Positions 1 through 64,000 of a DNA stretch of 64,000 nt are shown one piece after another. Position 1 is the stretch's first letter; each line of letters opens with the position of its first letter. The notes under the pieces are model-generated. The model saw nothing but the letters and a program-made list of their open reading frames with translations, made no database searches and was not told the origin of the DNA. The stretch comes from Archangium primigenium (GTDB lineage: Bacteria; Myxococcota; Myxococcia; Myxococcales; Myxococcaceae), in contig NZ_JADWYI010000001.1 in NCBI RefSeq assembly GCF_016904885.1, positions 558,001 through 622,000 of the forward strand, read 5' to 3'. The position numbers and the translations under genes are program-made.

Positions 1-3000
1 ATCAGGTCGCCCAGCGCGCCCATGATGTCGCCGTCGGCCAACTTCTGCGTGGCCTGGAAGACCTCGGACACGGCGCCCGACTCCACCAGGGCCGCGTTGA
101 GCTCCGGGTCGCCGAAGAAGCGGCCCACGCTGCCAGGCAGCTTGCCCATCATGTCCAGGAAGCCGGTGGCCAGCTCCTTGTGGTCGTCGGCCAGCTTCTG
201 ACCCACGGCGCCCAGCTCCGAGACGAAGTCCTGCACGTTGCCCGCGGCGAAGGCCTGCACCGCGCCGCTCAGGTGCTCGCGCACCTCGGGATCCTGGATG
301 GCCTCGGCGCTGTTGAGCACCATGTCCGACAGGCCCGGCGGCAGCTTGAGCTTGTCGGTGAGCGCGTCGCCGATGCGCTGCTTGAGCCCCTCGGGCAGGG
401 CGTTGAGGATGTTCAGGCCCGCGTCGATGGCGCCCTTCACGTCCACGGGGTCCCCGGTGAGCGCGTCCTTGAGCGTCATCACGTCATCGAGCGCTCCGCC
501 CGCGTCCGCCAGGTCCTGCGCCGAGGTGAAGCCCACGCGCTCCAGTTGCGTGCGCAGGCCCTCGTTCTTCCACAGCGAGTCGGCCACGGCCGTCATCGCG
601 GGCTCGTTCGCGGAGATGCCGCGCAGGCCCTCCTGGAGGCCCTCGGGCGTGCCGCTGAGCAGCTGACCGATGGACGTGTGCAGGTCCTCGTTCGTCACGA
701 GCTCCTTCACCAGCGCCTTGTCGGTGAGCACGTCCTTGAGCAGCCCGTCCGGCAGCTTCTCGCCCACCGTGCTGATCATCGTGGAGACGATCTCGGGCGA
801 GCCCTTGAGCGCCTGGCCGATGGAGGCGAGCGCCGCCTGGAGATCGCCGTTGGCGAAGGACTGGGCCGCGTTGACCAGGTGGGGCAGCGCCGCGCCCGCT
901 TCCTTGAGGTGCTCGGGGGTGATGCCCAGCTGGGAGAGCTTCTCCTTCATGGGCTCGGGCATCTTCTCGGCGATCTTCCCGCCCAGCTTCGCGAGCAGTT
1001 CCGGCGCCGCGTCGGCCGCCTGGCCCAGCTCGCTCAGCGCGGTCTCAATGTCCGGGCCGCCCTCGAGCAGCGCGCGCCCGGCCTCGAACAGGTGCGGCGC
1101 CGCGTCTCCGGCCTGCTTGAGGTCGTCGACCGAGAGGCCCACGGACGCGAGCTTCTCCTGGACGGCGGGCTCCTTGCCCACCACGTCGAGCACCGCGCCC
1201 CGCAGGCTGTCGTTGGCGAGCAGGCCGCTCACGCCCTCCAGCGTCTTGCCCTCGGTGAACAGGTCCTTGGCGGAGGCGAAGGCCTCATCGTTGTGGATGA
1301 GCTCGTTGATGACCGCCGGGTCCTGGAGCAGCCGCTTGCCCACGCCCATGGAGTCGGGGAGCTGATCGGCGAGCTTGCCGAGCATCTTCTCGCTCAGGGG
1401 GCCGCCCTGCTGGAGCGCCTCGCGCATGCTGTCGAGCGCGCCCGCGAAGTCCTTCTGGCCCACCTTCTGGGCGGCGTCGAGCACGGACGGGAGCGCGTCC
1501 TTGAGGGACAGCAGGTCCTTGGGCTCCAGGCCCACCTTGTCCAGCGCCGCCTTGAGCTCCTGGGACTTGCCGACGACGCCCGCCACCGCGCCGCGCAGCT
1601 TCTCGTTCTGCGCCAGGGACGCGAGGCCCTCGAGCGCCTGGCCCCCACCGAGCTTGCCCACGGCGTCGAGCGCCGCGGCGCCCCCGGCGAGCACCTGCTC
1701 GCGCACCTGGGGATTGGAGAGCAGCTCCTTGGCCATGTCCGGCAGCGTCTTGGCGGCCGAGTCGAGCAGCTTCTTGGCCACGTCCCCCTGGGCCAGGTCG
1801 GGGGCCGCCTCGAGCGCGTGGCTCAGCGACTCGAGCGCCTTCTGGGTGTCTCCGCCGGGCTGGAGCTCGCGCACGGCGTCGAGCACGTCCGCGGCGCCCT
1901 CGCCCAGCGTCTTCAGGTCCGCGCCCTTGAGGCCCACCTCGCGCAGCGTCTGCTGGAGAGAGGGATCCTTGCTCGCGGCATCGAGGGCCGTGTCGCGCAG
2001 GCCGTCATCGCGCGTGAGCTTCTCGAGGCCCTCCAGGCGGGCCTGGGGCTCGCCGCCGAGCACCTGGCCCAGGGCGTCGCGGGTGCCCGCGTCGTCGAGC
2101 GCCTTCTTGGCGACGGCGGGGTCGGACAGCAGGTCGCGGCCGAGCCCCGGCGGCTGGTTGCGGGCGAGCGTCTCCACGCCCGTCTCCGCCAGCGTGCGCG
2201 CGCCGTGGGTGGAGGCCTCGCGCAGCTTGTCGAGTGCCTCGGCGGGCTTGTTGTCGCCAGCGGCCTGGCCCGCGGCGTCCAGGGCCCGCTGGGCCTCGGG
2301 CTTCGCGGCGGCGTAATCCTTGGGCGAGACGCCCACGCGCTCCAGGTTCGCCTTCGTCTCCGGCGGCAGCTCGCCCGCCTTGAGGGTCAGGTTCGCGTCC
2401 CGCGGCGTCTTGCCCCGGGCGATGGCGTTGGCCAGCTCGGGCTCGGCGAGGGCCTTGCCCCCCTCGCCCGCGGCCTTGCCGGCGGACTGGAGGATCTCCG
2501 AGAGCGCCTCGGGCTTCACCGTCTTCTGCGCCTCGGCGAGCCGCTTGTCCGTGGTGGCGTCCACGCCCTTGCCCTCGGCCGAGCGCGACACCTGCTCGCC
2601 GAGCATCTTCAGGCCGCTGCCGTCCTTCACGCCCAGCGTGTCGAGCGCCTGGCGCGTCTCGGGGCGCTGCGTGAGCCGCGCGTAGTCGCGGTCCGCGTCG
2701 AGCTTGGCCTGCATCTCCTTGGAGGGCGCGGCCTGGGAGTTGCCGAGCTTCGTGTCGTCGGCGCGCAGCGGATCGAAGGCCGTGCGCTGCTGGGCCTCGT
2801 TGCGCGGGAAGGGCTCGGGCTTGCCCTCGGCCTTGGCGGCGGCGTTGGCCTCGTTGGTCTTCTTGAAGGCCTCCTTGGTGGCCGCCTGCGCCGTCTGCCG
2901 CGCCTGCTCCGCGGCCTTCTGGGCCTGCTCCGCCGCCGTGCGCTGCGCCGCGGCCTCCTTGGTGGCCTTCTGCGACTCGCCGATGGCCTTCTTCGCGCCC

Positions 3001-3296
3001 GCCGGGTCCACCTGGGGGTCGATGGCCTTGGCCTGCTCCACGGACTGCTTCGCGGTGGCCTTGGCCTGCTCGGCGACCTTGGCCTGCTCGGCGGCCTTCT
3101 GCGCCGCCTCCGCCGCCGCCCGCTGCGCGGCCTCGGCCGCCTTGCGCGCCGCCTCGGCGGCCTGACGCGCCGCTTCCGCCGCCCTGCGCGCGGCTTCCTC
3201 CGCCGCCTTGCGCGCCGCCTCCGCCGCCGCCCGCCGTGCCGCTTCCGCCGCCGCTGCCGCCGCGGCACTTCCACTTCCACTGACAGGCACGGTCAT
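1..3296 (-). CDS. Giant Ala-rich helical repeat protein (C-terminus outside window)
   Basis: An uninterrupted reading frame starts at ATG 3296 (MTVPVSGSGSAAAAAA) and runs off the left edge, giving about 1098 residues with no stop. The first ~100 residues are almost pure Ala/Glu/Arg/Lys (EAARKAAEEAARRAAEAARQ), which predicts a long charged helix or coiled coil. After a linker rich in Lys, Thr and Gln come amphipathic helical modules recurring about every 130 residues. Each contains a motif like LxxVGLxxxDLxxxG, seen near nt 2346, 1946, 1546, 1158, 940 and 550; one spacing is shorter (~72 residues). Aspartate/glycine turns and LPD or LPEGL stretches separate the helices. There is no signal peptide and no catalytic motif. 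I do not recognise the family. Roles such as scaffold or secreted effector carrier are guesses. The start is the first in-frame ATG before the Ala-rich region. Confidence 0.8.
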   Translation of the reverse strand, partial: MTVPVSGSGSAAAAAAAEAARRAAAEAARKAAEEAARRAAEAARQAAEAARKAAEAAQRAAAEAAQKAAEQAKVAEQAKATAKQSVEQAKAIDPQVDPAGAKKAIGESQKATKEAAAQRTAAEQAQKAAEQARQTAQAATKEAFKKTNEANAAAKAEGKPEPFPRNEAQQRTAFDPLRADDTKLGNSQAAPSKEMQAKLDADRDYARLTQRPETRQALDTLGVKDGSGLKMLGEQVSRSAEGKGVDATTDKRLAEAQKTVKPEALSEILQSAGKAAGEGGKALAEPELANAIARGKTPRDANLTLKAGELPPETKANLERVGVSPKDYAAAKPEAQRALDAAGQAAGDNKPAEALDKLREASTHGARTLAETGVETLARNQPPGLGRDLLSDPAVAKKALDDAGTRDALGQVLGGEPQARLEGLEKLTRDDGLRDTALDAASKDPSLQQTLREVGLKGADLKTLGEGAADVLDAVRELQPGGDTQKALESLSHALEAAPDLAQGDVAKKLLDSAAKTLPDMAKELLSNPQVREQVLAGGAAALDAVGKLGGGQALEGLASLAQNEKLRGAVAGVVGKSQELKAALDKVGLEPKDLLSLKDALPSVLDAAQKVGQKDFAGALDSMREALQQGGPLSEKMLGKLADQLPDSMGVGKRLLQDPAVINELIHNDEAFASAKDLFTEGKTLEGVSGLLANDSLRGAVLDVVGKEPAVQEKLASVGLSVDDLKQAGDAAPHLFEAGRALLEGGPDIETALSELGQAADAAPELLAKLGGKIAEKMPEPMKEKLSQLGITPEHLKEAGAALPHLVNAAQSFANGDLQAALASIGQALKGSPEIVSTMISTVGEKLPDGLLKDVLTDKALVKELVTNEDLHTSIGQLLSGTPEGLQEGLRGISANEPAMTAVADSLWKNEGLRTQLERVGFTSAQDLADAGGALDDVMTLKDALTGDPVDVKGAIDAGLNILNALPEGLKQRIGDALTDKLKLPPGLSDMVLNSAEAIQDPEVREHLSGAVQAFAAGNVQDFVSELGAVGQKLADDHKELATGFLDMMGKLPGSVGRFFGDPELNAALVESGAVSEVFQATQKLADGDIMGALGDL

Positions 3297-3422
3297 CCGA
3301 GGTCTCCGACGAAAGGGGCCCGTCCCAAGACGGGAAAAGTCCGTTCGGCGGATTATCGGGTTTTGAGAGGGGAAGTTTCCACCCCCCCTCCCGGATCACC
3401 CGCGCGGCGGGGATGCGCCGCG

Positions 3423-6400
3423 TCAATCCTGGTGGTTGCCCCAGGCGGAGGCGGGGCCCCAGGTCTGCTGGCCCTCCCTCTGGAAGTACAGGGGCGCGCG
3501 CGCGCGGCCCGCGCCTCCCACCTCGTCGAGCGTGCGAGCGTCATACAGCCGGCCGCCCACCATGGTGAAGCGGATGGCGCGGCTCTGGCGCAGGTCCTCC
3601 AGGGGGTTGGCGTCCAGCACCAGCAGGTCCGCGAGCTTGCCGGGCTCCAAGGAGCCGATGTCTTTGTCCAGGCCGAGGTAGCGCGCGCCGGAGAGCGTGC
3701 CGGCCCGGAGCGCCTCCAGGGGCGTCATGCCCCCTTGCTGGAACATCCACAGCTCCCAGTGCGCGCCCAGGCCCTCGCGTTGGCCGTGCGCGCCGAGCTG
3801 CACGCTCACGCCCCGGTCCAACAGGGCCTTGGCCTCCTTGGCCGTGTGCACGTGGCTGTACTCCTCGTCCGGTGCCGTGACGCGCCGACGGCTGCGCTCG
3901 TCCACGATGCGCCGGGGCACGTACGCGAGCAGCCGCTCGTCCTCCCAGACGTGGGTTTTGTCGTACCAGTAGTTCTCCCCCATGATGCCGCCGTAGGCCA
4001 CGATGAGCGTGGGGGTGTAGCCCACGCGCGTGCCCGCCCACAGCCGCCGCACGTCCTCGTAGAGCCGGGACTGGGGCAGCGAGTGCTCCACGCCCGTGTG
4101 CCCGTCCACCACCATGCTCAGGTTGTGGTGGAAGAGCGAGCCGCCCTCGGGCACCACCATCATCCCGAGCTCGCGCGCCGCCTGGAGCACCTTCTGGCGT
4201 TGGTCACGCCGGGGCTGGTTGTAGCTCTTCACGCTGAAGGCCCCCACCGCCTTCATGCGCCGCAGGTGCGAGCGCGCGTCCTCCAGGGTGTCGATGGGCG
4301 CGCGAAACGCTCCCGCGGCGCCATAGAGGATGGTGCCCGTGGAGAACACGCGCGGCCCGAGCATGCCGCCCGCGCGCACCCACTCGCTCGTGGCGAAGAT
4401 GGCGGCCGTGTCGTTGGACGGGTCGTGCACCGTCGTCACGCCGAAGGCGAGCGAGGCCAAAAGCTTCCAGTTCTGCTCGGGAAGGATGCCGTCGTCCTCC
4501 ATGGGGCCGTGCCAGTGCACGTCCACGAGCCCCGGCATCAGCGTCTTGCCGCGCACGTCCACCACCCGCGCGCCCTCGGGCACCTTCACCTCGGCGCGCG
4601 GCCCCACCGCCACCAGCCGGTCGCCCCGCACCACCACCACGCCGTCTTCCAGCACCTCGTCGCCCTTCAGGGTGATGACGCGGCCGCCCACCAGCGCCAC
4701 CGTGCCCGTGGGCGCGTCCTTCTTCGCCTGGAAGCCGATGGCGAGCCCCTGCCGCGGCGGCTCGTCCACGGGCTGGGACGTGCCCGCGAGGAAGGCGAAG
4801 CTGCTCTTGAGCTCGCGCGTGAAGAGCTCCGGCCCGAGCGCCCAGTGCAGGCGCTTGCCGTCCCCCGACCAGTGCAGCCACTCGCCCGAGTCCCGGGACA
4901 CGCGCGCCACGGGCAGCGCCCGGGTCTCGGGACTGGCCACCGCGCCGCTCGCCCCGCGCGGCAGCGGCATGAGGAAGGCATTGAAGTTCTCCCGGAACGC
5001 CACCCACTTCTCGTCTGGAGACACCCGGTACTCCGTCGCCTCGTCGCTCACCAGGTGCGTGCGCGGCTCGTCTCCCCGCAGCGCCATGCTCTTGAGCGCG
5101 CGCTCGTCGTCCTTGTCCCGCTGCTCCACCGTGAGGAAGTACACCCGGTCCGAGCCCGCGCCGAAGTGCGGGGACTCGCCCGATTTGGTGAGCAGCCGCG
5201 GCGCGCCCCCCGCGAGCGCCTGGACGAACAGGCCCCGCGCCCGGGAGTGCAGGCCCGTGCGCAGGTAGCCGCCGCCGAGCGCCCGGTACACGACCGAGCG
5301 CCCATCCGGAGACAGCGCGGGCTCGGCGTAGTGCCCGGGACGGGTGGACACCACCCGGCCCTCGCCGCCCGTCACCGGCACCACGCGCACGGTGCCCAGC
5401 TTCTCGTCGTCCCAGGTGGTGTAGACGATGCTCTTGCCGTCCCGGGAGAACGCCGGGTACAGCTCCGTGTGCTCCGTCTGCGTCGTGAGCCGCCGGGGCG
5501 TGCCGTGGGGCAGCTCGCGCACGTAGAGGTGGCCGAGCGCCTGGTACACCACCTGGTTGCCCTGGGGCGACACCTGCACCCAGCGCAGCATCTTCACCGG
5601 GAAGGTGTCGGGCGCCACCTGCTGGGCGAAGCGCAGGGCCTCGAAGACGGTGCGCGAGCCCTTCACGTGGAAGGGAATGGGCGTCAGCTTCTGGGTGGCC
5701 ACGTCGATGCGCCACAGCTTGCCCCCGGCCCAGAACACGAGCGACGTGTTGTCCGGGGTCCACGCCATGGCCGGGTAGACGCCGTGGATGGCCCACGTCT
5801 CCTGCATGTCGTGGTCGAGCCCGTCGTAGAGGGCCCGCTCGGCGCCGCTCGTCACGTCCGCGACGTACAGCACGCTCTTGTTGCGCACCCGGCGGATGAA
5901 CGCCAGGGATTGGCCATCCGGCGAGGGCGTGGGCCGGATGGAGCCTCCGGGGCCGGACACGAACCGCTCGGTCTCGCGCGAGTCCAGGTCCAGCCGCTGG
6001 ATGACATAGATTTCCCCGTTCGGGTCCTTATTGTACTCGAACACGCCGCCCGGAGTGACGTCCTGGCTGTAATAGACATACCGGCCATCGGGGGAGAACG
6101 CGGGCTCGCCCACGTCCTTCTGGTCATTGGGCCGGGTGGTGAGCTGCACGCCGTCCCCGCCCGAGCGGTGGTACATCCAGATCTCCCCCGCGCCGAGCGA
6201 GCGCCGCGAGGAGAAGTGTTTGCGCGCGATGAGGTACTGGCCATCCGGGGACCAGGCGGGGCTGTTGAGCAGCCGGAAGGACTCCTGGGTGACGCCGATG
6301 GGCGAGGAGCCATCGCGCTTCATGATCCACAAGTTGTCCCCGCCGCCACGGTCGCTCGTGAAGGCGATGGACTGGCCGTCCGGGCTGTAGCGCGGCTGCA

Positions 6401-6716
6401 TGTCCCAGGCGGGACCGCTGGTGAGCGCCCGCGCCTCACCGCCCGCGAGGGGCAGCACGTAGAGGTCCCCCAGCAGGTCGAAGACGAGCTCGTCGCCCTT
6501 GGGGCTCACGTCCAGGCTCATCCACGTGCCCTCGGTGACATCGAGTGGCACCTCGGTGGCGGGGAAGCCTGGCGCGTTGACGTCCCACCAGCCCGGAGGC
6601 GGCGGAGGCGTGCCCGCATCCGCGGGCAGGGGCGTTCCCGCGTCCTGGGCACGGGCGGGGAGGGACAGCGCGCTCGTCAGCAGGAGCACGAGGCAGCAAA
6701 GGCTCGGTCGGGTCAC
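3423..6716 (-). CDS. Exported TolB-like beta-propeller / amidohydrolase fusion protein
   Basis: This 1097-residue protein starts with a signal peptide (MTRPSLCCLVLLLTSALSLP, cleavage near ARAQ) and a Pro-rich linker. Residues ~50-640 contain repeated WD40-like/PD40 blades with the TolB-type signature SPDGxxxxF, for example YSPDGQSIAFTSDRGG and FSPDGRYVYYSQD. Residues ~655-1080 are an amidohydrolase domain: a composite-domain entry strand (VALVGGRVITLKGDEVLEDG), the metal-binding VDVHWHG, and the closing GSLEPGKLADLLVLDANP. The architecture matches exported amidohydrolases annotated as imidazolonepropionase-like or prolidase-like with TolB repeats, so a periplasmic hydrolase of peptides or cyclic amides is plausible; the substrate is unknown. 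It is transcribed towards the giant repeat gene, 126 bp away. The ATG at 6716 immediately precedes the signal peptide. Confidence 0.88.
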   Translation of the reverse strand: MTRPSLCCLVLLLTSALSLPARAQDAGTPLPADAGTPPPPPGWWDVNAPGFPATEVPLDVTEGTWMSLDVSPKGDELVFDLLGDLYVLPLAGGEARALTSGPAWDMQPRYSPDGQSIAFTSDRGGGDNLWIMKRDGSSPIGVTQESFRLLNSPAWSPDGQYLIARKHFSSRRSLGAGEIWMYHRSGGDGVQLTTRPNDQKDVGEPAFSPDGRYVYYSQDVTPGGVFEYNKDPNGEIYVIQRLDLDSRETERFVSGPGGSIRPTPSPDGQSLAFIRRVRNKSVLYVADVTSGAERALYDGLDHDMQETWAIHGVYPAMAWTPDNTSLVFWAGGKLWRIDVATQKLTPIPFHVKGSRTVFEALRFAQQVAPDTFPVKMLRWVQVSPQGNQVVYQALGHLYVRELPHGTPRRLTTQTEHTELYPAFSRDGKSIVYTTWDDEKLGTVRVVPVTGGEGRVVSTRPGHYAEPALSPDGRSVVYRALGGGYLRTGLHSRARGLFVQALAGGAPRLLTKSGESPHFGAGSDRVYFLTVEQRDKDDERALKSMALRGDEPRTHLVSDEATEYRVSPDEKWVAFRENFNAFLMPLPRGASGAVASPETRALPVARVSRDSGEWLHWSGDGKRLHWALGPELFTRELKSSFAFLAGTSQPVDEPPRQGLAIGFQAKKDAPTGTVALVGGRVITLKGDEVLEDGVVVVRGDRLVAVGPRAEVKVPEGARVVDVRGKTLMPGLVDVHWHGPMEDDGILPEQNWKLLASLAFGVTTVHDPSNDTAAIFATSEWVRAGGMLGPRVFSTGTILYGAAGAFRAPIDTLEDARSHLRRMKAVGAFSVKSYNQPRRDQRQKVLQAARELGMMVVPEGGSLFHHNLSMVVDGHTGVEHSLPQSRLYEDVRRLWAGTRVGYTPTLIVAYGGIMGENYWYDKTHVWEDERLLAYVPRRIVDERSRRRVTAPDEEYSHVHTAKEAKALLDRGVSVQLGAHGQREGLGAHWELWMFQQGGMTPLEALRAGTLSGARYLGLDKDIGSLEPGKLADLLVLDANPLEDLRQSRAIRFTMVGGRLYDARTLDEVGGAGRARAPLYFQREGQQTWGPASAWGNHQD

Positions 6717-6881
6717 CGCGAATCCTCGGGACGGAGAAAAAGGGGGCGCAGCCTAGACCCGAAGCGGAGGGGCGGCCACCATCACGTACTGAACAGGGTG
6801 GGGTTCCCGGGCTCGACCGAGAGCAGCACGTGATAGCCTTCCAACCAGCGCATCAGGAGCGTGGTCTCGACGAGGACTCCA

Positions 6882-7453
6882 TTGAAAATCCGCACGCGCC
6901 CCCTGCGGTTGTTGAGCTTGGCTTGTTTGCTAGGTTGCTCGGGCCCGCGCTCCATACCGGGTGTAGCGCAACCCGCCGCGGGGGAGTCTTTGGACAGCGT
7001 TCCCGGACCCATGCCCGGCTTTGGCCCCTATTCCAACTACTCGGATGCACTGCTGGCCGCGTGCCCCCTCATCCCAGGCAAGCCCCATGCACTCGCCGGT
7101 CGGCCCAGCGACCCGGACTTCAAATTGCGATGGCGATTGTCCACGGAATACCGTGCTTGGATCTACCATACGCCCGACAATCAGTATGAGTTGAGCATGC
7201 TCGCGATGAGTACGCTTCAGGGAGATCCAACCATCCGGAGATGTGATCTCCCTCCTCGCGTCGATGATCCACGCCATCCACGCGACAGTCTGGGTTATGT
7301 CTTCGTGCTGCACAATCATCCCTATCCGAATCCCATTTCCCCGGACGACATCCCCTGCAGTGGACCCATGAGGGCCAAGGCAGGTGGTCACGCCGGGAAA
7401 TCGCCACCGTGAACTGGACGGGTCCAGATGCATTCGACATCACGACGAATTGA
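6882..7453 (+). pseudogene. Lipoprotein with RadC/JAB-like motif, probable 1-base frameshift
   Basis: The best start is TTG 6882, preceded by GAGGA at good spacing (GTG 6861 is an in-frame alternative). It gives a lipoprotein signal peptide with lipobox LLGC. The C-terminal part carries VLHNHPYPNPISPDDI, which matches the H-x-H-x6/7-S-x2-D metal site of JAB/MPN+ (RadC, Tox-JAB) peptidase folds. In the original frame, translation leaves this domain after DDI and ends at 7412 with an unconvincing tail. Adding one C to the C4 run at 7352-7355 opens a protein-like end (PLQWTHEGQGRWSRREIA and onward) that stops at 7451-7453. I infer loss of one C from a C5 run, or a sequencing error. The gene is followed closely by another lipoprotein gene. 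JAB domains occur in polymorphic toxins, so a toxin role is possible but unproven. Confidence 0.6.
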
Positions 7454-7466
7454 GCCAGCCAAGACC

Positions 7467-8048
7467 GTGTGTCGTCACCTGCGCCTGTCCCATGGCCTCA
7501 TCGCCGTGATGTCAGGACTTCTGCTTTCCGGATGCGTGAGAGACCGGTGCTCCAGCATCCTGTCCCTCTTTGGCTGCGTCACTCGAGACGAGCGTCACCC
7601 CGAGGATGCATCCATCGTCTTCCCCTCGTTCCACGGGCACGTGCCCGTGCACCTGGACGCGTCCGAAGGCGGGTTTGAACTCGATGGCCGGGTCCTCCGG
7701 GCGCTTCAACTCGCCGCCGATGACGTCCTCCCGCCGGGCGGGAAGGAGACCCCCTGCTGGGCGAGGCAAGAGGCACATTCCTACCGCGTCATGAGATAAG
7801 GCGACGTCCTCTTCGTGCGCATCGACGAGAATCCCGTGGCCTGCGGACGGGAGCTTCCCGCGCTCCATTCCGGCGCGCGCTACGCCATCTCCCTGGACGG
7901 CCGCATCCTCAAGCGGCTCCTGGATGGAGAGCCCGATGGGACAAGCTCCGCGCCTCCAGCGCCCACATCGCCCGCCGTCCAGGCGGAGCCAGGAACCGTG
8001 ACGGAGGATAGAATGCCCTCTTTCCCCCCTCCGGACATCAACCCTTGA
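7467..8048 (+). pseudogene. Small lipoprotein interrupted by an in-frame TAA
   Basis: The frame opens at GTG 7467 (ATG 7428 is also in frame) with a lipoprotein signal ending LLLSGC. It reads through SIVFPSFHGHVPVHLDASEG to a TAA at 7797-7799, then continues open in the same frame to 8048 (GDVLFVRIDENPVACG, then GARYAISLDGRILKRLLDG). The intact homologue on the other strand (8137-8703) has Gln where this copy has the stop (SRQGDV versus MR-stop-GDV), so a CAA-to-TAA change explains the break. The full frame would be about 193 residues. The family is unknown to me. It lies directly after the frameshifted JAB-like lipoprotein, so the two may have formed a unit that is now decaying together. Readthrough cannot be excluded from sequence alone. 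Confidence 0.75.
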
Positions 8049-8136
8049 AGCAGCGGGCGCGCGACGGTTTTGGAGGCTCATCCTCGAGGCGTTGAGGCGC
8101 ACCGAGCCAGGCGGTCCGCGCGGATGGGGGCCAGCG

Positions 8137-8703
8137 CTATTGACCTGGCTCCACCGTGTGAGGGGAAACCTCCTGGAGTGGACCCCTGGGTTCGGCGGGA
8201 GCAGCGGGCTCCTGGCCCGGGACCACACCCGGCTTCGCGGGAACCCCGCCGTCTCCGTCCCACGCGTCCAAGGCGCCATCGGGCTGTCCATCGAGGAGGC
8301 GGCGAAGGATCCGGCCATCGGCGCTGATCGCGTACCGCACGCCCGAGTCCAATGAGACATACCCGCCACCGCAAGACGCTTCGTCTTCGTAGATGTAGAC
8401 GAAGATGACGTCCCCCTGGCGGCTCACGTGGGAGCGCTGCGCCTCCAACCGGCGCCCGCCTGGGGTGTCCTGGGTCCTGTGCGGCAGGAAATCGTGGGTG
8501 GCGATCAGCACGGCGCGAAGCAGTTCCCCGTCCCACGCGTAATGCTCGCCTGGCGTCCCCACGGGAATGGCGGGTCGCTCGTGAAACGCGGGAAACACAA
8601 TGGTCTTGTCGTCCTCCACGGGCACAGGCGCGGGGAACGGACCCCGGACACACCCCGAGCACAGCGCGGCCAGCAGCACGACCCCCCAGGCACCCGCCTT
8701 CAT
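8137..8703 (-). CDS. Small lipoprotein, intact paralogue of the 7467-8048 pseudogene
   Basis: ATG 8703 is preceded by GGGAGG at ideal spacing and gives 188 residues with a signal peptide and lipobox (LLAALCSGC), so it is probably a membrane-anchored lipoprotein. The mature part shares several blocks with the convergent gene at 7467-8048: TIVFPAFHE against SIVFPSFHG, QGDVIFVYIYEDEASCGG against the region after the stop, and GVRYAISADGRILRRLLDG against GARYAISLDGRILKRLLDG. The C-terminal ~40 residues are Pro/Gly/Glu-rich and variable. No catalytic motif is visible and I do not recognise the family. The two copies point at each other across 88 bp, an inverted duplication. If the neighbouring JAB-like lipoprotein was a toxin, this could be an immunity lipoprotein, but that is conjecture. 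Confidence 0.75.
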   Translation of the reverse strand: MKAGAWGVVLLAALCSGCVRGPFPAPVPVEDDKTIVFPAFHERPAIPVGTPGEHYAWDGELLRAVLIATHDFLPHRTQDTPGGRRLEAQRSHVSRQGDVIFVYIYEDEASCGGGYVSLDSGVRYAISADGRILRRLLDGQPDGALDAWDGDGGVPAKPGVVPGQEPAAPAEPRGPLQEVSPHTVEPGQ

Positions 8704-9071
8704 TGACGAACCTCCCGGCCATTGAGGCGGTACGTGTTCGCATCGAGCCAGGTCACGATGGAGGAGCCGACGTCCAAACATGAGGGCACCCTAGTCGGGT
8801 CTTCACCCGCGCCCTCCGGAAGAAACCCCGGCCCGGGATGTTCCCCGCGAGAAGACGCCCTGATCCCTCCGCTTCTCGCGCCTACATCCGTCCGCCCGGA
8901 CCCGCTTCACGTCACCCGAGCATCCGGGCCCGACTCCCGTTAGAAGCACGCGAATCCGCTCCCCGGGGCCCTACCCCCCCGCCGGGGCAATACTCCGCCG
9001 CTCGTCGCTCCGTCCATGATCGTCCACGCCGTCACCCACCACCGCCGTCCAGCGCTTCCAGGGGGAACCCC
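8704..9071. other. 368-bp divergent intergenic region
   Basis: The gap separates the minus-strand lipoprotein gene from the plus-strand kinase gene and must carry both promoters. I see no convincing ORF and no strong hairpin. The only clear signals are the GGGAGG ribosome-binding site of the lipoprotein and the GGGGGAA before the kinase ATG at 9072. Confidence 0.5.
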
Positions 9072-12002
<2,931 letters not shown>

Positions 12003-12057
12003 GGAGGCTCCAGGGTTGGTAACCTCCGCGCGCTGATTCCACCGCGGAGCGCGTACC

Positions 12058-15000
12058 GTGACGAGGCTGAGCTGGCTCCACCTGTCCGACCTGCACATGG
12101 GGCCCAAGGGCTCTCCCTGGCTCTGGCCCGAGAACCAGGAACTCTTCGAGCGGGATCTGCGGCGGCTGCATGGCCAGACCGGCCCGTGGGATTTCGTGTT
12201 GATCTCGGGAAACCTGACCCGCACGGGCAGCGTCCGCGAATTCAGTCGCGTCAATGCCGCACTGGAGTCCTTCTGGGTCTACTTGCGCAGCCTGGGTTCC
12301 GACCCGCATCTCCTCGTGGTGCCAGGGATCCAGGATCTCCACCTCGCCAACCTGTCCATGAAGCAGCGCCACCTCCTCCGAGGTGACGTGTGGCACGCGA
12401 GCCTCGCGATTCAGAAGGACTTCTGGAGCCAGCGAGAGCATGCCGCGCGAATCGCACTCCAACAGGCCTTGAGCCCCTTCACTTCCTGGTCCGAGGCTTG
12501 GCGAAACACGCACGACTCAGCCAACCGCCTGGAATGGAACCCGGGTCTGCTTCCAGGAGATTTCGTCGCGACTTTCGTCAAGGACGGACTGCGCCTGGGC
12601 ATCGCTGGCCTGAACTCGGACTTCCTTCTACCGGATGATGCAGGCAAGACACATTTCGCCCCCACCGCTCGACAGCTCGACACGGTTCCCGGTCGCGCCC
12701 TCGCAGACTGGTCCCGCTCGAACGACTTCAATCTGTTGATGACCCACAGTCCGCCTGCCCTTTTCCATGCCAAGGAGTCCGCCGAGCTCCAGAGCGAGCT
12801 CGGATCGGCCCCTGGCGGCGTGGTACATCTCTGTGGGAGTTGGGGAGGGGCGCCGCCCTGGAAGCTCAAGACCCCGCCCTCTCAGCACGAGCGGATCATC
12901 CAAGCACCTTCGCTCTTTGGCGACACGGATGGACTCGTTCCCCATGGATACATCGTGGGGCAGCTCGACCCCTCCGCGGACAAACGGCTCGAGTTGCATC
13001 TTCACCCCCGGGCCCTGTCGAGTGACGGCGAGGAAGAGCACCCCCTAGGCGCAGCACGCACACTCCGCCTGAAACAGAGACAGCCGCGCGGCTCCGATAC
13101 GTTCCCGCCTCACGCTCCACCTGCCTCCGCGCTGGAGCCAGCCCCTCTTTCTCCGCCGAAGCCAGCCTCGAGCTTCTCTTCCGCGATCCACCGCTTGTCG
13201 TCCCTTACCAGTCGCGGAGAGCAAATCCTCCAGTTCGTCTGGTCCCATTCAGGACAAGAACTCGTGTTCGGCGTGCAACAAGGGGAACTGTTTTTTCAAC
13301 CCCTTGAGAAGCCCATGCCTCGTTGGTTCAACCGGGCCCACGGCTCTCCGATCACGGCCATGTGCTGCTCACCAGATGGACGAGAGCTCGTGACCTATGC
13401 GGCTGGAACCCTTCGCTTCTCCTCCACGACCAATGGAAGAGCCAGCCGGGAGCCTGTCCCCGTCATGACTCGCGCCCATGTCACGTCCGTGGCTTGGTCG
13501 TCGCAAGGGCAACTCGCGATTGGCTTTGATGACGGCGCCCTCCGCTTCGTGACAGAAAAAGGCTTCGAATCTCCCGAGTGGATCTTCAAATCCGGTCAGC
13601 GGTTCGCGATCAGAAGCATCACCTGGTCCTCCAACGGCCGGTTCCTTGCCTGCGCGGGCATGCCACCCAAGCAGCGCGTCTTCCTGATCGACATGCAGGA
13701 GCGAGCGACGACGTACATTGCTTGGGTACGAGACGAATCCCCTCACGCCTTGAGCATGTCCTGGCAGCCTGGAAGCACCCAGCTCGCCATCGTCCACGGC
13801 AACGAGGTCGTCCGTATTCACGACCCCCTTCAACAAGGAAGGGATCGGACCTTGCACGGGCACACACACGACATCCTCTGTGTGTCATTCTCCCACGACG
13901 GACGCCTACTGGCGTCCAAGGCGGAGAATGGAACCATCCTCCTGCACCGCACCGACACCTGGGACATCGTCGCGACCTTCGGAAAGCCCGTACCGTATCC
14001 GCAAGTGGCATCGTCCCAGCTTTGCTTCTCTTCTTCCGATGACGTGTTGGCGAGCCTCGCCCCCGATAGAGGCGCCATCAACCTCTGGCGCATCGACACC
14101 GACGCATTGCTCGGGCAACACGCACCGACCCAGACCGTCCATACCGTCAGCGCCAAGGTCGTCCTGGTGGGCGAGGGCCGCGCGGGCAAGACCTGTCTCG
14201 CGCTGCGGCTGTGCGCGGACCGCTATGAGGAACAGGACTCCACCCACGCCATGCGCATCTGGAGCCTGCCCCTGGAGCGCCTCGTCCCCGAGCAAGCACC
14301 GTCGCCCGCGGAGCGCCGGGAGATCATCCTCTGGGACATGGGCGGACAGAGCGAATACCGGCTCGTGCACCAGCTCTTCTTCCGGGACACGGCCGCCGCG
14401 CTCATGGTGATGGAGCCCGGGCGAGGCAAGCCCGCGCGCGATGAGATCGAGGGCTGGAACCAGCGCTTCACCGCCCAGGCGGGCACCCAGCTGCTCCCTG
14501 CCAAGCTTCTGGTGGGAACCAAGGTCGACCATGAGCACGCACCGGAGGATCGACCCGCGATCCATCAGCTCCTAGGGCAGTGTGGCTTCGCGCCCGACGC
14601 CTACATCCCCACGAGCGCGAAGACGGGTCAGGGGATGTCACAGCTGAGGACTCAGCTCGCCCGGACCATCGACTGGGGCAGCCTCGCGCGCCACAGCCAC
14701 CCCATCCTGTTCGAGCAGATCCAGGGTTACATCCGGAAGCTCCGCGAGAGCCGCCGCGTGGTCATCACCTTGCCGGATCTGGAGCGGGAGCTGCGTGATA
14801 CCCGCCCCGAGGCGGCGGACCCGGAGGCCCTGCGCGCCGTCGTGGAGCAGCTCGGCCGGCAAGGCATGCTCGCGGACACCCGTCTGGCGGATGGCACCCA
14901 TGCGCTCGTGCTGGAGATCGAGCAGGTGGAGCGCTACGCGAACTCCCTCATCGTCGCGGCCCGGGAGAATCTCAACGGTGTTCCCGCGATCAACGTGGCC

Positions 15001-16797
15001 GACTTCTCCACCGCCCGCCAGCTCCCGCGCATCCGGCCCAAGGAGCGTCTGCGCCGAGATCAGGAACTCATGGTGCTCGACTGCGTCGTCGAGCTGCTGC
15101 TGCAGCACGGCATCTGCCTGCGGCATCAGGGTCTGCTCGTCTTCCCTTCGCTCTTCGTCCACGCGCCCTCGGAATCGGGCGTGGGGCCGACCCACGCCGC
15201 ATCGGCCGCCTATGAGTTCTCCGGTCCTATTGAGAACATCTACGCCTCGCTCGTGGCGGCGCTCGCCACGAGCCGGGGCTTCGGCGCCATGCGGCTCTGG
15301 GGGGATCGCGCCGAGTTCGGTGAGCCCGGCCAGGACGTGTCGGGGTTGCGCAAGCTGCAACGCGCGGATCAACAAGCCCGAGGCATCGCGCGACTCGAGC
15401 TCTACTTCGAGACGAGCACGCCCCCCGCCCGGCAAGCACTCTTCACCCGGTTCGTGACCACCCATCTGCAGGAGCAGGGCGTGACCTTCGAGAGCCACCT
15501 CGCGGTCCAATGCCCCTGCGGTCACATCTTCGCCGAGCAGATCGTGAACCAGCGGCGCGCCAAGGGCCTGCAAGACATCGTCTGCTCCCTGTGCGACCAG
15601 CGCACGTCCCTGATGGCCGGTGCGAAGAACGCCTCACTGGATCGGGCCATTCAGGGCCTCCAGGTCGGCACCCAGCGGCAGCGAGAGCAGAGCGTCCTCG
15701 AAACGAAGGTCAGCATCAAGGAGGCCCAGACCGAGGTCCCCCCGAGCGGTCCCCTGCGCATCCTCCACCTGAGCGATCTGCACGTGGGCGCCGAGGTGGA
15801 TCCCATGACTTTGTTCCAGCCCCTGGTCGCCGACCTCCAGGATCCGGAGGATCTGGCCGTAGGCAAGCTGGACTACCTCGTCATCTCCGGGGACATCACC
15901 AACCGGGCCTCCGCCGGCGAGTTCAAGAAGGCGCTGGAGTTCGTGACCGCCCTCCGCGACAGGTTCGAGCTGTCCGCCGACCGGTGCATCATCGTCCCTG
16001 GCAATCACGACCTGGACTGGGACACGTCGGTCTATGACTGGCGCCCTCAACGTCAGGTTGACCCCAAACGGCTTCCCGCAGGCAGTTACAAGGAGCAAGG
16101 GGCAGGCTACGTCGTCCGGGACGACAAGCGCTACCCGGAGCGATTCAGGGCGTTCTCCGAGCACTTCCACCATCCCTTGGTGTTGAAGGAATACCCGCTC
16201 GACCCCGAGAAGCAGTGCATTCCCACCCTGTTCACGGATACGCGGCTGCAATTCCTGGCCATGAACTCGTCCTGGGAAGTGGATGAGTATTTCCAGGAGC
16301 GCTCCCACATCCACGAAGGGGCCTTGTCGCGTGGATTGCTCGCCGCGCAAACGCAGTTGGAGCAAGCGCGGCGCAACGGACAGCTCGCCCCGAACGAGCC
16401 CGTGCTCAAGCTGGCCGTCTGGCATCACCCCATCACCGGCAACGAGAAGATCCAGCGCGATGCGTTCATGGGCCGGTTGCGCCAAGCAGGGGTGAGGCTC
16501 GTGCTCCACGGGCATGTGCACGAGAACCGCACGGACGTCCTGGGTTATCTTGACCCCAAGAAGCAGATTTACGTCATCGGCGCGGGCAGCTTCGGCGCCC
16601 CCACCCACGACCGACCCGAGTCCGTGCCCCGGCTGTACAACCTCATCGAGGTGGCGCGCGACCACAGCACCGTGCGCGTAAACATCCGGGCCCTCCCTCA
16701 GCAGGAGGGCGCTTGGGAAGGTTGGGCCACGAGGCCCGGCGCCAAGAAGGGCGAGCGCCGTACCTACTACGACATCAACCTTCGCCAAGAAACATGA
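12058..16797 (+). CDS. Dead phosphoesterase - WD40-like - ROC GTPase - metallophosphoesterase protein
   Basis: The GTG at 12058, with GGAG upstream, gives 1579 residues. Residues 1-340 resemble a calcineurin-like phosphoesterase: HLSDLH is kept, but the bridging Asp is Asn (ISGNLT, N52) and GNHD is GIQD (90-93), so this copy should be inactive. Residues ~370-690 contain WD40-like blades (CCSPDGRELVTYAAG, SFSHDGRLLASKAENG). Residues ~700-890 are a ROC/Ras-like GTPase with P-loop GEGRAGKT, switch WDMGGQ and specificity motif GTKVDH. A helical and winged-helix-like region follows, then a CPCGH...CSLC zinc ribbon (~1152-1180). Residues ~1234-1579 form a second phosphoesterase with all motifs intact: HLSDLH, ISGDITN, VPGNHD, WHHPITG and LHGHVHEN. 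The layout looks like sensor, GTPase switch and nucleic-acid or nucleotide-cutting effector. A defence role is inferred, not shown. Base composition shifts near 14.15 kb. Confidence 0.88.
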   Translation: MTRLSWLHLSDLHMGPKGSPWLWPENQELFERDLRRLHGQTGPWDFVLISGNLTRTGSVREFSRVNAALESFWVYLRSLGSDPHLLVVPGIQDLHLANLSMKQRHLLRGDVWHASLAIQKDFWSQREHAARIALQQALSPFTSWSEAWRNTHDSANRLEWNPGLLPGDFVATFVKDGLRLGIAGLNSDFLLPDDAGKTHFAPTARQLDTVPGRALADWSRSNDFNLLMTHSPPALFHAKESAELQSELGSAPGGVVHLCGSWGGAPPWKLKTPPSQHERIIQAPSLFGDTDGLVPHGYIVGQLDPSADKRLELHLHPRALSSDGEEEHPLGAARTLRLKQRQPRGSDTFPPHAPPASALEPAPLSPPKPASSFSSAIHRLSSLTSRGEQILQFVWSHSGQELVFGVQQGELFFQPLEKPMPRWFNRAHGSPITAMCCSPDGRELVTYAAGTLRFSSTTNGRASREPVPVMTRAHVTSVAWSSQGQLAIGFDDGALRFVTEKGFESPEWIFKSGQRFAIRSITWSSNGRFLACAGMPPKQRVFLIDMQERATTYIAWVRDESPHALSMSWQPGSTQLAIVHGNEVVRIHDPLQQGRDRTLHGHTHDILCVSFSHDGRLLASKAENGTILLHRTDTWDIVATFGKPVPYPQVASSQLCFSSSDDVLASLAPDRGAINLWRIDTDALLGQHAPTQTVHTVSAKVVLVGEGRAGKTCLALRLCADRYEEQDSTHAMRIWSLPLERLVPEQAPSPAERREIILWDMGGQSEYRLVHQLFFRDTAAALMVMEPGRGKPARDEIEGWNQRFTAQAGTQLLPAKLLVGTKVDHEHAPEDRPAIHQLLGQCGFAPDAYIPTSAKTGQGMSQLRTQLARTIDWGSLARHSHPILFEQIQGYIRKLRESRRVVITLPDLERELRDTRPEAADPEALRAVVEQLGRQGMLADTRLADGTHALVLEIEQVERYANSLIVAARENLNGVPAINVADFSTARQLPRIRPKERLRRDQELMVLDCVVELLLQHGICLRHQGLLVFPSLFVHAPSESGVGPTHAASAAYEFSGPIENIYASLVAALATSRGFGAMRLWGDRAEFGEPGQDVSGLRKLQRADQQARGIARLELYFETSTPPARQALFTRFVTTHLQEQGVTFESHLAVQCPCGHIFAEQIVNQRRAKGLQDIVCSLCDQRTSLMAGAKNASLDRAIQGLQVGTQRQREQSVLETKVSIKEAQTEVPPSGPLRILHLSDLHVGAEVDPMTLFQPLVADLQDPEDLAVGKLDYLVISGDITNRASAGEFKKALEFVTALRDRFELSADRCIIVPGNHDLDWDTSVYDWRPQRQVDPKRLPAGSYKEQGAGYVVRDDKRYPERFRAFSEHFHHPLVLKEYPLDPEKQCIPTLFTDTRLQFLAMNSSWEVDEYFQERSHIHEGALSRGLLAAQTQLEQARRNGQLAPNEPVLKLAVWHHPITGNEKIQRDAFMGRLRQAGVRLVLHGHVHENRTDVLGYLDPKKQIYVIGAGSFGAPTHDRPESVPRLYNLIEVARDHSTVRVNIRALPQQEGAWEGWATRPGAKKGERRTYYDINLRQET

Positions 16798-16798
16798 A

Positions 16799-17491
16799 GT
16801 GTCTCGGCTTGACGTCAGCGTTCCCATCTTCCCGACCGAATCAAACTTGCATCACCTGGAACCGCGTCCCACATTGAGTTCCTCGTCCTGCGCGTTGGCG
16901 TTGCTCTTCGTGATTTCCTGCACCACGAGTTGCGCCAAGAAGGAGAGTCCCGTACCCGTATGCGTTGAAGGGCTGCTCTCCGCGGAGAAACATGCCCAGT
17001 GCGACATGAAGAGGTACTTGGAACTCTCCTCTGTTCCCCAGGAGTTCGCTCGACGCAAGAGGTCCGCCCAACAGCTCTACGAGCAGGGAGAGGCTGCATT
17101 CACCGCCGGCCACTACAAGAAGGCCCACACCGCCTATTCGACCTCCACCGTATGGGTTCCTTCCTACCGGACGATGGTCAAGGCAGGTGACGCCCTCTTC
17201 TACAGGTATGCGTTCTCCACGGAGTCTGAAGGCACGGATGGAGGCAAGACCTCCTGTTCCACCTACTTCGTGCGCGATGCGGAACTCCAAATCCCGCAGA
17301 CGTATGACGCGGCCTTGAAGTTCCTCGCATTCGAGACCGCCCAGACTGGATTACGCGTTTCCGATGTAGAACTCGCACAGGTGCGTCACAAGTCGGAATG
17401 TTTGAAGGCCCTGGCCTCGGCCCATCAGGCTCCACCCGAAACATGTGTCGACCGGACACGCATCAAGGAATGTCTGGTCCAACCCGATTGA
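16799..17491 (+). CDS. Putative TPR-like lipoprotein
   Basis: The GTG at 16799 lies one base after the stop of the ROC/phosphoesterase gene, suggesting a shared transcript. TTG 16874 is an alternative start that puts the signal peptide at the N-terminus. The hydrophobic segment CALALLFVISCTTSC looks like a lipoprotein signal with Cys near residue 45 of the long form. The mature part has one TPR-like hairpin (QQLYEQGEAAFTAGHYKKAHTAYSTS) and several cysteines (CSTYFVRD, KSECLKAL, ETCVDRT, IKECL) that could form disulfides. No enzyme motif is visible and I do not recognise the family. The last 29 bases overlap the end of the convergent helicase gene. GC content is lower than in the helicase. Confidence 0.65.
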   Translation: MSRLDVSVPIFPTESNLHHLEPRPTLSSSSCALALLFVISCTTSCAKKESPVPVCVEGLLSAEKHAQCDMKRYLELSSVPQEFARRKRSAQQLYEQGEAAFTAGHYKKAHTAYSTSTVWVPSYRTMVKAGDALFYRYAFSTESEGTDGGKTSCSTYFVRDAELQIPQTYDAALKFLAFETAQTGLRVSDVELAQVRHKSECLKALASAHQAPPETCVDRTRIKECLVQPD

Positions 17492-19649
17492 CGCGGAACC
17501 CAGATGGGTCTTCACCAGCGTCTGGACGGACCGGCTCCACGCGCCAGCCGTCCACGCCCTCGGTGAAGCGGACGTAGAACGCCGTTCCCTTCACCCCCGC
17601 CTCCGGGCCAAACCAGCCGCGCAGCAGTCCCGGCAGCTCGTTGCCTGAATCCCCCTCGGGGCCGGCGACGTTGCAGAACTCCTTCATCATCCGGAAGCAC
17701 CACCGCGCGCCGTCCGGCAGGCGCGCCATCAGGTCCCCCGAGGGCACCTCCGGCCGCTTCGCCCGCGAGGGCAGCTTGAGGATCGGGTGGCGCGCGTTGC
17801 GCAGGACCTTTGTCTCGAAGGACGGGCCCTCCAGGTCCTGGCGCTCGCGGTCCCGGAGCACGAAGAGCCCGTGGTCCACCAGCTCCCGTGTCAGCTCGAT
17901 GAACTCCTCCCGCTCGTCGCCGGGCAGCCGTGGACGCGCGACGAGCAGCCCCTCCTCCAGGCGCAGGCCCGGGCCCGCCCAGGACTCCAGGGGCCGCTGC
18001 TCCCACGCCGTCCGGAACCACGCGTCCGACGCGGGCGTCCACCCCTCGCTCAGCTCCCGCTCCCGGGCGAGCGCCGCCGCCAGCTCCGGCCGCCGCGTCA
18101 CCAGGGCCTGGCTCCGCGCCGCCAGTTCCTCCAGGGACATGCCGCTCAGCAGCGCCCCCGCCTCCAGCAGGACCTTCAGCACCAGCCACCGCGAGCCCGG
18201 GTTGCGGCCCTCCAGGGAGTCGAACCAGTCCGCGCCCGCCTCCAGGACCCGCGCCTCCTCCGGCGTCAGGTCCCCTTCCGCCTGGACGAAGCGCAACCAG
18301 CCGCCATGGGCCGCGCGCAGGGTCATGGGCAGATAGCCCAGCCGGTACAGCTCCCCCGCCAGGGGCCGCATGCCCCGGGCCGTGCGCAGCTCCCGGTAAA
18401 CCCGCTCCACCGCCGTGCGCCCCTCGGGCAGGAGCCGCACCAGCAGCTCCTTGGCCTCCAGCTCCACCTGGAGCGAGCAGCCCGGAGGCAGCTCGGGGGC
18501 GCGGCCGTCCACGAGGTAGTCCCGCAGGGTGAGCCGGGCGTTGCCCTCCCCGAGCAAGGCGAACAGGCCCCGCAGCCGGTCCAGGAACACCTGGTGGTTG
18601 CCCACGAAGTCGAGCACCGTGAGCGACGGCTTGCCCCGGGCCTTGCGCAGCCCCCGCCCGAGCTGTTGCAGGAACACCACCGGCGACTCCGAGGGCCGCA
18701 GCATCACCACACGGTCCACCGCCGGAAGGTCCACGCCCTCGTTGAGCAGGTCCACGGCACACAGGGCCTCCAGGGAGCCCCCGGCCAGCGCCTCCAGGGA
18801 CCGGGCACGCGCCTCGGCGGACTCGCCCGAGTGCACCGCCTCCACCCGCACGCCCCGGGCCCGCAGCCAGTCCCGGGCGAACTCCGCGTGGGCGATGGAG
18901 CAGCAGAAGACCAGCGTCCGGCGTCCCGGGTGCTCCTGCCAGGCCTCCCACAGCCGCGCCATGCGCTCCTGGGTCTGGACCGCGTGCGCGAGCTCGGCCG
19001 GGTCGAAGCGCCGCCCGCGCCAGGGAATGTGCGCGTAGGCCACGTCATCGCGCAGGCCGTGGTAGGCGAAGGGCACCAGGAAGCCCTGGACGATGCCCTC
19101 GCCCACGTCCACCCGGTAGGCTAGGTGGTCGTCGAACAGGCCCAGGATGTCGCCCTCGTCGGCGCGCTCGGGCGTCGCCGTCAGGCCCAGCAGGAAGTCC
19201 GGCGCCAGCCGCGCGAGCAGCGCCCGGTAGCTCGGCGCCGCCGCGTGGTGCACCTCGTCCACCACCACGTAGTCGAAGGGCTCGGCCGCGGCCAGCCGGG
19301 CCAGGTGCTCGGGGCTCGACAGCTTCTGCACCGAGGCGAGCACCACCTGTCCGTCGAGCTCCGACCGGTCCGCGACGCACCAGCCCAGGCGGACGCCGCG
19401 CCGCTGCCGCTCGAAGACCTGGGCGGTCTGCTGCAACAGCTCCACGCGGTGCGCGAGGACCAACACCCGCGCGGGCCGGCCCCGCTCCCGCTCGAGGGCC
19501 GCCACGTCCTCCACGGCGACCAGCGTCTTGCCCAGTCCCGTGGCCATCACCACCAGGGCCCGGCGTCGGCCCCGGCTCCGGCTGTCCGCCAGCGCCGCGA
19601 GCACCTTCTTCTGGAGGGCATGGGGCACGAGCGGCGCGGACGGGTCCAT
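17463..19649 (-). CDS. SF2 DEAD/DEAH-box helicase family protein
   Basis: This 728-residue protein starts at ATG 19649. The N-terminal half has the superfamily 2 helicase motifs in order: Walker A in VVMATGLGKT (~33-42), motif Ia in VLVLAHRVELLQQ, motif II VVVDEVHHA (DEVH), motif III LLGLTATPER, motif IV-like TLVFCCSIAHAEF, motif V LNEGVDLP, and motif VI QQLGRGLRKARGK. This resembles the restriction-helicase/RecG-like group often annotated with DUF3427. The C-terminal ~350 residues match no domain I can name. A cytoplasmic ATP-driven translocase on DNA or RNA is expected. There is no nuclease or methylase gene beside it, so a restriction role has no support here. Its tail overlaps the convergent lipoprotein gene by 29 bases. 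Confidence 0.88.
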   Translation of the reverse strand: MDPSAPLVPHALQKKVLAALADSRSRGRRRALVVMATGLGKTLVAVEDVAALERERGRPARVLVLAHRVELLQQTAQVFERQRRGVRLGWCVADRSELDGQVVLASVQKLSSPEHLARLAAAEPFDYVVVDEVHHAAAPSYRALLARLAPDFLLGLTATPERADEGDILGLFDDHLAYRVDVGEGIVQGFLVPFAYHGLRDDVAYAHIPWRGRRFDPAELAHAVQTQERMARLWEAWQEHPGRRTLVFCCSIAHAEFARDWLRARGVRVEAVHSGESAEARARSLEALAGGSLEALCAVDLLNEGVDLPAVDRVVMLRPSESPVVFLQQLGRGLRKARGKPSLTVLDFVGNHQVFLDRLRGLFALLGEGNARLTLRDYLVDGRAPELPPGCSLQVELEAKELLVRLLPEGRTAVERVYRELRTARGMRPLAGELYRLGYLPMTLRAAHGGWLRFVQAEGDLTPEEARVLEAGADWFDSLEGRNPGSRWLVLKVLLEAGALLSGMSLEELAARSQALVTRRPELAAALARERELSEGWTPASDAWFRTAWEQRPLESWAGPGLRLEEGLLVARPRLPGDEREEFIELTRELVDHGLFVLRDRERQDLEGPSFETKVLRNARHPILKLPSRAKRPEVPSGDLMARLPDGARWCFRMMKEFCNVAGPEGDSGNELPGLLRGWFGPEAGVKGTAFYVRFTEGVDGWRVEPVRPDAGEDPSGFRVNRVGPDIP

Positions 19650-19960
19650 GCGCGTACGCTAGGCGCACGCGGGGGGACTGGCCAGACGCCGTCGCTCGGC
19701 ACGGCACCGTCAGAACCCGGAGAGGCACCCGATGACGCGCACCTCGCGCTCGGGCCGCCGTCTCCCACGGGCCCTTCCAGGTGCCGCCATGACTGGCGGC
19801 CACGAAGCCGCGCCGCCGCTGGAAGAGCGCGGGGCCGTGAGGTGCATCACCCTTGGGGTGTGAAACGGATGACAGGCCGCGCCGACCGTTTTCTCCAGAG
19901 TGCGCGGTACCAGGAGCCACACGGCGCCTGGCGGCGATTGCCAGCCCGTTCACTCACCCC
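19650..19960. other. 311-bp divergent intergenic region
   Basis: The region lies between the helicase start and the aspartic-protease-like gene, transcribed away from each other. Small frames on both strands are not protein-like. I see no strong hairpin or operator, only the expected space for two promoters. Confidence 0.45.
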
Positions 19961-21097
19961 ATGAAAGCCGGACCCACCATGTCGACCCTGAAATCCCTCG
20001 CGCGTCTGACGACCCTCTTCCTGAGCTTCTCCGCTCCCAGCACCGTGCTCGCGGGGACCTGCGATGACGGCACGGGCGAGTCGTTGTCGATCCAGCTCCA
20101 TCCGGCTCCGGGCAAGGCGCTGATGCAGACGCCCTACCGCGCCTCGATCAAGGTGAGTGGCGGGCCCGTGCATCAGGTCGAGATCGACACGGGCTCGGCG
20201 GCCATCATCCTGCCCAAGACGTTGATCGGCCCGGACGCCACCCTCCTGTCGTCCGGCCAGAGCTACGGGTACGTCAGCAGTGGCAACGGGTATCTGGGCG
20301 ACTGGATGCTGGCGAAGGTCGAGGTGGCCCTGGATCAAAGCAAGGGCGGGCCGGCGACGGCCACCAGCAGCGAGCCCATCCCCGTTTTCGGGGTGACGCA
20401 CACCTGCAAGGGGAAGCCGACACCGGAGCGGACCCACTGCACGGCCCTCGACGAGAAGCCTGGCCACCTCGGCATGATGGGCATCGGCTACAGGCCCTTC
20501 ACGGTGCCCGGTCAGACGGCCCGCGCGCTTCCCAGTACCAACCTCTTCATGAACCTGGGGCGCCAGACGCCGGGCTACGTCATCACCTCCCGCAGCATCC
20601 AGGTCGGGTTGAACCGGGAGAACACCCAGGGGTTCAAGACCTTGCCGCTCGTGGCGAGCGCCAACGGACAGCTCGCCCCTCGCACCTGCATCCGCTACGC
20701 GACGGAGGAGGGGAAGACGAAGGAGCTGTGCGGCGCCTCGCTCCTGATGGACACTGGCATCAATCACTTCTACCTGACCATGCCGGCGAAGTACTGCCCG
20801 GCCAAGAGCCTCGATGGCCGGGCGCCGAAGGGAGCCGGTTTCACGCTGTCCGCTCCGGACTCGAAGAACCCCGTGCTCGCCTTCAGCTTCAAGGTGGGCG
20901 ACCCGGCGTCGTCGCCCATGCTGCCGGAGTACGTGAACTGCGTGACGGAGCCAGGAACGCCGTCCACCCCGCCGTCCTCGGATTCCTTCCACGTCAACAC
21001 CGGCCGCACGGTGCTCGCGGGAATGGACTATCTCTATCGCGCCAGTGACGACCCAGCCTGCCATGTCATTGGCTTCCGGCCCACCACGGCCCGCTAG
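19961..21097 (+). CDS. Secreted pepsin/retropepsin-like protein
   Basis: ATG 19961 gives 378 residues; ATG 19979 (MSTLKSLARL) is an equally good start. A signal peptide (LTTLFLSFSAPSTVLA) precedes GTCDDGTG. Two Asp-Thr-Gly sites occur, VEIDTGSAAIILP (~residue 74-86) and SLLMDTGINHFYL (~264), each followed by hydrophobic residues as in the two lobes of pepsin-like aspartic proteases. The spacing (~190 residues) also fits a two-lobe enzyme. Cysteines are numerous, consistent with export. I read it as a secreted or periplasmic aspartic-peptidase-like protein. Bacterial pepsin homologues are uncommon but known, and the overall similarity beyond the two motifs cannot be tested here. No operon partner is evident; the next gene starts 74 bp downstream. 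Confidence 0.65.
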   Translation: MKAGPTMSTLKSLARLTTLFLSFSAPSTVLAGTCDDGTGESLSIQLHPAPGKALMQTPYRASIKVSGGPVHQVEIDTGSAAIILPKTLIGPDATLLSSGQSYGYVSSGNGYLGDWMLAKVEVALDQSKGGPATATSSEPIPVFGVTHTCKGKPTPERTHCTALDEKPGHLGMMGIGYRPFTVPGQTARALPSTNLFMNLGRQTPGYVITSRSIQVGLNRENTQGFKTLPLVASANGQLAPRTCIRYATEEGKTKELCGASLLMDTGINHFYLTMPAKYCPAKSLDGRAPKGAGFTLSAPDSKNPVLAFSFKVGDPASSPMLPEYVNCVTEPGTPSTPPSSDSFHVNTGRTVLAGMDYLYRASDDPACHVIGFRPTTAR

Positions 21098-21171
21098 CCG
21101 CGTCCCTCCCCTGACGGGTCATTCCCCTGGGATGAGCTGACGGCGGGGGGCGGTTCGGATAGACACGGGCC

Positions 21172-21897
21172 ATGACCCACGAGCGCAACGGCCGCGAGCC
21201 CTGGCCCCCGGAGCTCACCGACCACCTGCGCAAGGTGGACCGGCTGCGGCGCGCGGGCCGCTACGCCGAGGCCCTCGCGCGCATGCACGAACTCGTCGAG
21301 GCCTATCCCCGGCAGGTGCGTGTCTACCTGGAGCTGGGGCTCACCCTCGCCATCTGGGGCGGCCAGCCCGCCGAGGCCCTCCCCTGGTACGAGCGCGTGC
21401 TGGCGCTCGCCCCGGGTCACGCCTCGGCCCAGTTCCACCGCGCGCTCGCCCTCGCCCGGCTCGGCCGCCATGCCGAGGCCGTGGCCGGCTTCGACGCCAT
21501 CGCCGCGGAGGGCGAGTTCCGCAAGGCGCTCGTGCTCCACATGCAGCGCGCCGAGTCCCTGGAAGTGCTCGGCCGGCTGGAGGACGCCGAGCGCGACTGG
21601 ACCCGGGCCCTCGACGAGGACCGTGGCAATCCGTGGCTGCTCCACCGACGGGCCTCGCTGCGCGCCCGGCTCGGCCGCCTGGAGGAGGCCGTGGCGGACC
21701 TCACCCGCGCGCTCGCCTCGCCGGACGAGGACGCGGTGGACGCGGAGTTGCTGCACGACCGGGGCCTCCTGCGCGCCCGGTTGGGAGACCTCACCGGCGC
21801 CCGGGCCGACTTCGAGGCCGGCCGCGCCGCCCTGCGCGAGGGAGACCCCGCCCCCCTCGTGGCGGCCCTCACCGGAGGGCTTCCCGAGACGGCCTGA
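21172..21897 (+). CDS. Tetratricopeptide repeat protein
   Basis: The 241-residue protein has no signal peptide and is built mainly of TPR helices. Recognisable units include HLRKVDRLRRAGRYAEALAR, ALPWYERVLALAPGHASAQF, RALALARLGRHAEAVAGFD, ESLEVLGRLEDAERDWTRAL, ASLRARLGRLEEAVADLTRA and GLLRARLGDLTGARADFEAG, six or so repeats of ~34 residues with the A-L-G-A-A-P type consensus. It is probably a cytoplasmic protein-interaction scaffold. There is no fused enzymatic domain. It precedes the dGTPase gene by 167 bp on the same strand but without evidence of coupling. Confidence 0.85.
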   Translation: MTHERNGREPWPPELTDHLRKVDRLRRAGRYAEALARMHELVEAYPRQVRVYLELGLTLAIWGGQPAEALPWYERVLALAPGHASAQFHRALALARLGRHAEAVAGFDAIAAEGEFRKALVLHMQRAESLEVLGRLEDAERDWTRALDEDRGNPWLLHRRASLRARLGRLEEAVADLTRALASPDEDAVDAELLHDRGLLRARLGDLTGARADFEAGRAALREGDPAPLVAALTGGLPETA

Positions 21898-22064
21898 GTC
21901 CCGCTTCCGGGCCTCCGTGGACGCCACCGGCTGTCAACTTCCTCGCCCGCGAGGAGGCATGCGCCCCGCACGGAGGCCCAAAAGGCGCTCGCGTCAGAGG
22001 ACGCCTCTAGGATGCGCCGCTTCGAGGCCCTCGGGTCCGACACACGGGCAGGGAGCGCGCCACC

Positions 22065-23495
22065 ATGATGGACTGGAAGAACCTGCTGTGTCCCCAGCGC
22101 ATCCGCGAACTGCACGGAGGCCGCGCCTCGGCTCGGGACGAGCAGGAGCTGCGCACGGAGTTCGACCGGGACTACGACCGGGCCGTCTTCTCGACGCCCG
22201 TCCGGCGGCTCCAGGACAAGACCCAGGTCTTCCCGCTCGAACCCCATGACGCCGTGCGCACGCGGCTGACCCACTCCATGGAGGTCTCCACCCTGGCCCG
22301 GGGGCTCGCGCGCGCCGTGACACGCAGGCTGGTGTCCACCCAGCGCATCGACCCGGACCAGGCGTCGGGCATCGAGGTCATCGCCGCGACGTGTGGATTG
22401 ATTCACGACGTGGGCAACCCGCCCTTCGGACACGCGGGCGAGAAGGCCATCAGCAGCTGGTTCAAGAACCGTGTCGAACGAGACCCGGGCTTCTTCGGCG
22501 AGTTCGACGCGCATCCCCTCCAGGACCAGCTCCGTCAGGACTTCCTGTGCTTCGAGGGCAACGCCCAGACGCTGCGCATCGTCTCCAAGCTGCAATTGCT
22601 CGCGGACCGGCACGGACTCAACCTGACCGTCGGGACCTTGTCCGCGGCCATGAAGTACACGGCCGCATCCCATCAGACAGGCAAGACAGGCAAGGCCGTG
22701 TCCGAGCACAAGCCGGGCTACTTCGCCTCCGAGCAGGGCGTGGTGGACAAGATCCGCAAGGCCACGGGGACCCAGACCGCCCGCAACCCCATCGCCTCTC
22801 TGGTCGAGGCCAGCGACGACACCATCTACGCCACGGTGGACCTGGAGGATGGCGTCAAGAAGGGCGTCATCACCTGGGCGGAGCTGGAGCAGGCCATTCC
22901 CGACGAAGCCCCCTCCGCCGCCAGGGATTTCATCCGCGAGCAGTTGAAGGCCGCCTCGGACTACATCTCCAGCCACATCGAGCACGAGCCCGAGCTGGCG
23001 CTCAAGGGACGGGCGCTCGACGAGGCGAAGGCCCAGCATTTCCGCACCGTCGTCATCGCCAAGACCAAGGGCGCGGTACTCCAATCCTTTGACAGCCATT
23101 ACGACGCCCTCATGAACGGGAGCTATCGCGGTGAGCTCATCGCGGACAGCACCGCGAACGCGCTCATCCAGGCGTGCAAGGAAGTGGGTCGCAAGCATGT
23201 CTATTCCTCGGCCCAGACCTTGCGCCTGGAACTCCTGGGCCGCCGCGTCATCCACGACCTGATGGATCTCTTCTGGGAAGGCGTCGCCCTGCACGATGGC
23301 GTCACCCCCGGTCCCGGCTTCGCGGGGAAGATCTACAACCTGCTCTCCCGCAACTACCGCGCGGTGTTCGAACAGGCCTGCAAGCAGTCCCCGCTCCCCA
23401 AGAGCTACCACCGCTTCCAACTGGTGACGGACTACGTCTGCGGCATGACCGACACGTTCGCCTGCAAGTTGCACTCTGAACTCACCCATGGCTGA
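22065..23495 (+). CDS. dGTPase-like HD-domain triphosphohydrolase
   Basis: ATG 22065 (a second ATG follows at once) with GGGAG upstream gives 476 residues. The N-terminal block RTEFDRDYDRAVFSTPVRRL followed by QDKTQVFP is typical of dNTP triphosphohydrolases. The HD-domain metal ligands are present: H70 in RLTHSMEV, H114-D115 in LIHDVGNPPFGHAGE, and the conserved H123/E126. A later SDDTIYATVDLEDG corresponds to the ADDIAY...DLED motif of the family. It should hydrolyse dGTP or other dNTPs to nucleoside and triphosphate in the cytoplasm. The stop overlaps the start of the following nucleotidyltransferase by 8 bases, so the two are translationally coupled. dGTPases can act in housekeeping or in anti-phage nucleotide depletion; the coupled partner makes the second reading attractive. 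Confidence 0.9.
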   Translation: MMDWKNLLCPQRIRELHGGRASARDEQELRTEFDRDYDRAVFSTPVRRLQDKTQVFPLEPHDAVRTRLTHSMEVSTLARGLARAVTRRLVSTQRIDPDQASGIEVIAATCGLIHDVGNPPFGHAGEKAISSWFKNRVERDPGFFGEFDAHPLQDQLRQDFLCFEGNAQTLRIVSKLQLLADRHGLNLTVGTLSAAMKYTAASHQTGKTGKAVSEHKPGYFASEQGVVDKIRKATGTQTARNPIASLVEASDDTIYATVDLEDGVKKGVITWAELEQAIPDEAPSAARDFIREQLKAASDYISSHIEHEPELALKGRALDEAKAQHFRTVVIAKTKGAVLQSFDSHYDALMNGSYRGELIADSTANALIQACKEVGRKHVYSSAQTLRLELLGRRVIHDLMDLFWEGVALHDGVTPGPGFAGKIYNLLSRNYRAVFEQACKQSPLPKSYHRFQLVTDYVCGMTDTFACKLHSELTHG

Positions 23496-24291
23496 CGCGA
23501 CGAATCCACGGCTCGAGTCCCTGCTGCGCAGACGGCTCAGTGCCTTCATCCATCGGGAGTCCGTCTGGCGGCCCGCGGTCCGCTCGATCCAGGAGCGCAC
23601 CCAGGCGCGCGACTGGACGATGTTCCTCTTCGGCGGAACCTTGAGGGACCTTCTCGCGCTCGCCCCGTCCACGGTGCCGAGGGACCTGGACCTCGTGGTC
23701 GCGGGCACCACCCGGCAGGAGCTCGAGTCCGTGTTCCAGCAGGAGCTCGTCCGGGTCAACCGCTTCGGCGGGCTGCACCTCGTGACCCACAAGTTACCCG
23801 TGGACATGTGGACGCTCGAATCGACCTGGGCGTTTCGCGAGCGCCTGGTCCCGGGCGGAGAGTTCTCGGACCTGCCCCGGACCACGTTCCTGAACGTCGA
23901 GGCCATCGCCGCGGAGTTCCATACGCGCCCGGGCCGGGCCCGGACCCTCTACACGCGGGATTTCTTCCGGGGCATCCAGGAGCGGCAGGTCGAGATCAAC
24001 CTGGAAGACAATCCCTTCCCCGCGCTCTGCATCGTCCGCTCGCTGATCACCGCCCAGCGGCTGCGCTTCTCGCTCGGACCGCGGCTCGTGCGCTACTTCC
24101 TGCACCACGCGCGGCGCATTCCCCTCGAGGAGATGGAGGCCATCCAGCGCTCGCACTACGGCCGCGTCCGCATCAACCGGCACACGCTCCACATGCTGAA
24201 CCGTCTGGTCCGCGAGCAGGCCAGCCATACCCGGCTCCAGCCCATCAGCCTGCCGCGTGCGAAGCAGCTCCCCCTGCGGGGCGTCGCCTGA
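23488..24291 (+). CDS. Pol-beta-fold nucleotidyltransferase coupled to the dGTPase
   Basis: ATG 23488 lies inside the end of the dGTPase gene. The 267-residue product shows the nucleotidyltransferase core of the poly(A) polymerase/CCA-adding group: FLFGGTLRDLL (GG at 49-50, RD at 53-54), then RDLDLVVAG (catalytic D66 and D68), and a third carboxylate in KLPVDMWTL (D106). The C-terminal half is helical (IPLEEMEAIQRSHYGR, INRHTLHMLNRLVRE) and lacks the RNA-binding domains of a real CCA enzyme, which is usually over 400 residues. A transfer of a nucleotide onto an RNA, protein or small molecule is possible; the target is unknown. Together with the overlapping dGTPase it forms a compact two-gene unit in which one enzyme destroys and the other uses nucleotides. 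I know of no described system with this pair. Confidence 0.78.
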   Translation: MADATNPRLESLLRRRLSAFIHRESVWRPAVRSIQERTQARDWTMFLFGGTLRDLLALAPSTVPRDLDLVVAGTTRQELESVFQQELVRVNRFGGLHLVTHKLPVDMWTLESTWAFRERLVPGGEFSDLPRTTFLNVEAIAAEFHTRPGRARTLYTRDFFRGIQERQVEINLEDNPFPALCIVRSLITAQRLRFSLGPRLVRYFLHHARRIPLEEMEAIQRSHYGRVRINRHTLHMLNRLVREQASHTRLQPISLPRAKQLPLRGVA

Positions 24292-24366
24292 CGCGCCAGG
24301 TGCGTCCCCACGGGATGTGAGCCCCCTCACAGCGGCGCACCGTGGTGGAGGGCTAGACTGCCGCGC

Positions 24367-25200
24367 ATGCCGAGAAACGGGGTGTGGCTGTGCGTGGGGG
24401 CGTTGTTCTTGAGCGGATGCGCGGCGGCGTTTGGGAGCTTGAGGCCCGCTCGCTTTTCCATCCAATGCGTCCTCACCCCCCAGGGGACCTTCGCGCGCTG
24501 TCATCCCGACGGGGAAGACATCCCGGGCGTGGGCACGCTCCTGACGGGTTTCTATGTGTCGAGGCTCCATCCCCAGAGCGGTGAACAGGCCCCCACCTGG
24601 AAAAGGCGCATCTTCCGCTTCACGGTGCCGGCGGAGGGGCCCGACAACACCAAACTCCCCCTCATGACCCTCAATGATCCAGGCCGGACGTTCTCGGACG
24701 CCGAGCGCTCGGAGCAGGAGGTGCTGCGCATCTCGGACTTCCTGTGTCGGCATCAGCAGCTCGACACCCCCGTGCTCTCCCGGCTCCCCCAGGGCGTGGA
24801 GCCAGCCCTGCTCCTGCGACCGGAGGATCTGCGCTACCTCCAGGAGCACCCGCCAACGGAGCCTCCGTCGGCGCTCGACCGCCTGGGCCTGTACGAGGAC
24901 CTGGCCCACTCCCTCTCCTGCGTGCTCAAGGACGTCCAGTTCACGGGGAACACGGCCCGGGTGCGACTCCAGCCGTTCTCACCCCCCTGGGTGGAGCTGG
25001 ACGCGGAGCGGCTCGCGTCCGAGGCGGACACCTACGGCGACAGCACGGGCGTCGCCCGGCTCCAGCTCATCGCCCAGTGGGTCGGCCAGCATCCCACCCG
25101 GAGTGACGGCCCCGAGCGCACCCTCGCCTTCGTGAACACCCCTCACGGCTGGCGCGTGGACTACCAGCTCCCGGAGCGCGCGGGCCCGGCCGCGCCCTGA
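24367..25200 (+). CDS. Putative lipoprotein of unknown function
   Basis: ATG 24367 starts a 277-residue protein with signal peptide and lipobox (LFLSGCAAA). The mature part has CVLTPQGTFARC, a mid region SDFLCRHQQLDTPVLSRLP, and a C-terminal stretch ending TLAFVNTPHGWRVDYQLPE. The end resembles the SNTxxGWRI-type endings of outer-surface lipoproteins that fold as small beta sheets. No catalytic or metal site is visible and I do not recognise a family. The gene starts 75 bp after the nucleotidyltransferase, so it might share its transcript, but there is no overlap. It ends one base from the convergent DUF2059-type gene. Confidence 0.7.
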   Translation: MPRNGVWLCVGALFLSGCAAAFGSLRPARFSIQCVLTPQGTFARCHPDGEDIPGVGTLLTGFYVSRLHPQSGEQAPTWKRRIFRFTVPAEGPDNTKLPLMTLNDPGRTFSDAERSEQEVLRISDFLCRHQQLDTPVLSRLPQGVEPALLLRPEDLRYLQEHPPTEPPSALDRLGLYEDLAHSLSCVLKDVQFTGNTARVRLQPFSPPWVELDAERLASEADTYGDSTGVARLQLIAQWVGQHPTRSDGPERTLAFVNTPHGWRVDYQLPERAGPAAP

Positions 25201-25201
25201 G

Positions 25202-25720
25202 CTACAGCCGCTGCGAGCCGGGGGCCTCCGTGTCGCGCTCCTCCTCGAGCTCCTCCAGGGCCTTCTGGGCGAGCCGCACCCCCCAGGCCTCGCCGACCTC
25301 CTTGGCCTCCTGCATCACCCGGGGCTGCGCCGCGAGGAAGCGCTTGCCGGAGGCGGATTCGTGGAAGGCGATGGCCGCGTCCAGGTCCGCCTCGGACAGG
25401 TGGTTCATGTAGATGGGCACCAACTGGTCCACCAGGGACTCGCGCGCCGCCATCTCGCGGAACTTCTCCAGGAAGCCGGGGGGCACGTCCGCCGAGCGCT
25501 CGAAGTGGCGCGCCATCAGGTCGAACATCATCCGCCCCGAGGCCTCCGCGCCAATGAGCACCATGAGCCGGCGCACCTTCTGCTCCTTCTGGGAGCGCGC
25601 GGCGTCACGCACGGGCGCGGCGGTGGACGCGGTCCGTGCCGCCTCCGGGTGCGAGCACCCCCCCATCGCCAGAGCCAGGACACACCACCGCCACGACGCC
25701 ACGAATCGCCAGGAGCCCAT
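25202..25720 (-). CDS. DUF2059-type lipoprotein
   Basis: The likely start is ATG 25720 (MGSWRFVASWRW), which places the signal peptide and lipobox (LALAMGGCS) at the N-terminus of a 172-residue protein; the frame is open to 25774. The mature part contains KVRRLMVLIGAEASGRMMFD followed by VDQLVPIYMNHLSEADLDA and IAFHESASGKRFLAAQP. These helices are characteristic of DUF2059 proteins, which are periplasmic or lipid-anchored with unknown function. The protein ends in a Glu-rich tail. It lies downstream of the pilus-N-domain gene on the same strand with a 66-bp gap to its ATG. Confidence 0.82.
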   Translation of the reverse strand: MGSWRFVASWRWCVLALAMGGCSHPEAARTASTAAPVRDAARSQKEQKVRRLMVLIGAEASGRMMFDLMARHFERSADVPPGFLEKFREMAARESLVDQLVPIYMNHLSEADLDAAIAFHESASGKRFLAAQPRVMQEAKEVGEAWGVRLAQKALEELEEERDTEAPGSQRL

Positions 25721-25786
25721 GCCGCTCCACGATAGGGCGCCCGCTCGCGCACGCGGAAGGGGCGCCCCCACCAACTGTCTCGGGCC

Positions 25787-26104
25787 TTACTTGACGACGA
25801 TCAGATAGGCGTGGCGCGCGTCGTTCGCCCAGACGACCAGCGTCGTCTTGCCCGGCCCCACCCCACTCACGCGCACGGTGCCGCCCCCCATCGACTCGAT
25901 GTCCGCCACGGTGTCATCCCCGAGCGACATGCGCGTCAGGCCCGGAATCGTCAGGTCCCGGTGCTCGCCCTTCTTGAGGGTGATCGTCTCCTGGGGGGCC
26001 TCGGCCGTCTTCTTCGTCGGCTCGGCCGCCTGAACCGCCCCCGCCGTGCTCCCCAGGACCCCCGCCAGGACCACCAGCATCCCCACGTCGCGTCTCATGT
26101 TCAT
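25787..26104 (-). CDS. Exported stand-alone pilus-assembly N-terminal domain protein
   Basis: The 105-residue product has a signal peptide (MLVVLAGVLGSTAGAVQA) and a single domain: ITLKKGEHRDLTIPGLTRMS, VADIESMGGGTVRVSGVGPG, TTLVVWANDARHAYLIVV. This matches the N-terminal domain of CpaC/RcpA and other type II/III secretin-like proteins (T2SS-T3SS_pil_N), normally fused to a secretin. Here the secretin part is absent and no pilus or secretion genes are nearby. Stand-alone copies occur in myxobacteria, but their role is not known to me. It is expected in the periplasm. The start may be either of two close Met codons (26104 or 26098). Confidence 0.78.
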   Translation of the reverse strand: MNMRRDVGMLVVLAGVLGSTAGAVQAAEPTKKTAEAPQETITLKKGEHRDLTIPGLTRMSLGDDTVADIESMGGGTVRVSGVGPGKTTLVVWANDARHAYLIVVK

Positions 26105-26131
26105 GACGGACAGTGTCTCCCCGGCGCGAGG

Positions 26132-26173
26132 GCAAAAGAAAGGGAGGCGGCCCCAGACACCGGGCCGCCTCCC
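26132..26173 (-). terminator. Rho-independent terminator of the GH3 gene
   Basis: A perfect 12-bp inverted repeat (GGGAGGCGGCCC at 26142-26153, GGGCCGCCTCCC at 26162-26173) with an 8-base loop lies 28 bp after the GH3 stop codon. On the minus strand it is followed by TTTCTTTTG, so stem plus T-rich tail are in the right order. Confidence 0.85.
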
Positions 26174-26200
26174 CTCTCACTCAAGCCCTGCCTTCAGCGC

Positions 26201-29200
26201 CTACTTCGTGAAGGACACGGGGCCGTTGGACAGCGTGGCGTTGCCCGCGCCGTCGATGGCCCGGACCCGCCAGGTGTGGCTGCCCGTGGACAGGCCGGTG
26301 AGGCTCGTCTGCTCCGTGCCCGTGCCGTACACCTCGAACTCCCACAGCGAGTAGCCATACGGCAGGGCGCGCTTGACGCCGCGCATCCGCACGTAGCGGC
26401 CCACGCCGTTGAGGCCCGTGAGGTCGTCGAGGCCGCCGTTGCCCGCGGTCTCCGTGTACAGCGCCTTCCAGTTGGTGGAGCCGTCCAGCGACGCCTCGAT
26501 GACGTACTGGCTGCCGTACGCGGCCTCCCAGTTGAGGACCACGCGCTTGACGGAGTACACGCCGCCCAGGTCGATCATCAGGGACTCGGTGTCGGGGCTG
26601 GCGGTGTCCGAGCGGCTGGACCACCGGGTGGTGGCGTTGCCGTCCACCGCGTCGTTGCCCGAGCCGAACTCGGAGGAGCTGGCGTAGGCGTTGCGGCCGA
26701 GCGCCAGGTTCGTGGTGGAGGCCACCCGGGGCGTGGGGTTGAGGGTGGGGGTGCGGTCCGCGCCATCCACCTGGAGCACGTAGCGGGAGATGCCGCTGCC
26801 CACGTCCGAGGACTGCTCCCAGATGAACGTGGTCGAGCTGCCCGACACCGTGCTGCCCGCCGCCGGCACGAGCGCGGAGAAGGCCGCCGGGGCCGTGGTG
26901 TCATTGAGGGTGAAGGTGGACGTGGGCGAGGCCGTGACGCCGCCGGCCCAGTTGTAGGCGCGCACGAACCAGGAGTGCTGGCCGTTGGCGAACACCATGC
27001 CCTCGAGCGGGGCGCTGGTGGTCTTGGTCGTCGTCAGGGCGATGCCGTCGATGACCACCTCGTAGCGGTGGATGCCCGTCTGGGCGTCGGAGCTCGCGTT
27101 CCAGGTGAACGCGGGCCGCGCGCCGGTGATCGTGGCGCCGTTGGCGGGCGCCGTGAGGGTGAAGGCCGCGGGCGGCGTGGAGTCCGTGAGCCCGAAGCCC
27201 TGGAGGCCCGTGCCGTACTGGAAGAGCGGATTGCCGTAGATGGGCTGGATGGCCTCGCCGGCGGCGATCTTCTGACGGATCGTGGCGCGCTCGGAGTCCG
27301 TGGCCCCCAGGTCGAAGGGCAGGTCCCAGCGCTCCAGCTGGTTGCTCTCGTTGTCGGTGCCGATCTGGCTCATGCTCCGGGGCAGCTGCCAGGGCAGCTT
27401 GCCGCGCGGCAGCACGTCGCCGAAGAGCAGGTCCGCCACGGCCAGGCCGCCCATGTCACCGGGGCGGTACGCCATGAGCAGCGCGTTGCTCTGGGGCACC
27501 ACGTTGGTGAGCACGTAGGGGCGCGGGAGGATCATCACCGTGGTGGTGGGGATGTTCTTGGACTTGAAGCTGGTGATGACGCCGTACTGGTCCCCCCACT
27601 TGGCGTCGTGCGCGGGGCCGATGGGGTCGCCCGGCAGGTAGGGCTTCTCCTTGTCCCACTCGGTGCCGTGGGTGAAGTAGCTCTCGCCCACCACCACGAT
27701 GGCCGCGTTGGGCGTCACGCCCGCGGGGGCGGCGTCCTTGTACACGATGATGCCGTCGCGCTCGGCGCGCTGCTTGATGGCCTGGTAGATGGTGAGGTCA
27801 CCGAACTCGGTGCCGTGGAAGTCCGAGCGCCACGTCACCATGCACGCCGGGTCGTCCGCGCGGGGGCCGGCCACGACGAGGCGGCTGCCGGCGGGCAGGC
27901 GCAGCGGCAGGGCGCCGTCGTTCTTGAGCAGGGTGAGCGACTCCTGGGCGGCCTGACGCGCCAGCTGCTTGTTGGTGGCGGTGTGCCACTCGGCGGTGCC
28001 GGCGGGGCCCTTGCGGTACGGGTCCTCGAACAGGCCCATGCGGAACTTCAGGTCCAGGATGCGGCGCGTGGCGTCGGTGATGCGCGCCTCGCTCACGTCC
28101 GTCTCGAAGGTGCCCATCTGCGTGGGCGTGGCGCCGCCCATCACGTCCGAGCCCGCCGTGGCCGAGCGCGCCCACGCGCCCGAGGGCAGCCAGTCCGAGC
28201 AGATGACGCCCGTGTAGCCCAGGTTCTGGCGCAGGTAGTTGAGGATGCCCGGGTTGTCCCCGGCGCCGTAGCCCTCGGGGCCCAGGAGCCAGCTGCCCGC
28301 GTAGCCCGGCATGATGCCGCTGGTGCCGGCCTCGATGGCCGCGTGCCACGGACGCATGTGGTAGTGGATGGTGGTGCCGTCGTAGGTGATGCCCGCCTCG
28401 CCGCCCGCGCCCTGTCCCGGCCAGTGCTTGGTGGTGACCCAGATGGAGTGCGGGTTCACCTCGGGGCCGCCCTGCAGGCCGGCGATGAGCGCGCGGGTGA
28501 GGCCGGCGGCCAGGTCCGCGTCCTCGCCGCTGCCCTCCTGGATGCGGGGGTAGAGCACCTTGGTGCCCACCTCGGCCAGCGGGGACAAGGTGCCGCGGCT
28601 GCCCACCGCGAGCTGCTCGCGGCGCTGCATGTCGCCCATGTCCCAGGAGCGCTGCGGGTCGCGCGTGGCGGCCAGCGCCGGCTGCGTGGGCCAGCTCGTC
28701 TTGTAGCCGTGGATGGAGTCACCCGCGTCGATGATGGGGATGCCCAGGCGCTCGGCCGCGGCGGCGCGCTGGAAGGTGACGATGTCCTCGGGGCTCAGGG
28801 GGCCCATCATGAAGCCCGCGTTGGGCGTGGTCTTCGAGTCGAAGAACATCTGCAGCGCCTTCTCGCGCCGGGTCATGCGGCCGAGCAGGTCGTTCACGCG
28901 CGTGGCGACGGGCAGGTGCCAGTCCTCGTACGGCTCGATGGTGCCGTTCTTGTTGAGGTCCCGCATGCCGTTGATGAGGTTGACGCCGTCCGCGGCCGTC
29001 TCCACCACCGGCAGGTACACGCTGAAGTTGCCGATGTCCGAGCGGCTGGTGCTCCCGCCCACGGTGGCCACCACGTACCACTTGTACGTCCAGCGGTCGC
29101 TCAGGTCCTGGGTCAGGGTGAAGGAGGTGCCCGTGGCGGTGCCCACCTCGGAGTAGCGGTCCAGCAGGCTGCCCGCCGCCATCCAGTCGTAGTCGTCCCG

Positions 29201-30670
29201 GGTGATGTTGACGAAGACCTTGTAGCTCGTGGCGCCCGACACGGCCGCCCAGGTGAGCGTGGGCCGGCGCGTGGTGGTGATCATCGCGCCGTTGGCGGGC
29301 GCGGACACGCGGAAGGCGCCCGTGACGGCCGGAGGCGCCGGGGCCTTGTAGGGGTCCGCGATGATGGTGCGATCCCGCGGATCCGTGCCGCCGCCCGTGG
29401 AGTAGATTTCCACGTTCCAGTTGGCGCCCTGCACCGCGAGCGCCGTGATGCTCTGGCCGCGCAATTGCGTGCCCTGGGCGTTCACCACCGCCAGCCGGAT
29501 GTCCGTGTTGGGCTGGGTGGGGGAGAACTGGTTCTTGGACATCGTCACCGTGGTGTTGGCCGCGTAGGTGAGCTGGTAGGTGAAGGGGCCCGGGGGGTTG
29601 CGCACGCCGGGGGAGCTGATGTCGCCCTCCTGGGGCGCCGGCGAGATGGCCAGCGGCGCGGGGGACAGGTTGATGCGCGCGAAGGCGAGCTCGGGGAAGT
29701 TCAGGTTGATGATCTGGTTGCCCGACTGGGGCGGCGGCGTGGTGCCTCCCCCGCCCGGCCCGTAGACCTCGAAGGACCACAGCGAGTAGCCGTGGGTGGT
29801 GCCGCGCGAGGTGCCGCGCATGCGCACGTAGCGGTACGTGCCCGACACGGTGTGCTCGCGGCGGCCCTTGGCGCCGTCGGTCACGGTGGCCAGCGTCGTC
29901 CAGGAGGTGTCATTGGTGGAGCCGTCGATCGTGTACGTCTTGCCGTAGGCGTCCTCCCAGTCGAGCACCACCTTGGTGAGCGCCTGCGCCGAGCCCAGGT
30001 CCACGCGGATGATCTGCGGATCCACGCCCGGAGCGGACGACCAGCGGGTGCCCCCGTCCCCGTCCACCGCGTACTGGGGCCCATTGCCCGCGGCGTTGTT
30101 CTCGACGCTGGTGGCGGTGACCGACCGGCCCCGCGCCAGATCCGTGCCCGTCGACGTGCTCCCGCCGCTGCCGTACACGGCGAACTCGTACATCGAGTAG
30201 CCGTAGCCGGTCAGGGCGCGCGTCACGCCGAGCATGCGCACGTAGCGGTAGCTGCCCGACACGGTCACCGTGTCCAGACCGCCGTCCGAGCCGGTGACGG
30301 ACGCCAGGTCCGTCCAGGCCGTGGCGTTGGCCGAGCCCTGGATCTTGTAGTCCTTGGCGTACGCCGCCTCCCAGTTGATGGCCACCTGGGTGAGGGCGGT
30401 GGCCTGCCCGAGGTCGACGTAGAACCACTCGCTGGTGGTGAAGGTGGAGCCCCAGCGCGTGGCCAGGTTGCCGTCCACGGCCTCGGCGGCCGAGCCGACC
30501 TCCGTCGACGAGGCGAACGCGGGCTTGTTGAGCGCGAGGTTCTGGCCCGTCTGGGCCTCGGCCGCGAGCGGCGCGAGCAACGCGCCCAGCAGCGCCACGC
30601 CCGCGCGGGCATGGGACAGCCAGGACCCGGTGCCACGAGGGCCCCGGCTGGAATGAAGGGGAAGGGTCAT
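26201..30670 (-). CDS. Secreted GH3 glycoside hydrolase with three discoidin-type CBMs
   Basis: The start is ATG 30670 (MTLPLHSSRG); the frame is open a little further but the extra part is not protein-like. The 1489-residue product has a signal peptide (ALLGALLAPLAAEAQ) and two N-terminal F5/8-type C (CBM32-like) modules, each beginning like NLALNKPAFASS or LARGRSVTATS. Next come a linker, a fibronectin-like domain, and a GH3 catalytic region (RVNDLLGRMTRREKALQM, TTKHWPGQG, and GVICSDW, whose Asp is the expected nucleophile). A GH3 C domain, Ig-like segments (FTLTAPANGATI) and a third C-terminal discoidin module complete it. GH3 enzymes release glucose or related sugars from beta-glucans. 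Beside a GH16 enzyme it suggests extracellular beta-glucan breakdown, possibly of fungal or algal walls. A hairpin separates it from the upstream GH16 gene. Confidence 0.9.
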   Translation of the reverse strand: MTLPLHSSRGPRGTGSWLSHARAGVALLGALLAPLAAEAQTGQNLALNKPAFASSTEVGSAAEAVDGNLATRWGSTFTTSEWFYVDLGQATALTQVAINWEAAYAKDYKIQGSANATAWTDLASVTGSDGGLDTVTVSGSYRYVRMLGVTRALTGYGYSMYEFAVYGSGGSTSTGTDLARGRSVTATSVENNAAGNGPQYAVDGDGGTRWSSAPGVDPQIIRVDLGSAQALTKVVLDWEDAYGKTYTIDGSTNDTSWTTLATVTDGAKGRREHTVSGTYRYVRMRGTSRGTTHGYSLWSFEVYGPGGGGTTPPPQSGNQIINLNFPELAFARINLSPAPLAISPAPQEGDISSPGVRNPPGPFTYQLTYAANTTVTMSKNQFSPTQPNTDIRLAVVNAQGTQLRGQSITALAVQGANWNVEIYSTGGGTDPRDRTIIADPYKAPAPPAVTGAFRVSAPANGAMITTTRRPTLTWAAVSGATSYKVFVNITRDDYDWMAAGSLLDRYSEVGTATGTSFTLTQDLSDRWTYKWYVVATVGGSTSRSDIGNFSVYLPVVETAADGVNLINGMRDLNKNGTIEPYEDWHLPVATRVNDLLGRMTRREKALQMFFDSKTTPNAGFMMGPLSPEDIVTFQRAAAAERLGIPIIDAGDSIHGYKTSWPTQPALAATRDPQRSWDMGDMQRREQLAVGSRGTLSPLAEVGTKVLYPRIQEGSGEDADLAAGLTRALIAGLQGGPEVNPHSIWVTTKHWPGQGAGGEAGITYDGTTIHYHMRPWHAAIEAGTSGIMPGYAGSWLLGPEGYGAGDNPGILNYLRQNLGYTGVICSDWLPSGAWARSATAGSDVMGGATPTQMGTFETDVSEARITDATRRILDLKFRMGLFEDPYRKGPAGTAEWHTATNKQLARQAAQESLTLLKNDGALPLRLPAGSRLVVAGPRADDPACMVTWRSDFHGTEFGDLTIYQAIKQRAERDGIIVYKDAAPAGVTPNAAIVVVGESYFTHGTEWDKEKPYLPGDPIGPAHDAKWGDQYGVITSFKSKNIPTTTVMILPRPYVLTNVVPQSNALLMAYRPGDMGGLAVADLLFGDVLPRGKLPWQLPRSMSQIGTDNESNQLERWDLPFDLGATDSERATIRQKIAAGEAIQPIYGNPLFQYGTGLQGFGLTDSTPPAAFTLTAPANGATITGARPAFTWNASSDAQTGIHRYEVVIDGIALTTTKTTSAPLEGMVFANGQHSWFVRAYNWAGGVTASPTSTFTLNDTTAPAAFSALVPAAGSTVSGSSTTFIWEQSSDVGSGISRYVLQVDGADRTPTLNPTPRVASTTNLALGRNAYASSSEFGSGNDAVDGNATTRWSSRSDTASPDTESLMIDLGGVYSVKRVVLNWEAAYGSQYVIEASLDGSTNWKALYTETAGNGGLDDLTGLNGVGRYVRMRGVKRALPYGYSLWEFEVYGTGTEQTSLTGLSTGSHTWRVRAIDGAGNATLSNGPVSFTK

Positions 30671-30716
30671 GGGGATCGGAGGGACGGCGAGGACAGCGGG
30701 GGGGGAAAACGACGAA

Positions 30717-30750
30717 CGGGCGCCCTGGCGAAAATCCGCCAGGACGCCCG
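30717..30750 (-). terminator. Terminator-like hairpin between GH16 and GH3 genes
   Basis: The arms CGGGCGCCCTGGCG (30717-30730) and CGCCAGGACGCCCG (30737-30750) pair at 13 of 14 positions around a 6-base loop. On the minus strand the hairpin follows the GH16 stop by 15 bp and is followed by TTCGTCGTTTTCC. It may end or attenuate transcription before the GH3 gene. Confidence 0.65.
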
Positions 30751-30765
30751 GGAACGAACCGGGGG

Positions 30766-33171
30766 CTACTTCAGGTCGAGGTAGTCCACCGAGAAGATCC
30801 ACCCGTTCGGGTGGGTGACGCCCGCCAGGCAGAGCGTGCCGGTGCCGCTGCCCGAGAAGGTGGTGGAGATGTCCTTGAGGCTCGGGCTGCTCCAGCCACC
30901 CGTCGCGGTGCCCAGCGTCAGCGTGCCGATCACCGTGTTGTTGAACTTGAGCTGCGCCTGGCCCCCGGCGTACGGCGCGCCCACGTGGGCCACGGCCGTC
31001 TTGAGCCCGGAGATGTTCACGTTGCTCCAGCAGATGCTGTCGCCACCCTCGAAGGCGACGACCTTGCTGCCGCTGTCACCGCCGGCCTCGGCGAAGCAGC
31101 CGGTCATCGTGCCCGTCTCGGCCTCCAGGCGCACGGGCGTGCCCGTGGAGGGGGGCGGCTCGGTGGTGCCGCCGCCGTTCGTGGTGCAGTGGCCCCAGGC
31201 CGCGCAGGTGGTGCCCGAGCGGCAGGCGCCGCAGGTGCCGCCGCAGCCGTCCGAGCCGCAGGTCTTGCCCGTGCAGTCCGGCTGGCAGGCATTGGCCGAG
31301 GTGCCCAGGTACATGTTGTCCACCCACACCTGCGAGCCGTTGAAGGCCGTGCCGCTCGCGGCGCCCAGGTCGATCTCGAACTTGTAGGTGCCCGAGGCGC
31401 TGGCGGTGAAGTTGGGCGGCGAGCACGTGGTCCACGAGGTGCCCACGCTGCAGTTGAACGAGGTGAGGGTGGTCCAGGGGTCCTTGGTCAGCGCGACCTT
31501 GAGGGGCACCGTGCGGGCCACGCTCGACTTGAGGTCCACCTTCCACTTGTACTGGGTCCCGGCCGTCAGCGGCACGCCTTCCTGGCGGACCTGGACGCTG
31601 TGGTTCTGCCAGCCGTTGTTGTCGATGCGCACCCACTGCACGTAGCCGCGCGTGCCACCCTCGTTGATGACCTCGGTGATGCCCGCGCCGCCGTCGAAGA
31701 ACAGGTCGCTGCGGTGGTAGGTGTAGTCCTCGTTGAAGCCGCAGTTGCGGATGAGGTTGTCCGGCTTGCCGTCGCCGTTGCCGTCCTGGCACGCGGCCAC
31801 GGGGGCCTGGGAGTAGCCCGCGTCCCGGTGGAACCAGCGCACGTAGTCCACCTCGAGCTTGGCCTTGGAGCCGTCCTTCGCCCAGTCGATGTTGATGCAG
31901 CTGGCGGGCGTCTCCTGGCACTTGCCGCTCACGCACGCGGCGTTGTTGGCGCACTGGGCGCTGCTCGAGCAGGCGCGGTTGCCCCAACCCAGACAGCCCA
32001 GCTCACCGCCCACCGCGTTGTTGAGGATGAGGTACATGGGCTGGCGGAACTCGGTCGCGCCATCGCCGATGGAGAAGGTGCCCACGGGCGTGCCGCCGTT
32101 GTAGGGCATGGTGTCGATGTAGATCTTGAAGCCGTTCTCGTCCCAGAGAAAGCCCCAGGTGTGCCACTGGTGGTAGTCGATCGTCTTGCCGTCCCAGGTG
32201 GCGCGCGCGCCGCCCACGTCCCCGTCACACTTGGCGTCGCCGTTGTTCGGCCACGAGCTGCACGCGTTGGGCTCCCAGCCCCCGGCGCGCGCCGCCAGCT
32301 CGCCCGTCTCGGGGATCTCCCGCCACAGGACGTTGTAGCCCATGGCCTTGTTCTCCGGGAACAGGGCCTTGTTCTCCTTGATCTGCGTGTACTCCATCAC
32401 GTCAATCTCGCCCGTCATGGGCCAGCCGACGCTGTCCTCGCGCCCGCCGTTGGCGATGGCGCTGTTGGCGCCGAGCAGCCAGATGGCCGGCCACATGCCG
32501 CTGGGCGGCGTGACCCCGGAGGCCAGCTCCGCGAAGGGCATGCGCGCGCGGAACTCCAGGTAGCCGTAGCGCATCTCCACCTTCTCGTCGCTGCTGATGC
32601 GGCCGGAGGTGTACTTGGTGTCGTTGCCCGGAGCGTTCGCGATGCCCGAGAAGGGCGCGCACTCCTCGTGATCATAGACACCATTCTTGTTGCGGTCGTT
32701 CAGACAGTAGCCGGTGCTCGCGCAGGTACCGCCGTTGTTACACTGGCTGCTGGTCGTGCACGTCTGCCACACCACACAGTCCAGCGGCTCCTGACGCGCC
32801 AAGAGCGTCAGCTTGCCGTTCTCGACACAGTAGTTCCAATTGTTCGCGTTGGCGGGGTTGGCGCACTCGCGGTTGGTATACGCCTGCTGCTCGAAGTTGA
32901 CGCCCAGGTTCTCCTTCGTCCAGTTCGTCGTGTTCAGGTAGCTCTTGCCCTGACCCCCGTTGAGCGCGCCGCCGAAGTCATCCTCCCACGTGAGCGAGAA
33001 GGCCTGGCCGCCGATGGTGAGGCCCGCCGCGAGTGCCTCCTGGCACACCGCCGCGTCCCCTTCCACCTCCGCCACCGCCCGCGACTCGGGACCGCCACAG
33101 CCCACCGCGCCCAACGACAGGGCACTCGCGAGCCAGCCCCACCGCAGCCATCGACTTCCTCTTCCACTCAT
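30766..33171 (-). CDS. GH16 endo-beta-glucanase-like lipoprotein with CBMs
   Basis: ATG 33171 with AAGG upstream gives 801 residues and a lipoprotein signal (SALSLGAVGCGG). Residues ~55-430 are a GH16 domain: LTWEDDFGG at its start, GMWPAIWLLG, and the catalytic GEIDVMEYT (E-x-D-x-x-E). Two Cys-rich inserts of the SSQCNNGGTC type sit within it. A jelly-roll CBM-like region follows (~residue 455-630, VQVRQEGVPLTAGTQYKWKV). After it comes a Cys-rich linker (CTGKTCGSDGCGGTCGAC, related to the repeats of the 42518 gene), then a C-terminal CBM6/CBM35-like module (VRLEAETGTMTG to GWIFSVDYLDLK). GH16 enzymes of this type cut beta-1,3- or mixed-linked glucans. With the adjacent GH3 enzyme it could take such polymers to glucose. 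It is probably anchored on the cell surface. Confidence 0.9.
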   Translation of the reverse strand: MSGRGSRWLRWGWLASALSLGAVGCGGPESRAVAEVEGDAAVCQEALAAGLTIGGQAFSLTWEDDFGGALNGGQGKSYLNTTNWTKENLGVNFEQQAYTNRECANPANANNWNYCVENGKLTLLARQEPLDCVVWQTCTTSSQCNNGGTCASTGYCLNDRNKNGVYDHEECAPFSGIANAPGNDTKYTSGRISSDEKVEMRYGYLEFRARMPFAELASGVTPPSGMWPAIWLLGANSAIANGGREDSVGWPMTGEIDVMEYTQIKENKALFPENKAMGYNVLWREIPETGELAARAGGWEPNACSSWPNNGDAKCDGDVGGARATWDGKTIDYHQWHTWGFLWDENGFKIYIDTMPYNGGTPVGTFSIGDGATEFRQPMYLILNNAVGGELGCLGWGNRACSSSAQCANNAACVSGKCQETPASCINIDWAKDGSKAKLEVDYVRWFHRDAGYSQAPVAACQDGNGDGKPDNLIRNCGFNEDYTYHRSDLFFDGGAGITEVINEGGTRGYVQWVRIDNNGWQNHSVQVRQEGVPLTAGTQYKWKVDLKSSVARTVPLKVALTKDPWTTLTSFNCSVGTSWTTCSPPNFTASASGTYKFEIDLGAASGTAFNGSQVWVDNMYLGTSANACQPDCTGKTCGSDGCGGTCGACRSGTTCAAWGHCTTNGGGTTEPPPSTGTPVRLEAETGTMTGCFAEAGGDSGSKVVAFEGGDSICWSNVNISGLKTAVAHVGAPYAGGQAQLKFNNTVIGTLTLGTATGGWSSPSLKDISTTFSGSGTGTLCLAGVTHPNGWIFSVDYLDLK

Positions 33172-33694
33172 GTCGGGAACCTTTTCTTCCTGAAAAACTC
33201 GGCAGAATCCGAATTCAGAAATTCACCGAATACCATTGCGCGGCTTTCTCGAAAACCGGGAATTATCTGACGCGGCGCGGCGCGGTGCGTCGTCGGAGCT
33301 CCCACGGTGCGGCTGACGCGGCGCGGCACCCTCGGACCCGGCGGCGAAAAGACGGGCGGACGTCACGGCCCGCGTGTCTGGGAGATTGTTCTTTCCGAGA
33401 CAGTCCCCACACCCCACCCAGGCCGCGCATCCGGCAGAAATGACAGCGCCAGAATGGTGCACTCCGCCTGTCTTACAGGGTCGGTGAAAACCGATTGGGC
33501 TGGAAGGCAGTGGAATCCCAGGCTTCGCAAGGGGTTGCGAGGCGGGAATGGCCGACGGTGGACGAAGCGGATGCCCGGGGCTGGACGAAGCCCGCCCCGA
33601 GTGTCGCCGCCCAACACCCTGGCCCCAGGCACACCCCCTGCTTGCATTCCGGTCCAGGGGCGGGCCCGTCCGGACGCCGAGGGGGAACAGGGAC
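33172..33694. other. 523-bp divergent intergenic region
   Basis: The region separates GH16 (minus) from the TPR gene (plus). The 80 bases next to GH16 are AT-rich for this genome and hold imperfect inverted repeats around GAATTC near 33210, a plausible promoter/operator. The rest is GC-rich. I looked for c-di-GMP, cobalamin and TPP riboswitch signatures and found none convincing. Frames here lack codon bias typical of genes. Confidence 0.45.
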
Positions 33695-34273
33695 ATGGGT
33701 CCGAGGGCGCTGAAGGAAGAGGCGTTGCACTTGTACGCACAACGGCGCTTCACCGAGTGCGCGCGGACGTACGCGAAGCTGGTGGAGCTCGAGCCGGGAG
33801 ATCCCTCCCTGCACGTGCGCCAGGCCGAGGCCTGTCGGCGCGCGGGAGACAGACACCAGGCGCTCAATGCCTACCGCGCGGCGGCCGAGTTGTGGCGGCG
33901 CCTGGGCAACGAGGCCCGCGCCCGCGCGGTGTTGAAGGTGGCGATGGAGTTGGAGCCGCGGCCCGAGGTGGCCCGGGAGCTCACCCGGCTCGGGCCTCCC
34001 GCGCCGCTCGCGGGGCCGCAGGAGCTGTTCGAGTTTCCGGAGGATCTGGAAGCGCCCCATGCCTGGAGCCCGGGGGGCATGCCCTCCCGGCCCGCGGCGG
34101 TGGAGCTGCGGCGGTTGTCGGACAACCTGCTCGCCATCCGCTCCGCGCCGGGCGCTCGCTGGTGGGTGGTGTCCTCGCGCACGCCGCTGCTGGCCTACGA
34201 GGTGGAGGACATCGACTGCATGGCGGCCTCCGGCGAGGGGGCCCTGGAGGTGACGCTCCTCAATGACTCATGA
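33695..34273 (+). CDS. Small TPR-containing protein
   Basis: ATG 33695 (MGPRALKEEA), preceded by GGGGGAA, gives 192 residues. The N-terminal ~90 residues are TPR-like: LHLYAQRRFTECARTYAKL, HVRQAEACRRAGDRHQALNA and LWRRLGNEARARAVLKVA, a stretch that resembles the N-terminal TPR region of other myxobacterial regulatory proteins. The C-terminal half is predicted beta-rich (LLAIRSAPGARWWVVSSRTP, then EVEDIDCMAASG) and matches nothing I recognise. There is no signal peptide. The last six bases overlap the end of the convergent response-regulator gene. A cytoplasmic adaptor role is a guess from the TPRs. Confidence 0.72.
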   Translation: MGPRALKEEALHLYAQRRFTECARTYAKLVELEPGDPSLHVRQAEACRRAGDRHQALNAYRAAAELWRRLGNEARARAVLKVAMELEPRPEVARELTRLGPPAPLAGPQELFEFPEDLEAPHAWSPGGMPSRPAAVELRRLSDNLLAIRSAPGARWWVVSSRTPLLAYEVEDIDCMAASGEGALEVTLLNDS

Positions 34274-34660
34274 CTGGCCACAGTGGTGCCGGACGATCGC
34301 GAGCAGCGCGTCCACGTCGATGGGCTTGGGCACGTACGCGCTCGCCCCCGCGGGAGGACGGTGGCTCGCCGAGGTGATGACCACCGGGATGTCCGCGAGC
34401 GGCGCCTCCTCGCGCATGCGGGCCAGGAAGGCATGCCCGTCCATCACCGGCATCATCACGTCCAGGAGGATCAAGCACGGCCGCCGCATGCCCTTGAGAC
34501 GCACGAGCGCGTCCTGGCCATTGAGCGCCGTCACCGTCTGGTAGCCCTCCAGCTCCAGCAGCTCGCTCACCGAGTCGCGGATGTCCTCGTCATCCTCCAC
34601 CAGGAGGATGGAGGGCGCGGGCGCATCGAGGCGCGAGGGGGTGGAGGACGAGGGACTCAC
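34268..34660 (-). CDS. Single-domain response regulator (CheY-like)
   Basis: The GTG at 34660 overlaps the stop of the upstream gene (GTGA), so translation is probably coupled. The 130-residue product is a lone receiver domain: acidic pocket LLVEDDEDIRDS, phospho-acceptor Asp in LILLDVMMPVMDGHAF, the Ser/Thr switch VVITSAS, and the conserved Lys in YVPKPIDVDALL. There is no output domain, so it acts by protein contact or as a phosphate relay. A Ser/Pro-rich N-terminal extension of about 15 residues precedes it. No histidine kinase is adjacent; the nearest one is at 39969-42281. Confidence 0.92.
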   Translation of the reverse strand: MSPSSSTPSRLDAPAPSILLVEDDEDIRDSVSELLELEGYQTVTALNGQDALVRLKGMRRPCLILLDVMMPVMDGHAFLARMREEAPLADIPVVITSASHRPPAGASAYVPKPIDVDALLAIVRHHCGQS

Positions 34661-34944
34661 AGCGTGGCCGTGTCCGTCTGCTCGGCCGGTTGGGTTCCAG
34701 GCAGCGTGGACAGGAAGTCGTCCACCTGGTGGGCACTCGGGGACTCATCCGCCTGTGCCATGCTCTCGCAGTGCTCGCTCTGGCGCTTGCTGTGGCAGTG
34801 CCGCACGCCGTAGACGTGGTGGCAGCCGCACGAGTCCACCCGCTTCTTCGCGCACAGGGAGGGGTTGAACACCGGCGCCGTCTTCACCTCCAGCGGCCCC
34901 GCGTGCACCGTCAACGCCATCACCACCGCTCCGAAGATCCCCAT
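34657..34944 (-). CDS. Small exported Cys/His-rich protein
   Basis: ATG 34944 (MGIFGAVVMALTVHAG) gives a 95-residue protein whose first 16 residues are a short signal peptide; the frame is open upstream, but that part reads like non-coding DNA. The mature part has six Cys and several His in LCAKKRVDSCGCHHVYG, RHCHSKR and SEHCES, which could bind a metal or form disulfides, and an acidic tail. I do not recognise a family. The stop overlaps the start of the response-regulator gene by four bases, so the two are probably made together, although one is exported and the other cytoplasmic. It diverges from rtcB across 206 bp. Confidence 0.65.
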   Translation of the reverse strand: MGIFGAVVMALTVHAGPLEVKTAPVFNPSLCAKKRVDSCGCHHVYGVRHCHSKRQSEHCESMAQADESPSAHQVDDFLSTLPGTQPAEQTDTATL

Positions 34945-35150
34945 CTCCCAACCCCCTTGCCATACCGACCGTCCTGGAGGAGAGATGGGAATTCTTCCGT
35001 CGGGCGGCAACTGGGGAAGTCTCCCTACCCCGGTCCAAACCCACGGCCCGTCCACCTGACGCCAGAGTGGTTGGCCCCTCTGTCCGTCAGCTTTCAGGGG
35101 ATGGAGTCGTCTCCCCGGGCGGTTCACATCCCTCACGGGGAGGACAGGCC

Positions 35151-36503
35151 ATGAGCTGGACGCAGCGGTTGGAGAAGGCGGGGGACGGGCACTACGTCCT
35201 GCCCAAGACGAAGACGATGCGGGTGGAGGCGCACCTGTTCCTCTCGGACAAGCTGCTCCACGGCGCGGGAGACGGACAGCCGGGCCTCGAGGAGGGCGTG
35301 CTCCAGCAGATCATCAACGCCGCGTCCTTCCCCGGCGTCACCCGGGTGGCCGTGACGCCCGACTGCCATGTGGGCTACGGGGTGCCCATCGGCACCGTGG
35401 TGGAGACCGAGGGCATCCTCCTGCCCACCGCGGCGGGCTACGACATCGGCTGCGGCATGGTGCAGTTGCAGACGAGCCTCACCGCCGAGGACGTGGCCGA
35501 CCCCAACAAGCGCCGCCGGTGGATCGACGCCGTCACCGAGCGCATCGCCGTGGGCGTGGGCGCCGCGCGGGTGCGCCACCAGCGCAAGGTGGACGCGCGC
35601 ACCTTCGCGGAGGTGGTGCGCCATGGGGCCCAGGCCCTCGGCCGCCACGGCTCCATCACCGAGCGCGACTTCCTGCCCGTGGAGGACGACCGCGTGGACA
35701 TCCCCACCCGGGCCTACGAGAAGCGCGAGCAGCTCGGCAGCCTCGGGGGCGGCAACCACTTCACCGAGATGCAGGTGGACGAGTCGGGCCGCGTCTGGGT
35801 GATGCTGCACACCGGCAGCCGGGGCTTCGGCTGGAACATCGCCAAGCACTACTTCGTGGAGGGCGCCGCGGCGCTCGGGCTCGGCCGGCGCAGCGAGGAC
35901 TTCATCTGGCTGGACGCGGAGAGCCGGCTCGGCCACGAGTATTGGAACCTGCACAACATGGCGGCCAACTTCGCCGTGGCCAACCGCCTGCTCATCGCCG
36001 AGGCCGTGTGCGCGGCGCTCGAGGAGGTGTTCGGCGGGACGGCGAGCGTCTACTACGAGATCTCCCACAACCTCATCCAGAAGGAGGCGGGTCGGTTCGT
36101 GGCCCGTAAGGGCGCCACGCGGGCGTTTCCCGGGGGCCACCCCGCGCTCAAGGGCACGCCCTGGGCCGCCTCGGGCCACCCCATCCTCATCCCCGGCTCC
36201 ATGGAGACCGGCAGCGCCATCCTCTTCGCCGAGTCCGGCGCCGAGCGCTCCATCTACTCGGTGAACCACGGCGCCGGCCGACGGATGTCCCGGAGCGAGG
36301 CCCGGCGCTCGTTGGATCAGGACGAGACGGACCTGCGGATGATGGAGCAGGACATCCTGCTCAACACGCGCACCACGCCCCTGGACGAGTCGGGGCCCTG
36401 CTACAAGAACCTCGACGACGTGCTGGACACGGTGGAGATGGCGGGCCTGGCCCGGGTGGCCCGGCGGCTCAAGCCCGTGGCCTGCATCAAGGGCGCGGAC
36501 TAG
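35151..36503 (+). CDS. rtcB: RtcB-family RNA ligase
   Basis: ATG 35151 (MSWTQRLEKAG), after GGGGAGGA, gives 450 residues, a normal length. The family's metal and guanylylation sites are present: VTPDCHVGYGVPIGTV and GYDIGCGM at the N-terminus, LGGGNHFTEMQ, LHTGSRGFGW, YYEISHNLIQKE, and HGAGRRMSRSEA with the nucleophilic His. RtcB joins 2',3'-cyclic phosphate or 3'-phosphate RNA ends to 5'-OH ends using GTP and Mn2+, in tRNA or rRNA repair. No rtcA, rtcR or archease gene lies next to it, so the usual sigma-54 rtc operon is absent. It ends 109 bp before the MBL-fold gene. Confidence 0.93.
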   Translation: MSWTQRLEKAGDGHYVLPKTKTMRVEAHLFLSDKLLHGAGDGQPGLEEGVLQQIINAASFPGVTRVAVTPDCHVGYGVPIGTVVETEGILLPTAAGYDIGCGMVQLQTSLTAEDVADPNKRRRWIDAVTERIAVGVGAARVRHQRKVDARTFAEVVRHGAQALGRHGSITERDFLPVEDDRVDIPTRAYEKREQLGSLGGGNHFTEMQVDESGRVWVMLHTGSRGFGWNIAKHYFVEGAAALGLGRRSEDFIWLDAESRLGHEYWNLHNMAANFAVANRLLIAEAVCAALEEVFGGTASVYYEISHNLIQKEAGRFVARKGATRAFPGGHPALKGTPWAASGHPILIPGSMETGSAILFAESGAERSIYSVNHGAGRRMSRSEARRSLDQDETDLRMMEQDILLNTRTTPLDESGPCYKNLDDVLDTVEMAGLARVARRLKPVACIKGAD

Positions 36504-36612
36504 GCGGGCAGGCAACCCCCGGCCCCCGTCCCCCTGGTTCCCGGGCGGGAGGCTCCCCAGCTTCCCAGGCGACACGGCCCCTTGGGGCCCCCAGCGTCGA
36601 AGGAGCCGAGGG

Positions 36613-37527
36613 ATGCGCATCCACCACCTCAACTGCGTGACCATGTGTCCACCCGGCGGCCGGTGGATGGACGGCCGCTCGCATGGCAAGGGCCTGTCCG
36701 CCTCCCTGGTGTGCCACTGCCTGCTCATCGAGACCGAGCGGGGCCTGGTGCTCGTGGACACGGGCTTCGGCCTGGGGGACGTGCGCGACCCCCGGCCCCG
36801 GCTCAGCTCCTTCTTCCTCCAGCTCAACCGGCCCCAGCTCCACGAGGAGATGACGGCCATCCGGCAGGTGGAGCGGCTGGGCTTCAAGCCCGAGGACGTG
36901 CGCCACATCCTGCTCACGCACCTGGACTTCGATCACGCCGGCGGCCTGGATGACTTCCCGGACGCCGACGTGCACGTGATGCTGGACGAGGTGGAGGCCG
37001 CCGCGGCGCAGCGCACGTGGCTGGATCGGCAGCGCTTCCGGCCCCGGCAGTGGCGCACCCAGCCGCACTGGGTGACCTACCCCACGCCGACCGGGGGCGA
37101 GCGCTGGTACGGCTTCGATGCGGTGCGCGAGCTCAAGGGGCTGCCGCCGGAGATCCTCCTGGTGCCGCTGGTGGGACACACGCTGGGGCACGCGGGCATC
37201 GCCATCCAGCGGCCCGAGGGGTGGCTGCTGCACGCGGGCGACGCGTACTTCCACCACGAGGAGATGAACCCGGACCATCCCTCGTGCACGCCGGGCCTGT
37301 GGGCGTACCAGGAGCTGATGCAGAAGGACGGGCGGATGCGGCGGCACAACCAGGAGCGGCTGCGCGAGCTCGTGCGGGTGCACGACCGGGACGTTCAGGT
37401 GTTCTGCGCCCACGACGCCACGGAGTTCGAGCGCCTGGAGCAGGAGTCTCGCGCGGACGAGCCCCATGCCCTGCGCGGCCTGGGCTCGGTCCAGGACGTG
37501 GAGCCCACCCTGCCTACCCTGCATTGA
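36613..37527 (+). CDS. MBL-fold hydrolase, AHL-lactonase-like
   Basis: ATG 36613, preceded by GGAG, gives 304 residues with no signal peptide. The metallo-beta-lactamase fold shows its metal motif as LLTHLDFDHAGGLDDF (HxDxDH, as in the AttM/AiiA quorum-quenching lactonases), then VGHTLGHAGIA, LLHAGDAYFHHEE and a late His in VFCAHDATEF. The N-terminal HHLNCVTMCPPGG and the LVLVDTGFG strand fit the same group. It probably opens lactones or related esters in the cytoplasm. Whether N-acyl homoserine lactones are the substrate cannot be told from sequence. It is followed after 35 bp by the AAA ATPase gene on the same strand, but base composition changes sharply there. Confidence 0.87.
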   Translation: MRIHHLNCVTMCPPGGRWMDGRSHGKGLSASLVCHCLLIETERGLVLVDTGFGLGDVRDPRPRLSSFFLQLNRPQLHEEMTAIRQVERLGFKPEDVRHILLTHLDFDHAGGLDDFPDADVHVMLDEVEAAAAQRTWLDRQRFRPRQWRTQPHWVTYPTPTGGERWYGFDAVRELKGLPPEILLVPLVGHTLGHAGIAIQRPEGWLLHAGDAYFHHEEMNPDHPSCTPGLWAYQELMQKDGRMRRHNQERLRELVRVHDRDVQVFCAHDATEFERLEQESRADEPHALRGLGSVQDVEPTLPTLH

Positions 37528-37562
37528 GGGTGGCGGGCGGCGGGAGTTGATAGGGTGGCGGC

Positions 37563-38507
37563 GTGATTCGCCAAGTCCACTTCGAGAACTTCCGCTGCCT
37601 GCGGGACGTGACGCTGACGTTGGAGCCCCTGACGGTGCTCGTGGGGCCCAACTCGTCCGGCAAGACCTCGGTCTTGGAAGGGCTGGAGACCCTTGGACGG
37701 CGGTTCGTGGATCCCTGGGACTTCTGGCTGCAGGAGCCTGTTCGACCCCTCCGAATCGCCGCTCGGCTCGATTCAGGAGCACCTTTCAGCGTCCAATCGG
37801 ACCACCTGGTCAACGGCCAATACCAGCTCGTGTCGTCGTCCACACTGATGGACGGTGTCATCCAATCGCTTCAGTTGGACCTCGCGGCGCTCCGCCAGGA
37901 GAACGTTCTCGCGAATGCGCCGCGATTGACTCGCACTGGAGACAATCTCACCAACGTCTTCGCTTCCGTGACGCGCTCACAGCAGGCGATGATGGCCGCG
38001 GAGTTGTGTCGGCTCGTTCCCATGTTCAAGGACGTGGACCTCCTGCCCACCGACAAAGGACGGCACCGTCTGCGTTTTCAAGACCGGTGGAATCCTGACT
38101 TCTGGGCCGAGCCCAATGCGGTCTCCGATGGAACGATGCTCCTGCTTGCCTTCATCGCGCTCCAATTCCAACGACAGCCGGTGAATTTGATCACGATTGA
38201 GGATCCCGAGCGGGCCCTGCATCCCTATCTCCTCGATGAATTGATTCAAATGCTGCGCAAGATGACCACGGGTGAGATCGGTCGGAAACCCGTGCAGGTC
38301 GTCCTCGCGACCCACTCCGCCGAATTGCTCGAGTACGTGCGCCCCGAGGAGGTTCGCTTCCTCACCCGCTCTCCGGAAGATGGCTCGGTCCAGGTGAACC
38401 AGGCCGCCACGGGCAGCGAGAACTGGCGGCGGGTCTACGAGGAGTACAAGCGCTCCCTCGGAAGCATCTGGCTGTCGGGCGGTATGGGCGGCGTTCCGGG
38501 GGAGTGA
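37563..38507 (+). CDS. AAA/ABC-type ATPase (OLD-like, AAA_21)
   Basis: The GTG at 37563 gives 314 residues. The N-terminus IRQVHFENFRCLRDVTLTL with Walker A VGPNSSGKTSVLEG (28-35), signature-like AVSDGTMLLLAF, Walker B NLITIEDPERALHP and H-switch VLATHSAELLEY define an SMC/OLD-like ATPase of the AAA_21 type. The coiled-coil region is short. The stop overlaps the GTG of the next gene by four bases, and that gene encodes a TOPRIM-like DUF4276 protein, so the pair mimics a split OLD nuclease and resembles in design the AAA + TOPRIM anti-phage system PARIS. The DNA is less GC-rich than the MBL gene (hand count 57% at 38161-38220 against 73% at 37141-37200), suggesting recent gain. Confidence 0.88.
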   Translation: MIRQVHFENFRCLRDVTLTLEPLTVLVGPNSSGKTSVLEGLETLGRRFVDPWDFWLQEPVRPLRIAARLDSGAPFSVQSDHLVNGQYQLVSSSTLMDGVIQSLQLDLAALRQENVLANAPRLTRTGDNLTNVFASVTRSQQAMMAAELCRLVPMFKDVDLLPTDKGRHRLRFQDRWNPDFWAEPNAVSDGTMLLLAFIALQFQRQPVNLITIEDPERALHPYLLDELIQMLRKMTTGEIGRKPVQVVLATHSAELLEYVRPEEVRFLTRSPEDGSVQVNQAATGSENWRRVYEEYKRSLGSIWLSGGMGGVPGE

Positions 38508-39166
38508 GCATGCTTCGCGTCGTCGTCTACGCAGAGGGGGCCGGTGAACTCACCGGACGGGACAAGAGCCGACAGCGCCGTCCCGGGACTCCCTTCACGG
38601 GTGAGGAACTTGGCTCGGCCCACCTGCTCATGCGCCGATGCCTTGAACACACACATGACATTGCTACCGAGCGCATCCAGTTCGAGGAGCCCTTGCGCCT
38701 GCGGGCCAGACTTCCCAACGGGAGTGACCTGCAAACTGAACGATACCTGCGCCAGCTGCTCTCCTGGGCCGACGAAGAGTTCCAGCCCGATCTCGTGATC
38801 GTCCTCGTCGACAAGGACAAGGATGAGGCTCGAGAGGCGAGGCTGAAGTCGTACATTCAGGATCTGCCCGTTGCAGCACTCGTCTCCGTCGCGGTCCAGG
38901 AATTCGAGGCGTGGCTCATCGCGGATCCTCAGGCGCTGAAGACCGTCCTGCGCGCGCCTGTCTCCCTACCCAAGCCGCCGGAGCAGTTGGGAAGGCGTCA
39001 AGCCAAGCAATTGCTCCAGGAGTGGAGCGAGCAACACGCCAGCAAGCACGAGCCGGCGGAGATCCGCCGCCAGCTCGCGGAGACGTGTGACCTGGAGACC
39101 CTCCGCCAGCAGTGTCCCGCGTTCGCGGGCTTCCTCCAGCGGCTCCAGGCCCTCGCGCTCGACTGA
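38504..39166 (+). CDS. DUF4276 TOPRIM-like protein, partner of the AAA ATPase
   Basis: The GTG at 38504 overlaps the ATPase stop (GTGA); ATG 38510 is an alternative. The 220-residue product begins VVVYAEGAGELTG, with the conserved Glu of a TOPRIM-like fold (E11). It continues with LVIVLVDKDKDE (D103, D105 as the D-x-D metal site) and VAVQEFEAWLIAD, all typical of DUF4276. The C-terminus is helical. TOPRIM domains bind Mg2+ and cut or rejoin nucleic acids, and in OLD proteins the domain is fused to the ATPase. Here it is supplied in trans. The role as a nuclease effector controlled by the ATPase is inferred. It ends four bases from the convergent receiver-like gene. Confidence 0.82.
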   Translation: MSMLRVVVYAEGAGELTGRDKSRQRRPGTPFTGEELGSAHLLMRRCLEHTHDIATERIQFEEPLRLRARLPNGSDLQTERYLRQLLSWADEEFQPDLVIVLVDKDKDEAREARLKSYIQDLPVAALVSVAVQEFEAWLIADPQALKTVLRAPVSLPKPPEQLGRRQAKQLLQEWSEQHASKHEPAEIRRQLAETCDLETLRQQCPAFAGFLQRLQALALD

Positions 39167-39170
39167 CCGT

Positions 39171-39923
39171 CTACAGCTCGATCTTCTCGTACTTCACCAG
39201 CGCGTCGAGCGCCTCTTCCATCACCGCGCGCGCGCCCGCCGTGTACCGGTAGAGCATGGCGTGCACCTCACGGTCCGCCTCGTCACGGTTCTCGCACTGC
39301 TTCGAGTACTCCTCGAAGGCCTGGAGGCCCGCCACGATCTGCGACAGGTGGTTGGGGCACTCGCACCGCACCGAACTCGAGTACTCCAGCAGCGTGCCCA
39401 GCTGCTCCTGCGTGTAGCGCGGCGGCTTGGGCACCGCCGGCACCGTCACCGTGGCCAGCGTGGCGCTGCCCGGCGAGGACAGCTGGATGGGCGAAGCGGG
39501 CGGCGGGGGCGGCGCCACCGGCTCGGGCGGCGGCGGCGCGGGGCGCACCGACTGGGGCTGCAGCACGTCGTCCAGCACCGCCAGGTGCACGTGCGCCCGC
39601 AGGAGCGACAGCGAGATGGGACCCTGCAGCAGGCGCACCTTGCCCGCCGGGTATTGCTGCAGCACGCCTCGCCGCGCGAAGCGGTACGTCACGATCGCGT
39701 GCCGCGCCCGCGCGCTCTCCAGCAGGGCCGGGATGACCCCCGTCTCCACGCCGTTGAGCTCCAGGAAATCCAGCGCCAACACGTCCGGGCGCACCAGCGG
39801 CACTTCGTTCTTGAAGGCCTCCAGCGACGTGCCCGACCACACCACCTGGACGTCCCTCAACGCCTGCGGATTCTCACGCAACTGCGACGGAAAGGATTCC
39901 CCCAACAGGGCCAGTTTCACCAT
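39171..39923 (-). CDS. Atypical receiver-like protein with C-terminal CxCP domain
   Basis: ATG 39923 (MVKLALLGESF) gives 250 residues. The first ~115 fold like a response-regulator receiver: VRPDVLALDFLELNG holds an Asp at the acceptor position and HAIVTYRFARRG lies where the switch region belongs. The usual N-terminal acidic pair (LLGES instead of VDD) and the conserved C-terminal Lys-Pro are missing, so normal phosphorylation is doubtful. A Pro-rich linker follows, then a domain with VRCECPNHLSQI and QAFEEYSKQCENR, whose three Cys may bind a metal. This domain looks myxobacterial, but I cannot name it. The gene follows the histidine-kinase gene by 45 bp on the same strand, so it is likely that kinase's partner. 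Confidence 0.7.
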   Translation of the reverse strand: MVKLALLGESFPSQLRENPQALRDVQVVWSGTSLEAFKNEVPLVRPDVLALDFLELNGVETGVIPALLESARARHAIVTYRFARRGVLQQYPAGKVRLLQGPISLSLLRAHVHLAVLDDVLQPQSVRPAPPPPEPVAPPPPPASPIQLSSPGSATLATVTVPAVPKPPRYTQEQLGTLLEYSSSVRCECPNHLSQIVAGLQAFEEYSKQCENRDEADREVHAMLYRYTAGARAVMEEALDALVKYEKIEL

Positions 39924-39968
39924 GCAATCACCTCGGACGGGCACCTTTCCCTGATCCTCCCCGCCCGA

Positions 39969-42281
39969 TCAACCCGGCGCGGGCGCCCCTCCCCCCGAGG
40001 CCGGGTCATCATCGACTTCCCGACGCATCGCGCTCAGCGGTAGTTCAACAATGAACGATGCCCCCTCCCCCCAGGTACTCTCCACGCGCACCTGACCGCC
40101 GTGCGCCTCCACGAGCTGCCGCACGATGAAGAGCCCCAGCCCGAAGCCCTCCTTCTTCTCGCCGGCCGCGGGCGCCTTGCTGAAGCGCTCGAAGATGGCC
40201 GCCTGCTGTCCCGGGGGGATGCCCGGCCCGCCATCCTGGAGCGTCAGGCGCGCCCGCTCGCCCCGGCGCTCCACGCGCAGCACGATGGGGTGGCCCCGGC
40301 CGTATTTGAAGGCGTTGGACAAGAGGTTGGTCAGCACCCGCTCCAGTCGCAGCCGATCCCACTGCCCCACCACCGACTCGCCCTCGACCACCAGCGGGCT
40401 GCTCGCCTCCTCGGCCTGCTCCGCGTGGCGCGCCGCCGTGTCGCGCGCCAGCCGCAGCAGATCCACCGGCCCCAGCTCCAGCTCGATGCGCCCCGAGGAC
40501 AGGCGCGACAGGTCCAACAGGTTGTGCAGCAGCCGACCCAGGCCCTGGGCGTGGCGCAGGGCCCGCGTCAGCCCGTCTCCGCGCACGCGGGGGTCCGCGT
40601 CCGGGGGCAGGCGGCGCAGCTTGCCCAGCATCAATTGCAGGGCTTGCAGGGAGTTGCCCAGGTCATGCGCCGCCACGCCGATGAGCTCCAGGGCCGCCTG
40701 GGCCTCGCGCAAGAGCCGCCCGTTGTCCAGCGCCAGCGCCGCCCGGCCCGCCAGCTCCTCCACGAAGGCCTGATCCGTGAGGCTGAAGCGGCGCTCGGCC
40801 CGCCGCGACAGCAGGCACAGCACCCCCAGGGTCTTGTCCCCCACGCGCAGCGGCACCGTGAGCGAGGACACCACCCCGAGCCGCTCCAGCCGCGCGAGGT
40901 GCTCGGCCTCCGGTGCCATGCGCCGCAGCACCTCCGGGGTGACGTCCGAGAAGAGCTCCGAGCGCCCCGTGCGCAGCACGTGCCTGAGCCCCGCCTGCTC
41001 CGTCTGGGGCGGCGCGGGCAGGCGCAAGAGCTCCCAGAGCAGCGCCTGCTGCTCGGCGGACACGTGGGCCACCGCGATGGGCTCCAGCGTGCCCCGCGGG
41101 GACACGAGCCCGAGCAGGCACCCGTCGGCGAGCGCCGGCACGAGCAGCCGCGGCAGCCCCGACACCGCCCGATCCGGATCCGGCTCGGCGTGGAAGACCC
41201 CCTCGGCCTCGACGAGCAGCCGCTGGCCGCCCTCCAGGCGCCTGCGCTCGGAGGTGTCGCGCGTGAGCACCACGTAGCCCTCCAGCCGCCCGTCCGCGTC
41301 CCTCAGGGGCGTGAGCAGCGACTCGGCCCAGAAGCGCGTGCCGTCCTTGTGCAGCCGCACCCCCTCCGACTCCCAGCGCCCCTCGCGCTCGGCGCGCATG
41401 CGCTCCTGTCCGGGCAGATCCTCGGCCAGGGCCTCGGGGGGGTAGAGCAGCGTGCCGGGCCGGCCGATGATCTCCTCGGCCCGCCACCCCTGGAGGCGCT
41501 CGGCGCCGGGATTCCAGCTGGCCACCCGTCCCTCGGGGTCCAGGAGGTAGAGCGCATAGTCCTTCACCCCCTCCACCAACAGCCGGAAGCGCTCCTGGCT
41601 GACGCGGGCCTCGCGCTGCAGGGGCCACAGGCCCTGGGTCGTCACCCACGCGAGCCCCACCGCCACGCTCATCCCGAGCAGCGCCGCGGCGAGGATGAGC
41701 CAGAAGACCTTGTGGTCCACGACCCGCGCGCGCGACGCCTCCTCGTTGAGCCAGTGGCGGGTGAGCCAGGCGAGCTTGTCCAGGGCGTCCTGGGTCGCCT
41801 CGCGCGTGTCGTTGGCACGCACGGAGAGGGGATCCCACTCCTCCAGCACGCGTCCGGTGTCCAGGACCTCCCGCACCCGCTGCATGGCCTGCTGGTGCTC
41901 GACCTCGTGGCGGGCCACGTCGGCCAGGACGCGCAGTTCCTCGGGGGTGCGGGAGCGGGTGCGCAAGTCCTCCAGCGTGCCGAGGAACTGGCCCCGGGCG
42001 AGGTTGGCCTCGGCGAGGAAGGTGGCGTTGCGGGTGAGGGAGTAGCCGCGCTGGCTCGCGAGCTTGACACTGAACGTCCGGCTCAGCCGTTCCACCTCCG
42101 CCAGGCGCATGCCCTGGCGCAGGAGGGCGGCCTCGGAGTCGCGCGCGGTCAGGGCCCGGAGGGCAAGCACCGCGCTACACGCGATGGCGCCCACCACCCC
42201 CAGGAGGACGAGGCCGCCCACGACGATGCGCCGGGCGAAGCCGCCCGGACGTCGCCGCTTGCTTGCGTCCTCGTCGCGCAC
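39969..42281 (-). CDS. Membrane histidine kinase with CHASE3-like, PAS and GAF domains
   Basis: The best start is GTG 42281 (RDEDASKRRRPGG follows), with GGGGGTGA seven bases upstream, giving 770 residues; ATG 42398 in the same frame lacks coding character. Two membrane segments (VVGGLVLLGVVGAIACSAVL and FWLILAAALLGMSVAVGLAW) flank a helical CHASE3-like periplasmic domain of ~150 residues. Next come PAS (YALYLLDPEGRVASWNPGAE), GAF (LTVPLRVGDKTLGVLCLLSR), the phospho-acceptor helix GVAAHDLGNSLQAL, and a HATPase domain with N box NLLSNAFKYG, DGGPGIP and GFGLGLFIV. It should autophosphorylate on that His. The downstream gene at 39171-39923, 45 bp away, encodes a receiver-like protein and may be the output. 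Confidence 0.9.
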   Translation of the reverse strand: MRDEDASKRRRPGGFARRIVVGGLVLLGVVGAIACSAVLALRALTARDSEAALLRQGMRLAEVERLSRTFSVKLASQRGYSLTRNATFLAEANLARGQFLGTLEDLRTRSRTPEELRVLADVARHEVEHQQAMQRVREVLDTGRVLEEWDPLSVRANDTREATQDALDKLAWLTRHWLNEEASRARVVDHKVFWLILAAALLGMSVAVGLAWVTTQGLWPLQREARVSQERFRLLVEGVKDYALYLLDPEGRVASWNPGAERLQGWRAEEIIGRPGTLLYPPEALAEDLPGQERMRAEREGRWESEGVRLHKDGTRFWAESLLTPLRDADGRLEGYVVLTRDTSERRRLEGGQRLLVEAEGVFHAEPDPDRAVSGLPRLLVPALADGCLLGLVSPRGTLEPIAVAHVSAEQQALLWELLRLPAPPQTEQAGLRHVLRTGRSELFSDVTPEVLRRMAPEAEHLARLERLGVVSSLTVPLRVGDKTLGVLCLLSRRAERRFSLTDQAFVEELAGRAALALDNGRLLREAQAALELIGVAAHDLGNSLQALQLMLGKLRRLPPDADPRVRGDGLTRALRHAQGLGRLLHNLLDLSRLSSGRIELELGPVDLLRLARDTAARHAEQAEEASSPLVVEGESVVGQWDRLRLERVLTNLLSNAFKYGRGHPIVLRVERRGERARLTLQDGGPGIPPGQQAAIFERFSKAPAAGEKKEGFGLGLFIVRQLVEAHGGQVRVESTWGEGASFIVELPLSAMRREVDDDPASGGGAPAPG

Positions 42282-42517
42282 GCCCGTCTCACCCCCCAGG
42301 ACAAGATGCGGACCCCCGGCCCGAACAGGAACCACGACCGGAGACCAACGCGGCAGCCCCCCCGCTCTCCCCGCGCCGTCCTCCGCGCCTCGCTCCACGG
42401 GCGGGCCTTCCGTTCACCAGCGGGCGTCCGCCGTCCGGGCCCCCTTCCCCCGCCCCCGGGCCAGACCCACCGTGGCGCTTCACGGGTCTGTCGCGGCGCG
42501 GGGTGGAAGGTCGGGTC

Positions 42518-44623
42518 ATGGGCAAGCGGTGGGCGTGGGTCTGGGTGTGCCTCGCGGTGGGAGGCCTGTCGTGCGACGCATGGATGGGCTCCTTCGGCGC
42601 CCTCGTCCAGGACTCCGGCTGTCAGGCGCTCACCTGCGACGCCCAGGGACTCGACTGCGGCACCGCCATCGACGGCTGTGGCGGCGTGCTGCACTGTGGG
42701 ACGTGCCCCGAGGGCCAGAGTTGCGGCGGCGAGGGCCAACCCAACGTGTGTGGCCTGGCGCCGTGCACGCCAGCCACGTGTGACTCGCTCGGGGCGACGT
42801 GCGGCGACGCGCCGGACGGCTGCGGCGGCGTGCTGCGCTGCGGCACCTGCGAGGCGCCCGAGACGTGCGGCGGCGGCGGCGCGCCTTACGTCTGTGGCCG
42901 CACCCCGTGTACGCCCACCACCTGCGCCGCCCGGGGCAAGAACTGCGGCAGTCTCTCGGACGACTGCGCCGGCACGCTCGACTGTGGCACCTGCCCGGAG
43001 GGCGAGACGTGCGGCGGCGGCGGCGCCCCCAACGTGTGCGGCCCGGCCACCTGCACGCCCACCACCTGCGCCGCCCTGGGCAAGAACTGCGGCACCCTCT
43101 CGGACGGCTGCGGCGGCACGCTCGAGTGCGGCGCGTGCACGGGGGGCATGACCTGCGGTGCGGGTGGGGTGCCCAACGTGTGTGGGCAGGCGCCGTGCGT
43201 GCCCGCCACCTGCTCGGGCCAGGGCCAGGAGTGTGGCCTGCTGCCGGATGGCTGCGGCGGGACCCTGCTCGAGTGCGGCGTCTGCGCGGCCGGCGACTCC
43301 TGCGGCGGCGGCCCGGCGCCCAACACCTGCGGCCCGGCCACCTGCCTGCCCACCACCTGCGTCGCCCTGGGCAAGAACTGCGGCCCGGTGTCCAACGGCT
43401 GTGGGGGCCTGCTGGACTGTGGCACCTGCTACGGCAGCGACTCCTGCGGCGGGGGCGGCGTGGCCAACGTGTGCGGCAGTGACCGGTGCACGCCGGACAC
43501 CTGCGCCGAGGTGGGCAAGAACTGTGGCGCCGTGCCGGACGGCTGCGGCGGCATGCTCGAGTGCGGCACCTGTCCCTCGGGGCAGACGTGCGGCGGGGGC
43601 GGCGTGACGAACGTGTGCGCCCGGCCCGAGTGCCGGCCCTACACCTGTGGCCAGCTCGGCAAGACGTGCGGCGCGGTGTCCGACGGCTGCGGGGGCATGC
43701 TCGCGTGTGGCACCTGCGCCGAGGGCGAGTCCTGCGGCGGCGGCGGCGTGGCCAACCTGTGCCACCAGCCCCAGCCGGTGTGCATGGACCAGGAGCTGGG
43801 CAGCGCCCTGCCGGTGACGCTCAAGGGCAGCACGGTGGGCGCGCGGGACGATCACCTGGCCTCGTGCGGCGGCCAGGGCGCGCCGGACCGGGCCTATGGC
43901 TGGACGGCGCCCCACACGGGCACCTTCACCTTCGACACGGCGCGCTCGGCGATGCGCACCCTGGTGAGTGTCCGGGCCGGGGGCTGCCAGGGCGAGGAGC
44001 TCGCGTGCGCCACGTCCGGCATCAGCTACGGCGGCGGCTCGCGGGTGGAGGTGCACCTGACGGCGGGCCAGCGGGTGCTCGTCATCGTGGACTCGCCGCG
44101 CGCGGGGGACTTCAGCGCGGGGGACTTCGAGCTGCACATCCACGAGCGCTCGCCCACCGAGGCGGGCCACTGCTTCGATGGCGCGGACAACGACGGGGAC
44201 CGGTGGGTGGACTGCGCGGACACGGACTGCCAGGCCGAGCCCCTGTGTGACGGCCGGGGGTGCGCGGACGTGGACCTCGGCAGCGCGCTGCCGGTGGTGT
44301 ACCTGGGAGACACGGTGCAGTCGGGCGACGGCTTCCAGGGCACGTGCGGCGCGCTGCTGCAGCCGGACCGCGGCCACCTGTGGACGGCGCCCCGCGCGGG
44401 CACCTTCACCTTCGACACGGCCGGCAGCGACGCCAACGCGCTCTACGTGCTCACCGGGTGCCGGGGCCAGGAGCTCGCCTGCCGGGCGAACCCCGGCGGC
44501 TCGCGCGGCGCCCCGGTGCGCGTCTCCCTGGACAAGGGCCAGACGGTGCTCGTGGTGGTGGACGGCATGGCCCGGGCCGACCGGGGCGCGCCCATCCGCT
44601 ACACCCTGCGCATCTCCGAGTAG
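42518..44623 (+). CDS. Surface lipoprotein with eight Cys-rich repeats and PPC-like domains
   Basis: ATG 42518 with GGAAGG upstream gives 701 residues. A short lipoprotein signal (VWVCLAVGGLSC) is followed by eight tandem 48-residue repeats of the form CTPTTCAALGKNCG, then DGCGGTLECGTC, then a CGGGGxxNVCG end, each with seven or eight Cys. After them lie two related beta domains (DQELGSALPVTLKGSTVGAR and DVDLGSALPVVYLGDTVQSG, each with TAPHTGTFTFDT-like strands), similar to bacterial pre-peptidase C-terminal domains. A Cys-containing spacer (HCFDGADNDGDRWVDCADTD) separates the two. The Cys-rich unit also occurs once in the GH16 protein at 30766-33171. Such proteins are common on myxobacterial surfaces; binding or adhesion is the likely role. 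It diverges from the histidine-kinase gene across 236 bp. Confidence 0.85.
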   Translation: MGKRWAWVWVCLAVGGLSCDAWMGSFGALVQDSGCQALTCDAQGLDCGTAIDGCGGVLHCGTCPEGQSCGGEGQPNVCGLAPCTPATCDSLGATCGDAPDGCGGVLRCGTCEAPETCGGGGAPYVCGRTPCTPTTCAARGKNCGSLSDDCAGTLDCGTCPEGETCGGGGAPNVCGPATCTPTTCAALGKNCGTLSDGCGGTLECGACTGGMTCGAGGVPNVCGQAPCVPATCSGQGQECGLLPDGCGGTLLECGVCAAGDSCGGGPAPNTCGPATCLPTTCVALGKNCGPVSNGCGGLLDCGTCYGSDSCGGGGVANVCGSDRCTPDTCAEVGKNCGAVPDGCGGMLECGTCPSGQTCGGGGVTNVCARPECRPYTCGQLGKTCGAVSDGCGGMLACGTCAEGESCGGGGVANLCHQPQPVCMDQELGSALPVTLKGSTVGARDDHLASCGGQGAPDRAYGWTAPHTGTFTFDTARSAMRTLVSVRAGGCQGEELACATSGISYGGGSRVEVHLTAGQRVLVIVDSPRAGDFSAGDFELHIHERSPTEAGHCFDGADNDGDRWVDCADTDCQAEPLCDGRGCADVDLGSALPVVYLGDTVQSGDGFQGTCGALLQPDRGHLWTAPRAGTFTFDTAGSDANALYVLTGCRGQELACRANPGGSRGAPVRVSLDKGQTVLVVVDGMARADRGAPIRYTLRISE
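42620..43771 (+). repeat. Eight tandem 144-bp coding repeats (Cys/Gly-rich)
   Basis: The repeats code for 48-residue units in frame with the lipoprotein gene. Repeats 3, 4 and 6 to 8 are closest (G-K-N-C-G or G-K-T-C-G core), the first two the most diverged. Units begin at Cys codons about every 144 bases from 42620. Confidence 0.85.
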
Positions 44624-44630
44624 CGCCGCC

Positions 44631-45794
44631 CTACCCCGTGGGCTCCCGGTCCAGCGCGTCCAGGGGCCCGCGCGCCTCCAGGTCCTCCCGCTGGTGGGCC
44701 TGGACCTCGGCCACCTCCTGGCCGCGGATCCACCCCTGGCTCGCCGCGTGCCGCGCCGCCGTCACCGTGTCGTCCACCGTGAGCATCTCGCTGCCCAGGG
44801 CGCGGATCTCCTCGGCGATGCGCGCGAGCTCCGCCTCCCGGCCCGTGCGGTGCCACACGTTGCGGATGTACACGCAGCGCACCCGGCCGGGGAACTCCCG
44901 CACGATGGTGCGGTAGTGCTCGGCGTCCTCCTGCCCGCTGTCCCCGATGAGCAGGAAGGGCAGGGGCGCGAGCGCCTCCATGAGCCCGCGGATCTTCTCC
45001 AGCTTGTGCCCGTGGCCTCCGCCCGGCGCGAAGCCCGTGCGGCTCAGGCCCCAGTCGCGCAAGAGCAGGGGCCCGGCCGGAATGCGGTGCAGCCCGAGGA
45101 ACTCGTCCAGGTGCTCGTAGAGGTTCCACGGGCTCGAGGACACGTAGAAGATGGGGTTGCCCGCCGTGCCCGTGCGGCCCTGGCGCAGCGCCTCGTAGAA
45201 GGCATCCACGCCCTCGAAGGGCAGGCGCGTGCGGTGCTCGGTGAGGAAGAGCGCCCAGGTGCGCTTGAGCACGTTGGTGACGTGCGTGACGATGACCGTG
45301 TCGTCGATGTCGCTGATGACGCCCAGCTCCGCCTCGCGGCCCGCCACCAGCACCGGCGCGCGCACGCGCGACACGCCCTTGGGCGAGGGCGAGAGCAGCT
45401 CCAGGTCCACCTCGTGCCACCCCGAGTGCGTGCCCTCGGGCGGCTCCACCCACAGCTCGAGGAAGCCCTCCTCGTCCGTGGTGCCCTCCCACGTCTTGTC
45501 CCCCCAGCGCGCCCGCACCCGGGCGTGGGGAATCTCCACCGTCATGTAGCGCTTCCACGACGCGATGGCGCTGCCGAGCAGCGTGTAGCGCCGCCAGGGC
45601 GGGCGCACCTTGCGATCCTCCAGCACGCGCGCCTTGACGAGGCTCCGGGCCGGCGTGCCGTAGCCCCGGTAGGGCAGGATGCGCGGGGGGCGGGCCAGGC
45701 GCAGCTTGCGCCGCACGCGCCAGCTCCAGGACTCGACGTGGTGCTCGACCTGGAAGGCGAGGCGGAGCAGCGCGTTCGGGCGTTTGCGGGACAT
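44631..45794 (-). CDS. APP1-type (DUF2183) phosphatase
   Basis: The 387-residue protein from ATG 45794 has an N-terminal beta-rich region (~residue 70-160, GLxG-less C2-like fold with TVEIPHARVRARW). A HAD-like catalytic domain follows: VISDIDDTVIVT (DxDxT motif, nucleophile in the first Asp), FYVSSSPWNLYEHL, HKLEKIRGLME and LLIGDSGQEDAEHY. This set defines DUF2183, the catalytic domain of yeast App1 phosphatidate phosphatase, and bacterial members have the same length. It probably dephosphorylates lipid phosphates near the membrane although it has no signal peptide. The neighbouring Cys-rich gene is convergent, ending 7 bp away. Confidence 0.88.
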   Translation of the reverse strand: MSRKRPNALLRLAFQVEHHVESWSWRVRRKLRLARPPRILPYRGYGTPARSLVKARVLEDRKVRPPWRRYTLLGSAIASWKRYMTVEIPHARVRARWGDKTWEGTTDEEGFLELWVEPPEGTHSGWHEVDLELLSPSPKGVSRVRAPVLVAGREAELGVISDIDDTVIVTHVTNVLKRTWALFLTEHRTRLPFEGVDAFYEALRQGRTGTAGNPIFYVSSSPWNLYEHLDEFLGLHRIPAGPLLLRDWGLSRTGFAPGGGHGHKLEKIRGLMEALAPLPFLLIGDSGQEDAEHYRTIVREFPGRVRCVYIRNVWHRTGREAELARIAEEIRALGSEMLTVDDTVTAARHAASQGWIRGQEVAEVQAHQREDLEARGPLDALDREPTG

Positions 45795-45856
45795 GCCCTT
45801 GAGCTAACTGGCTTCCCCCCCGGGTGACAACCCCGGATGTCGGCTGTCCCGGAGTC

Positions 45857-46486
45857 CTACGCGGGTGCCCGGGCGAGGAGCACCCGGGGGTGCACGAGCA
45901 GCGCCACGGCCTCGCGGACCGTCCAGTAGAAGCGGTCCGGCGCGCTCAGGTGGCGCTCGCTGAGCAGCGCGGGGCTCGTGGCCACCGCGAGCCCCTCCCG
46001 CCGGAAGTACTGCCGGGCCCGAAGCAGGTGGTACGGGTCGGACACCACCACCACGCGCAAGAGGCCGTGCTCGCGCAAGAGCCGCGCGGAATAACGCGCG
46101 TTCTGCTCGGTGGAGTGGCTCTCCGCTTCCAACAGGCACGCCTCGGCGGGCACCCCGAGCCCCACCGCCACCTCTCGCATGACGTGGGCCTCGGACGGGG
46201 GATGGGTGCCCACGCCGCCGGAGAAGAGCAGCCGGGACACGAGCCCCCGGTGGTACAGGTCCACCGCCTTCTCGATGCGCGCGCGCAGCGCGGGCGAGGG
46301 CACGCCGCCGGGCAGCACCCTCGCCCCGAGCACCACCGCCACGTCCACCGGCTGGAGCAGCTCCTTCTGACCGAAGCGGTCCACCACGAACGTCAGGCCG
46401 AACACGCCACAGGTGACGACGCCCAGGCCCACGACGACCCATCGCCGGAGCGGTCCCGGTCCCTTGCGCAGCGCGAGTGGAGGCAT
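45857..46486 (-). CDS. DUF218 (YdcF/SanA-like) membrane protein
   Basis: ATG 46486 (MPPLALRKGPG) gives 209 residues; the frame is open further upstream only as antisense to the transporter gene. One N-terminal membrane helix (WVVVGLGVVTCGVFGLTFVV) precedes a DUF218 domain: PVDVAVVLGARVLPGG, SRLLFSGGVGTH, LEAESHSTEQNARYS and VVVSDPYHLLRAR. DUF218 proteins such as SanA, YdcF and ElyC are linked to envelope barrier or peptidoglycan precursor handling. The globular domain is expected in the periplasm. It follows the YeiH-like gene by 29 bp, so the two may form an operon. Confidence 0.9.
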   Translation of the reverse strand: MPPLALRKGPGPLRRWVVVGLGVVTCGVFGLTFVVDRFGQKELLQPVDVAVVLGARVLPGGVPSPALRARIEKAVDLYHRGLVSRLLFSGGVGTHPPSEAHVMREVAVGLGVPAEACLLEAESHSTEQNARYSARLLREHGLLRVVVVSDPYHLLRARQYFRREGLAVATSPALLSERHLSAPDRFYWTVREAVALLVHPRVLLARAPA

Positions 46487-46515
46487 GGCCGGGCGAGCAT
46501 ACCCGGGCCGGGCGC

Positions 46516-47514
46516 TCACGCGATGACGCCGAGCAGGAGCCCGCCGAGGCTCAGGGCCGCCATGCCCGCCCACAGACACACGCCCTGGGCGAGGGGCCGC
46601 GCGCCCACCGCCGCGAGCGCGCTCCGGGAGAGCCCCGCGCCGATGAGGAAGAGCGTGAGCACCAGGACCTGGCGGGCGAGGGCGGCGACGGCCTCCCCCG
46701 CGGGCCGCAGCCCCGGCACGAAGGTGACGAGCGCCGCCGCCCCGAGGAAGCCGAGGATGAACCAGGGCCGGCGCGCGGGACCCGCGGGCGCCTCCCGTCC
46801 TGATTCCGTGCGGCGGCGCCAGGCGCTCAGGGCCAGGGTGAGCGGGAGGATCCACAGGGCGCGCGCGAGCTTCACGGGGGCGGCGATGGCGAGGGCCTCG
46901 GGGCCGTAGCGCAGGGCGGCGCCCACCACGGAGCTCGTGTCGTGGATGGCCAGGGCGCTCCACAGGCCGAAGCGGTGGGCATCGAGCCCCACGGCATGGC
47001 CCACGGCGGGAAAGACGAACAAGGCCACGGCGTTGAGCAGGAAGACGGTGCCCAGGGCCACGGACACCTCGTGGGGCTTGGGGCGCAGGACGGGCACCAC
47101 GGCGGCGATGGCGCTGCCGCCACAGATGGCCGTGCCGATGCCGATGAGCAGCCCCGTGTCCCGCGACACGCCGAACGCCCGCGCGAGCACCGCGCCCAGG
47201 GCCAGACACACGGCGATGCCCACCACGGTGTAGCCCACGCCCCGCAGGCCCACCGCCGCCACGACCCGCAGGTCCATGCCCGCGCCCAGGCCCACCACCG
47301 CGAGCGACAACAGCCACGGCGTGGCGCGGCGGGTGAGGTCCGCGTGAGGATTGCCCACCGTCAGGGCGACGCCCATGCCCGCCACCAGGGCGAGGCCCGT
47401 GGACACGAAGGGCCAGAGGCAAAGCACCGCGCCGAGCGGGACGAGCACGCGCCCGGCGCTCCCACGCGCTCGCGGCGCGGGGTCCTCCTCGGGCGGTGGG
47501 GCACCAGTGCGCAT
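46516..47514 (-). CDS. YeiH/UPF0324 family membrane transporter
   Basis: The 332-residue product from ATG 47514 has about ten hydrophobic segments. The family signature GLGAGMDLRVVAAVG occurs early, IGIGTAICGGSAIAAVVPVL in the middle (the conserved TAICGGSAI block), then LWSALAIHDTSSVVGAAL and a final LFLIGAGLSRSAL. These identify the UPF0324/YeiH group of inner-membrane proteins, some of which are implicated in sulfonate or sulfite export, though the substrate is not settled. The N-terminus is Pro/Glu-rich and cytoplasmic. It is the first gene of a likely pair with the DUF218 gene. Confidence 0.88.
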   Translation of the reverse strand: MRTGAPPPEEDPAPRARGSAGRVLVPLGAVLCLWPFVSTGLALVAGMGVALTVGNPHADLTRRATPWLLSLAVVGLGAGMDLRVVAAVGLRGVGYTVVGIAVCLALGAVLARAFGVSRDTGLLIGIGTAICGGSAIAAVVPVLRPKPHEVSVALGTVFLLNAVALFVFPAVGHAVGLDAHRFGLWSALAIHDTSSVVGAALRYGPEALAIAAPVKLARALWILPLTLALSAWRRRTESGREAPAGPARRPWFILGFLGAAALVTFVPGLRPAGEAVAALARQVLVLTLFLIGAGLSRSALAAVGARPLAQGVCLWAGMAALSLGGLLLGVIA

Positions 47515-48196
47515 GCCCCCATGGTGCGCCCCCGGCCGTCACGCCACCAGACGTAAGAAGGGACCGCGCGACCGGCGAGGCGCCCCCGTATGGGCCCCCC
47601 GCAAAAGAATCGGGGAGGAGCCACCCCCAGTAGCTCCTCCCCGACGGTCCCCTTTGCTGCCCTGCCCACTCCCCCGAGTGGTGCTGCCCCTCGAACCGTT
47701 ACCGCCCCGAATCCCCCCAAAACCAACCCGCCGCCCTCGACCTGTCCCGCCCGTTCCGAACCCGCCGCCCTGCCCCACCGCCCCGCCCTGCCACCGCCCC
47801 GAACCCGCCCGTCCCAACCCGCGTTCCCTGACGAGACTGAGCATTAGCATTCGCCGTGCCAGTGCCAAGACGGGCCCAACCCGTGGGATTCCGCGCACTT
47901 ACCTAAGACCCAGGGACAGGGTCCGTCCGTAAACCGGTAAGAACTTCCAGCACCGGAGACGGGCCTTCCGTAATTTCCGGAAGTCCGGACTGGGCCGGGT
48001 TCCTCTTCCAGGGAATTTTTCTTCACCACCAGGGAAAACGTTGGGCGGGCCAACCTCTTGGGTGCGGCCGGGGACCCACGCCGTGTGGCATCCTCCGGCC
48101 CACTGCCCGGAGGCGTCCCGGCCCTCGCCGCCCCGCTCGCTTCCCCTCCCAGGAGGTGGGGTGCTCCTCTTGATTCCACCCCAGGGTCGGAGTTAG
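47515..48196. other. 682-bp intergenic region with a C-rich tract
   Basis: No gene is visible. Bases ~47640-47830 form a C-rich/G-poor tract on the plus strand (runs such as CCGCCCTGCCACCGCCCCGA), hence G-rich on the minus strand with many GGG or GGGG runs. It resembles a decayed form of the minisatellite at 56721-57014. From ~47830 the DNA becomes mixed and has short palindromes (for example CTTCCG...CGGAAG near 47970). A promoter for the minus-strand YeiH gene must lie at the left end. Confidence 0.5.
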
Positions 48197-48218
48197 TTAG
48201 TTAGCGCTAGCTAACCAA
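48197..48218. promoter_or_regulatory. Candidate TetR operator
   Basis: TTAGTTAGC (48197-48205) and GCTAACCAA (48210-48218) form an inverted repeat with 8 of 9 pairs around GCTA, 18 bp before the TetR start codon. The AT-rich palindrome in a GC-rich background and its position suggest an autoregulatory operator. Confidence 0.65.
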
Positions 48219-48235
48219 TTCCACCGAGCGGATAC

Positions 48236-48838
48236 ATGGGGCGTCCCCGACAAGTCCTGGACGAGGATATTCTGGAAGTCGCGCGCGCGTGCTTCATCGA
48301 GCACGGGGCCTCCGTGAGCACCGAGGCCATCGCCGGACGACTGGGAGTCTCGGGGCCGGCGCTGCTCAAGCGCTTTGGCAGCAAGAGGGAGCTGCTCAAG
48401 GCGGCGTTCCGCGTGGGCGAGGCCCCGCCGTGGATGCCGCTGGCGGAGGCGGGCCCGGACACCCGGGACATCCGGGAGCAGCTGCGCGAGCTCGCGCACA
48501 TCGTCGACGCCTTCTTCCGGCGCATGGTGCCCGCCTTCTCCGTGCTGCGCGAGGCGGGCATCACGCCCGAGGACTGGCGCGGCAAGGGCCAGCCCCCGCC
48601 CACGCGCTCGCTGGAGGTGATGATGGAGTGGTTCCGGCGGGCCCAGGAGCGCGGCCACCTGCGGCGCGGCGCGGACCCCAACGTCATGGCCAGCCTCTTC
48701 CTGGCGGGCATCCAGCACCGCTACTTCCTCGCCCACATCTCCAACCAGGTCGTCCCCACCGAGCAGGAGGACCCCTGGATCGAGCGTCTTTTGGACGCGC
48801 TCTGGCGGGGCATCGGCCCGGACGACTCCCGCGCCTAG
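48236..48838 (+). CDS. TetR-family transcriptional regulator
   Basis: ATG 48236 gives 200 residues. The N-terminal MGRPRQVLDEDILEVARAC and helix-turn-helix STEAIAGRLGVSGPALLKRF followed by GSKRELLKAAF are typical TetR sequences. The C-terminal ligand domain is helical (IREQLRELAHIVDAFFRRMV, PNVMASLFLAGIQHRYFLA), as in regulators that control efflux pumps. No pump lies beside it. The inverted repeat at 48197-48218 just before the gene is the likely operator, implying self-repression by release upon ligand binding. The final bases overlap the end of the convergent gene at 48835. Confidence 0.93.
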   Translation: MGRPRQVLDEDILEVARACFIEHGASVSTEAIAGRLGVSGPALLKRFGSKRELLKAAFRVGEAPPWMPLAEAGPDTRDIREQLRELAHIVDAFFRRMVPAFSVLREAGITPEDWRGKGQPPPTRSLEVMMEWFRRAQERGHLRRGADPNVMASLFLAGIQHRYFLAHISNQVVPTEQEDPWIERLLDALWRGIGPDDSRA

Positions 48839-49320
48839 TCGCGCCGCCCCCAGCGCACGAGCCGTCCCCCGGGCAGCCGCAACCCCAGCACCCAGCGCCG
48901 AGCGGGCCCCACGCACCACAGCCGCGCGCTCCACCCCCGGCGCGCCACCACGCCGCCCTCCGGCGTCAGGCACCAGCGCAGCTCGAAGCGCATCAGCTCC
49001 TCCTCGGCCCGTCCCGAGGGCAGGCGGCCCCCTTCCCGGAGCGCCCGCGCGTACCGGCAGCCGTCCGCGCCCGCGTGCGGCTCCACTCCTTCCAAGGGAT
49101 GGGCCCGCGCCCAGGTGTTGAAGTCCGCCGTGAAGGCCTCGCCCATCGCCGCGCTCACCAGGGGCCACGCGCGCCGCACCCCCCGCCGACGCTTGGACAG
49201 CAGGGCGTCCGCCGCGGCCTGGACCCGCGCGGCGTCGAAGCCCTCGGGGATGGGGCCGCCCGTGCCCAGGGCCCGCACCAGGGCCTCCTGCGCCCGGGCC
49301 AGCTCCTCCCGCCGGCTCAT
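48835..49320 (-). CDS. DUF692 partner protein (SCO6045 C-terminal-like)
   Basis: The 161-residue product starts at ATG 49320 and overlaps the stop of the DUF692 gene by four bases. Its first half (ELARAQEALVRALGTGGPIP, LSKRRRGVRRAWPLVSAAMG, TADFNTWARAHP) resembles the helical domain that in actinomycetes is fused to the C-terminus of DUF692 proteins (SCO6045-like), here as a separate polypeptide. The second half is beta-rich with Arg and Trp. MNIO enzymes usually need a partner protein that delivers the substrate peptide, as MbnC and DUF2063 proteins do; this gene is best read as that partner. The resemblance is from memory and was not checked by search. Confidence 0.68.
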   Translation of the reverse strand: MSRREELARAQEALVRALGTGGPIPEGFDAARVQAAADALLSKRRRGVRRAWPLVSAAMGEAFTADFNTWARAHPLEGVEPHAGADGCRYARALREGGRLPSGRAEEELMRFELRWCLTPEGGVVARRGWSARLWCVGPARRWVLGLRLPGGRLVRWGRRD

Positions 49321-50150
49321 GCCGCGCCCACCCGGCGCGCCACGCCCCGCGCCAGCGCCCCCCGCGTCGCCTCCAGCTCCCCGGCCAGCTCCTCCGGCGG
49401 CGGGTAGCGGTCATCCCGCTCGAGCAACACCGGCACCGGGCCCACCCGCGCCGCCAGCGCCTCCAGCAGGTCGAGCGGCCCCTCGGGCAGGGGGTGCGCA
49501 TGCGTGTCGTGGTACAGGCTGCCCTCGCGCACCCCGCCCGCCACGTGCACGTAGGCCAGGCGCTCGCGCGGCACCGCCTCCAGCACCGCCCGCGTGTCCG
49601 TGCCCAGGTTGTGCGCGTTGGCGTACAGGTTGGCCACGTCCAGGAGCACGAGCGCCCCGGTGCGCGCGAGCACGCCGGTGAGCAGCCCCGCCTCGTCGAA
49701 GGCGGGCGCGGGCCACTCGAAGAGGCTCGCCACGTTCTCCAGCGCCAGGGGCACGGGCAGCGCCGCCTCGGCCAGGCGCACGTTCTCCGCCAGGATTTCC
49801 AGGGAGGCCTCGTCGCGGGACACCGGCAGCAGGTGCCCGGACTCCACGCCCCCCGCGCGCACGAACGCCAGGTGCTCGCTCACCCCCACCGCCCCCAGCC
49901 GCTCGGCGAGCCGCGCCAGCCGCGCCAGTCGCTCGGGCGACGGAGGCTCGGCGCTGCCCAGGCCCAGGGACACCCCGTGCAGTACCACCGGCACGCCCCG
50001 CTCGCGCAGGCGCACGAGGGGCTCGGGCAGGGGGCCCTTCGCGTCCAGGTGCTCGGCCAGCACCTCCACGAAGCCCAGGTCGCTCCGCCCGTCGATGAAG
50101 TGCGCCAGGGGCCGCCGCCAGCCCAGGCCCACGCCGGTGAGCCCCTTCAA
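49317..50150 (-). CDS. DUF692 multinuclear iron oxidase (MNIO/BufB family)
   Basis: A TTG at 50150 overlaps the stop of the preceding membrane-protein gene (TTGA), so translation is probably coupled. The 277 residues show the MNIO signature in order: GVGLGWR, FVEVLAEH, VVLHGVSLGLGS, VGVSEHLAF, PLALENVASLFEW, LLDVANLYANAHN, AYVHVAGG, HDTHAHPLPEG and VLLERDDRYPP. All His, Glu and Asp residues that bind the two or three irons in MbnB, TglH and BufB seem present. MNIOs rework Cys or other side chains of ribosomal peptides. In this operon the only Cys-rich candidates are the Gly/Cys tails of the three membrane proteins upstream, so those are the presumed substrates. The small partner protein follows directly. 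Confidence 0.88.
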   Translation of the reverse strand: MKGLTGVGLGWRRPLAHFIDGRSDLGFVEVLAEHLDAKGPLPEPLVRLRERGVPVVLHGVSLGLGSAEPPSPERLARLARLAERLGAVGVSEHLAFVRAGGVESGHLLPVSRDEASLEILAENVRLAEAALPVPLALENVASLFEWPAPAFDEAGLLTGVLARTGALVLLDVANLYANAHNLGTDTRAVLEAVPRERLAYVHVAGGVREGSLYHDTHAHPLPEGPLDLLEALAARVGPVPVLLERDDRYPPPEELAGELEATRGALARGVARRVGAA

Positions 50151-51043
50151 TCCCCGCCTCCGCCACACCCGCCGCAGCCACCGCCCCCACACCCGCTGTC
50201 CCCGCCCCCGCTGCTGCAACTGCTGCTGCCGCCCGAGTCCGCCCCGCTTCCTCCCCCGCTGCTCACGCTCGGCGGGACGAGGTAGTCGCGCAGGGGCGCG
50301 TCCACGAAGGCCAGGGCGCCCACGCCGAACAGGCTCGCGGCCAGCAGCACGTCGCGCGGCCGCAGCATCTCGGTGGCGTCCTCGTTCGCGGCGCTCAGGC
50401 GCAGGGCCTCGTGCTGCCGGCCCAGTTCCGCCAGCGCCCAGCGACCCCGGGGCGTGAGTCGCACGCGATCCTTGATCAGCAGGAAGAAGACCACGGCCGT
50501 CGCCCCCAGCAGCAGCACCAACAGGCCCACGGGGCGGCCACGCCACACCCCCAGCCCCAGCTTCACCAGGCCGAGCAGTCCCAAGAGGGCGGGCATCAAC
50601 CCCGGGGTATACCGGTAGGGCGCCTCTTCCCGCGCCGACCGCAGCAACCCCCGCGCCTCCAGGGGCCGCTCCAGGACGTCGAGGCGCGGCCCCGTGGCCC
50701 GGATCAAGGTCCACCGGGAACGCGCGCCCTCCACCACCGCGCGGTGCACGGCGGACTCCAGGGGAGAGACGTCCCGCTCCAGCGTCGAGGCGCGCTCGAC
50801 CAGCACGCCCCCCTCGACCCCCAGCGCGCCGCGCCGCGCCAGGCTCACCACCGCCGCGTGCACCGCCTCGGCGCGCCCCCGCAGCAGCGCGACCTCATGG
50901 GGGCGCAAATCCAACAGCGTCGGCTCGGGCTCGCCCTCGCGGTGGAGCCACCGCTTGAGCACCCAGGACAGCGCGCCCGTGATGACCAGGGCGTTCACGT
51001 AGAAGCCCAGGAACTGCGGACCCGACCATTCCAGCGGATTCAT
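50147..51043 (-). CDS. TIGR04222-like membrane protein 4, Gly/Cys tail
   Basis: ATG 51043 (MNPLEWSGPQFLGFY) gives 298 residues. An N-terminal membrane helix (FLGFYVNALVITGALSWVLK) is followed by a cytoplasmic helical region (LRPHEVALLRGRAEAVHAAV, the core of the TIGR04222 match) and two central helices (GLMPALLGLLGLVKLGLGVW, PVGLLVLLLGATAVVFFLLI). Then comes a soluble part with FGVGALAFVDAPLRDYL. The last ~35 residues are Ser/Gly/Cys only, ending GCGGGGCGGCGGGGD. Such tails next to DUF692 genes suggest a substrate region that stays membrane-tethered. It is the last of four paralogues and overlaps the DUF692 gene. Confidence 0.82.
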   Translation of the reverse strand: MNPLEWSGPQFLGFYVNALVITGALSWVLKRWLHREGEPEPTLLDLRPHEVALLRGRAEAVHAAVVSLARRGALGVEGGVLVERASTLERDVSPLESAVHRAVVEGARSRWTLIRATGPRLDVLERPLEARGLLRSAREEAPYRYTPGLMPALLGLLGLVKLGLGVWRGRPVGLLVLLLGATAVVFFLLIKDRVRLTPRGRWALAELGRQHEALRLSAANEDATEMLRPRDVLLAASLFGVGALAFVDAPLRDYLVPPSVSSGGGSGADSGGSSSCSSGGGDSGCGGGGCGGCGGGGD

Positions 51044-51178
51044 CCCATGCTCCCCTCTCCCCCGGCTCACGCCCTCACCCCTGTGAAGGGGACCGGCGGC
51101 ACCAGGATACTAGGCAGGCCTCCGTGACGCCGTTGTGACACTCCGGGCACATCGGGACGTCACCCGGGCGGCCCCGGC

Positions 51179-52189
51179 TCAATCACTGCTGCCGCCGCCC
51201 CCACATCCCCCACAGCCGCCGCCCCCGCCACACCCGCTCCCGCCATCGCCGCCACTGTCCCCGCCGCCCCCACCGCAGCCACCGTCCCCGCCACTGTCGC
51301 TCGCGCTGTCACCGCCCCCACCGCAGCCGCTCCCCCCATGGCCACCGCCCCCACAGGTGCTCGTGTCGTCCATTCCGTCCCCGAGCAGGAACGGGCTGTC
51401 CAGGACGCTCCACGGGGTGAGGTGCTCGCGCAGGGGCGTGTCCACGAAGGCCAGGGCGCCCACGCCGAACAGGCCCGCGGCCAGCGTCACGTCGCGCGGA
51501 CCCAGCACCGGCGCCGCGCCCTCCTGGGTGACGCTCATGCGCAGGGGCTGCCGTCCCTTGCGCAGCCGCCGCAGCGCCGTGTCGCCCTCGGGCGCCCGCC
51601 GCACGTGGGCGTGCGTGGCCATCATGAAGAAGAAGAGCGCGACCAGCAGCAGGGCCACCACCCCCACCACGGACTCGCCCCGGGACACGTTCGTCCCCAG
51701 CCGGAGCAGTCCCAGCACCCCCAAGAGGGCGATCGGAACCCCGGGGCCATACTGGCGAAACCACCGCTGCCCGCGCGAGCGCAGCAGGCCCCGGGCCTCC
51801 AGGGGGGCTTCCCGCGCCTGGAACTCCGGGGCCAGGGCCTCGCCCAGCGCCGCGAGCGTGCGATGGCCCTCGCCCACCGCCTGGAACACCCGGGCCTCGA
51901 AGGGCGACACCGACCCCTCCGGCGGGGGCTTCAGCACGTGCAGCGCGCCGCCCTCGAAGCGCAGCGCCCGGCACCGGGTGAGCTCCACCACCGCGGCGCC
52001 CAGCAGGGTGTCCCGGCCGCGCAGCAGCGCCACCTGCTCGGGGTCCAGGTCCGACACGTCCAGCCGCGTCCGACTCCCCGAGGAGCGCCGGATGATCTCC
52101 TTGAAGACCCGGGCCGCCGCGAGCGAGAAGAACAGCAGCATGCCGTAGAAGACGAGAAAGGGACGGAGCGGCCCCTCCAACAGACTCAT
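51179..52189 (-). CDS. TIGR04222-like membrane protein 3, Gly/Cys tail
   Basis: ATG 52189, with GGGGAG upstream, gives 336 residues. The N-terminus (PLRPFLVFYGMLLFFSLAAA) is a membrane helix, followed by VSDLDPEQVALLRGRDTLLG, equivalent to the paralogues' LRGR block. Central helices include VPIALLGVLGLLRLG and SVVGVVALLLVALFFFMMAT. The end keeps VRRGALAF-like residues (LFGVGALAFVDTPLREHL) and a longer tail of ~60 residues dominated by Gly, Ser, Asp and Cys (CGGGGHGGSGCGGGGD to GCGGGGGCGGCGGGGSSD). The tail is the most Cys-rich of the four. The 135-bp space to the next gene is larger than other gaps and might hold a promoter or hairpin, but I see none clear. Confidence 0.82.
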   Translation of the reverse strand: MSLLEGPLRPFLVFYGMLLFFSLAAARVFKEIIRRSSGSRTRLDVSDLDPEQVALLRGRDTLLGAAVVELTRCRALRFEGGALHVLKPPPEGSVSPFEARVFQAVGEGHRTLAALGEALAPEFQAREAPLEARGLLRSRGQRWFRQYGPGVPIALLGVLGLLRLGTNVSRGESVVGVVALLLVALFFFMMATHAHVRRAPEGDTALRRLRKGRQPLRMSVTQEGAAPVLGPRDVTLAAGLFGVGALAFVDTPLREHLTPWSVLDSPFLLGDGMDDTSTCGGGGHGGSGCGGGGDSASDSGGDGGCGGGGGDSGGDGGSGCGGGGGCGGCGGGGSSD

Positions 52190-52213
52190 TCGAGACTCCC
52201 CATGGGCTTCGCC

Positions 52214-53008
52214 TCACTCCTCGAGGGGAGGATCCAGGAACTCACGCAGCGCGCCGTGCGTGCGGACATCCAGCGCGCGCACGCCGAACAAGCCCACGAC
52301 CCGGGCGATCTGGTCCGGGCTGAGCGCAGGGGGCAGCGTGCCGTGCTCCGGGGGACGCAGGGCTCTGTACTTGTCGCGCAGCAGCCTCTGGGCCTCGGCC
52401 CCGCGCGGCGTGAGGTAGTCACCGCCCAGCAACACGAACCACGCCCCGGTGCCGACCGTGAGCGACATCCAGAGCAGGCCCCCGGCCCCCGACCGCTCCG
52501 AGAGGCCGAAGAAGAACCGCGTCCACCCCACGAAGAGCAGCAGGAGGAAGGACCCCCAGGGCAGCACCGCGTAGAGCACCTGCTGCCGGGTATCGCGCAA
52601 GAACCCCCGGGCCACCAGCGCCGCCTCCAGCGCGTCCAACTCCCGTGCCAGGGTCTCGTGCACGGCGTGGAAGGACACGGGACCCGACGCCACCGCACGG
52701 TACACGGCGCGCTCGAACGCCGGGACGCCGTCGGGCAAGGCGCCCGCCACCTGCAGCATGCGGTGTTCCTGTTTCTCGAACCGCAAGCACCCGCGCTGGA
52801 CGAGCGCCGCCACCGCGGCATCGAGCGGCGAGTACGAGCCGTCCATCATGGCCGCCTCGAAAGGCGAGAGGTCCAGCTCCCGCGGCCCCGGCGTCTCCAC
52901 CGGCCGGTTGAGCGTGCGCTTCCACCGCTTGACCAGGAAATAACCCACGCCCAGCAGCGGGAGGTAGACGGCGAGGAACGCCATCGTCGACCACTCCAAC
53001 GGGTTCAT
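52214..53008 (-). CDS. TIGR04222-like membrane protein 2, without Cys tail
   Basis: ATG 53008 (MNPLEWSTMAFLAVY) gives 264 residues. It shares the N-terminal helix (FLAVYLPLLGVGYFLVKRW), the cytoplasmic region (LSPFEAAMMDGSYSPLDAA) and two central helices (VLYAVLPWGSFLLLLFVGWT, GLLWMSLTVGTGAWFVLLGG) with its paralogues. It ends at REFLDPPLEE with no Gly/Cys tail. It may be a structural or scaffold subunit rather than a substrate, or it may have lost its tail. It lies 24 bp upstream of the next copy and 36 bp downstream of the first, clearly in the same operon. Confidence 0.8.
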   Translation of the reverse strand: MNPLEWSTMAFLAVYLPLLGVGYFLVKRWKRTLNRPVETPGPRELDLSPFEAAMMDGSYSPLDAAVAALVQRGCLRFEKQEHRMLQVAGALPDGVPAFERAVYRAVASGPVSFHAVHETLARELDALEAALVARGFLRDTRQQVLYAVLPWGSFLLLLFVGWTRFFFGLSERSGAGGLLWMSLTVGTGAWFVLLGGDYLTPRGAEAQRLLRDKYRALRPPEHGTLPPALSPDQIARVVGLFGVRALDVRTHGALREFLDPPLEE

Positions 53009-53044
53009 CGCCCACCCCGCCCGGCCCGAGCCGCGCGCGCGCGC

Positions 53045-54040
53045 TCAGTCCCCACCGCCGCCCCCGCCCCCACACCCGCCGCAGCCGCCCCCGCCACAGC
53101 TGCTGCCCCCCGAGTCGCCGCCGGAGCTGCCCGAGTCGCTGCTCGAGCTGCTCCAATCGCTGCTGGAGCTGCTCGAATCCCCGCTCGAGCTCCCGCTGGA
53201 GCTCGACCAGGAGGAGCTGTCGGAGGAGCTGCCCGAGCCGCCGCCGCTGGAGGCGCCCACGGGCATGAGGTAGCCGCGCAGCGAGGAGTAGTGCAGGGTG
53301 GACAGCGCCCCCACCCCGAAGAGGGCCACGGCGAGGGCCACGTTGTCCGCGCTGAGCTGCTGGGCGTTCCCGTCGGCGCGCTCGCCGGCGTGGCGCAGGG
53401 GCGCGTGCAGCTCGCGCAGCTGGGCCTGGGCCCTGGCGCCCCGGCGCGTGAAGCGGGCGTTCTTGAAGCACAAGGTGAGCCCCACCGCGAAGCCGAGCAC
53501 GAGCACGGCCAGGAGGTAGCCCACGGGCCGGTCCCGGGACACGCCCACCACCACCTTCACGCCGCCCAGGCCGAGCACCGCGAGGAACGCCAGCCAGGGG
53601 TAGTAGGTGTAGGCCCTGTCCTGGGCGGGCGTGCGCATGAGGCCCTGCTCGCGCAGGTCGTCCTCCAGCGCGCGCAGCTCGGGCGCCACCTCCGTGTGCA
53701 CGGCGCCCAGCGAGCGGTGCTGCCCCTCCACCGCGCGGACGATGGCGCGATCCAGCGCCGTGGCCCGGCCGGACAGCCTGCCGACCACGCTCAGCCCCTC
53801 GTCGTCGAGCCGCAGCGTGTTCTTCTGCACGAGCGCCGCCACCGCCGCCCGGAGCGCCGTGGCGGGACCCTCCAGCGCGGCCACCTCACCGGGGGACAGC
53901 TTCTCCAGCTCCCGGCGGGTGGGCGCCTCGGACGGCAGGTTGAGCGCGTGCTTCCACACCCACGCGCCCACGAAGCAGACACACAGCAGCGGGACATAGA
54001 AATCGAGGAACTCTGGCCCCGACCAGTCCAACGGATTCAT
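53045..54040 (-). CDS. TIGR04222-like membrane protein 1, long Ser/Gly/Cys tail
   Basis: ATG 54040 (MNPLDWSGPEFLDFY) gives 331 residues, the first gene of the operon. It has an N-terminal membrane helix (FLDFYVPLLCVCFVGAWVWK), the shared KLSPGEVAALEGPATALRAA region, and central helices (YYPWLAFLAVLGLGGVKVVV, PVGYLLAVLVLGFAVGLTL). A ~65-residue tail begins as Ser/Asp repeats (SSSSDWSSSSSDSGSSGG) and ends GGSSCGGGGCGGCGGGGG, close to the end of the other tails. The family is defined in databases but has no assigned function; the recurring Cys-Gly-Gly endings make a modified, possibly metal-binding, surface segment plausible. Confidence 0.82.
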   Translation of the reverse strand: MNPLDWSGPEFLDFYVPLLCVCFVGAWVWKHALNLPSEAPTRRELEKLSPGEVAALEGPATALRAAVAALVQKNTLRLDDEGLSVVGRLSGRATALDRAIVRAVEGQHRSLGAVHTEVAPELRALEDDLREQGLMRTPAQDRAYTYYPWLAFLAVLGLGGVKVVVGVSRDRPVGYLLAVLVLGFAVGLTLCFKNARFTRRGARAQAQLRELHAPLRHAGERADGNAQQLSADNVALAVALFGVGALSTLHYSSLRGYLMPVGASSGGGSGSSSDSSSWSSSSGSSSGDSSSSSSDWSSSSSDSGSSGGDSGGSSCGGGGCGGCGGGGGGGD

Positions 54041-54110
54041 CGTGCAAACCCCCCGGGCGCCAGGCCCGAACGGACCCGAGCATACCCTTCCGGGGGGACT
54101 TGGGGACACG

Positions 54111-55982
54111 TCAGTCCTTGTCGCCCAGGTAGCGGTTGAGGTTGTACGCCGAGCTGATGAGGGACAGGTGGGTGAAGGCCTGGGGGAAGTTGCCCAGGGC
54201 CTCGCCCTCGAAGCCGATCTGCTCGGCGTACAGGCCCAGGTGGTTGGCGTAGCCGAGCATGCGCTCGAACACGAGCCGCGCCTCGTCGAGCATGTCCGGC
54301 CGGCTCACGCTCGCGCGCGTCATGGCCTCCACGAGCCAGAAGGTGCACAGGTTGAAGGTGCCCTCCTCGCCCGACAGCCCGTCCTCGGTGCGCTCCACGT
54401 CGTAGCGGAACACGAGCCCGTCGGACGCCAGGCCCCCGTCCTTGGGCGCCTTGCGCGTGGCCTCCAGCGTGGAGAGCATCCGCGGGTCCACCGGCGACAG
54501 GAAGAAGACCAGCGGCATGATGAGGTTGGCCGCGTCGAGCGCATCGCTCTCGTAGGACAGCTTGAAGGCGCCGCGCTCCTGGCACCAGCCCTTCTGCATG
54601 ATCTCCTCGAAGATGGCGTCGCGCGCCTCGCGCCAGCGCGTGCGGTCCGCCGGGAAGCTGCGCTTGTCCGCCAGGCGGATGGCCCGATCGAACGCCACCC
54701 AGCACATCATCTTCGAATAGACGAAGTTCTGCCGGCCGCCGCGCACCTCCCAGATGCTCTCGTCCTTCTGTTGCCAGTTGTCACACAGCCAGTTGATCAA
54801 CCGGCGCAGGTGATTCCAGAAGTCATACGAGATGGGCGCGCCGTGCTTGTTGTACAGGTACACCGCGTCCATCAGCTCGCCGTAGATGTCCAATTGCAGG
54901 TGCGAGTGCGCCGCGCCATTGCCGATGCGCACCGGCCGCGCGCCCTGGTAGCCCGACAGGTGCTCGAGCTCCTGCTCCTCGGGCACCTGGCCGCCGTCCA
55001 GCGCGAACATGAGCGGCAGGGGCTCGTTGGGCCCGAGCTTGGAGATGCGCTGCTCCAGCCAGCGCATGAAGGCGCCCGCCTCCTCGGAGAAGCCGATGCG
55101 CAAGAGCCCATACACGGTGAAGGCCGCGTCGCGGATCCACACGAAGCGGTAGTCCCAGTTGCGGCTGCCCCCGGGGGTCTCCGGCAGGCTGCACGTGGGC
55201 GCGGCCACGATGGCGCCCGAGGGCTCGAACGTCATCAGCTTGAGCGCGAGCGCCGAGCGCTGCACCATCTCGCGCCAGCGGCCCTTGTAGGTGCAGTGGC
55301 TGAGCCAGTGCCGCCAGTAGTCCACGGTGGAGCGGAAGAGCCGGTCCGCGTGCTCCTTGTCCAGCACCCGGCCGGCACACGACTCGGGCTTGCCCTCGCT
55401 CAGGCTGAACACCGCAGACTCGCCTTCATCCAGCGTGAAGACCGCGGTGGCGCGCTGGCCGTCCGCGTCCGCCTCCAGCTTCACCTCGCTGGAGAGCATG
55501 AGGCTCAAGCCCTCGGACACGAAGGAGACGCCGCCCTCCACCGCCTGGGCCTCGTGCGTGTCCCGCGCGTAGTTGAAGGCGGGCAGACAATCCAGGGTGA
55601 AGGTCATCTTGCCGCGCACCACGCGGATGAGCCGCACGAGCTTGCGCACCGGCTCGTGCCCCTTGGGCGTCATGGGCATGAAGTCGATGAGCTCGCCCAC
55701 GCCGTCCGAGTTGTAGAAGCGCGTGACCAGCACGTTGGTCTCGGGCCAGTAGAACTGCTTGTGCACCGCCTCCTTCTGTCCCTCCTGTTGTTCCGGACAG
55801 ATGCAGAAGTGGCCGCCCTTCTTCGGGTCCAGCAGCGCGGCGAAGACGCTCGGGCTGTCGAAGTTGGGAAAGCACAACCAGTCGATCATCCCGTTGGTGG
55901 CCACCAGGGCCACGGTGTGCAGATCTCCGATGACACCGTGGTCCTCGATGGCGGGCGAGCGCGCGGTCTTCTCCGAGTTCAT
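54111..55982 (-). CDS. GH15 family glucoamylase/trehalase-like enzyme
   Basis: The 623-residue product from ATG 55982 has the GH15 layout of bacterial trehalases and glucodextranases. The N-terminal beta domain begins [20 protein letters not shown] then [20 protein letters not shown]. The (alpha/alpha)6 barrel includes [39 protein letters not shown] (the conserved WDYRxxWxRDA segment), [18 protein letters not shown], and [16 protein letters not shown] with the expected catalytic Glu. There is no signal peptide, so it likely acts in the cytoplasm on trehalose, maltodextrin or glycogen-derived sugars. It lies 70 bp upstream of the TIGR04222 operon on the same strand; a functional link is not obvious. 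Confidence 0.92.
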
Positions 55983-56168
55983 GGGCCTCTCTCCGGGGGG
56001 CGGTGGAGGAACCCGGCGGTCGCACCGAGAGCCCCCTCCACGTGTGAGACCCTCAGATACGGGCGCCCGCGTGGGCCCGGCCAGTGCGAAGCGTCACGAG
56101 GCGCGAGACAATCGCCTCGTCTGTCCTCACGAGAACCTTGCGCCCCACTCGGAAGTTGTGCTCCGCAG

Positions 56169-56480
56169 CTAATCGTCCTCGACGGCGTCCTCCTCGTCGT
56201 CGTCCGAGGCGTAATGGAAGTCGATGCCGACATCGCTGAGCCGGCCCTCGAGCAGCTCGAGCAGCTCGTCGGCGTCTCCGCCGCTCCACTCCTCCAGCAC
56301 ATCTCCGAGGAACTCGGACAGGTCGCTGCTGTCGATGCGGCGCTCGATGTCCTCGACCTGCTTCGCGGAGAACACCCCGTGCAGCTCATCGCGCAGCTCG
56401 TTGGTGTCCTGGCTCTCCTGAACAGCCTCCGCGCTCTCGCGAAGCCGCTCGACGACTCTCGTGTTGAAATGGATGTCCAT
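56169..56480 (-). CDS. Small acidic cytoplasmic protein
   Basis: The 103-residue protein from ATG 56480 is strongly acidic and helical: VVERLRESAEAVQESQDTNE, VFSAKQVEDIERRIDSSDLS and LEEWSGGDADELLELLEGR, with a terminal run of Asp/Glu. There is no signal peptide, Cys or catalytic motif. I do not recognise a family. Its coding sequence, with fewer G+C and balanced codons, reads as real. The minisatellite begins about 240 bp upstream of its start. Confidence 0.65.
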   Translation of the reverse strand: MDIHFNTRVVERLRESAEAVQESQDTNELRDELHGVFSAKQVEDIERRIDSSDLSEFLGDVLEEWSGGDADELLELLEGRLSDVGIDFHYASDDDEEDAVEDD

Positions 56481-57201
56481 ACGGCGCCGGATTTAAGGAG
56501 CCCTCCGCGACCCAGCAAGCGGGGCCCGGAACCGGAACAATCCGACCGGCGGGGAGGGGTACTTTTTACATGCTCCCGGAGGCCAAGGCGCGGGGTTTCG
56601 GCGGGGAGGAGCGTCCAACCCCCTGGAATCACAGGGACTCGGGGCACCGTCAAGGCCCGGCACGGCGAATGCTAAAGCTCAGCCCGGGACGATGCGGAAG
56701 TGGGGCGTCGTCAAGGTTCAGGGCGGGACGGGGCGGTACGGGCGGGTCGGGGTTGGGGCGGTACGGGCGGGTCGGGGTTGGGGCGGTACGGGCGGGTCGG
56801 GGTCGGGCGGTACGGGCGGGTCGGGGTCGGGCGGTACGGGCGGGTCGGGGTCGGGCGGTACGGGCGGGTCGGGGTTGGGGCGGTACGGGCGGGTCGGGGT
56901 TGGGGTCGGGCAGTATGGGGCAGTACGGGCGGGTCGGGGTTGGGGCAGTACGGGCGGGTCGGGGTTGGGGCAGTACGGGGCGGTACGGGCGGGTCGGGGT
57001 TGGGCGGTACGCGGTAAAGACAGACGGCTCAAGGGTGTTGGGGATGGGGATTGGGGAGCCGGTCCTTGGCGGCGACACGCATGTCGCGAGGACCGGTTCG
57101 CCTACCACCCAGGCCGGGCCGTCGAGCGGAACGAGAGAGACGTCGCGCTGGGCGCACGGCGGGCCCGTGCTCGGGGGGTTGAGCACGGGGGACGTCTGGC
57201 T
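56481..57201. other. 721-bp intergenic region holding the minisatellite
   Basis: Outside the repeat I see no gene. Bases 56481-56720 are GC-rich filler before the repeat; bases 57015-57201 are unique DNA down to the end of the cyclase-fold gene. A promoter for the acidic protein must lie at the left end. Confidence 0.5.
56721..57014. repeat. G-rich 24/25-bp minisatellite
   Basis: The core TACGGGCGGGTCGGGG recurs at 56737, 56762, 56787, 56811, 56835, 56859, 56884, 56924, 56949 and 56984, with a shortened unit at 56974. Spacing is 24 bp (unit ending TCGGGCGG) or 25 bp (ending TTGGGGCGG). Some units have CAG in place of CGG before TAC. Every unit has several GGG or GGGG runs on the plus strand, enough for G-quadruplexes. 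The period is not a whole number of codons in the 25-bp units, so it is not a protein repeat. Confidence 0.9.
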
Positions 57202-57849
57202 TCAGGCGCCTTCGCGCAGCGTGCGCACGAGCGCCCGCGCGGGGGAGCCCCACTCGGCCTTCATCTTCAGGGGCAGGCACAACAACTCGTGCATGCCGAC
57301 CTTCACTTCACTCAGGTCCAGGCCCTCGATGAGCCAGAGGCCGGCGTCGCGCAGGAGCTGGTGCACGGCGAGCGCTTCCGAGTGGAAGCCCGCGCGGGAC
57401 ACGTAGTCCACGCCCACGCACGCCACGCGGCGCTCCACCAGGAGGTGCGCCGCCGCTTCCGACAGCATCACGAAGTCCTCGCCGTGCGGCCGCTTCCACC
57501 ACTCGCGCGTGGAGTTGCGCGTGCGCAGCAGCAGCCGCTCTCCGGGGCGCGGCTCGTAGTCCGCGAGCGAGTCCGCGCGGATGCAGTCCACGTCATCGAG
57601 CAGCAGCACCCGCGCCTTGCCCACCGTGGCGTTGAGCGGCAGCCGCTCGGTGTCCTCCAGGTCCAGCTCCAGACTCGGCGGCGCCGTCACGTACGTGCCC
57701 ATCCACGCCGCGCGCCGCAGCCACTCGACCCGGTCCTGCGTCCGGTCGGGAAACGCCGCGCCCTCGCCCGCACCCTCAGGGGGGGCACTGACGATGACGG
57801 GGGGTTCCTCACCAAACGGCACCGAGATGTCCAGCCAGGCACCTTCCAT
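57202..57849 (-). CDS. Cyclase-family (kynurenine-formamidase-like) protein lacking metal ligands
   Basis: The 215-residue protein from ATG 57849 follows the cyclase family (PF04199) layout: WLDISVPFGEEPPVIVS at the start, a middle VLLLDDVDCIRADSLADYE, LLLRTRNSTREWWKRPHG, VACVGVDYVSRAGFHSEALA and a final LLCLPLKMKAEWGSPARA. The family's metal-binding motif HxGTHxDxPxH appears as WMGTYVTAPPS (49-59): the three His and the Asp are Trp, Tyr, Ser and Thr. The active site is therefore probably gone, although the fold is kept. A regulatory, binding or different-chemistry role is possible. It is transcribed away from the glucose-dehydrogenase-like gene's end by 97 bp, on the same strand. Confidence 0.8.
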   Translation of the reverse strand: MEGAWLDISVPFGEEPPVIVSAPPEGAGEGAAFPDRTQDRVEWLRRAAWMGTYVTAPPSLELDLEDTERLPLNATVGKARVLLLDDVDCIRADSLADYEPRPGERLLLRTRNSTREWWKRPHGEDFVMLSEAAAHLLVERRVACVGVDYVSRAGFHSEALAVHQLLRDAGLWLIEGLDLSEVKVGMHELLCLPLKMKAEWGSPARALVRTLREGA

Positions 57850-57946
57850 GTGCTTCCTCCTGTGGGTTCGCGAGTCGTGGCATCCCGCCCTTTCCGATCG
57901 AGCCAGTTCCCCCCCGGAAAGGACGGGCCGCAGTCTCGCTCAACTC

Positions 57947-59041
57947 CTACCCCCGAGAGAAGACGATGACGTCCTTGACGGCGCTCCTTTTGTCGCCCGT
58001 CACCACCTGGGCGAAGTCCTCGGGGGGATGACGCGCGGAGATGATGGCGTTGAGCTCGCCTGGCCAGTCACCCTGGAAGCGAGCCAGGTCCGCCACCGCC
58101 GCGTCGAAGTCCTCGGCCGCGGCGTTCACCGTGCCCAGCAGCACCTGGTTGTTGAGCACCAGTTGCTTCATGAGCGTGCCCACGTCCCACTTCGTCTTCT
58201 CCGCCTCCGGCACCCCGGTGAAGACGAAGACGCCATTGGGCGCCAGGGCCGTCACCAGCCGGAACGACGCACTGGCCGCGCCGGTGGCCTCGTACACCAC
58301 GTCCGCCCGGCCCCGCTGCTCCACCAGGGCCTTCACCTCGTGCTCCTCGGAGGACAGGTAGGGCACGCCGAGCGCCTCGGTGAGCTTCGCCTTCTCGTTG
58401 GGCTTGGGGGCGTGCGAGTACATGGTCGTCTCGTAGCCCGCGCGCAAGAGCAGCATGGCGCCGAGCAGACCCACCGGTCCCGCCCCCATCACCACGGCGC
58501 GTCCGGGCGCCGAGCGCTTGCCGGGCACGCGCTGACCCACCAGCTGCACCTGGCGCAGGGACTTCTCCGCGATGGTGAGCGTCTCGGTGAGCACCGCCAC
58601 CTCGCGCAGCTCACGGGGCACCCGGTGCAGGTAGCGCGCCTCGTCCACGAAGAACTCCGCGCAGAAGCCGTGCGCGCCCTGGATGCCGCGCTCGGTGTAC
58701 TCGCCCGTCGCGCAGAAGTCCGGGTGCCCGTCACGGCAGGGCGCGCAGGACTCGTGGGGACAGGGCCGGCGCACGCGCGGCACCACGAGATCTCCCACCT
58801 GGAAGTCCTTCACCTCGGCGCCCACCTCCACCACCTCGCCCAAGCACTCGTGGCCCAGGATGAGGTAGTCCGAGCCCGAGGGGGCGCGTCCATGCTCGCC
58901 CTGGATGATTTCCTTGTCCGTGCCGCACACCCCCACTTCCAGCGTGCGCACGCGCACCTGCCCGGGCGTGTCCAGACGCGGCTCCGGCACCTCGAGCACC
59001 TTCACCTCGTGCCCCTTGGAAAACACCACCACCGCCTTCAT
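57947..59041 (-). CDS. Zn-dependent glucose 1-dehydrogenase-like MDR oxidoreductase
   Basis: The 364-residue protein from ATG 59041 is a medium-chain dehydrogenase. Catalytic zinc ligands fit GVCGTDKEII and ILGHECLGEVVEVG; the structural zinc loop is CPHESCAPCRDGHPDFC. The nucleotide-binding motif is VVMGAGPVGLLGAMLLLRAG. The EYTERGIQGAHGFCAEFFVD segment and the C-terminal region LNNQVLLGTVNAAAEDFDAA match the glucose dehydrogenases of Sulfolobus and Haloferax type (glucose to gluconolactone with NAD(P)). Substrate use is not certain. All metal ligands are present, so it should be active. It precedes the cyclase-fold gene on the same strand. Confidence 0.88.
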   Translation of the reverse strand: MKAVVVFSKGHEVKVLEVPEPRLDTPGQVRVRTLEVGVCGTDKEIIQGEHGRAPSGSDYLILGHECLGEVVEVGAEVKDFQVGDLVVPRVRRPCPHESCAPCRDGHPDFCATGEYTERGIQGAHGFCAEFFVDEARYLHRVPRELREVAVLTETLTIAEKSLRQVQLVGQRVPGKRSAPGRAVVMGAGPVGLLGAMLLLRAGYETTMYSHAPKPNEKAKLTEALGVPYLSSEEHEVKALVEQRGRADVVYEATGAASASFRLVTALAPNGVFVFTGVPEAEKTKWDVGTLMKQLVLNNQVLLGTVNAAAEDFDAAVADLARFQGDWPGELNAIISARHPPEDFAQVVTGDKRSAVKDVIVFSRG

Positions 59042-59225
59042 CGCGCCTCCTCTGGCTTGGGTCGAGCCCTTGTCCTTGCCCCTGGCGCCCCCCCTCCGTC
59101 ATCCCCTGGGGCCAGGGGGGCTTGGCTGGTGGACACTTGGGGCCCGGGGGATGCGCGGGGGTCAACAGCCGGGGGCGGCGTTTCTCGCGTGCCCCGACCC
59201 CGGGACAGGGTCTAAGACACACGGC

Positions 59226-59786
59226 GTGAGCGACACCCCGGCCCCCATCACCCCCTCGCGCTCGTTGTTCATCGCCGGCGCGGGCGTCCTGCTGCTGTCC
59301 ATCCCCTTCTTCGCCTTCGGGTTGGGCTTCCTCGACACCAAGGCGCGCGTGGAGTTCTCCTGCCAGGAGGGCGGACCCTGCACGCTCGTGCGCGCCGGCT
59401 GGCTCACGCGCGAGGCCCCCGTCACCTTCCGCCTCAAGCAGATGACCGAGGCGCGCGTGGATCGCCGCCGCAGCTCGCGCGAGGGGGAGAACATCTACCG
59501 GCCCGTGCTCGTCACCCCCCAGGGGGACTTCCCGCTCGCCGCCCATTGGATGGAGAAGGAGCGCCAGGCCCAGGCGCCCGTCATCTCCGTGAACCGCTTC
59601 CTCGAGGCGGGCGGACTGCCGGCCTTCTCCATGTGGCATGACGACCGGATGCGCGCCAGCCGCGTGGGCATGCTCTTCACGGGCACCGCCGTCGTGGTGT
59701 TCCTGCTGGGCGTGGGGCTGACGTGGCGCGCGGTGCGCCGCCGGGGGCAGGAGCGAGCGCGCGGCCCGGAAGTGTCGACCGGGTAG
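59226..59786 (+). CDS. Two-helix membrane protein of unknown function
   Basis: GTG 59226 (SDTPAPITPSRSLF follows) gives 186 residues; the frame extends upstream only as non-coding sequence. One membrane helix near the N-terminus (IAGAGVLLLSIPFFAFGLGF) and another near the C-terminus (VGMLFTGTAVVVFLLGVGLT) bracket an exported beta-rich domain of ~110 residues with RVEFSCQEGGPCTLV and YRPVLVTPQGDFPLAAHW. The C-terminus ends in basic residues, so both termini are probably cytoplasmic. I do not recognise a family; no operon partner is certain. The next gene, an amidase, starts 59 bp downstream. Confidence 0.7.
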   Translation: MSDTPAPITPSRSLFIAGAGVLLLSIPFFAFGLGFLDTKARVEFSCQEGGPCTLVRAGWLTREAPVTFRLKQMTEARVDRRRSSREGENIYRPVLVTPQGDFPLAAHWMEKERQAQAPVISVNRFLEAGGLPAFSMWHDDRMRASRVGMLFTGTAVVVFLLGVGLTWRAVRRRGQERARGPEVSTG

Positions 59787-59790
59787 CAAC

Positions 59791-59839
59791 CTCGGCTCTC
59801 ATCTTCCGATAATAGGAGACCCCTTTTTCCCGAGCCGAG
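59791..59839. promoter_or_regulatory. Inverted repeat upstream of the amidase gene
   Basis: CTCGGCTC (59791-59798) and GAGCCGAG (59832-59839) are perfect 8-bp inverted repeats 33 bp apart, starting 4 bp after the stop of the membrane-protein gene. The space between is AT-rich for this window (CCGATAATAGG, then CCCTTTTTCCC) and could hold a promoter or a loop for regulation. Confidence 0.35.
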
Positions 59840-59845
59840 ACGTCC

Positions 59846-60688
59846 ATGGACATCCGCAACAGCACCGCCGCCGCGACCACCGCCCGCACCGCCGCCGCCG
59901 CGGCCCCCTCCGTGACCGCCCCGCCCGCGGGCCTGGAGTACGGCAGCCGCGGACCCCAGGTGAAGCAGCTCCAGGACGCCCTGGTGAAGCTCGGGTACAT
60001 GACCAAGGCGCAGGTGGCCACGGGCCCCGGCGTCTTCGGCAACAAGACCAAGGCCGCGGTGACGAAGTTCCAGGGCGACCACAAGCTGCCCACCACGGGC
60101 TACTACGGGGACCAGACGCACGCGGCGCTCAAGAAGGCCCTGGCCGCCGGGGGCAAGCCCCCCGTGGACGGCCCCACCAAGCCCGGCCCCACCAAGCCCG
60201 GCTCCTTCACCAAGCCGCCCGTCATCAGCGCGCCCTCGCCCAACTCCAACTCGCGCGGCGGGACGGACATCGACACCATCGTCCTGCACCACACCGCCAG
60301 CAACAACGGCGCGAGCGATCTGGCCTGGATGCGCAACCCCCAGAGCCAGGTGTCCGCGCACTACATGCTGGACCGCGACGGGAAGATCTACCAGCTGGTG
60401 GGGGATGAGAAGCGCGCCTGGCACGCGGGCAAGGGCGAGCTGCACGGCGTGCCCACGGACGTGAACGGCCGCTCCATCGGCATCGAGATCGTCAACGACG
60501 GCTCGGGCAAGACGCCCTTCACCGACGCCCAGTACAAGTCCCTCACCCAGCTCGTGGGCTACCTCAAGCAGGAGTACAAGGTGCCCAACAACAACATCCT
60601 GGGCCACAAGGACGTGGCGGTGCCCAAGGGCCGCAAGAGCGACCCGGCCTCCAACTTCGACTGGGCCCGCCTGCGCAAGGGCATCTGA
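59846..60688 (+). CDS. Peptidoglycan-binding N-acetylmuramoyl-L-alanine amidase
   Basis: ATG 59846 gives 280 residues. After a Thr/Ala-rich N-terminus (MDIRNSTAAATTARTAAAAA) without a normal signal peptide comes a peptidoglycan-binding_1 domain (GSRGPQVKQLQDALVKLGYM, FGNKTKAAVTKFQ), a Pro-rich linker, and an amidase_2 (AmpD/PGRP-like) domain. Its zinc site fits IVLHHTASN, the His of RAWHAG, and LGHKDVAVPKGRKSDP, with the catalytic Glu in IGIEIVNDG. It should cleave the amide between MurNAc and L-Ala. The lack of a signal means it acts in the cytoplasm on recycled muropeptides or is exported by another route, perhaps as a toxin. The next gene starts 23 bp downstream. Confidence 0.87.
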   Translation: MDIRNSTAAATTARTAAAAAPSVTAPPAGLEYGSRGPQVKQLQDALVKLGYMTKAQVATGPGVFGNKTKAAVTKFQGDHKLPTTGYYGDQTHAALKKALAAGGKPPVDGPTKPGPTKPGSFTKPPVISAPSPNSNSRGGTDIDTIVLHHTASNNGASDLAWMRNPQSQVSAHYMLDRDGKIYQLVGDEKRAWHAGKGELHGVPTDVNGRSIGIEIVNDGSGKTPFTDAQYKSLTQLVGYLKQEYKVPNNNILGHKDVAVPKGRKSDPASNFDWARLRKGI

Positions 60689-60711
60689 GCCCCCGGGCTC
60701 CCCGTCCCCGG

Positions 60712-62202
60712 ATGACCACGCACGCGGAGCACATCATCGAGCGGGCCCGGCTCGTCCGGGGCCTGCTCGCCGAGCGGCGGGAGCTGTTCGCGCGGGTGCC
60801 CTTCGCCCGCGCCCTGGAGTCCTCCCCGTCCGCGCTCGAGCGGCTCGCGCGGCCCGTGGTGGCCCTGGCGGGGGAGGGCCCCGCGGACACGGCCGCCGTG
60901 CGCCAGGCGCTCGGCGAGGACGTGCCCTGGCGCTGGTTGGAAGTGGGCGTGGCCCGCTACGAGGAGCAGGCTTCGCTCACGGGGGACCTGGGCCCGGACC
61001 TGTCGCTCGCCACGCTGGCCGAGCACTGCCTGCTCGTGCTGTCCGCCGAGACGCCCCCCTCCGAGGAGGAGCGGGCCTGGCTGCGGCAGTTGCCCGAGGC
61101 CTTTCCCGGCGGGGCGCTCCAGCTGGTGCTCGTGCACCGGGAGGCCCTTGCCCCACCCACCGAGGGAGAAGCACCCCGCTGGCCCCGGGGCCTCCCGTCC
61201 GTTCCAGGGCTGAGCGTGCACGCGGTGTCCTCGCGTGGTGAGGGCATCGAGGCCCTGCGCGAGGCGGTGGCGCGGCGGGTGGCGGCATGGCAGCTCGCCG
61301 GGCTGGACGCGGCGATGAAGGACTGGCGCCGGCTGCTCGCGGACCTCCAGACGCTCGTGGAGCTGCGGCCCCTGGTGCCCCTGGGCGCGGGCACGCTGTC
61401 GCGGCTGCGCCTGGGCCTGGACGAGGTGCTGGCCGACGAGGCCCGGCGGGTGGAGACCGAGCTGCCGCGCGTGGTGGAGGCGTGCGTGGACGCGCTGCGC
61501 CCGCGACTGCCCGAGTCCCTGCGGCGGCTGAACGAAGCGGCGCGGGAGCGGCTGGGCGAGGCGCTGGAGCCCTCGCTGCATGCCCTGCGCGCGCGGCTGG
61601 AGGGGCGGATGGCGCGGGAGCTGGCGCGCGACGGGGAGGGCGCCAGCCGCGCGGCCCTGACGGATCGCTTCGGTCGGCTGGTGGAGCCGGAGGCGCTCTT
61701 CTTCGACTGGCGCTCGGCGCGCACGGGGGGCCTGGCGGCGCTGGGGGCGGCGGCGATGGTGGGCACGGTGCGCCAGAAGGGCGGCTGGGCGCTGGCGGGC
61801 GCGGCGCTGGTGGGGGGCCTCGTGGCGGGCCTGATGGGCCGGGGCACACTGCTGCGCACGGACGAGGAGCTGCGGCGGGAGGTGGGCGGGCCCCTGCTGG
61901 AGCAGGCCCGGCGGCGCCTCCAGGAGGCCCTGGAGACCTCGCGCGCGGACGTGCACCGCCTGTGCGATCTGCTGCACCAGGCCTCCAAGGTCTTCGCCTC
62001 GGGCACGGACGCGGCCCATGACGTCACGCGCCTGGGCGAGGCCATCTCCCAGGCGGAGCGCGAGGGCCAGCGGTTGAACCAGGAATGGGAGCGATTGCGG
62101 TGGAAGCACCGACTGGAAGCACTCACCGCGCCCGCGCCGCATCGGGTCGACGATCATCCTCTGACGAACATCCGGGGCGCACAGGCATCGCCGTACGAGT
62201 GA
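60712..62202 (+). CDS. Dynamin-like membrane protein lacking a P-loop
   Basis: The 496-residue protein starts at ATG 60712, 23 bp after the amidase gene. The N-terminal part (VVALAGEGPADTAAVRQALG, TLAEHCLLVLSAETPPSEEE, LQLVLVHREALAPP) has the hydrophobic pattern of a small GTPase domain with an end like the G4 strand. No GxxxxGK[ST] P-loop or NKxD exists, so nucleotide binding is doubtful. A long helical region follows (RRLLADLQTLVELRPLVPLG, LNEAARERLGEALEPSLHAL), then a two-segment membrane hairpin (GGLAALGAAAMVG and GWALAGAALVGGLVAGLMG), then another helical stretch. This topology recalls dynamin-family and LeoA-like proteins. The assignment is tentative. Confidence 0.6.
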   Translation: MTTHAEHIIERARLVRGLLAERRELFARVPFARALESSPSALERLARPVVALAGEGPADTAAVRQALGEDVPWRWLEVGVARYEEQASLTGDLGPDLSLATLAEHCLLVLSAETPPSEEERAWLRQLPEAFPGGALQLVLVHREALAPPTEGEAPRWPRGLPSVPGLSVHAVSSRGEGIEALREAVARRVAAWQLAGLDAAMKDWRRLLADLQTLVELRPLVPLGAGTLSRLRLGLDEVLADEARRVETELPRVVEACVDALRPRLPESLRRLNEAARERLGEALEPSLHALRARLEGRMARELARDGEGASRAALTDRFGRLVEPEALFFDWRSARTGGLAALGAAAMVGTVRQKGGWALAGAALVGGLVAGLMGRGTLLRTDEELRREVGGPLLEQARRRLQEALETSRADVHRLCDLLHQASKVFASGTDAAHDVTRLGEAISQAEREGQRLNQEWERLRWKHRLEALTAPAPHRVDDHPLTNIRGAQASPYE

Positions 62203-62265
62203 CCCCGACGATCCACCAGGCGGAGCATCAGGGCAGCGGTTGAACCCAAGGGGGGGTCGCCTACG

Positions 62266-62727
62266 ATGCGGACACGAACGAGAGGTACGCGCCATGCCCG
62301 ATTCGCGAGCGTCACCGCACTCCTGATTGCATCGGGATGCATGGGGACGCAGGTTCAATTCAGGACGGTCATCGCTCGGACTGGAGACGAACTTGGTGGA
62401 TGGCAGGCAGCATGTGTGGAGGCCTTGTTCCAGAACATGACGACCCATGACTCTCACGTCTGCCTGGTGGGCATTGGAATGCCCGTGCGCACCCGAGCCC
62501 AAGGGCTGATCTCCTCGTGGGACGCCTCCGATTTCGCCGCGACGTGTATTCATGAGGCTTCGGATCGCGTCGTCAGACCATCGCCTCCTTCTGTTCCCTC
62601 CGCGCTGGCCTGCATGAACTTCAAGGCCGAGCTGGCGCGTCTCCTCAATGAAAGAGTCATGGGCTCCCGAGTGACCTTGAGGTGCGATGCGGGCATTCCG
62701 CGCACCCGACTGGGATTCGAGCCGTGA
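62266..62727 (+). CDS. Small lipoprotein, possible SitA-type toxin
   Basis: ATG 62266, after AAGGGGGG, gives 153 residues. A signal peptide ends in the lipobox LLIASGC. The mature domain reads TVIARTGDELGGWQAACVEA, HDSHVCLVGIGMPVRTRAQG, and ends GSRVTLRCDAGIPRTRLGF, with four or five Cys. It resembles the small myxobacterial lipoproteins found as first gene of toxin-immunity units. The stop overlaps the start of the next gene (GTGA), the usual arrangement of sitA-sitI pairs that are moved by outer-membrane exchange in Myxococcus. No toxin motif is recognisable, so this is a context-based guess; it could equally be an ordinary lipoprotein. Confidence 0.6.
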   Translation: MRTRTRGTRHARFASVTALLIASGCMGTQVQFRTVIARTGDELGGWQAACVEALFQNMTTHDSHVCLVGIGMPVRTRAQGLISSWDASDFAATCIHEASDRVVRPSPPSVPSALACMNFKAELARLLNERVMGSRVTLRCDAGIPRTRLGFEP

Positions 62728-63263
62728 AACCTTCCACCGAGGAATTGCTCGCCGTCGCACGCACGTATTGGCCCTCGAGCCTGGAGGCCTCCCTGCACCC
62801 GGAGACCTGTCCGGAATATCAACGGCTCCAGGAACGATGGCGACAGGAACTCGCGCGTCTGGATCGATGGCACGCCTTCCTCGACGTGCTCAAGAACGAC
62901 CTGCCAGGATTCATCGTGGGGGACGCGACCGCCACCGTGGATGCTTGCTGGCGATGTGCCGTCTACCCGCGGGAGGGCAATGCTTCTCTGTCGGATTGGG
63001 CGGTCGTGGGCTGCGTGAGCATCCTGGCCCCGGTTTCCACGCTCTACGCCGTCCACCAAGGAGAAATCTTCTCCCCACCGCCTTCCGAGATGCGGGCGAT
63101 CTCGGACATGCTCACCCGAAGCATCGAATCGACGTGGAAGGTCGTCGCGCTTTCGCGGGACATCACCCAGACGCCTGTCCCGCTCTGGGTGGATCCGCAC
63201 CGTCCCCCGAACACCACACTCTTCCATGCACTCTTCACGAGTCAACCTGAGAGTCTGCCTTAG
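62724..63263 (+). CDS. Hypothetical protein, possible immunity partner
   Basis: The GTG at 62724 overlaps the preceding stop by four bases, giving 179 residues without signal peptide. Content: TEELLAVARTYWPSSLEASL, ERWRQELARLDRWHAFLDVL, DATATVDACWRCAVYPREGN and WAVVGCVSILAPVSTLYAVH. It looks like a globular alpha/beta protein of the size of immunity proteins, in which residues close to the start (helices with Trp and Leu) and the late strand VPLWVDPHRPPNT could form a compact fold. I cannot name the family. Coupling to the lipoprotein gene and cytoplasmic location fit an immunity role. Its last four bases overlap the minus-strand fragment at 63260. Confidence 0.6.
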   Translation: MKPSTEELLAVARTYWPSSLEASLHPETCPEYQRLQERWRQELARLDRWHAFLDVLKNDLPGFIVGDATATVDACWRCAVYPREGNASLSDWAVVGCVSILAPVSTLYAVHQGEIFSPPPSEMRAISDMLTRSIESTWKVVALSRDITQTPVPLWVDPHRPPNTTLFHALFTSQPESLP

Positions 63264-63439
63264 AAGATGTCATCGAAAAAAGATGCTTCATCGCGGTAAT
63301 GCTGTTGTAACGACTGCTTGTGCCCTGCGAGGAACAGCAGGAATGGCCCCGTGATATGTGCAAATCCCGAGACTGAAGGATCGACCTTACCCATTTTCCG
63401 CCAGTTCGATAACGCAAGCGGAGCATTGATCGAGCACAT
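63260..63439 (-). pseudogene. Fragment of a zinc-ribbon-like gene with an in-frame TGA
   Basis: From ATG 63439 the minus strand reads MCSINAPLALSNWRKMGKVD and ends QHYRDEASFFDDIF at 63260, 59 residues that look like the true end of a protein. The same frame upstream reads TACLIAGLQC, TGA (63457-63455), then GFRCPMC. Cys-x2-Cys and the earlier Cys suggest a zinc ribbon broken by a Trp-to-stop (TGG to TGA) change. The DNA is AT-richer than its surroundings. Upstream of ~63500 I find no continuation, so it is probably a remnant of a lost gene. Confidence 0.45.
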
Positions 63440-63649
63440 CGGACAGCGGAATCCTCAACATTGCAAACCCGCGATCAGGCACGCAGTTTTACTGAAAAGC
63501 CACACCCGCCGACCGAGGGCTCGACTCAACGATTGATCAACATGGCTTCAGGAGATGGCCACCAAGGCGACAAACCCGTAGGAGCGGCAGGCGGTGACCA
63601 TTCTCTCTTTGGACCCTAAACAGCCGTGTTCCTCCCACGCACTCAGCAG

Positions 63650-64000
63650 TTACTGTAACAGCCACTGCTGGGAAGCGGAGTTGTTACAGGCGTAGATCTC
63701 CACGATGGTCCCCTGGCTCGCCACTCCCCCCCTAACATCGAGGCAGTAACTCGGGTTAAGCACGGTGCGGAATTCATTGTCGTTTCTAATCCATCGCTGT
63801 GCGGCGGTGCCATTGCAGTAATAAATCTGCACGGGAGTGTTTGGCGCACTTGATCCGCCCTGGACGTCGAGACAGAGATTGACGTTCAGGGCGCTTCGAA
63901 GCTCCTGCGTGTTGGGATTGTATGCCCATTGCTGAGCATACGTGCTGTTGCAGGCCCAGATATGAACTGGAGTCTCCGAGACTGGAGTGCCCATCCTTAC
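63650..64000 (-). CDS. Ricin-type beta-trefoil lectin domain (N-terminus outside window)
   Basis: The frame enters at the right edge (VRMGTPVSETPVHIWAC) and ends at a stop at 63650, 117 residues. The Met at 63994 is internal. Three Q-x-W sites mark the beta-trefoil lobes: AQQWAYN, AQRWIRN and SQQWLLQ. Each lobe shows the LCLDVQGGSSAPNTPVQIYYC or YCLDVRGG pattern of ricin B lectins. This is the C-terminal carbohydrate-binding module of a larger, probably secreted, enzyme whose catalytic part lies outside the window. The DNA is clearly less GC-rich than most of the window, suggesting recent acquisition. Confidence 0.88.
   Translation of the reverse strand, partial: VRMGTPVSETPVHIWACNSTYAQQWAYNPNTQELRSALNVNLCLDVQGGSSAPNTPVQIYYCNGTAAQRWIRNDNEFRTVLNPSYCLDVRGGVASQGTIVEIYACNNSASQQWLLQ

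What the first reader, a model, noticed from the sequence alone, without database searches (positions are those of the whole stretch)
56721..57014. G-quadruplex-prone minisatellite of 24/25-bp units
Ten near-perfect units with GGG/GGGG runs all on the plus strand form a 294-bp array between two minus-strand genes. Such arrays may stall polymerases, vary in copy number, or regulate. Two unit lengths alternate, suggesting slippage.
Basis: seen in the sequence. Interest (0 to 1): 0.55.

Follow-up and report, generated by a model that had tools for sequence, protein, structure and literature searches.

The report
Promoter-driven G-quadruplex RNA gene family
The G-rich repeat array is not a lone minisatellite but the body of a predicted non-coding RNA gene, with its own sigma-54 promoter and a 3' hairpin, belonging to a many-copy gene family in myxobacteria that I did not find described.

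Summary
The array is real (56721-57011, + strand): ten exact TACGGGCGGGTCGGGG cores in steps of 24/25 nt plus a few 10- and 30-nt steps, far beyond shuffles. It is the middle of a larger unit. A sigma-54-type -24/-12 promoter (GGCACGGCGAATGCTA, 56659-56674) precedes it; a covarying hairpin (57055-57105) follows. I read eight cassettes of this architecture in this 9.5-Mb genome, one more of them inside the window (47860 to 47602, - strand), and more across its family. Patterns made of upstream element plus promoter core, without the body, land on bodies that are G-rich on the RNA-like strand: 18 of 18 and 23 of 24. Body length drifts between orthologues in steps that are not multiples of three, so it is non-coding. 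Each repeat can form one RNA G-quadruplex. The promoter type is shared with the known sRNA Pxr (RF01812); the window RNA matches no Rfam family. Best reading: a sigma-54-activated, G-quadruplex-rich regulatory RNA family, probably acting in trans as a multivalent decoy. No expression data were available: transcription and function are inferred.

The parts
56560..56572 (+). T-tract upstream element (TACTTTTTACATG), about 99 nt upstream of the -24 GG, in the register of TTTTTTACAGG in related units (proposed enhancer-binding site)
   Evidence: alignment of upstream regions; comparable elements at near-constant spacing in relatives; binding not tested
56624..56632 (+). TGGAATCAC element, of the TTGAAATCAC type seen upstream of these promoters and of pxr
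   Evidence: alignment A1; pxr genes in the same genome
56659..56674 (+). sigma-54-type promoter core GGCACGGCGAATGCTA (GG at -24, GC at -12)
   Evidence: GGCACG and ATGCTA invariant in 9 units; R1 match E 1.3e-16 (the window unit is one of the model's nine sequences)
56684..57099 (+). predicted transcript, 416 nt, G 56%, C 19% (start and end inferred)
   Evidence: 52 runs of G3+ against at most 41 in 1000 mononucleotide shuffles
56721..57011 (+). G-rich tandem array; full units hold one three-layer quadruplex motif, GGGCGGGTCGGGGT(T/C)GGG
57055..57105 (+). 3' hairpin GGAGCCGGTCC...GGACCGGTTCGCC, probable terminator or 3' stabiliser (no U-run in this subgroup)
   Evidence: R2 match 57019-57105; covariation: 9 pairs changed on both sides against shuffled mean 2.4, 0 of 500 shuffles as high
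47845..47860 (-). second cassette of the family in this window: sigma-54-type core GGCACGGCGAATGCTA
   Evidence: R1 match G000:C1:605831-605892:-
47602..47835 (-). second cassette: G-rich RNA body (G 52%, C 21%) ending in a GGGGAGGAGC...GCTCCTCCCCGATTCTTTT terminator
   Evidence: second most skewed stretch of the window
56169..56480 (-). 103-aa acidic ORF upstream, divergent from the cassette; matched in 1 of 20 genomes searched (its own)
57202..57849 (-). putative cyclase gene (Pfam PF04199), convergent with the cassette
54111..55982 (-). GH15 / trehalase-like gene; in four relatives it lies next to the cyclase gene

Best explanation
The array is the body of a stand-alone non-coding RNA gene. 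An enhancer-binding protein is expected to bind about 85-100 nt upstream and to activate sigma-54 RNA polymerase at the -24/-12 promoter. The polymerase then makes a roughly 420-nt RNA, mostly a string of short-loop G-quadruplex units, closed by a 3' hairpin. The gene is one of at least eight such cassettes in this genome and one of a family spread through Myxococcaceae. What seems to be kept is the promoter, the 3' hairpin and a G-rich, C-poor body with many G-runs; sequence and repeat number inside the body drift. I infer (not shown) that the RNA acts in trans as a multivalent decoy or scaffold for a G-run- or quadruplex-binding protein, dosed by repeat number and switched by several sigma-54 activators. 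Shown here: promoter pattern, body composition, hairpin covariation, dispersal, conserved location of some cassettes, length drift. Inferred: transcription, sigma-54 dependence, termination, quadruplex folding, decoy action. The confidence given is for the RNA-gene reading; the trans-decoy step I put at about 0.45 given that reading.
For: (1) Nine units share the sigma-54 core and a TTGAAATCAC-type element. (2) GTAAGTCTTAC plus the core gives 18 places in 11 of 92 genomes, none in the reversed-pattern control. All 18 are followed by 250 nt with G 44-59% and C 13-27%; the same criterion on the upstream side is met by 0 of 18. Ten of the 18 were not among the units from which I had read the pattern; some of the 18 are orthologues of each other. 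16 of 18 show a hairpin followed by TTTT within 700 nt. (3) TTTTTCCGG plus the core: 51 places in 43 of 92 genomes, no control match. Of the 30 loci fetched, 24 had at least 60 nt downstream and 23 of these were G-rich; upstream 2 of 30. (4) In the window only three places match the loose core; two of them precede the two most skewed stretches. (5) Hairpin covariation on 32 rows: 9 pairs changed on both sides, score 0.238 against 0.135, 0 of 500 shuffles as high. (6) Units at unrelated loci align from up to about 120 nt before the core to about 45-50 nt past the hairpin start (L022 against L025). The window copy aligns with L017 from about 43 nt before the core. (7) G3+ runs exceed composition: 52 against a shuffled maximum of 41, and 24 against 22 in the second cassette. 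(8) The promoter model R1 also finds three of the tandem pxr promoters of this genome. Pxr is an sRNA that appears to be transcribed from a sigma-54 promoter (PMC5568312, passages read). (9) All genomes with R1 matches at E<=0.001 among 145 of the order (48) belong to the window's own family.
Against: No transcript has been seen. R1 is not specific for G-rich RNAs: of 45 R1 matches examined outside the model's own units (38 from other genomes, 7 from this one), 24 are followed by a G-rich stretch; the rest are pxr, protein-gene promoters or unclear. So the 59 of 96 family genomes with R1 matches count a promoter type, not RNAs. Of ten 3'-hairpin (R2) loci printed, eight have the promoter and a G-rich body and two (L161, L167) have neither; in L152 and L154 the last 200 nt before the hairpin are not G-rich. 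The hairpin of the window subgroup lacks a U-run. In L120, L124 and L125 the same promoter leads, by eye, into a protein gene with only a short G-rich stretch, so some members could be leaders. Of the 30 UAS-I loci, six had too little sequence and one (L192) failed; 21 of the 51 places were not fetched. UAS patterns were read off known units, so part of the agreement is by construction. In one search the TGRAA element alone did not separate G-rich from other cases (34 of 51 with it, 26 of 40 without). No protein partner or RNA target was identified.
Confidence: 0.8

Rival explanations
1. Cis-acting element: sterile transcription through a G-rich non-template strand makes R-loops or DNA quadruplexes that promote recombination or regulate neighbours, as with the pilE G4 and its small RNA in Neisseria.
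For: The G-rich strand is the non-template strand in 18 of 18 and 23 of 24 cassettes. Genome G001 shows what looks like a reciprocal exchange between two cassettes (locus A of L022/L023 and locus B of L030/L031) with the joints inside the cassettes. Unit lengths differ between orthologues.
Against: The cassettes whose neighbours I checked sit beside different genes and I saw no silent copies of a neighbour, though none were systematically sought. The exchange in G001 (40 contigs) may be an assembly artefact at shared repeats, and any repeats can recombine.
Confidence: 0.15
2. Neutral minisatellite grown inside an otherwise ordinary small RNA gene: the repeats have no role of their own.
For: Repeat number changes fast and 24/25-nt steps suggest slippage.
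Against: Bodies behind the same promoter type are G-rich (51-55% G) without tandem repeats in 5 of 5 Myxococcus loci tested, and G-runs exceed composition in the two cassettes tested, so G-richness rather than repetition looks selected.
Confidence: 0.15
3. 5' leader or attenuator of the next gene downstream.
For: By eye a same-strand gene follows in some Myxococcus loci (L042, L120). The second cassette of the window ends 88 nt upstream of a same-strand ORF (46516-47514).
Against: The window cassette converges on the cyclase gene. Cassettes in L022, L027 and L071 converge on hydrolase-like ORFs. 16 of 18 UAS-II cassettes end in a hairpin plus T-run.
Confidence: 0.1
4. Small repetitive protein gene (for example the 178-aa GTG ORF on the minus strand or the 278-aa + strand ORF).
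For: Long open frames exist through the array on both strands.
Against: Steps of 24, 25, 10 and 30 nt shift any frame; orthologous bodies differ by 161 and 55 nt, not multiples of three; stop-poor GC-rich repeats give open frames anyway (general knowledge).
Confidence: 0.03

Closest known systems
Pxr sRNA of myxobacteria (Rfam RF01812)
   Same: Non-coding RNA gene with a sigma-54-type promoter and a TTGGAATC-type element upstream of the -24 box, in the same bacterial group; this genome has five tandem Pxr matches in L073 (below the gathering score), and R1 finds three of their promoters.
   Different: Pxr is about 110 nt of stem-loops with no G-rich array; no Rfam match to the window cassette. 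The pxr upstream element contains TGCAATTGCA; some array units (L022, L025) have a similar GCAATTG, the window one does not.
CrcZ/CrcY of Pseudomonas and relatives
   Same: RNA that titrates a regulator (Hfq titration by CrcZ: PMC4063720 and PMC5501646, abstract openings seen); sigma-54 control and repeated motifs are recalled.
   Different: CrcZ binds Hfq through A-rich motifs (recalled); no Hfq homologue was detected in sequenced myxobacteria (PMC5568312, passage). Here the repeats are G-runs and no partner is known.
CsrB/RsmZ-type sponge RNAs
   Same: Multivalent decoy logic (recalled).
   Different: They carry GGA motifs for CsrA; the window RNA has no A-N-GGA motif.
pilE G4 and its cis small RNA, Neisseria gonorrhoeae
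   Same: A G-quadruplex sequence coupled to transcription of a non-coding RNA (PMC3547852, title and abstract opening seen).
   Different: A single locus tied to pilin variation; here strings of G4 motifs in many dispersed cassettes.
Bacterial minisatellites / VNTRs
   Same: Head-to-tail units whose number varies.
   Different: Bounded by a conserved promoter and hairpin and repeated as a cassette at many loci.

Membership tests
sigma-54-dependent transcription unit | GG and GC 12 nt apart in a TGGCACG-N4-TTGCW-like core (consensus recalled) | tested here: met
   GGCACGGCGAATGCTA at 56659-56674; invariant positions in 9 units
sigma-54-dependent transcription unit | upstream enhancer-binding site at a defined distance | tested here: inconclusive
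   GTAAGTCTTAC at constant spacing (span 102-103 nt in 18 of 18) and TTTTTCCGG (108-112 nt in 26 of 30, 102-103 in 4) in relatives; the window has only a diverged T-tract form; no binding data
sigma-54-dependent transcription unit | loss of transcript without RpoN | not testable with these tools
   no expression data
Pxr sRNA (RF01812) | match to the covariance model | tested here: not met
   no match up to E 1 in window 56000-58000; pxr copies in the same genome do match (E 5.5e-11 to 6.6e-9, below the gathering score)
Pxr sRNA (RF01812) | sigma-54-type promoter with the upstream TTGRAATC-type element | tested here: met
G-quadruplex array | four or more G3+ runs with loops of 1-7 nt | tested here: met
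   continuous motif 56721-57004; folding energy with quadruplexes -302 against -147 kcal/mol without
G-quadruplex array | folds as quadruplex in solution or in the cell | not testable with these tools
   needs CD, ThT/NMM or reverse-transcriptase stop assays
CsrB/RsmZ sponge | repeated A-N-GGA motifs (recalled) | tested here: not met
   0 in the window RNA, 1 in the second cassette
CrcZ-type sponge | repeated A-rich Hfq motifs (recalled) | tested here: not met
   the repeat units as printed hold no A-runs
Polymorphic minisatellite | tandem units whose number varies | tested here: met
   between species only: promoter-to-hairpin lengths 158-443 nt in nine units; strains not available

The most novel reading that the evidence does not exclude
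Myxobacteria carry a large class of regulatory RNAs whose working part is not a fixed sequence or fold but a string of RNA G-quadruplexes, tuned by repeat number. Dedicated sigma-54 enhancer elements (at least the GTAAGTCTTAC and TTTTTCCGG types) controlled little else in the places examined here. Such RNAs could work as multivalent hubs that sequester or condense RNA-binding proteins during growth, starvation or predation, in bacteria for which no Hfq has been reported.
Probability: 0.35. Interest if true: 0.9.

Novelty: new variant of a known kind. Interest (0 to 1): 0.72.

Why it matters
If transcribed as predicted, this is a many-copy bacterial RNA family that has been easy to overlook because it looks like low-complexity sequence and tends to lie at contig ends in draft assemblies. 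It would give a natural test of what strings of RNA G-quadruplexes do in bacteria, and it would add a layer to sigma-54 control in organisms where Pxr is the best-studied regulatory RNA known to me.

Tried and rejected
Protein-coding reading of the array: rejected on non-triplet steps and non-triplet length differences. Known RNA family: none in window 56000-58000 up to E 1. In 11 other loci only Pxr (L073) and one match far below threshold (L074, Parabacteroides-1, 30.9 bits against a gathering score of 93.4). Csr/Rsm sponge: rejected by lack of A-N-GGA motifs. Transposable element: cassettes look duplicated as wholes, but I did not look for terminal repeats or target duplications. The 103-aa ORF as partner gene: matched only in this genome of 20 searched. 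A scan of named genomes for core plus G-run gave three records: Myxococcus eversor, M. qinghaiensis, and one labelled Comamonas sp. KCTC 72670. That scan needed an exact core and may leave out close records, so it says little about range.

Literature: the listed titles and abstract openings showed no description of G-rich sigma-54 RNAs in myxobacteria. The library lacks most subscription papers. A survey of M. xanthus ncRNAs (Whitworth and Swain 2020), known to me only through passages of the review PMC8538405, is not held and might list members.

In one search the script sometimes picked a wrong GG-N10-GC within a hit; I recounted with a corrected rule.

Full report
Observation. The array is present as described, on the + strand between two minus-strand ORFs. 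Ten exact cores TACGGGCGGGTCGGGG occur in the genome, all here. Unit steps are 25, 25, 24, 24, 24, 25, 30, 10, 25, 25, 10, 24, so lengths come in blocks rather than alternating. The TRF score of 310 exceeds the maximum of 149 over 200 dinucleotide shuffles. The stretch is the most skewed 200 nt of the window (G 63.5%, C 17.5%).

The array is the middle of a unit. A search of 20 genomes with the intergenic region plus the cyclase gene found other G-rich stretches at unrelated places. Comparison showed that similarity extends beyond the arrays on both sides. Alignment of such units showed a sigma-54-type core GGCACG-N4-ATGCTA upstream (in L027 a variant, GGCACGCCGCCTGCTA), a TTGAAATCAC-type element before it, and a strong hairpin downstream. 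In the window the core is 56659-56674 and the hairpin starts at 57055. L022 and L025, at unrelated loci, align from about 120 nt before the core to about 48 nt past the hairpin start. The window copy aligns with L017 from about 43 nt before the core to about 52 nt past the hairpin start. The duplicated item is therefore a cassette of upstream element, promoter, body and hairpin.

This copy is special to this genome among those compared. In four relatives the alignable stretches of the GH15 and cyclase genes are about 134-145 bp apart, against about 1.2 kb here, so the cassette and the 103-aa ORF lie in extra DNA. The ORF was matched in 1 of 20 genomes, its own. Some cassettes are conserved in place: L017, L030 and L031 share the upstream flank (about 90% identity nearest the neighbouring gene). 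Cassettes in L027 (genus g9) and L071 (g8) converge on ORFs of the same evident hydrolase-like type; the gene ends beside L086, L087 and L077 (g1) look alike by eye. L022 converges on a different hydrolase-like ORF.

Range and copy number. The promoter model R1 (sequence only, nine units) matched 59 of 96 family genomes, 8 of 26 genera, at E<=0.01. Of 145 order genomes, 48 matched at E<=0.001, all in the window's own family. R1 recognises a promoter type, not the RNA class. Of 45 R1 matches examined outside the model's units, 24 are followed by a G-rich stretch; the others include pxr genes and protein-gene promoters. The 3' hairpin model R2 matched 32 of 92 family genomes, including 21 of the 23 genomes of genus g31 in that draw. 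Contig lengths show g31 to hold Myxococcus eversor and M. qinghaiensis. Of ten R2 loci printed, eight have a sigma-54-type core and a G-rich body and two (L161, L167) have neither. In this genome I read eight G-rich cassettes: window 56659 (+), window 47860 (-), and those in L017, L018, L020, L075, L076 and L077.

Test that does not use the body. I wrote two patterns from upstream elements plus the core. GTAAGTCTTAC-N60-90-GGCAYGCG-N3-TGCT gave 18 places in 11 of 92 genomes, and none with the pattern reversed. All 18 are followed by 250 nt with G 44-59% and C 13-27%; none of the 18 upstream sides meets the criterion of G at least 42% and C at most 30%. Eight of the 18 had been read before the pattern was written; the other ten had not. 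Several of the 18 are orthologues or close paralogues, so they are not 18 independent events. Sixteen of the 18 have a hairpin followed by TTTT within 700 nt; L136 and L146 failed the rule used. TTTTTCCGG-N70-99-GGCACG-N5-TGCT gave 51 places in 43 of 92 genomes, none reversed. Of the 30 loci fetched, 24 had at least 60 nt downstream and 23 of those were G-rich; L192 was not; upstream sides met the criterion in 2 of 30. In the window only three places fit the loose core, and two of them are the two cassettes.

Hairpin. On 32 aligned matches the 21-pair structure keeps 96.1% of cells paired. Nine pairs changed on both sides (shuffled mean 2.4) and the covariation score was 0.238 against 0.135, 0 of 500 shuffles as high; sliding the partner by 1-3 columns destroys it. 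The alignment was fitted to the structure, and one row is the reverse strand of a palindromic hit in L167, which favours the structure somewhat. UAS-II cassettes end like intrinsic terminators; the window subgroup lacks the T-run.

Body. The predicted 416-nt RNA has G 56%, C 19% and 52 runs of three or more G, against a mean of 32.4 and maximum of 41 in 1000 mononucleotide shuffles; the second cassette has 24 against a maximum of 22. With quadruplexes allowed, the folding energy is -302 against -147 kcal/mol, and the reverse complement forms none. Full repeats hold GGGCGGGTCGGGGT(T/C)GGG, one three-layer quadruplex motif each. Five Myxococcus bodies (L049, L057, L067, L117, L122) are 51-55% G with no TRF array at score 50 or more, while other Myxococcus loci carry long G-rich arrays of a different unit ending in the R2 hairpin. 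G-richness on the RNA strand is the common property; repetition is one way to get it.

Signs of fragility. Among the 30 loci returned, the contig ends within 300 nt downstream of the match in 13 and within 300 nt upstream in none; complete genomes in the set cannot show such ends. In G001 the promoter side of one cassette is joined to the hairpin side and flank of another, and vice versa, compared with G003 and G002. About 2 kb beside the L024 cassette match neither. This looks like a reciprocal exchange within the cassettes but could be an assembly error.

Mechanism. That sigma-54 polymerase makes the RNA is inferred from the core, from upstream elements at near-constant spacing in relatives, and from likeness to the pxr promoter, for which sigma-54 control is proposed in print (PMC5568312, passages; PMC5684412, passages). 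That the RNA works in trans as a multivalent decoy is my preferred inference, at about 0.45 given that it is an RNA gene. Reasons: neighbouring genes differ, the body varies in sequence and length, and titrating RNAs such as CrcZ give a precedent (abstract openings). A cis role through R-loops or G4 DNA, with the pilE small RNA as precedent (abstract opening), remains open.

Novelty. No Rfam family matches the window region, and the listings showed no paper on such RNAs. One M. xanthus ncRNA survey could not be read, so individual members may have been seen as transcripts before. I rate it a new variant of a known kind: a sigma-54-driven regulatory RNA with a quadruplex-array body.

Noticed in passing
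window 47602-47860 (-): A second G-rich cassette of the same family with a T-run terminator, ending 88 nt upstream of a same-strand ORF (46516-47514).
   Followed up: yes
L073 (G000:C1:8811400-8813200): Five tandem Pxr sRNA matches (RF01812, below the gathering score) behind near-identical sigma-54-type promoters; tandem pxr paralogues are reported for Cystobacter (PMC5568312, passages).
   Followed up: partly
L024 and L085 (G001) against L022 and L030: Apparent reciprocal exchange between two cassettes, possibly a genome rearrangement with joints in the G-rich bodies, or an assembly artefact.
   Followed up: partly
window 51161-51360, 50061-50260 and 53009-53208: Other strongly skewed stretches; 53009-53208 overlaps the glycine-rich tail of a minus-strand ORF (53045-54109); the other two were not checked.
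   Followed up: no
window 42671-43762: Long tandem repeat of about 144 nt (7.6 copies by TRF), perhaps in a repetitive protein gene; not examined.
   Followed up: no
L120, L124, L125 against L042: By eye, the same promoter precedes a similar protein gene, with a long G-rich body and hairpin in M. qinghaiensis (L042) but only a short G-rich stretch in the other Myxococcus genomes: a natural presence/absence comparison.
   Followed up: no
L161 and L167: Hairpins matching R2 with no sigma-54-type core and no G-rich body upstream: the 3' hairpin also occurs alone.
   Followed up: no
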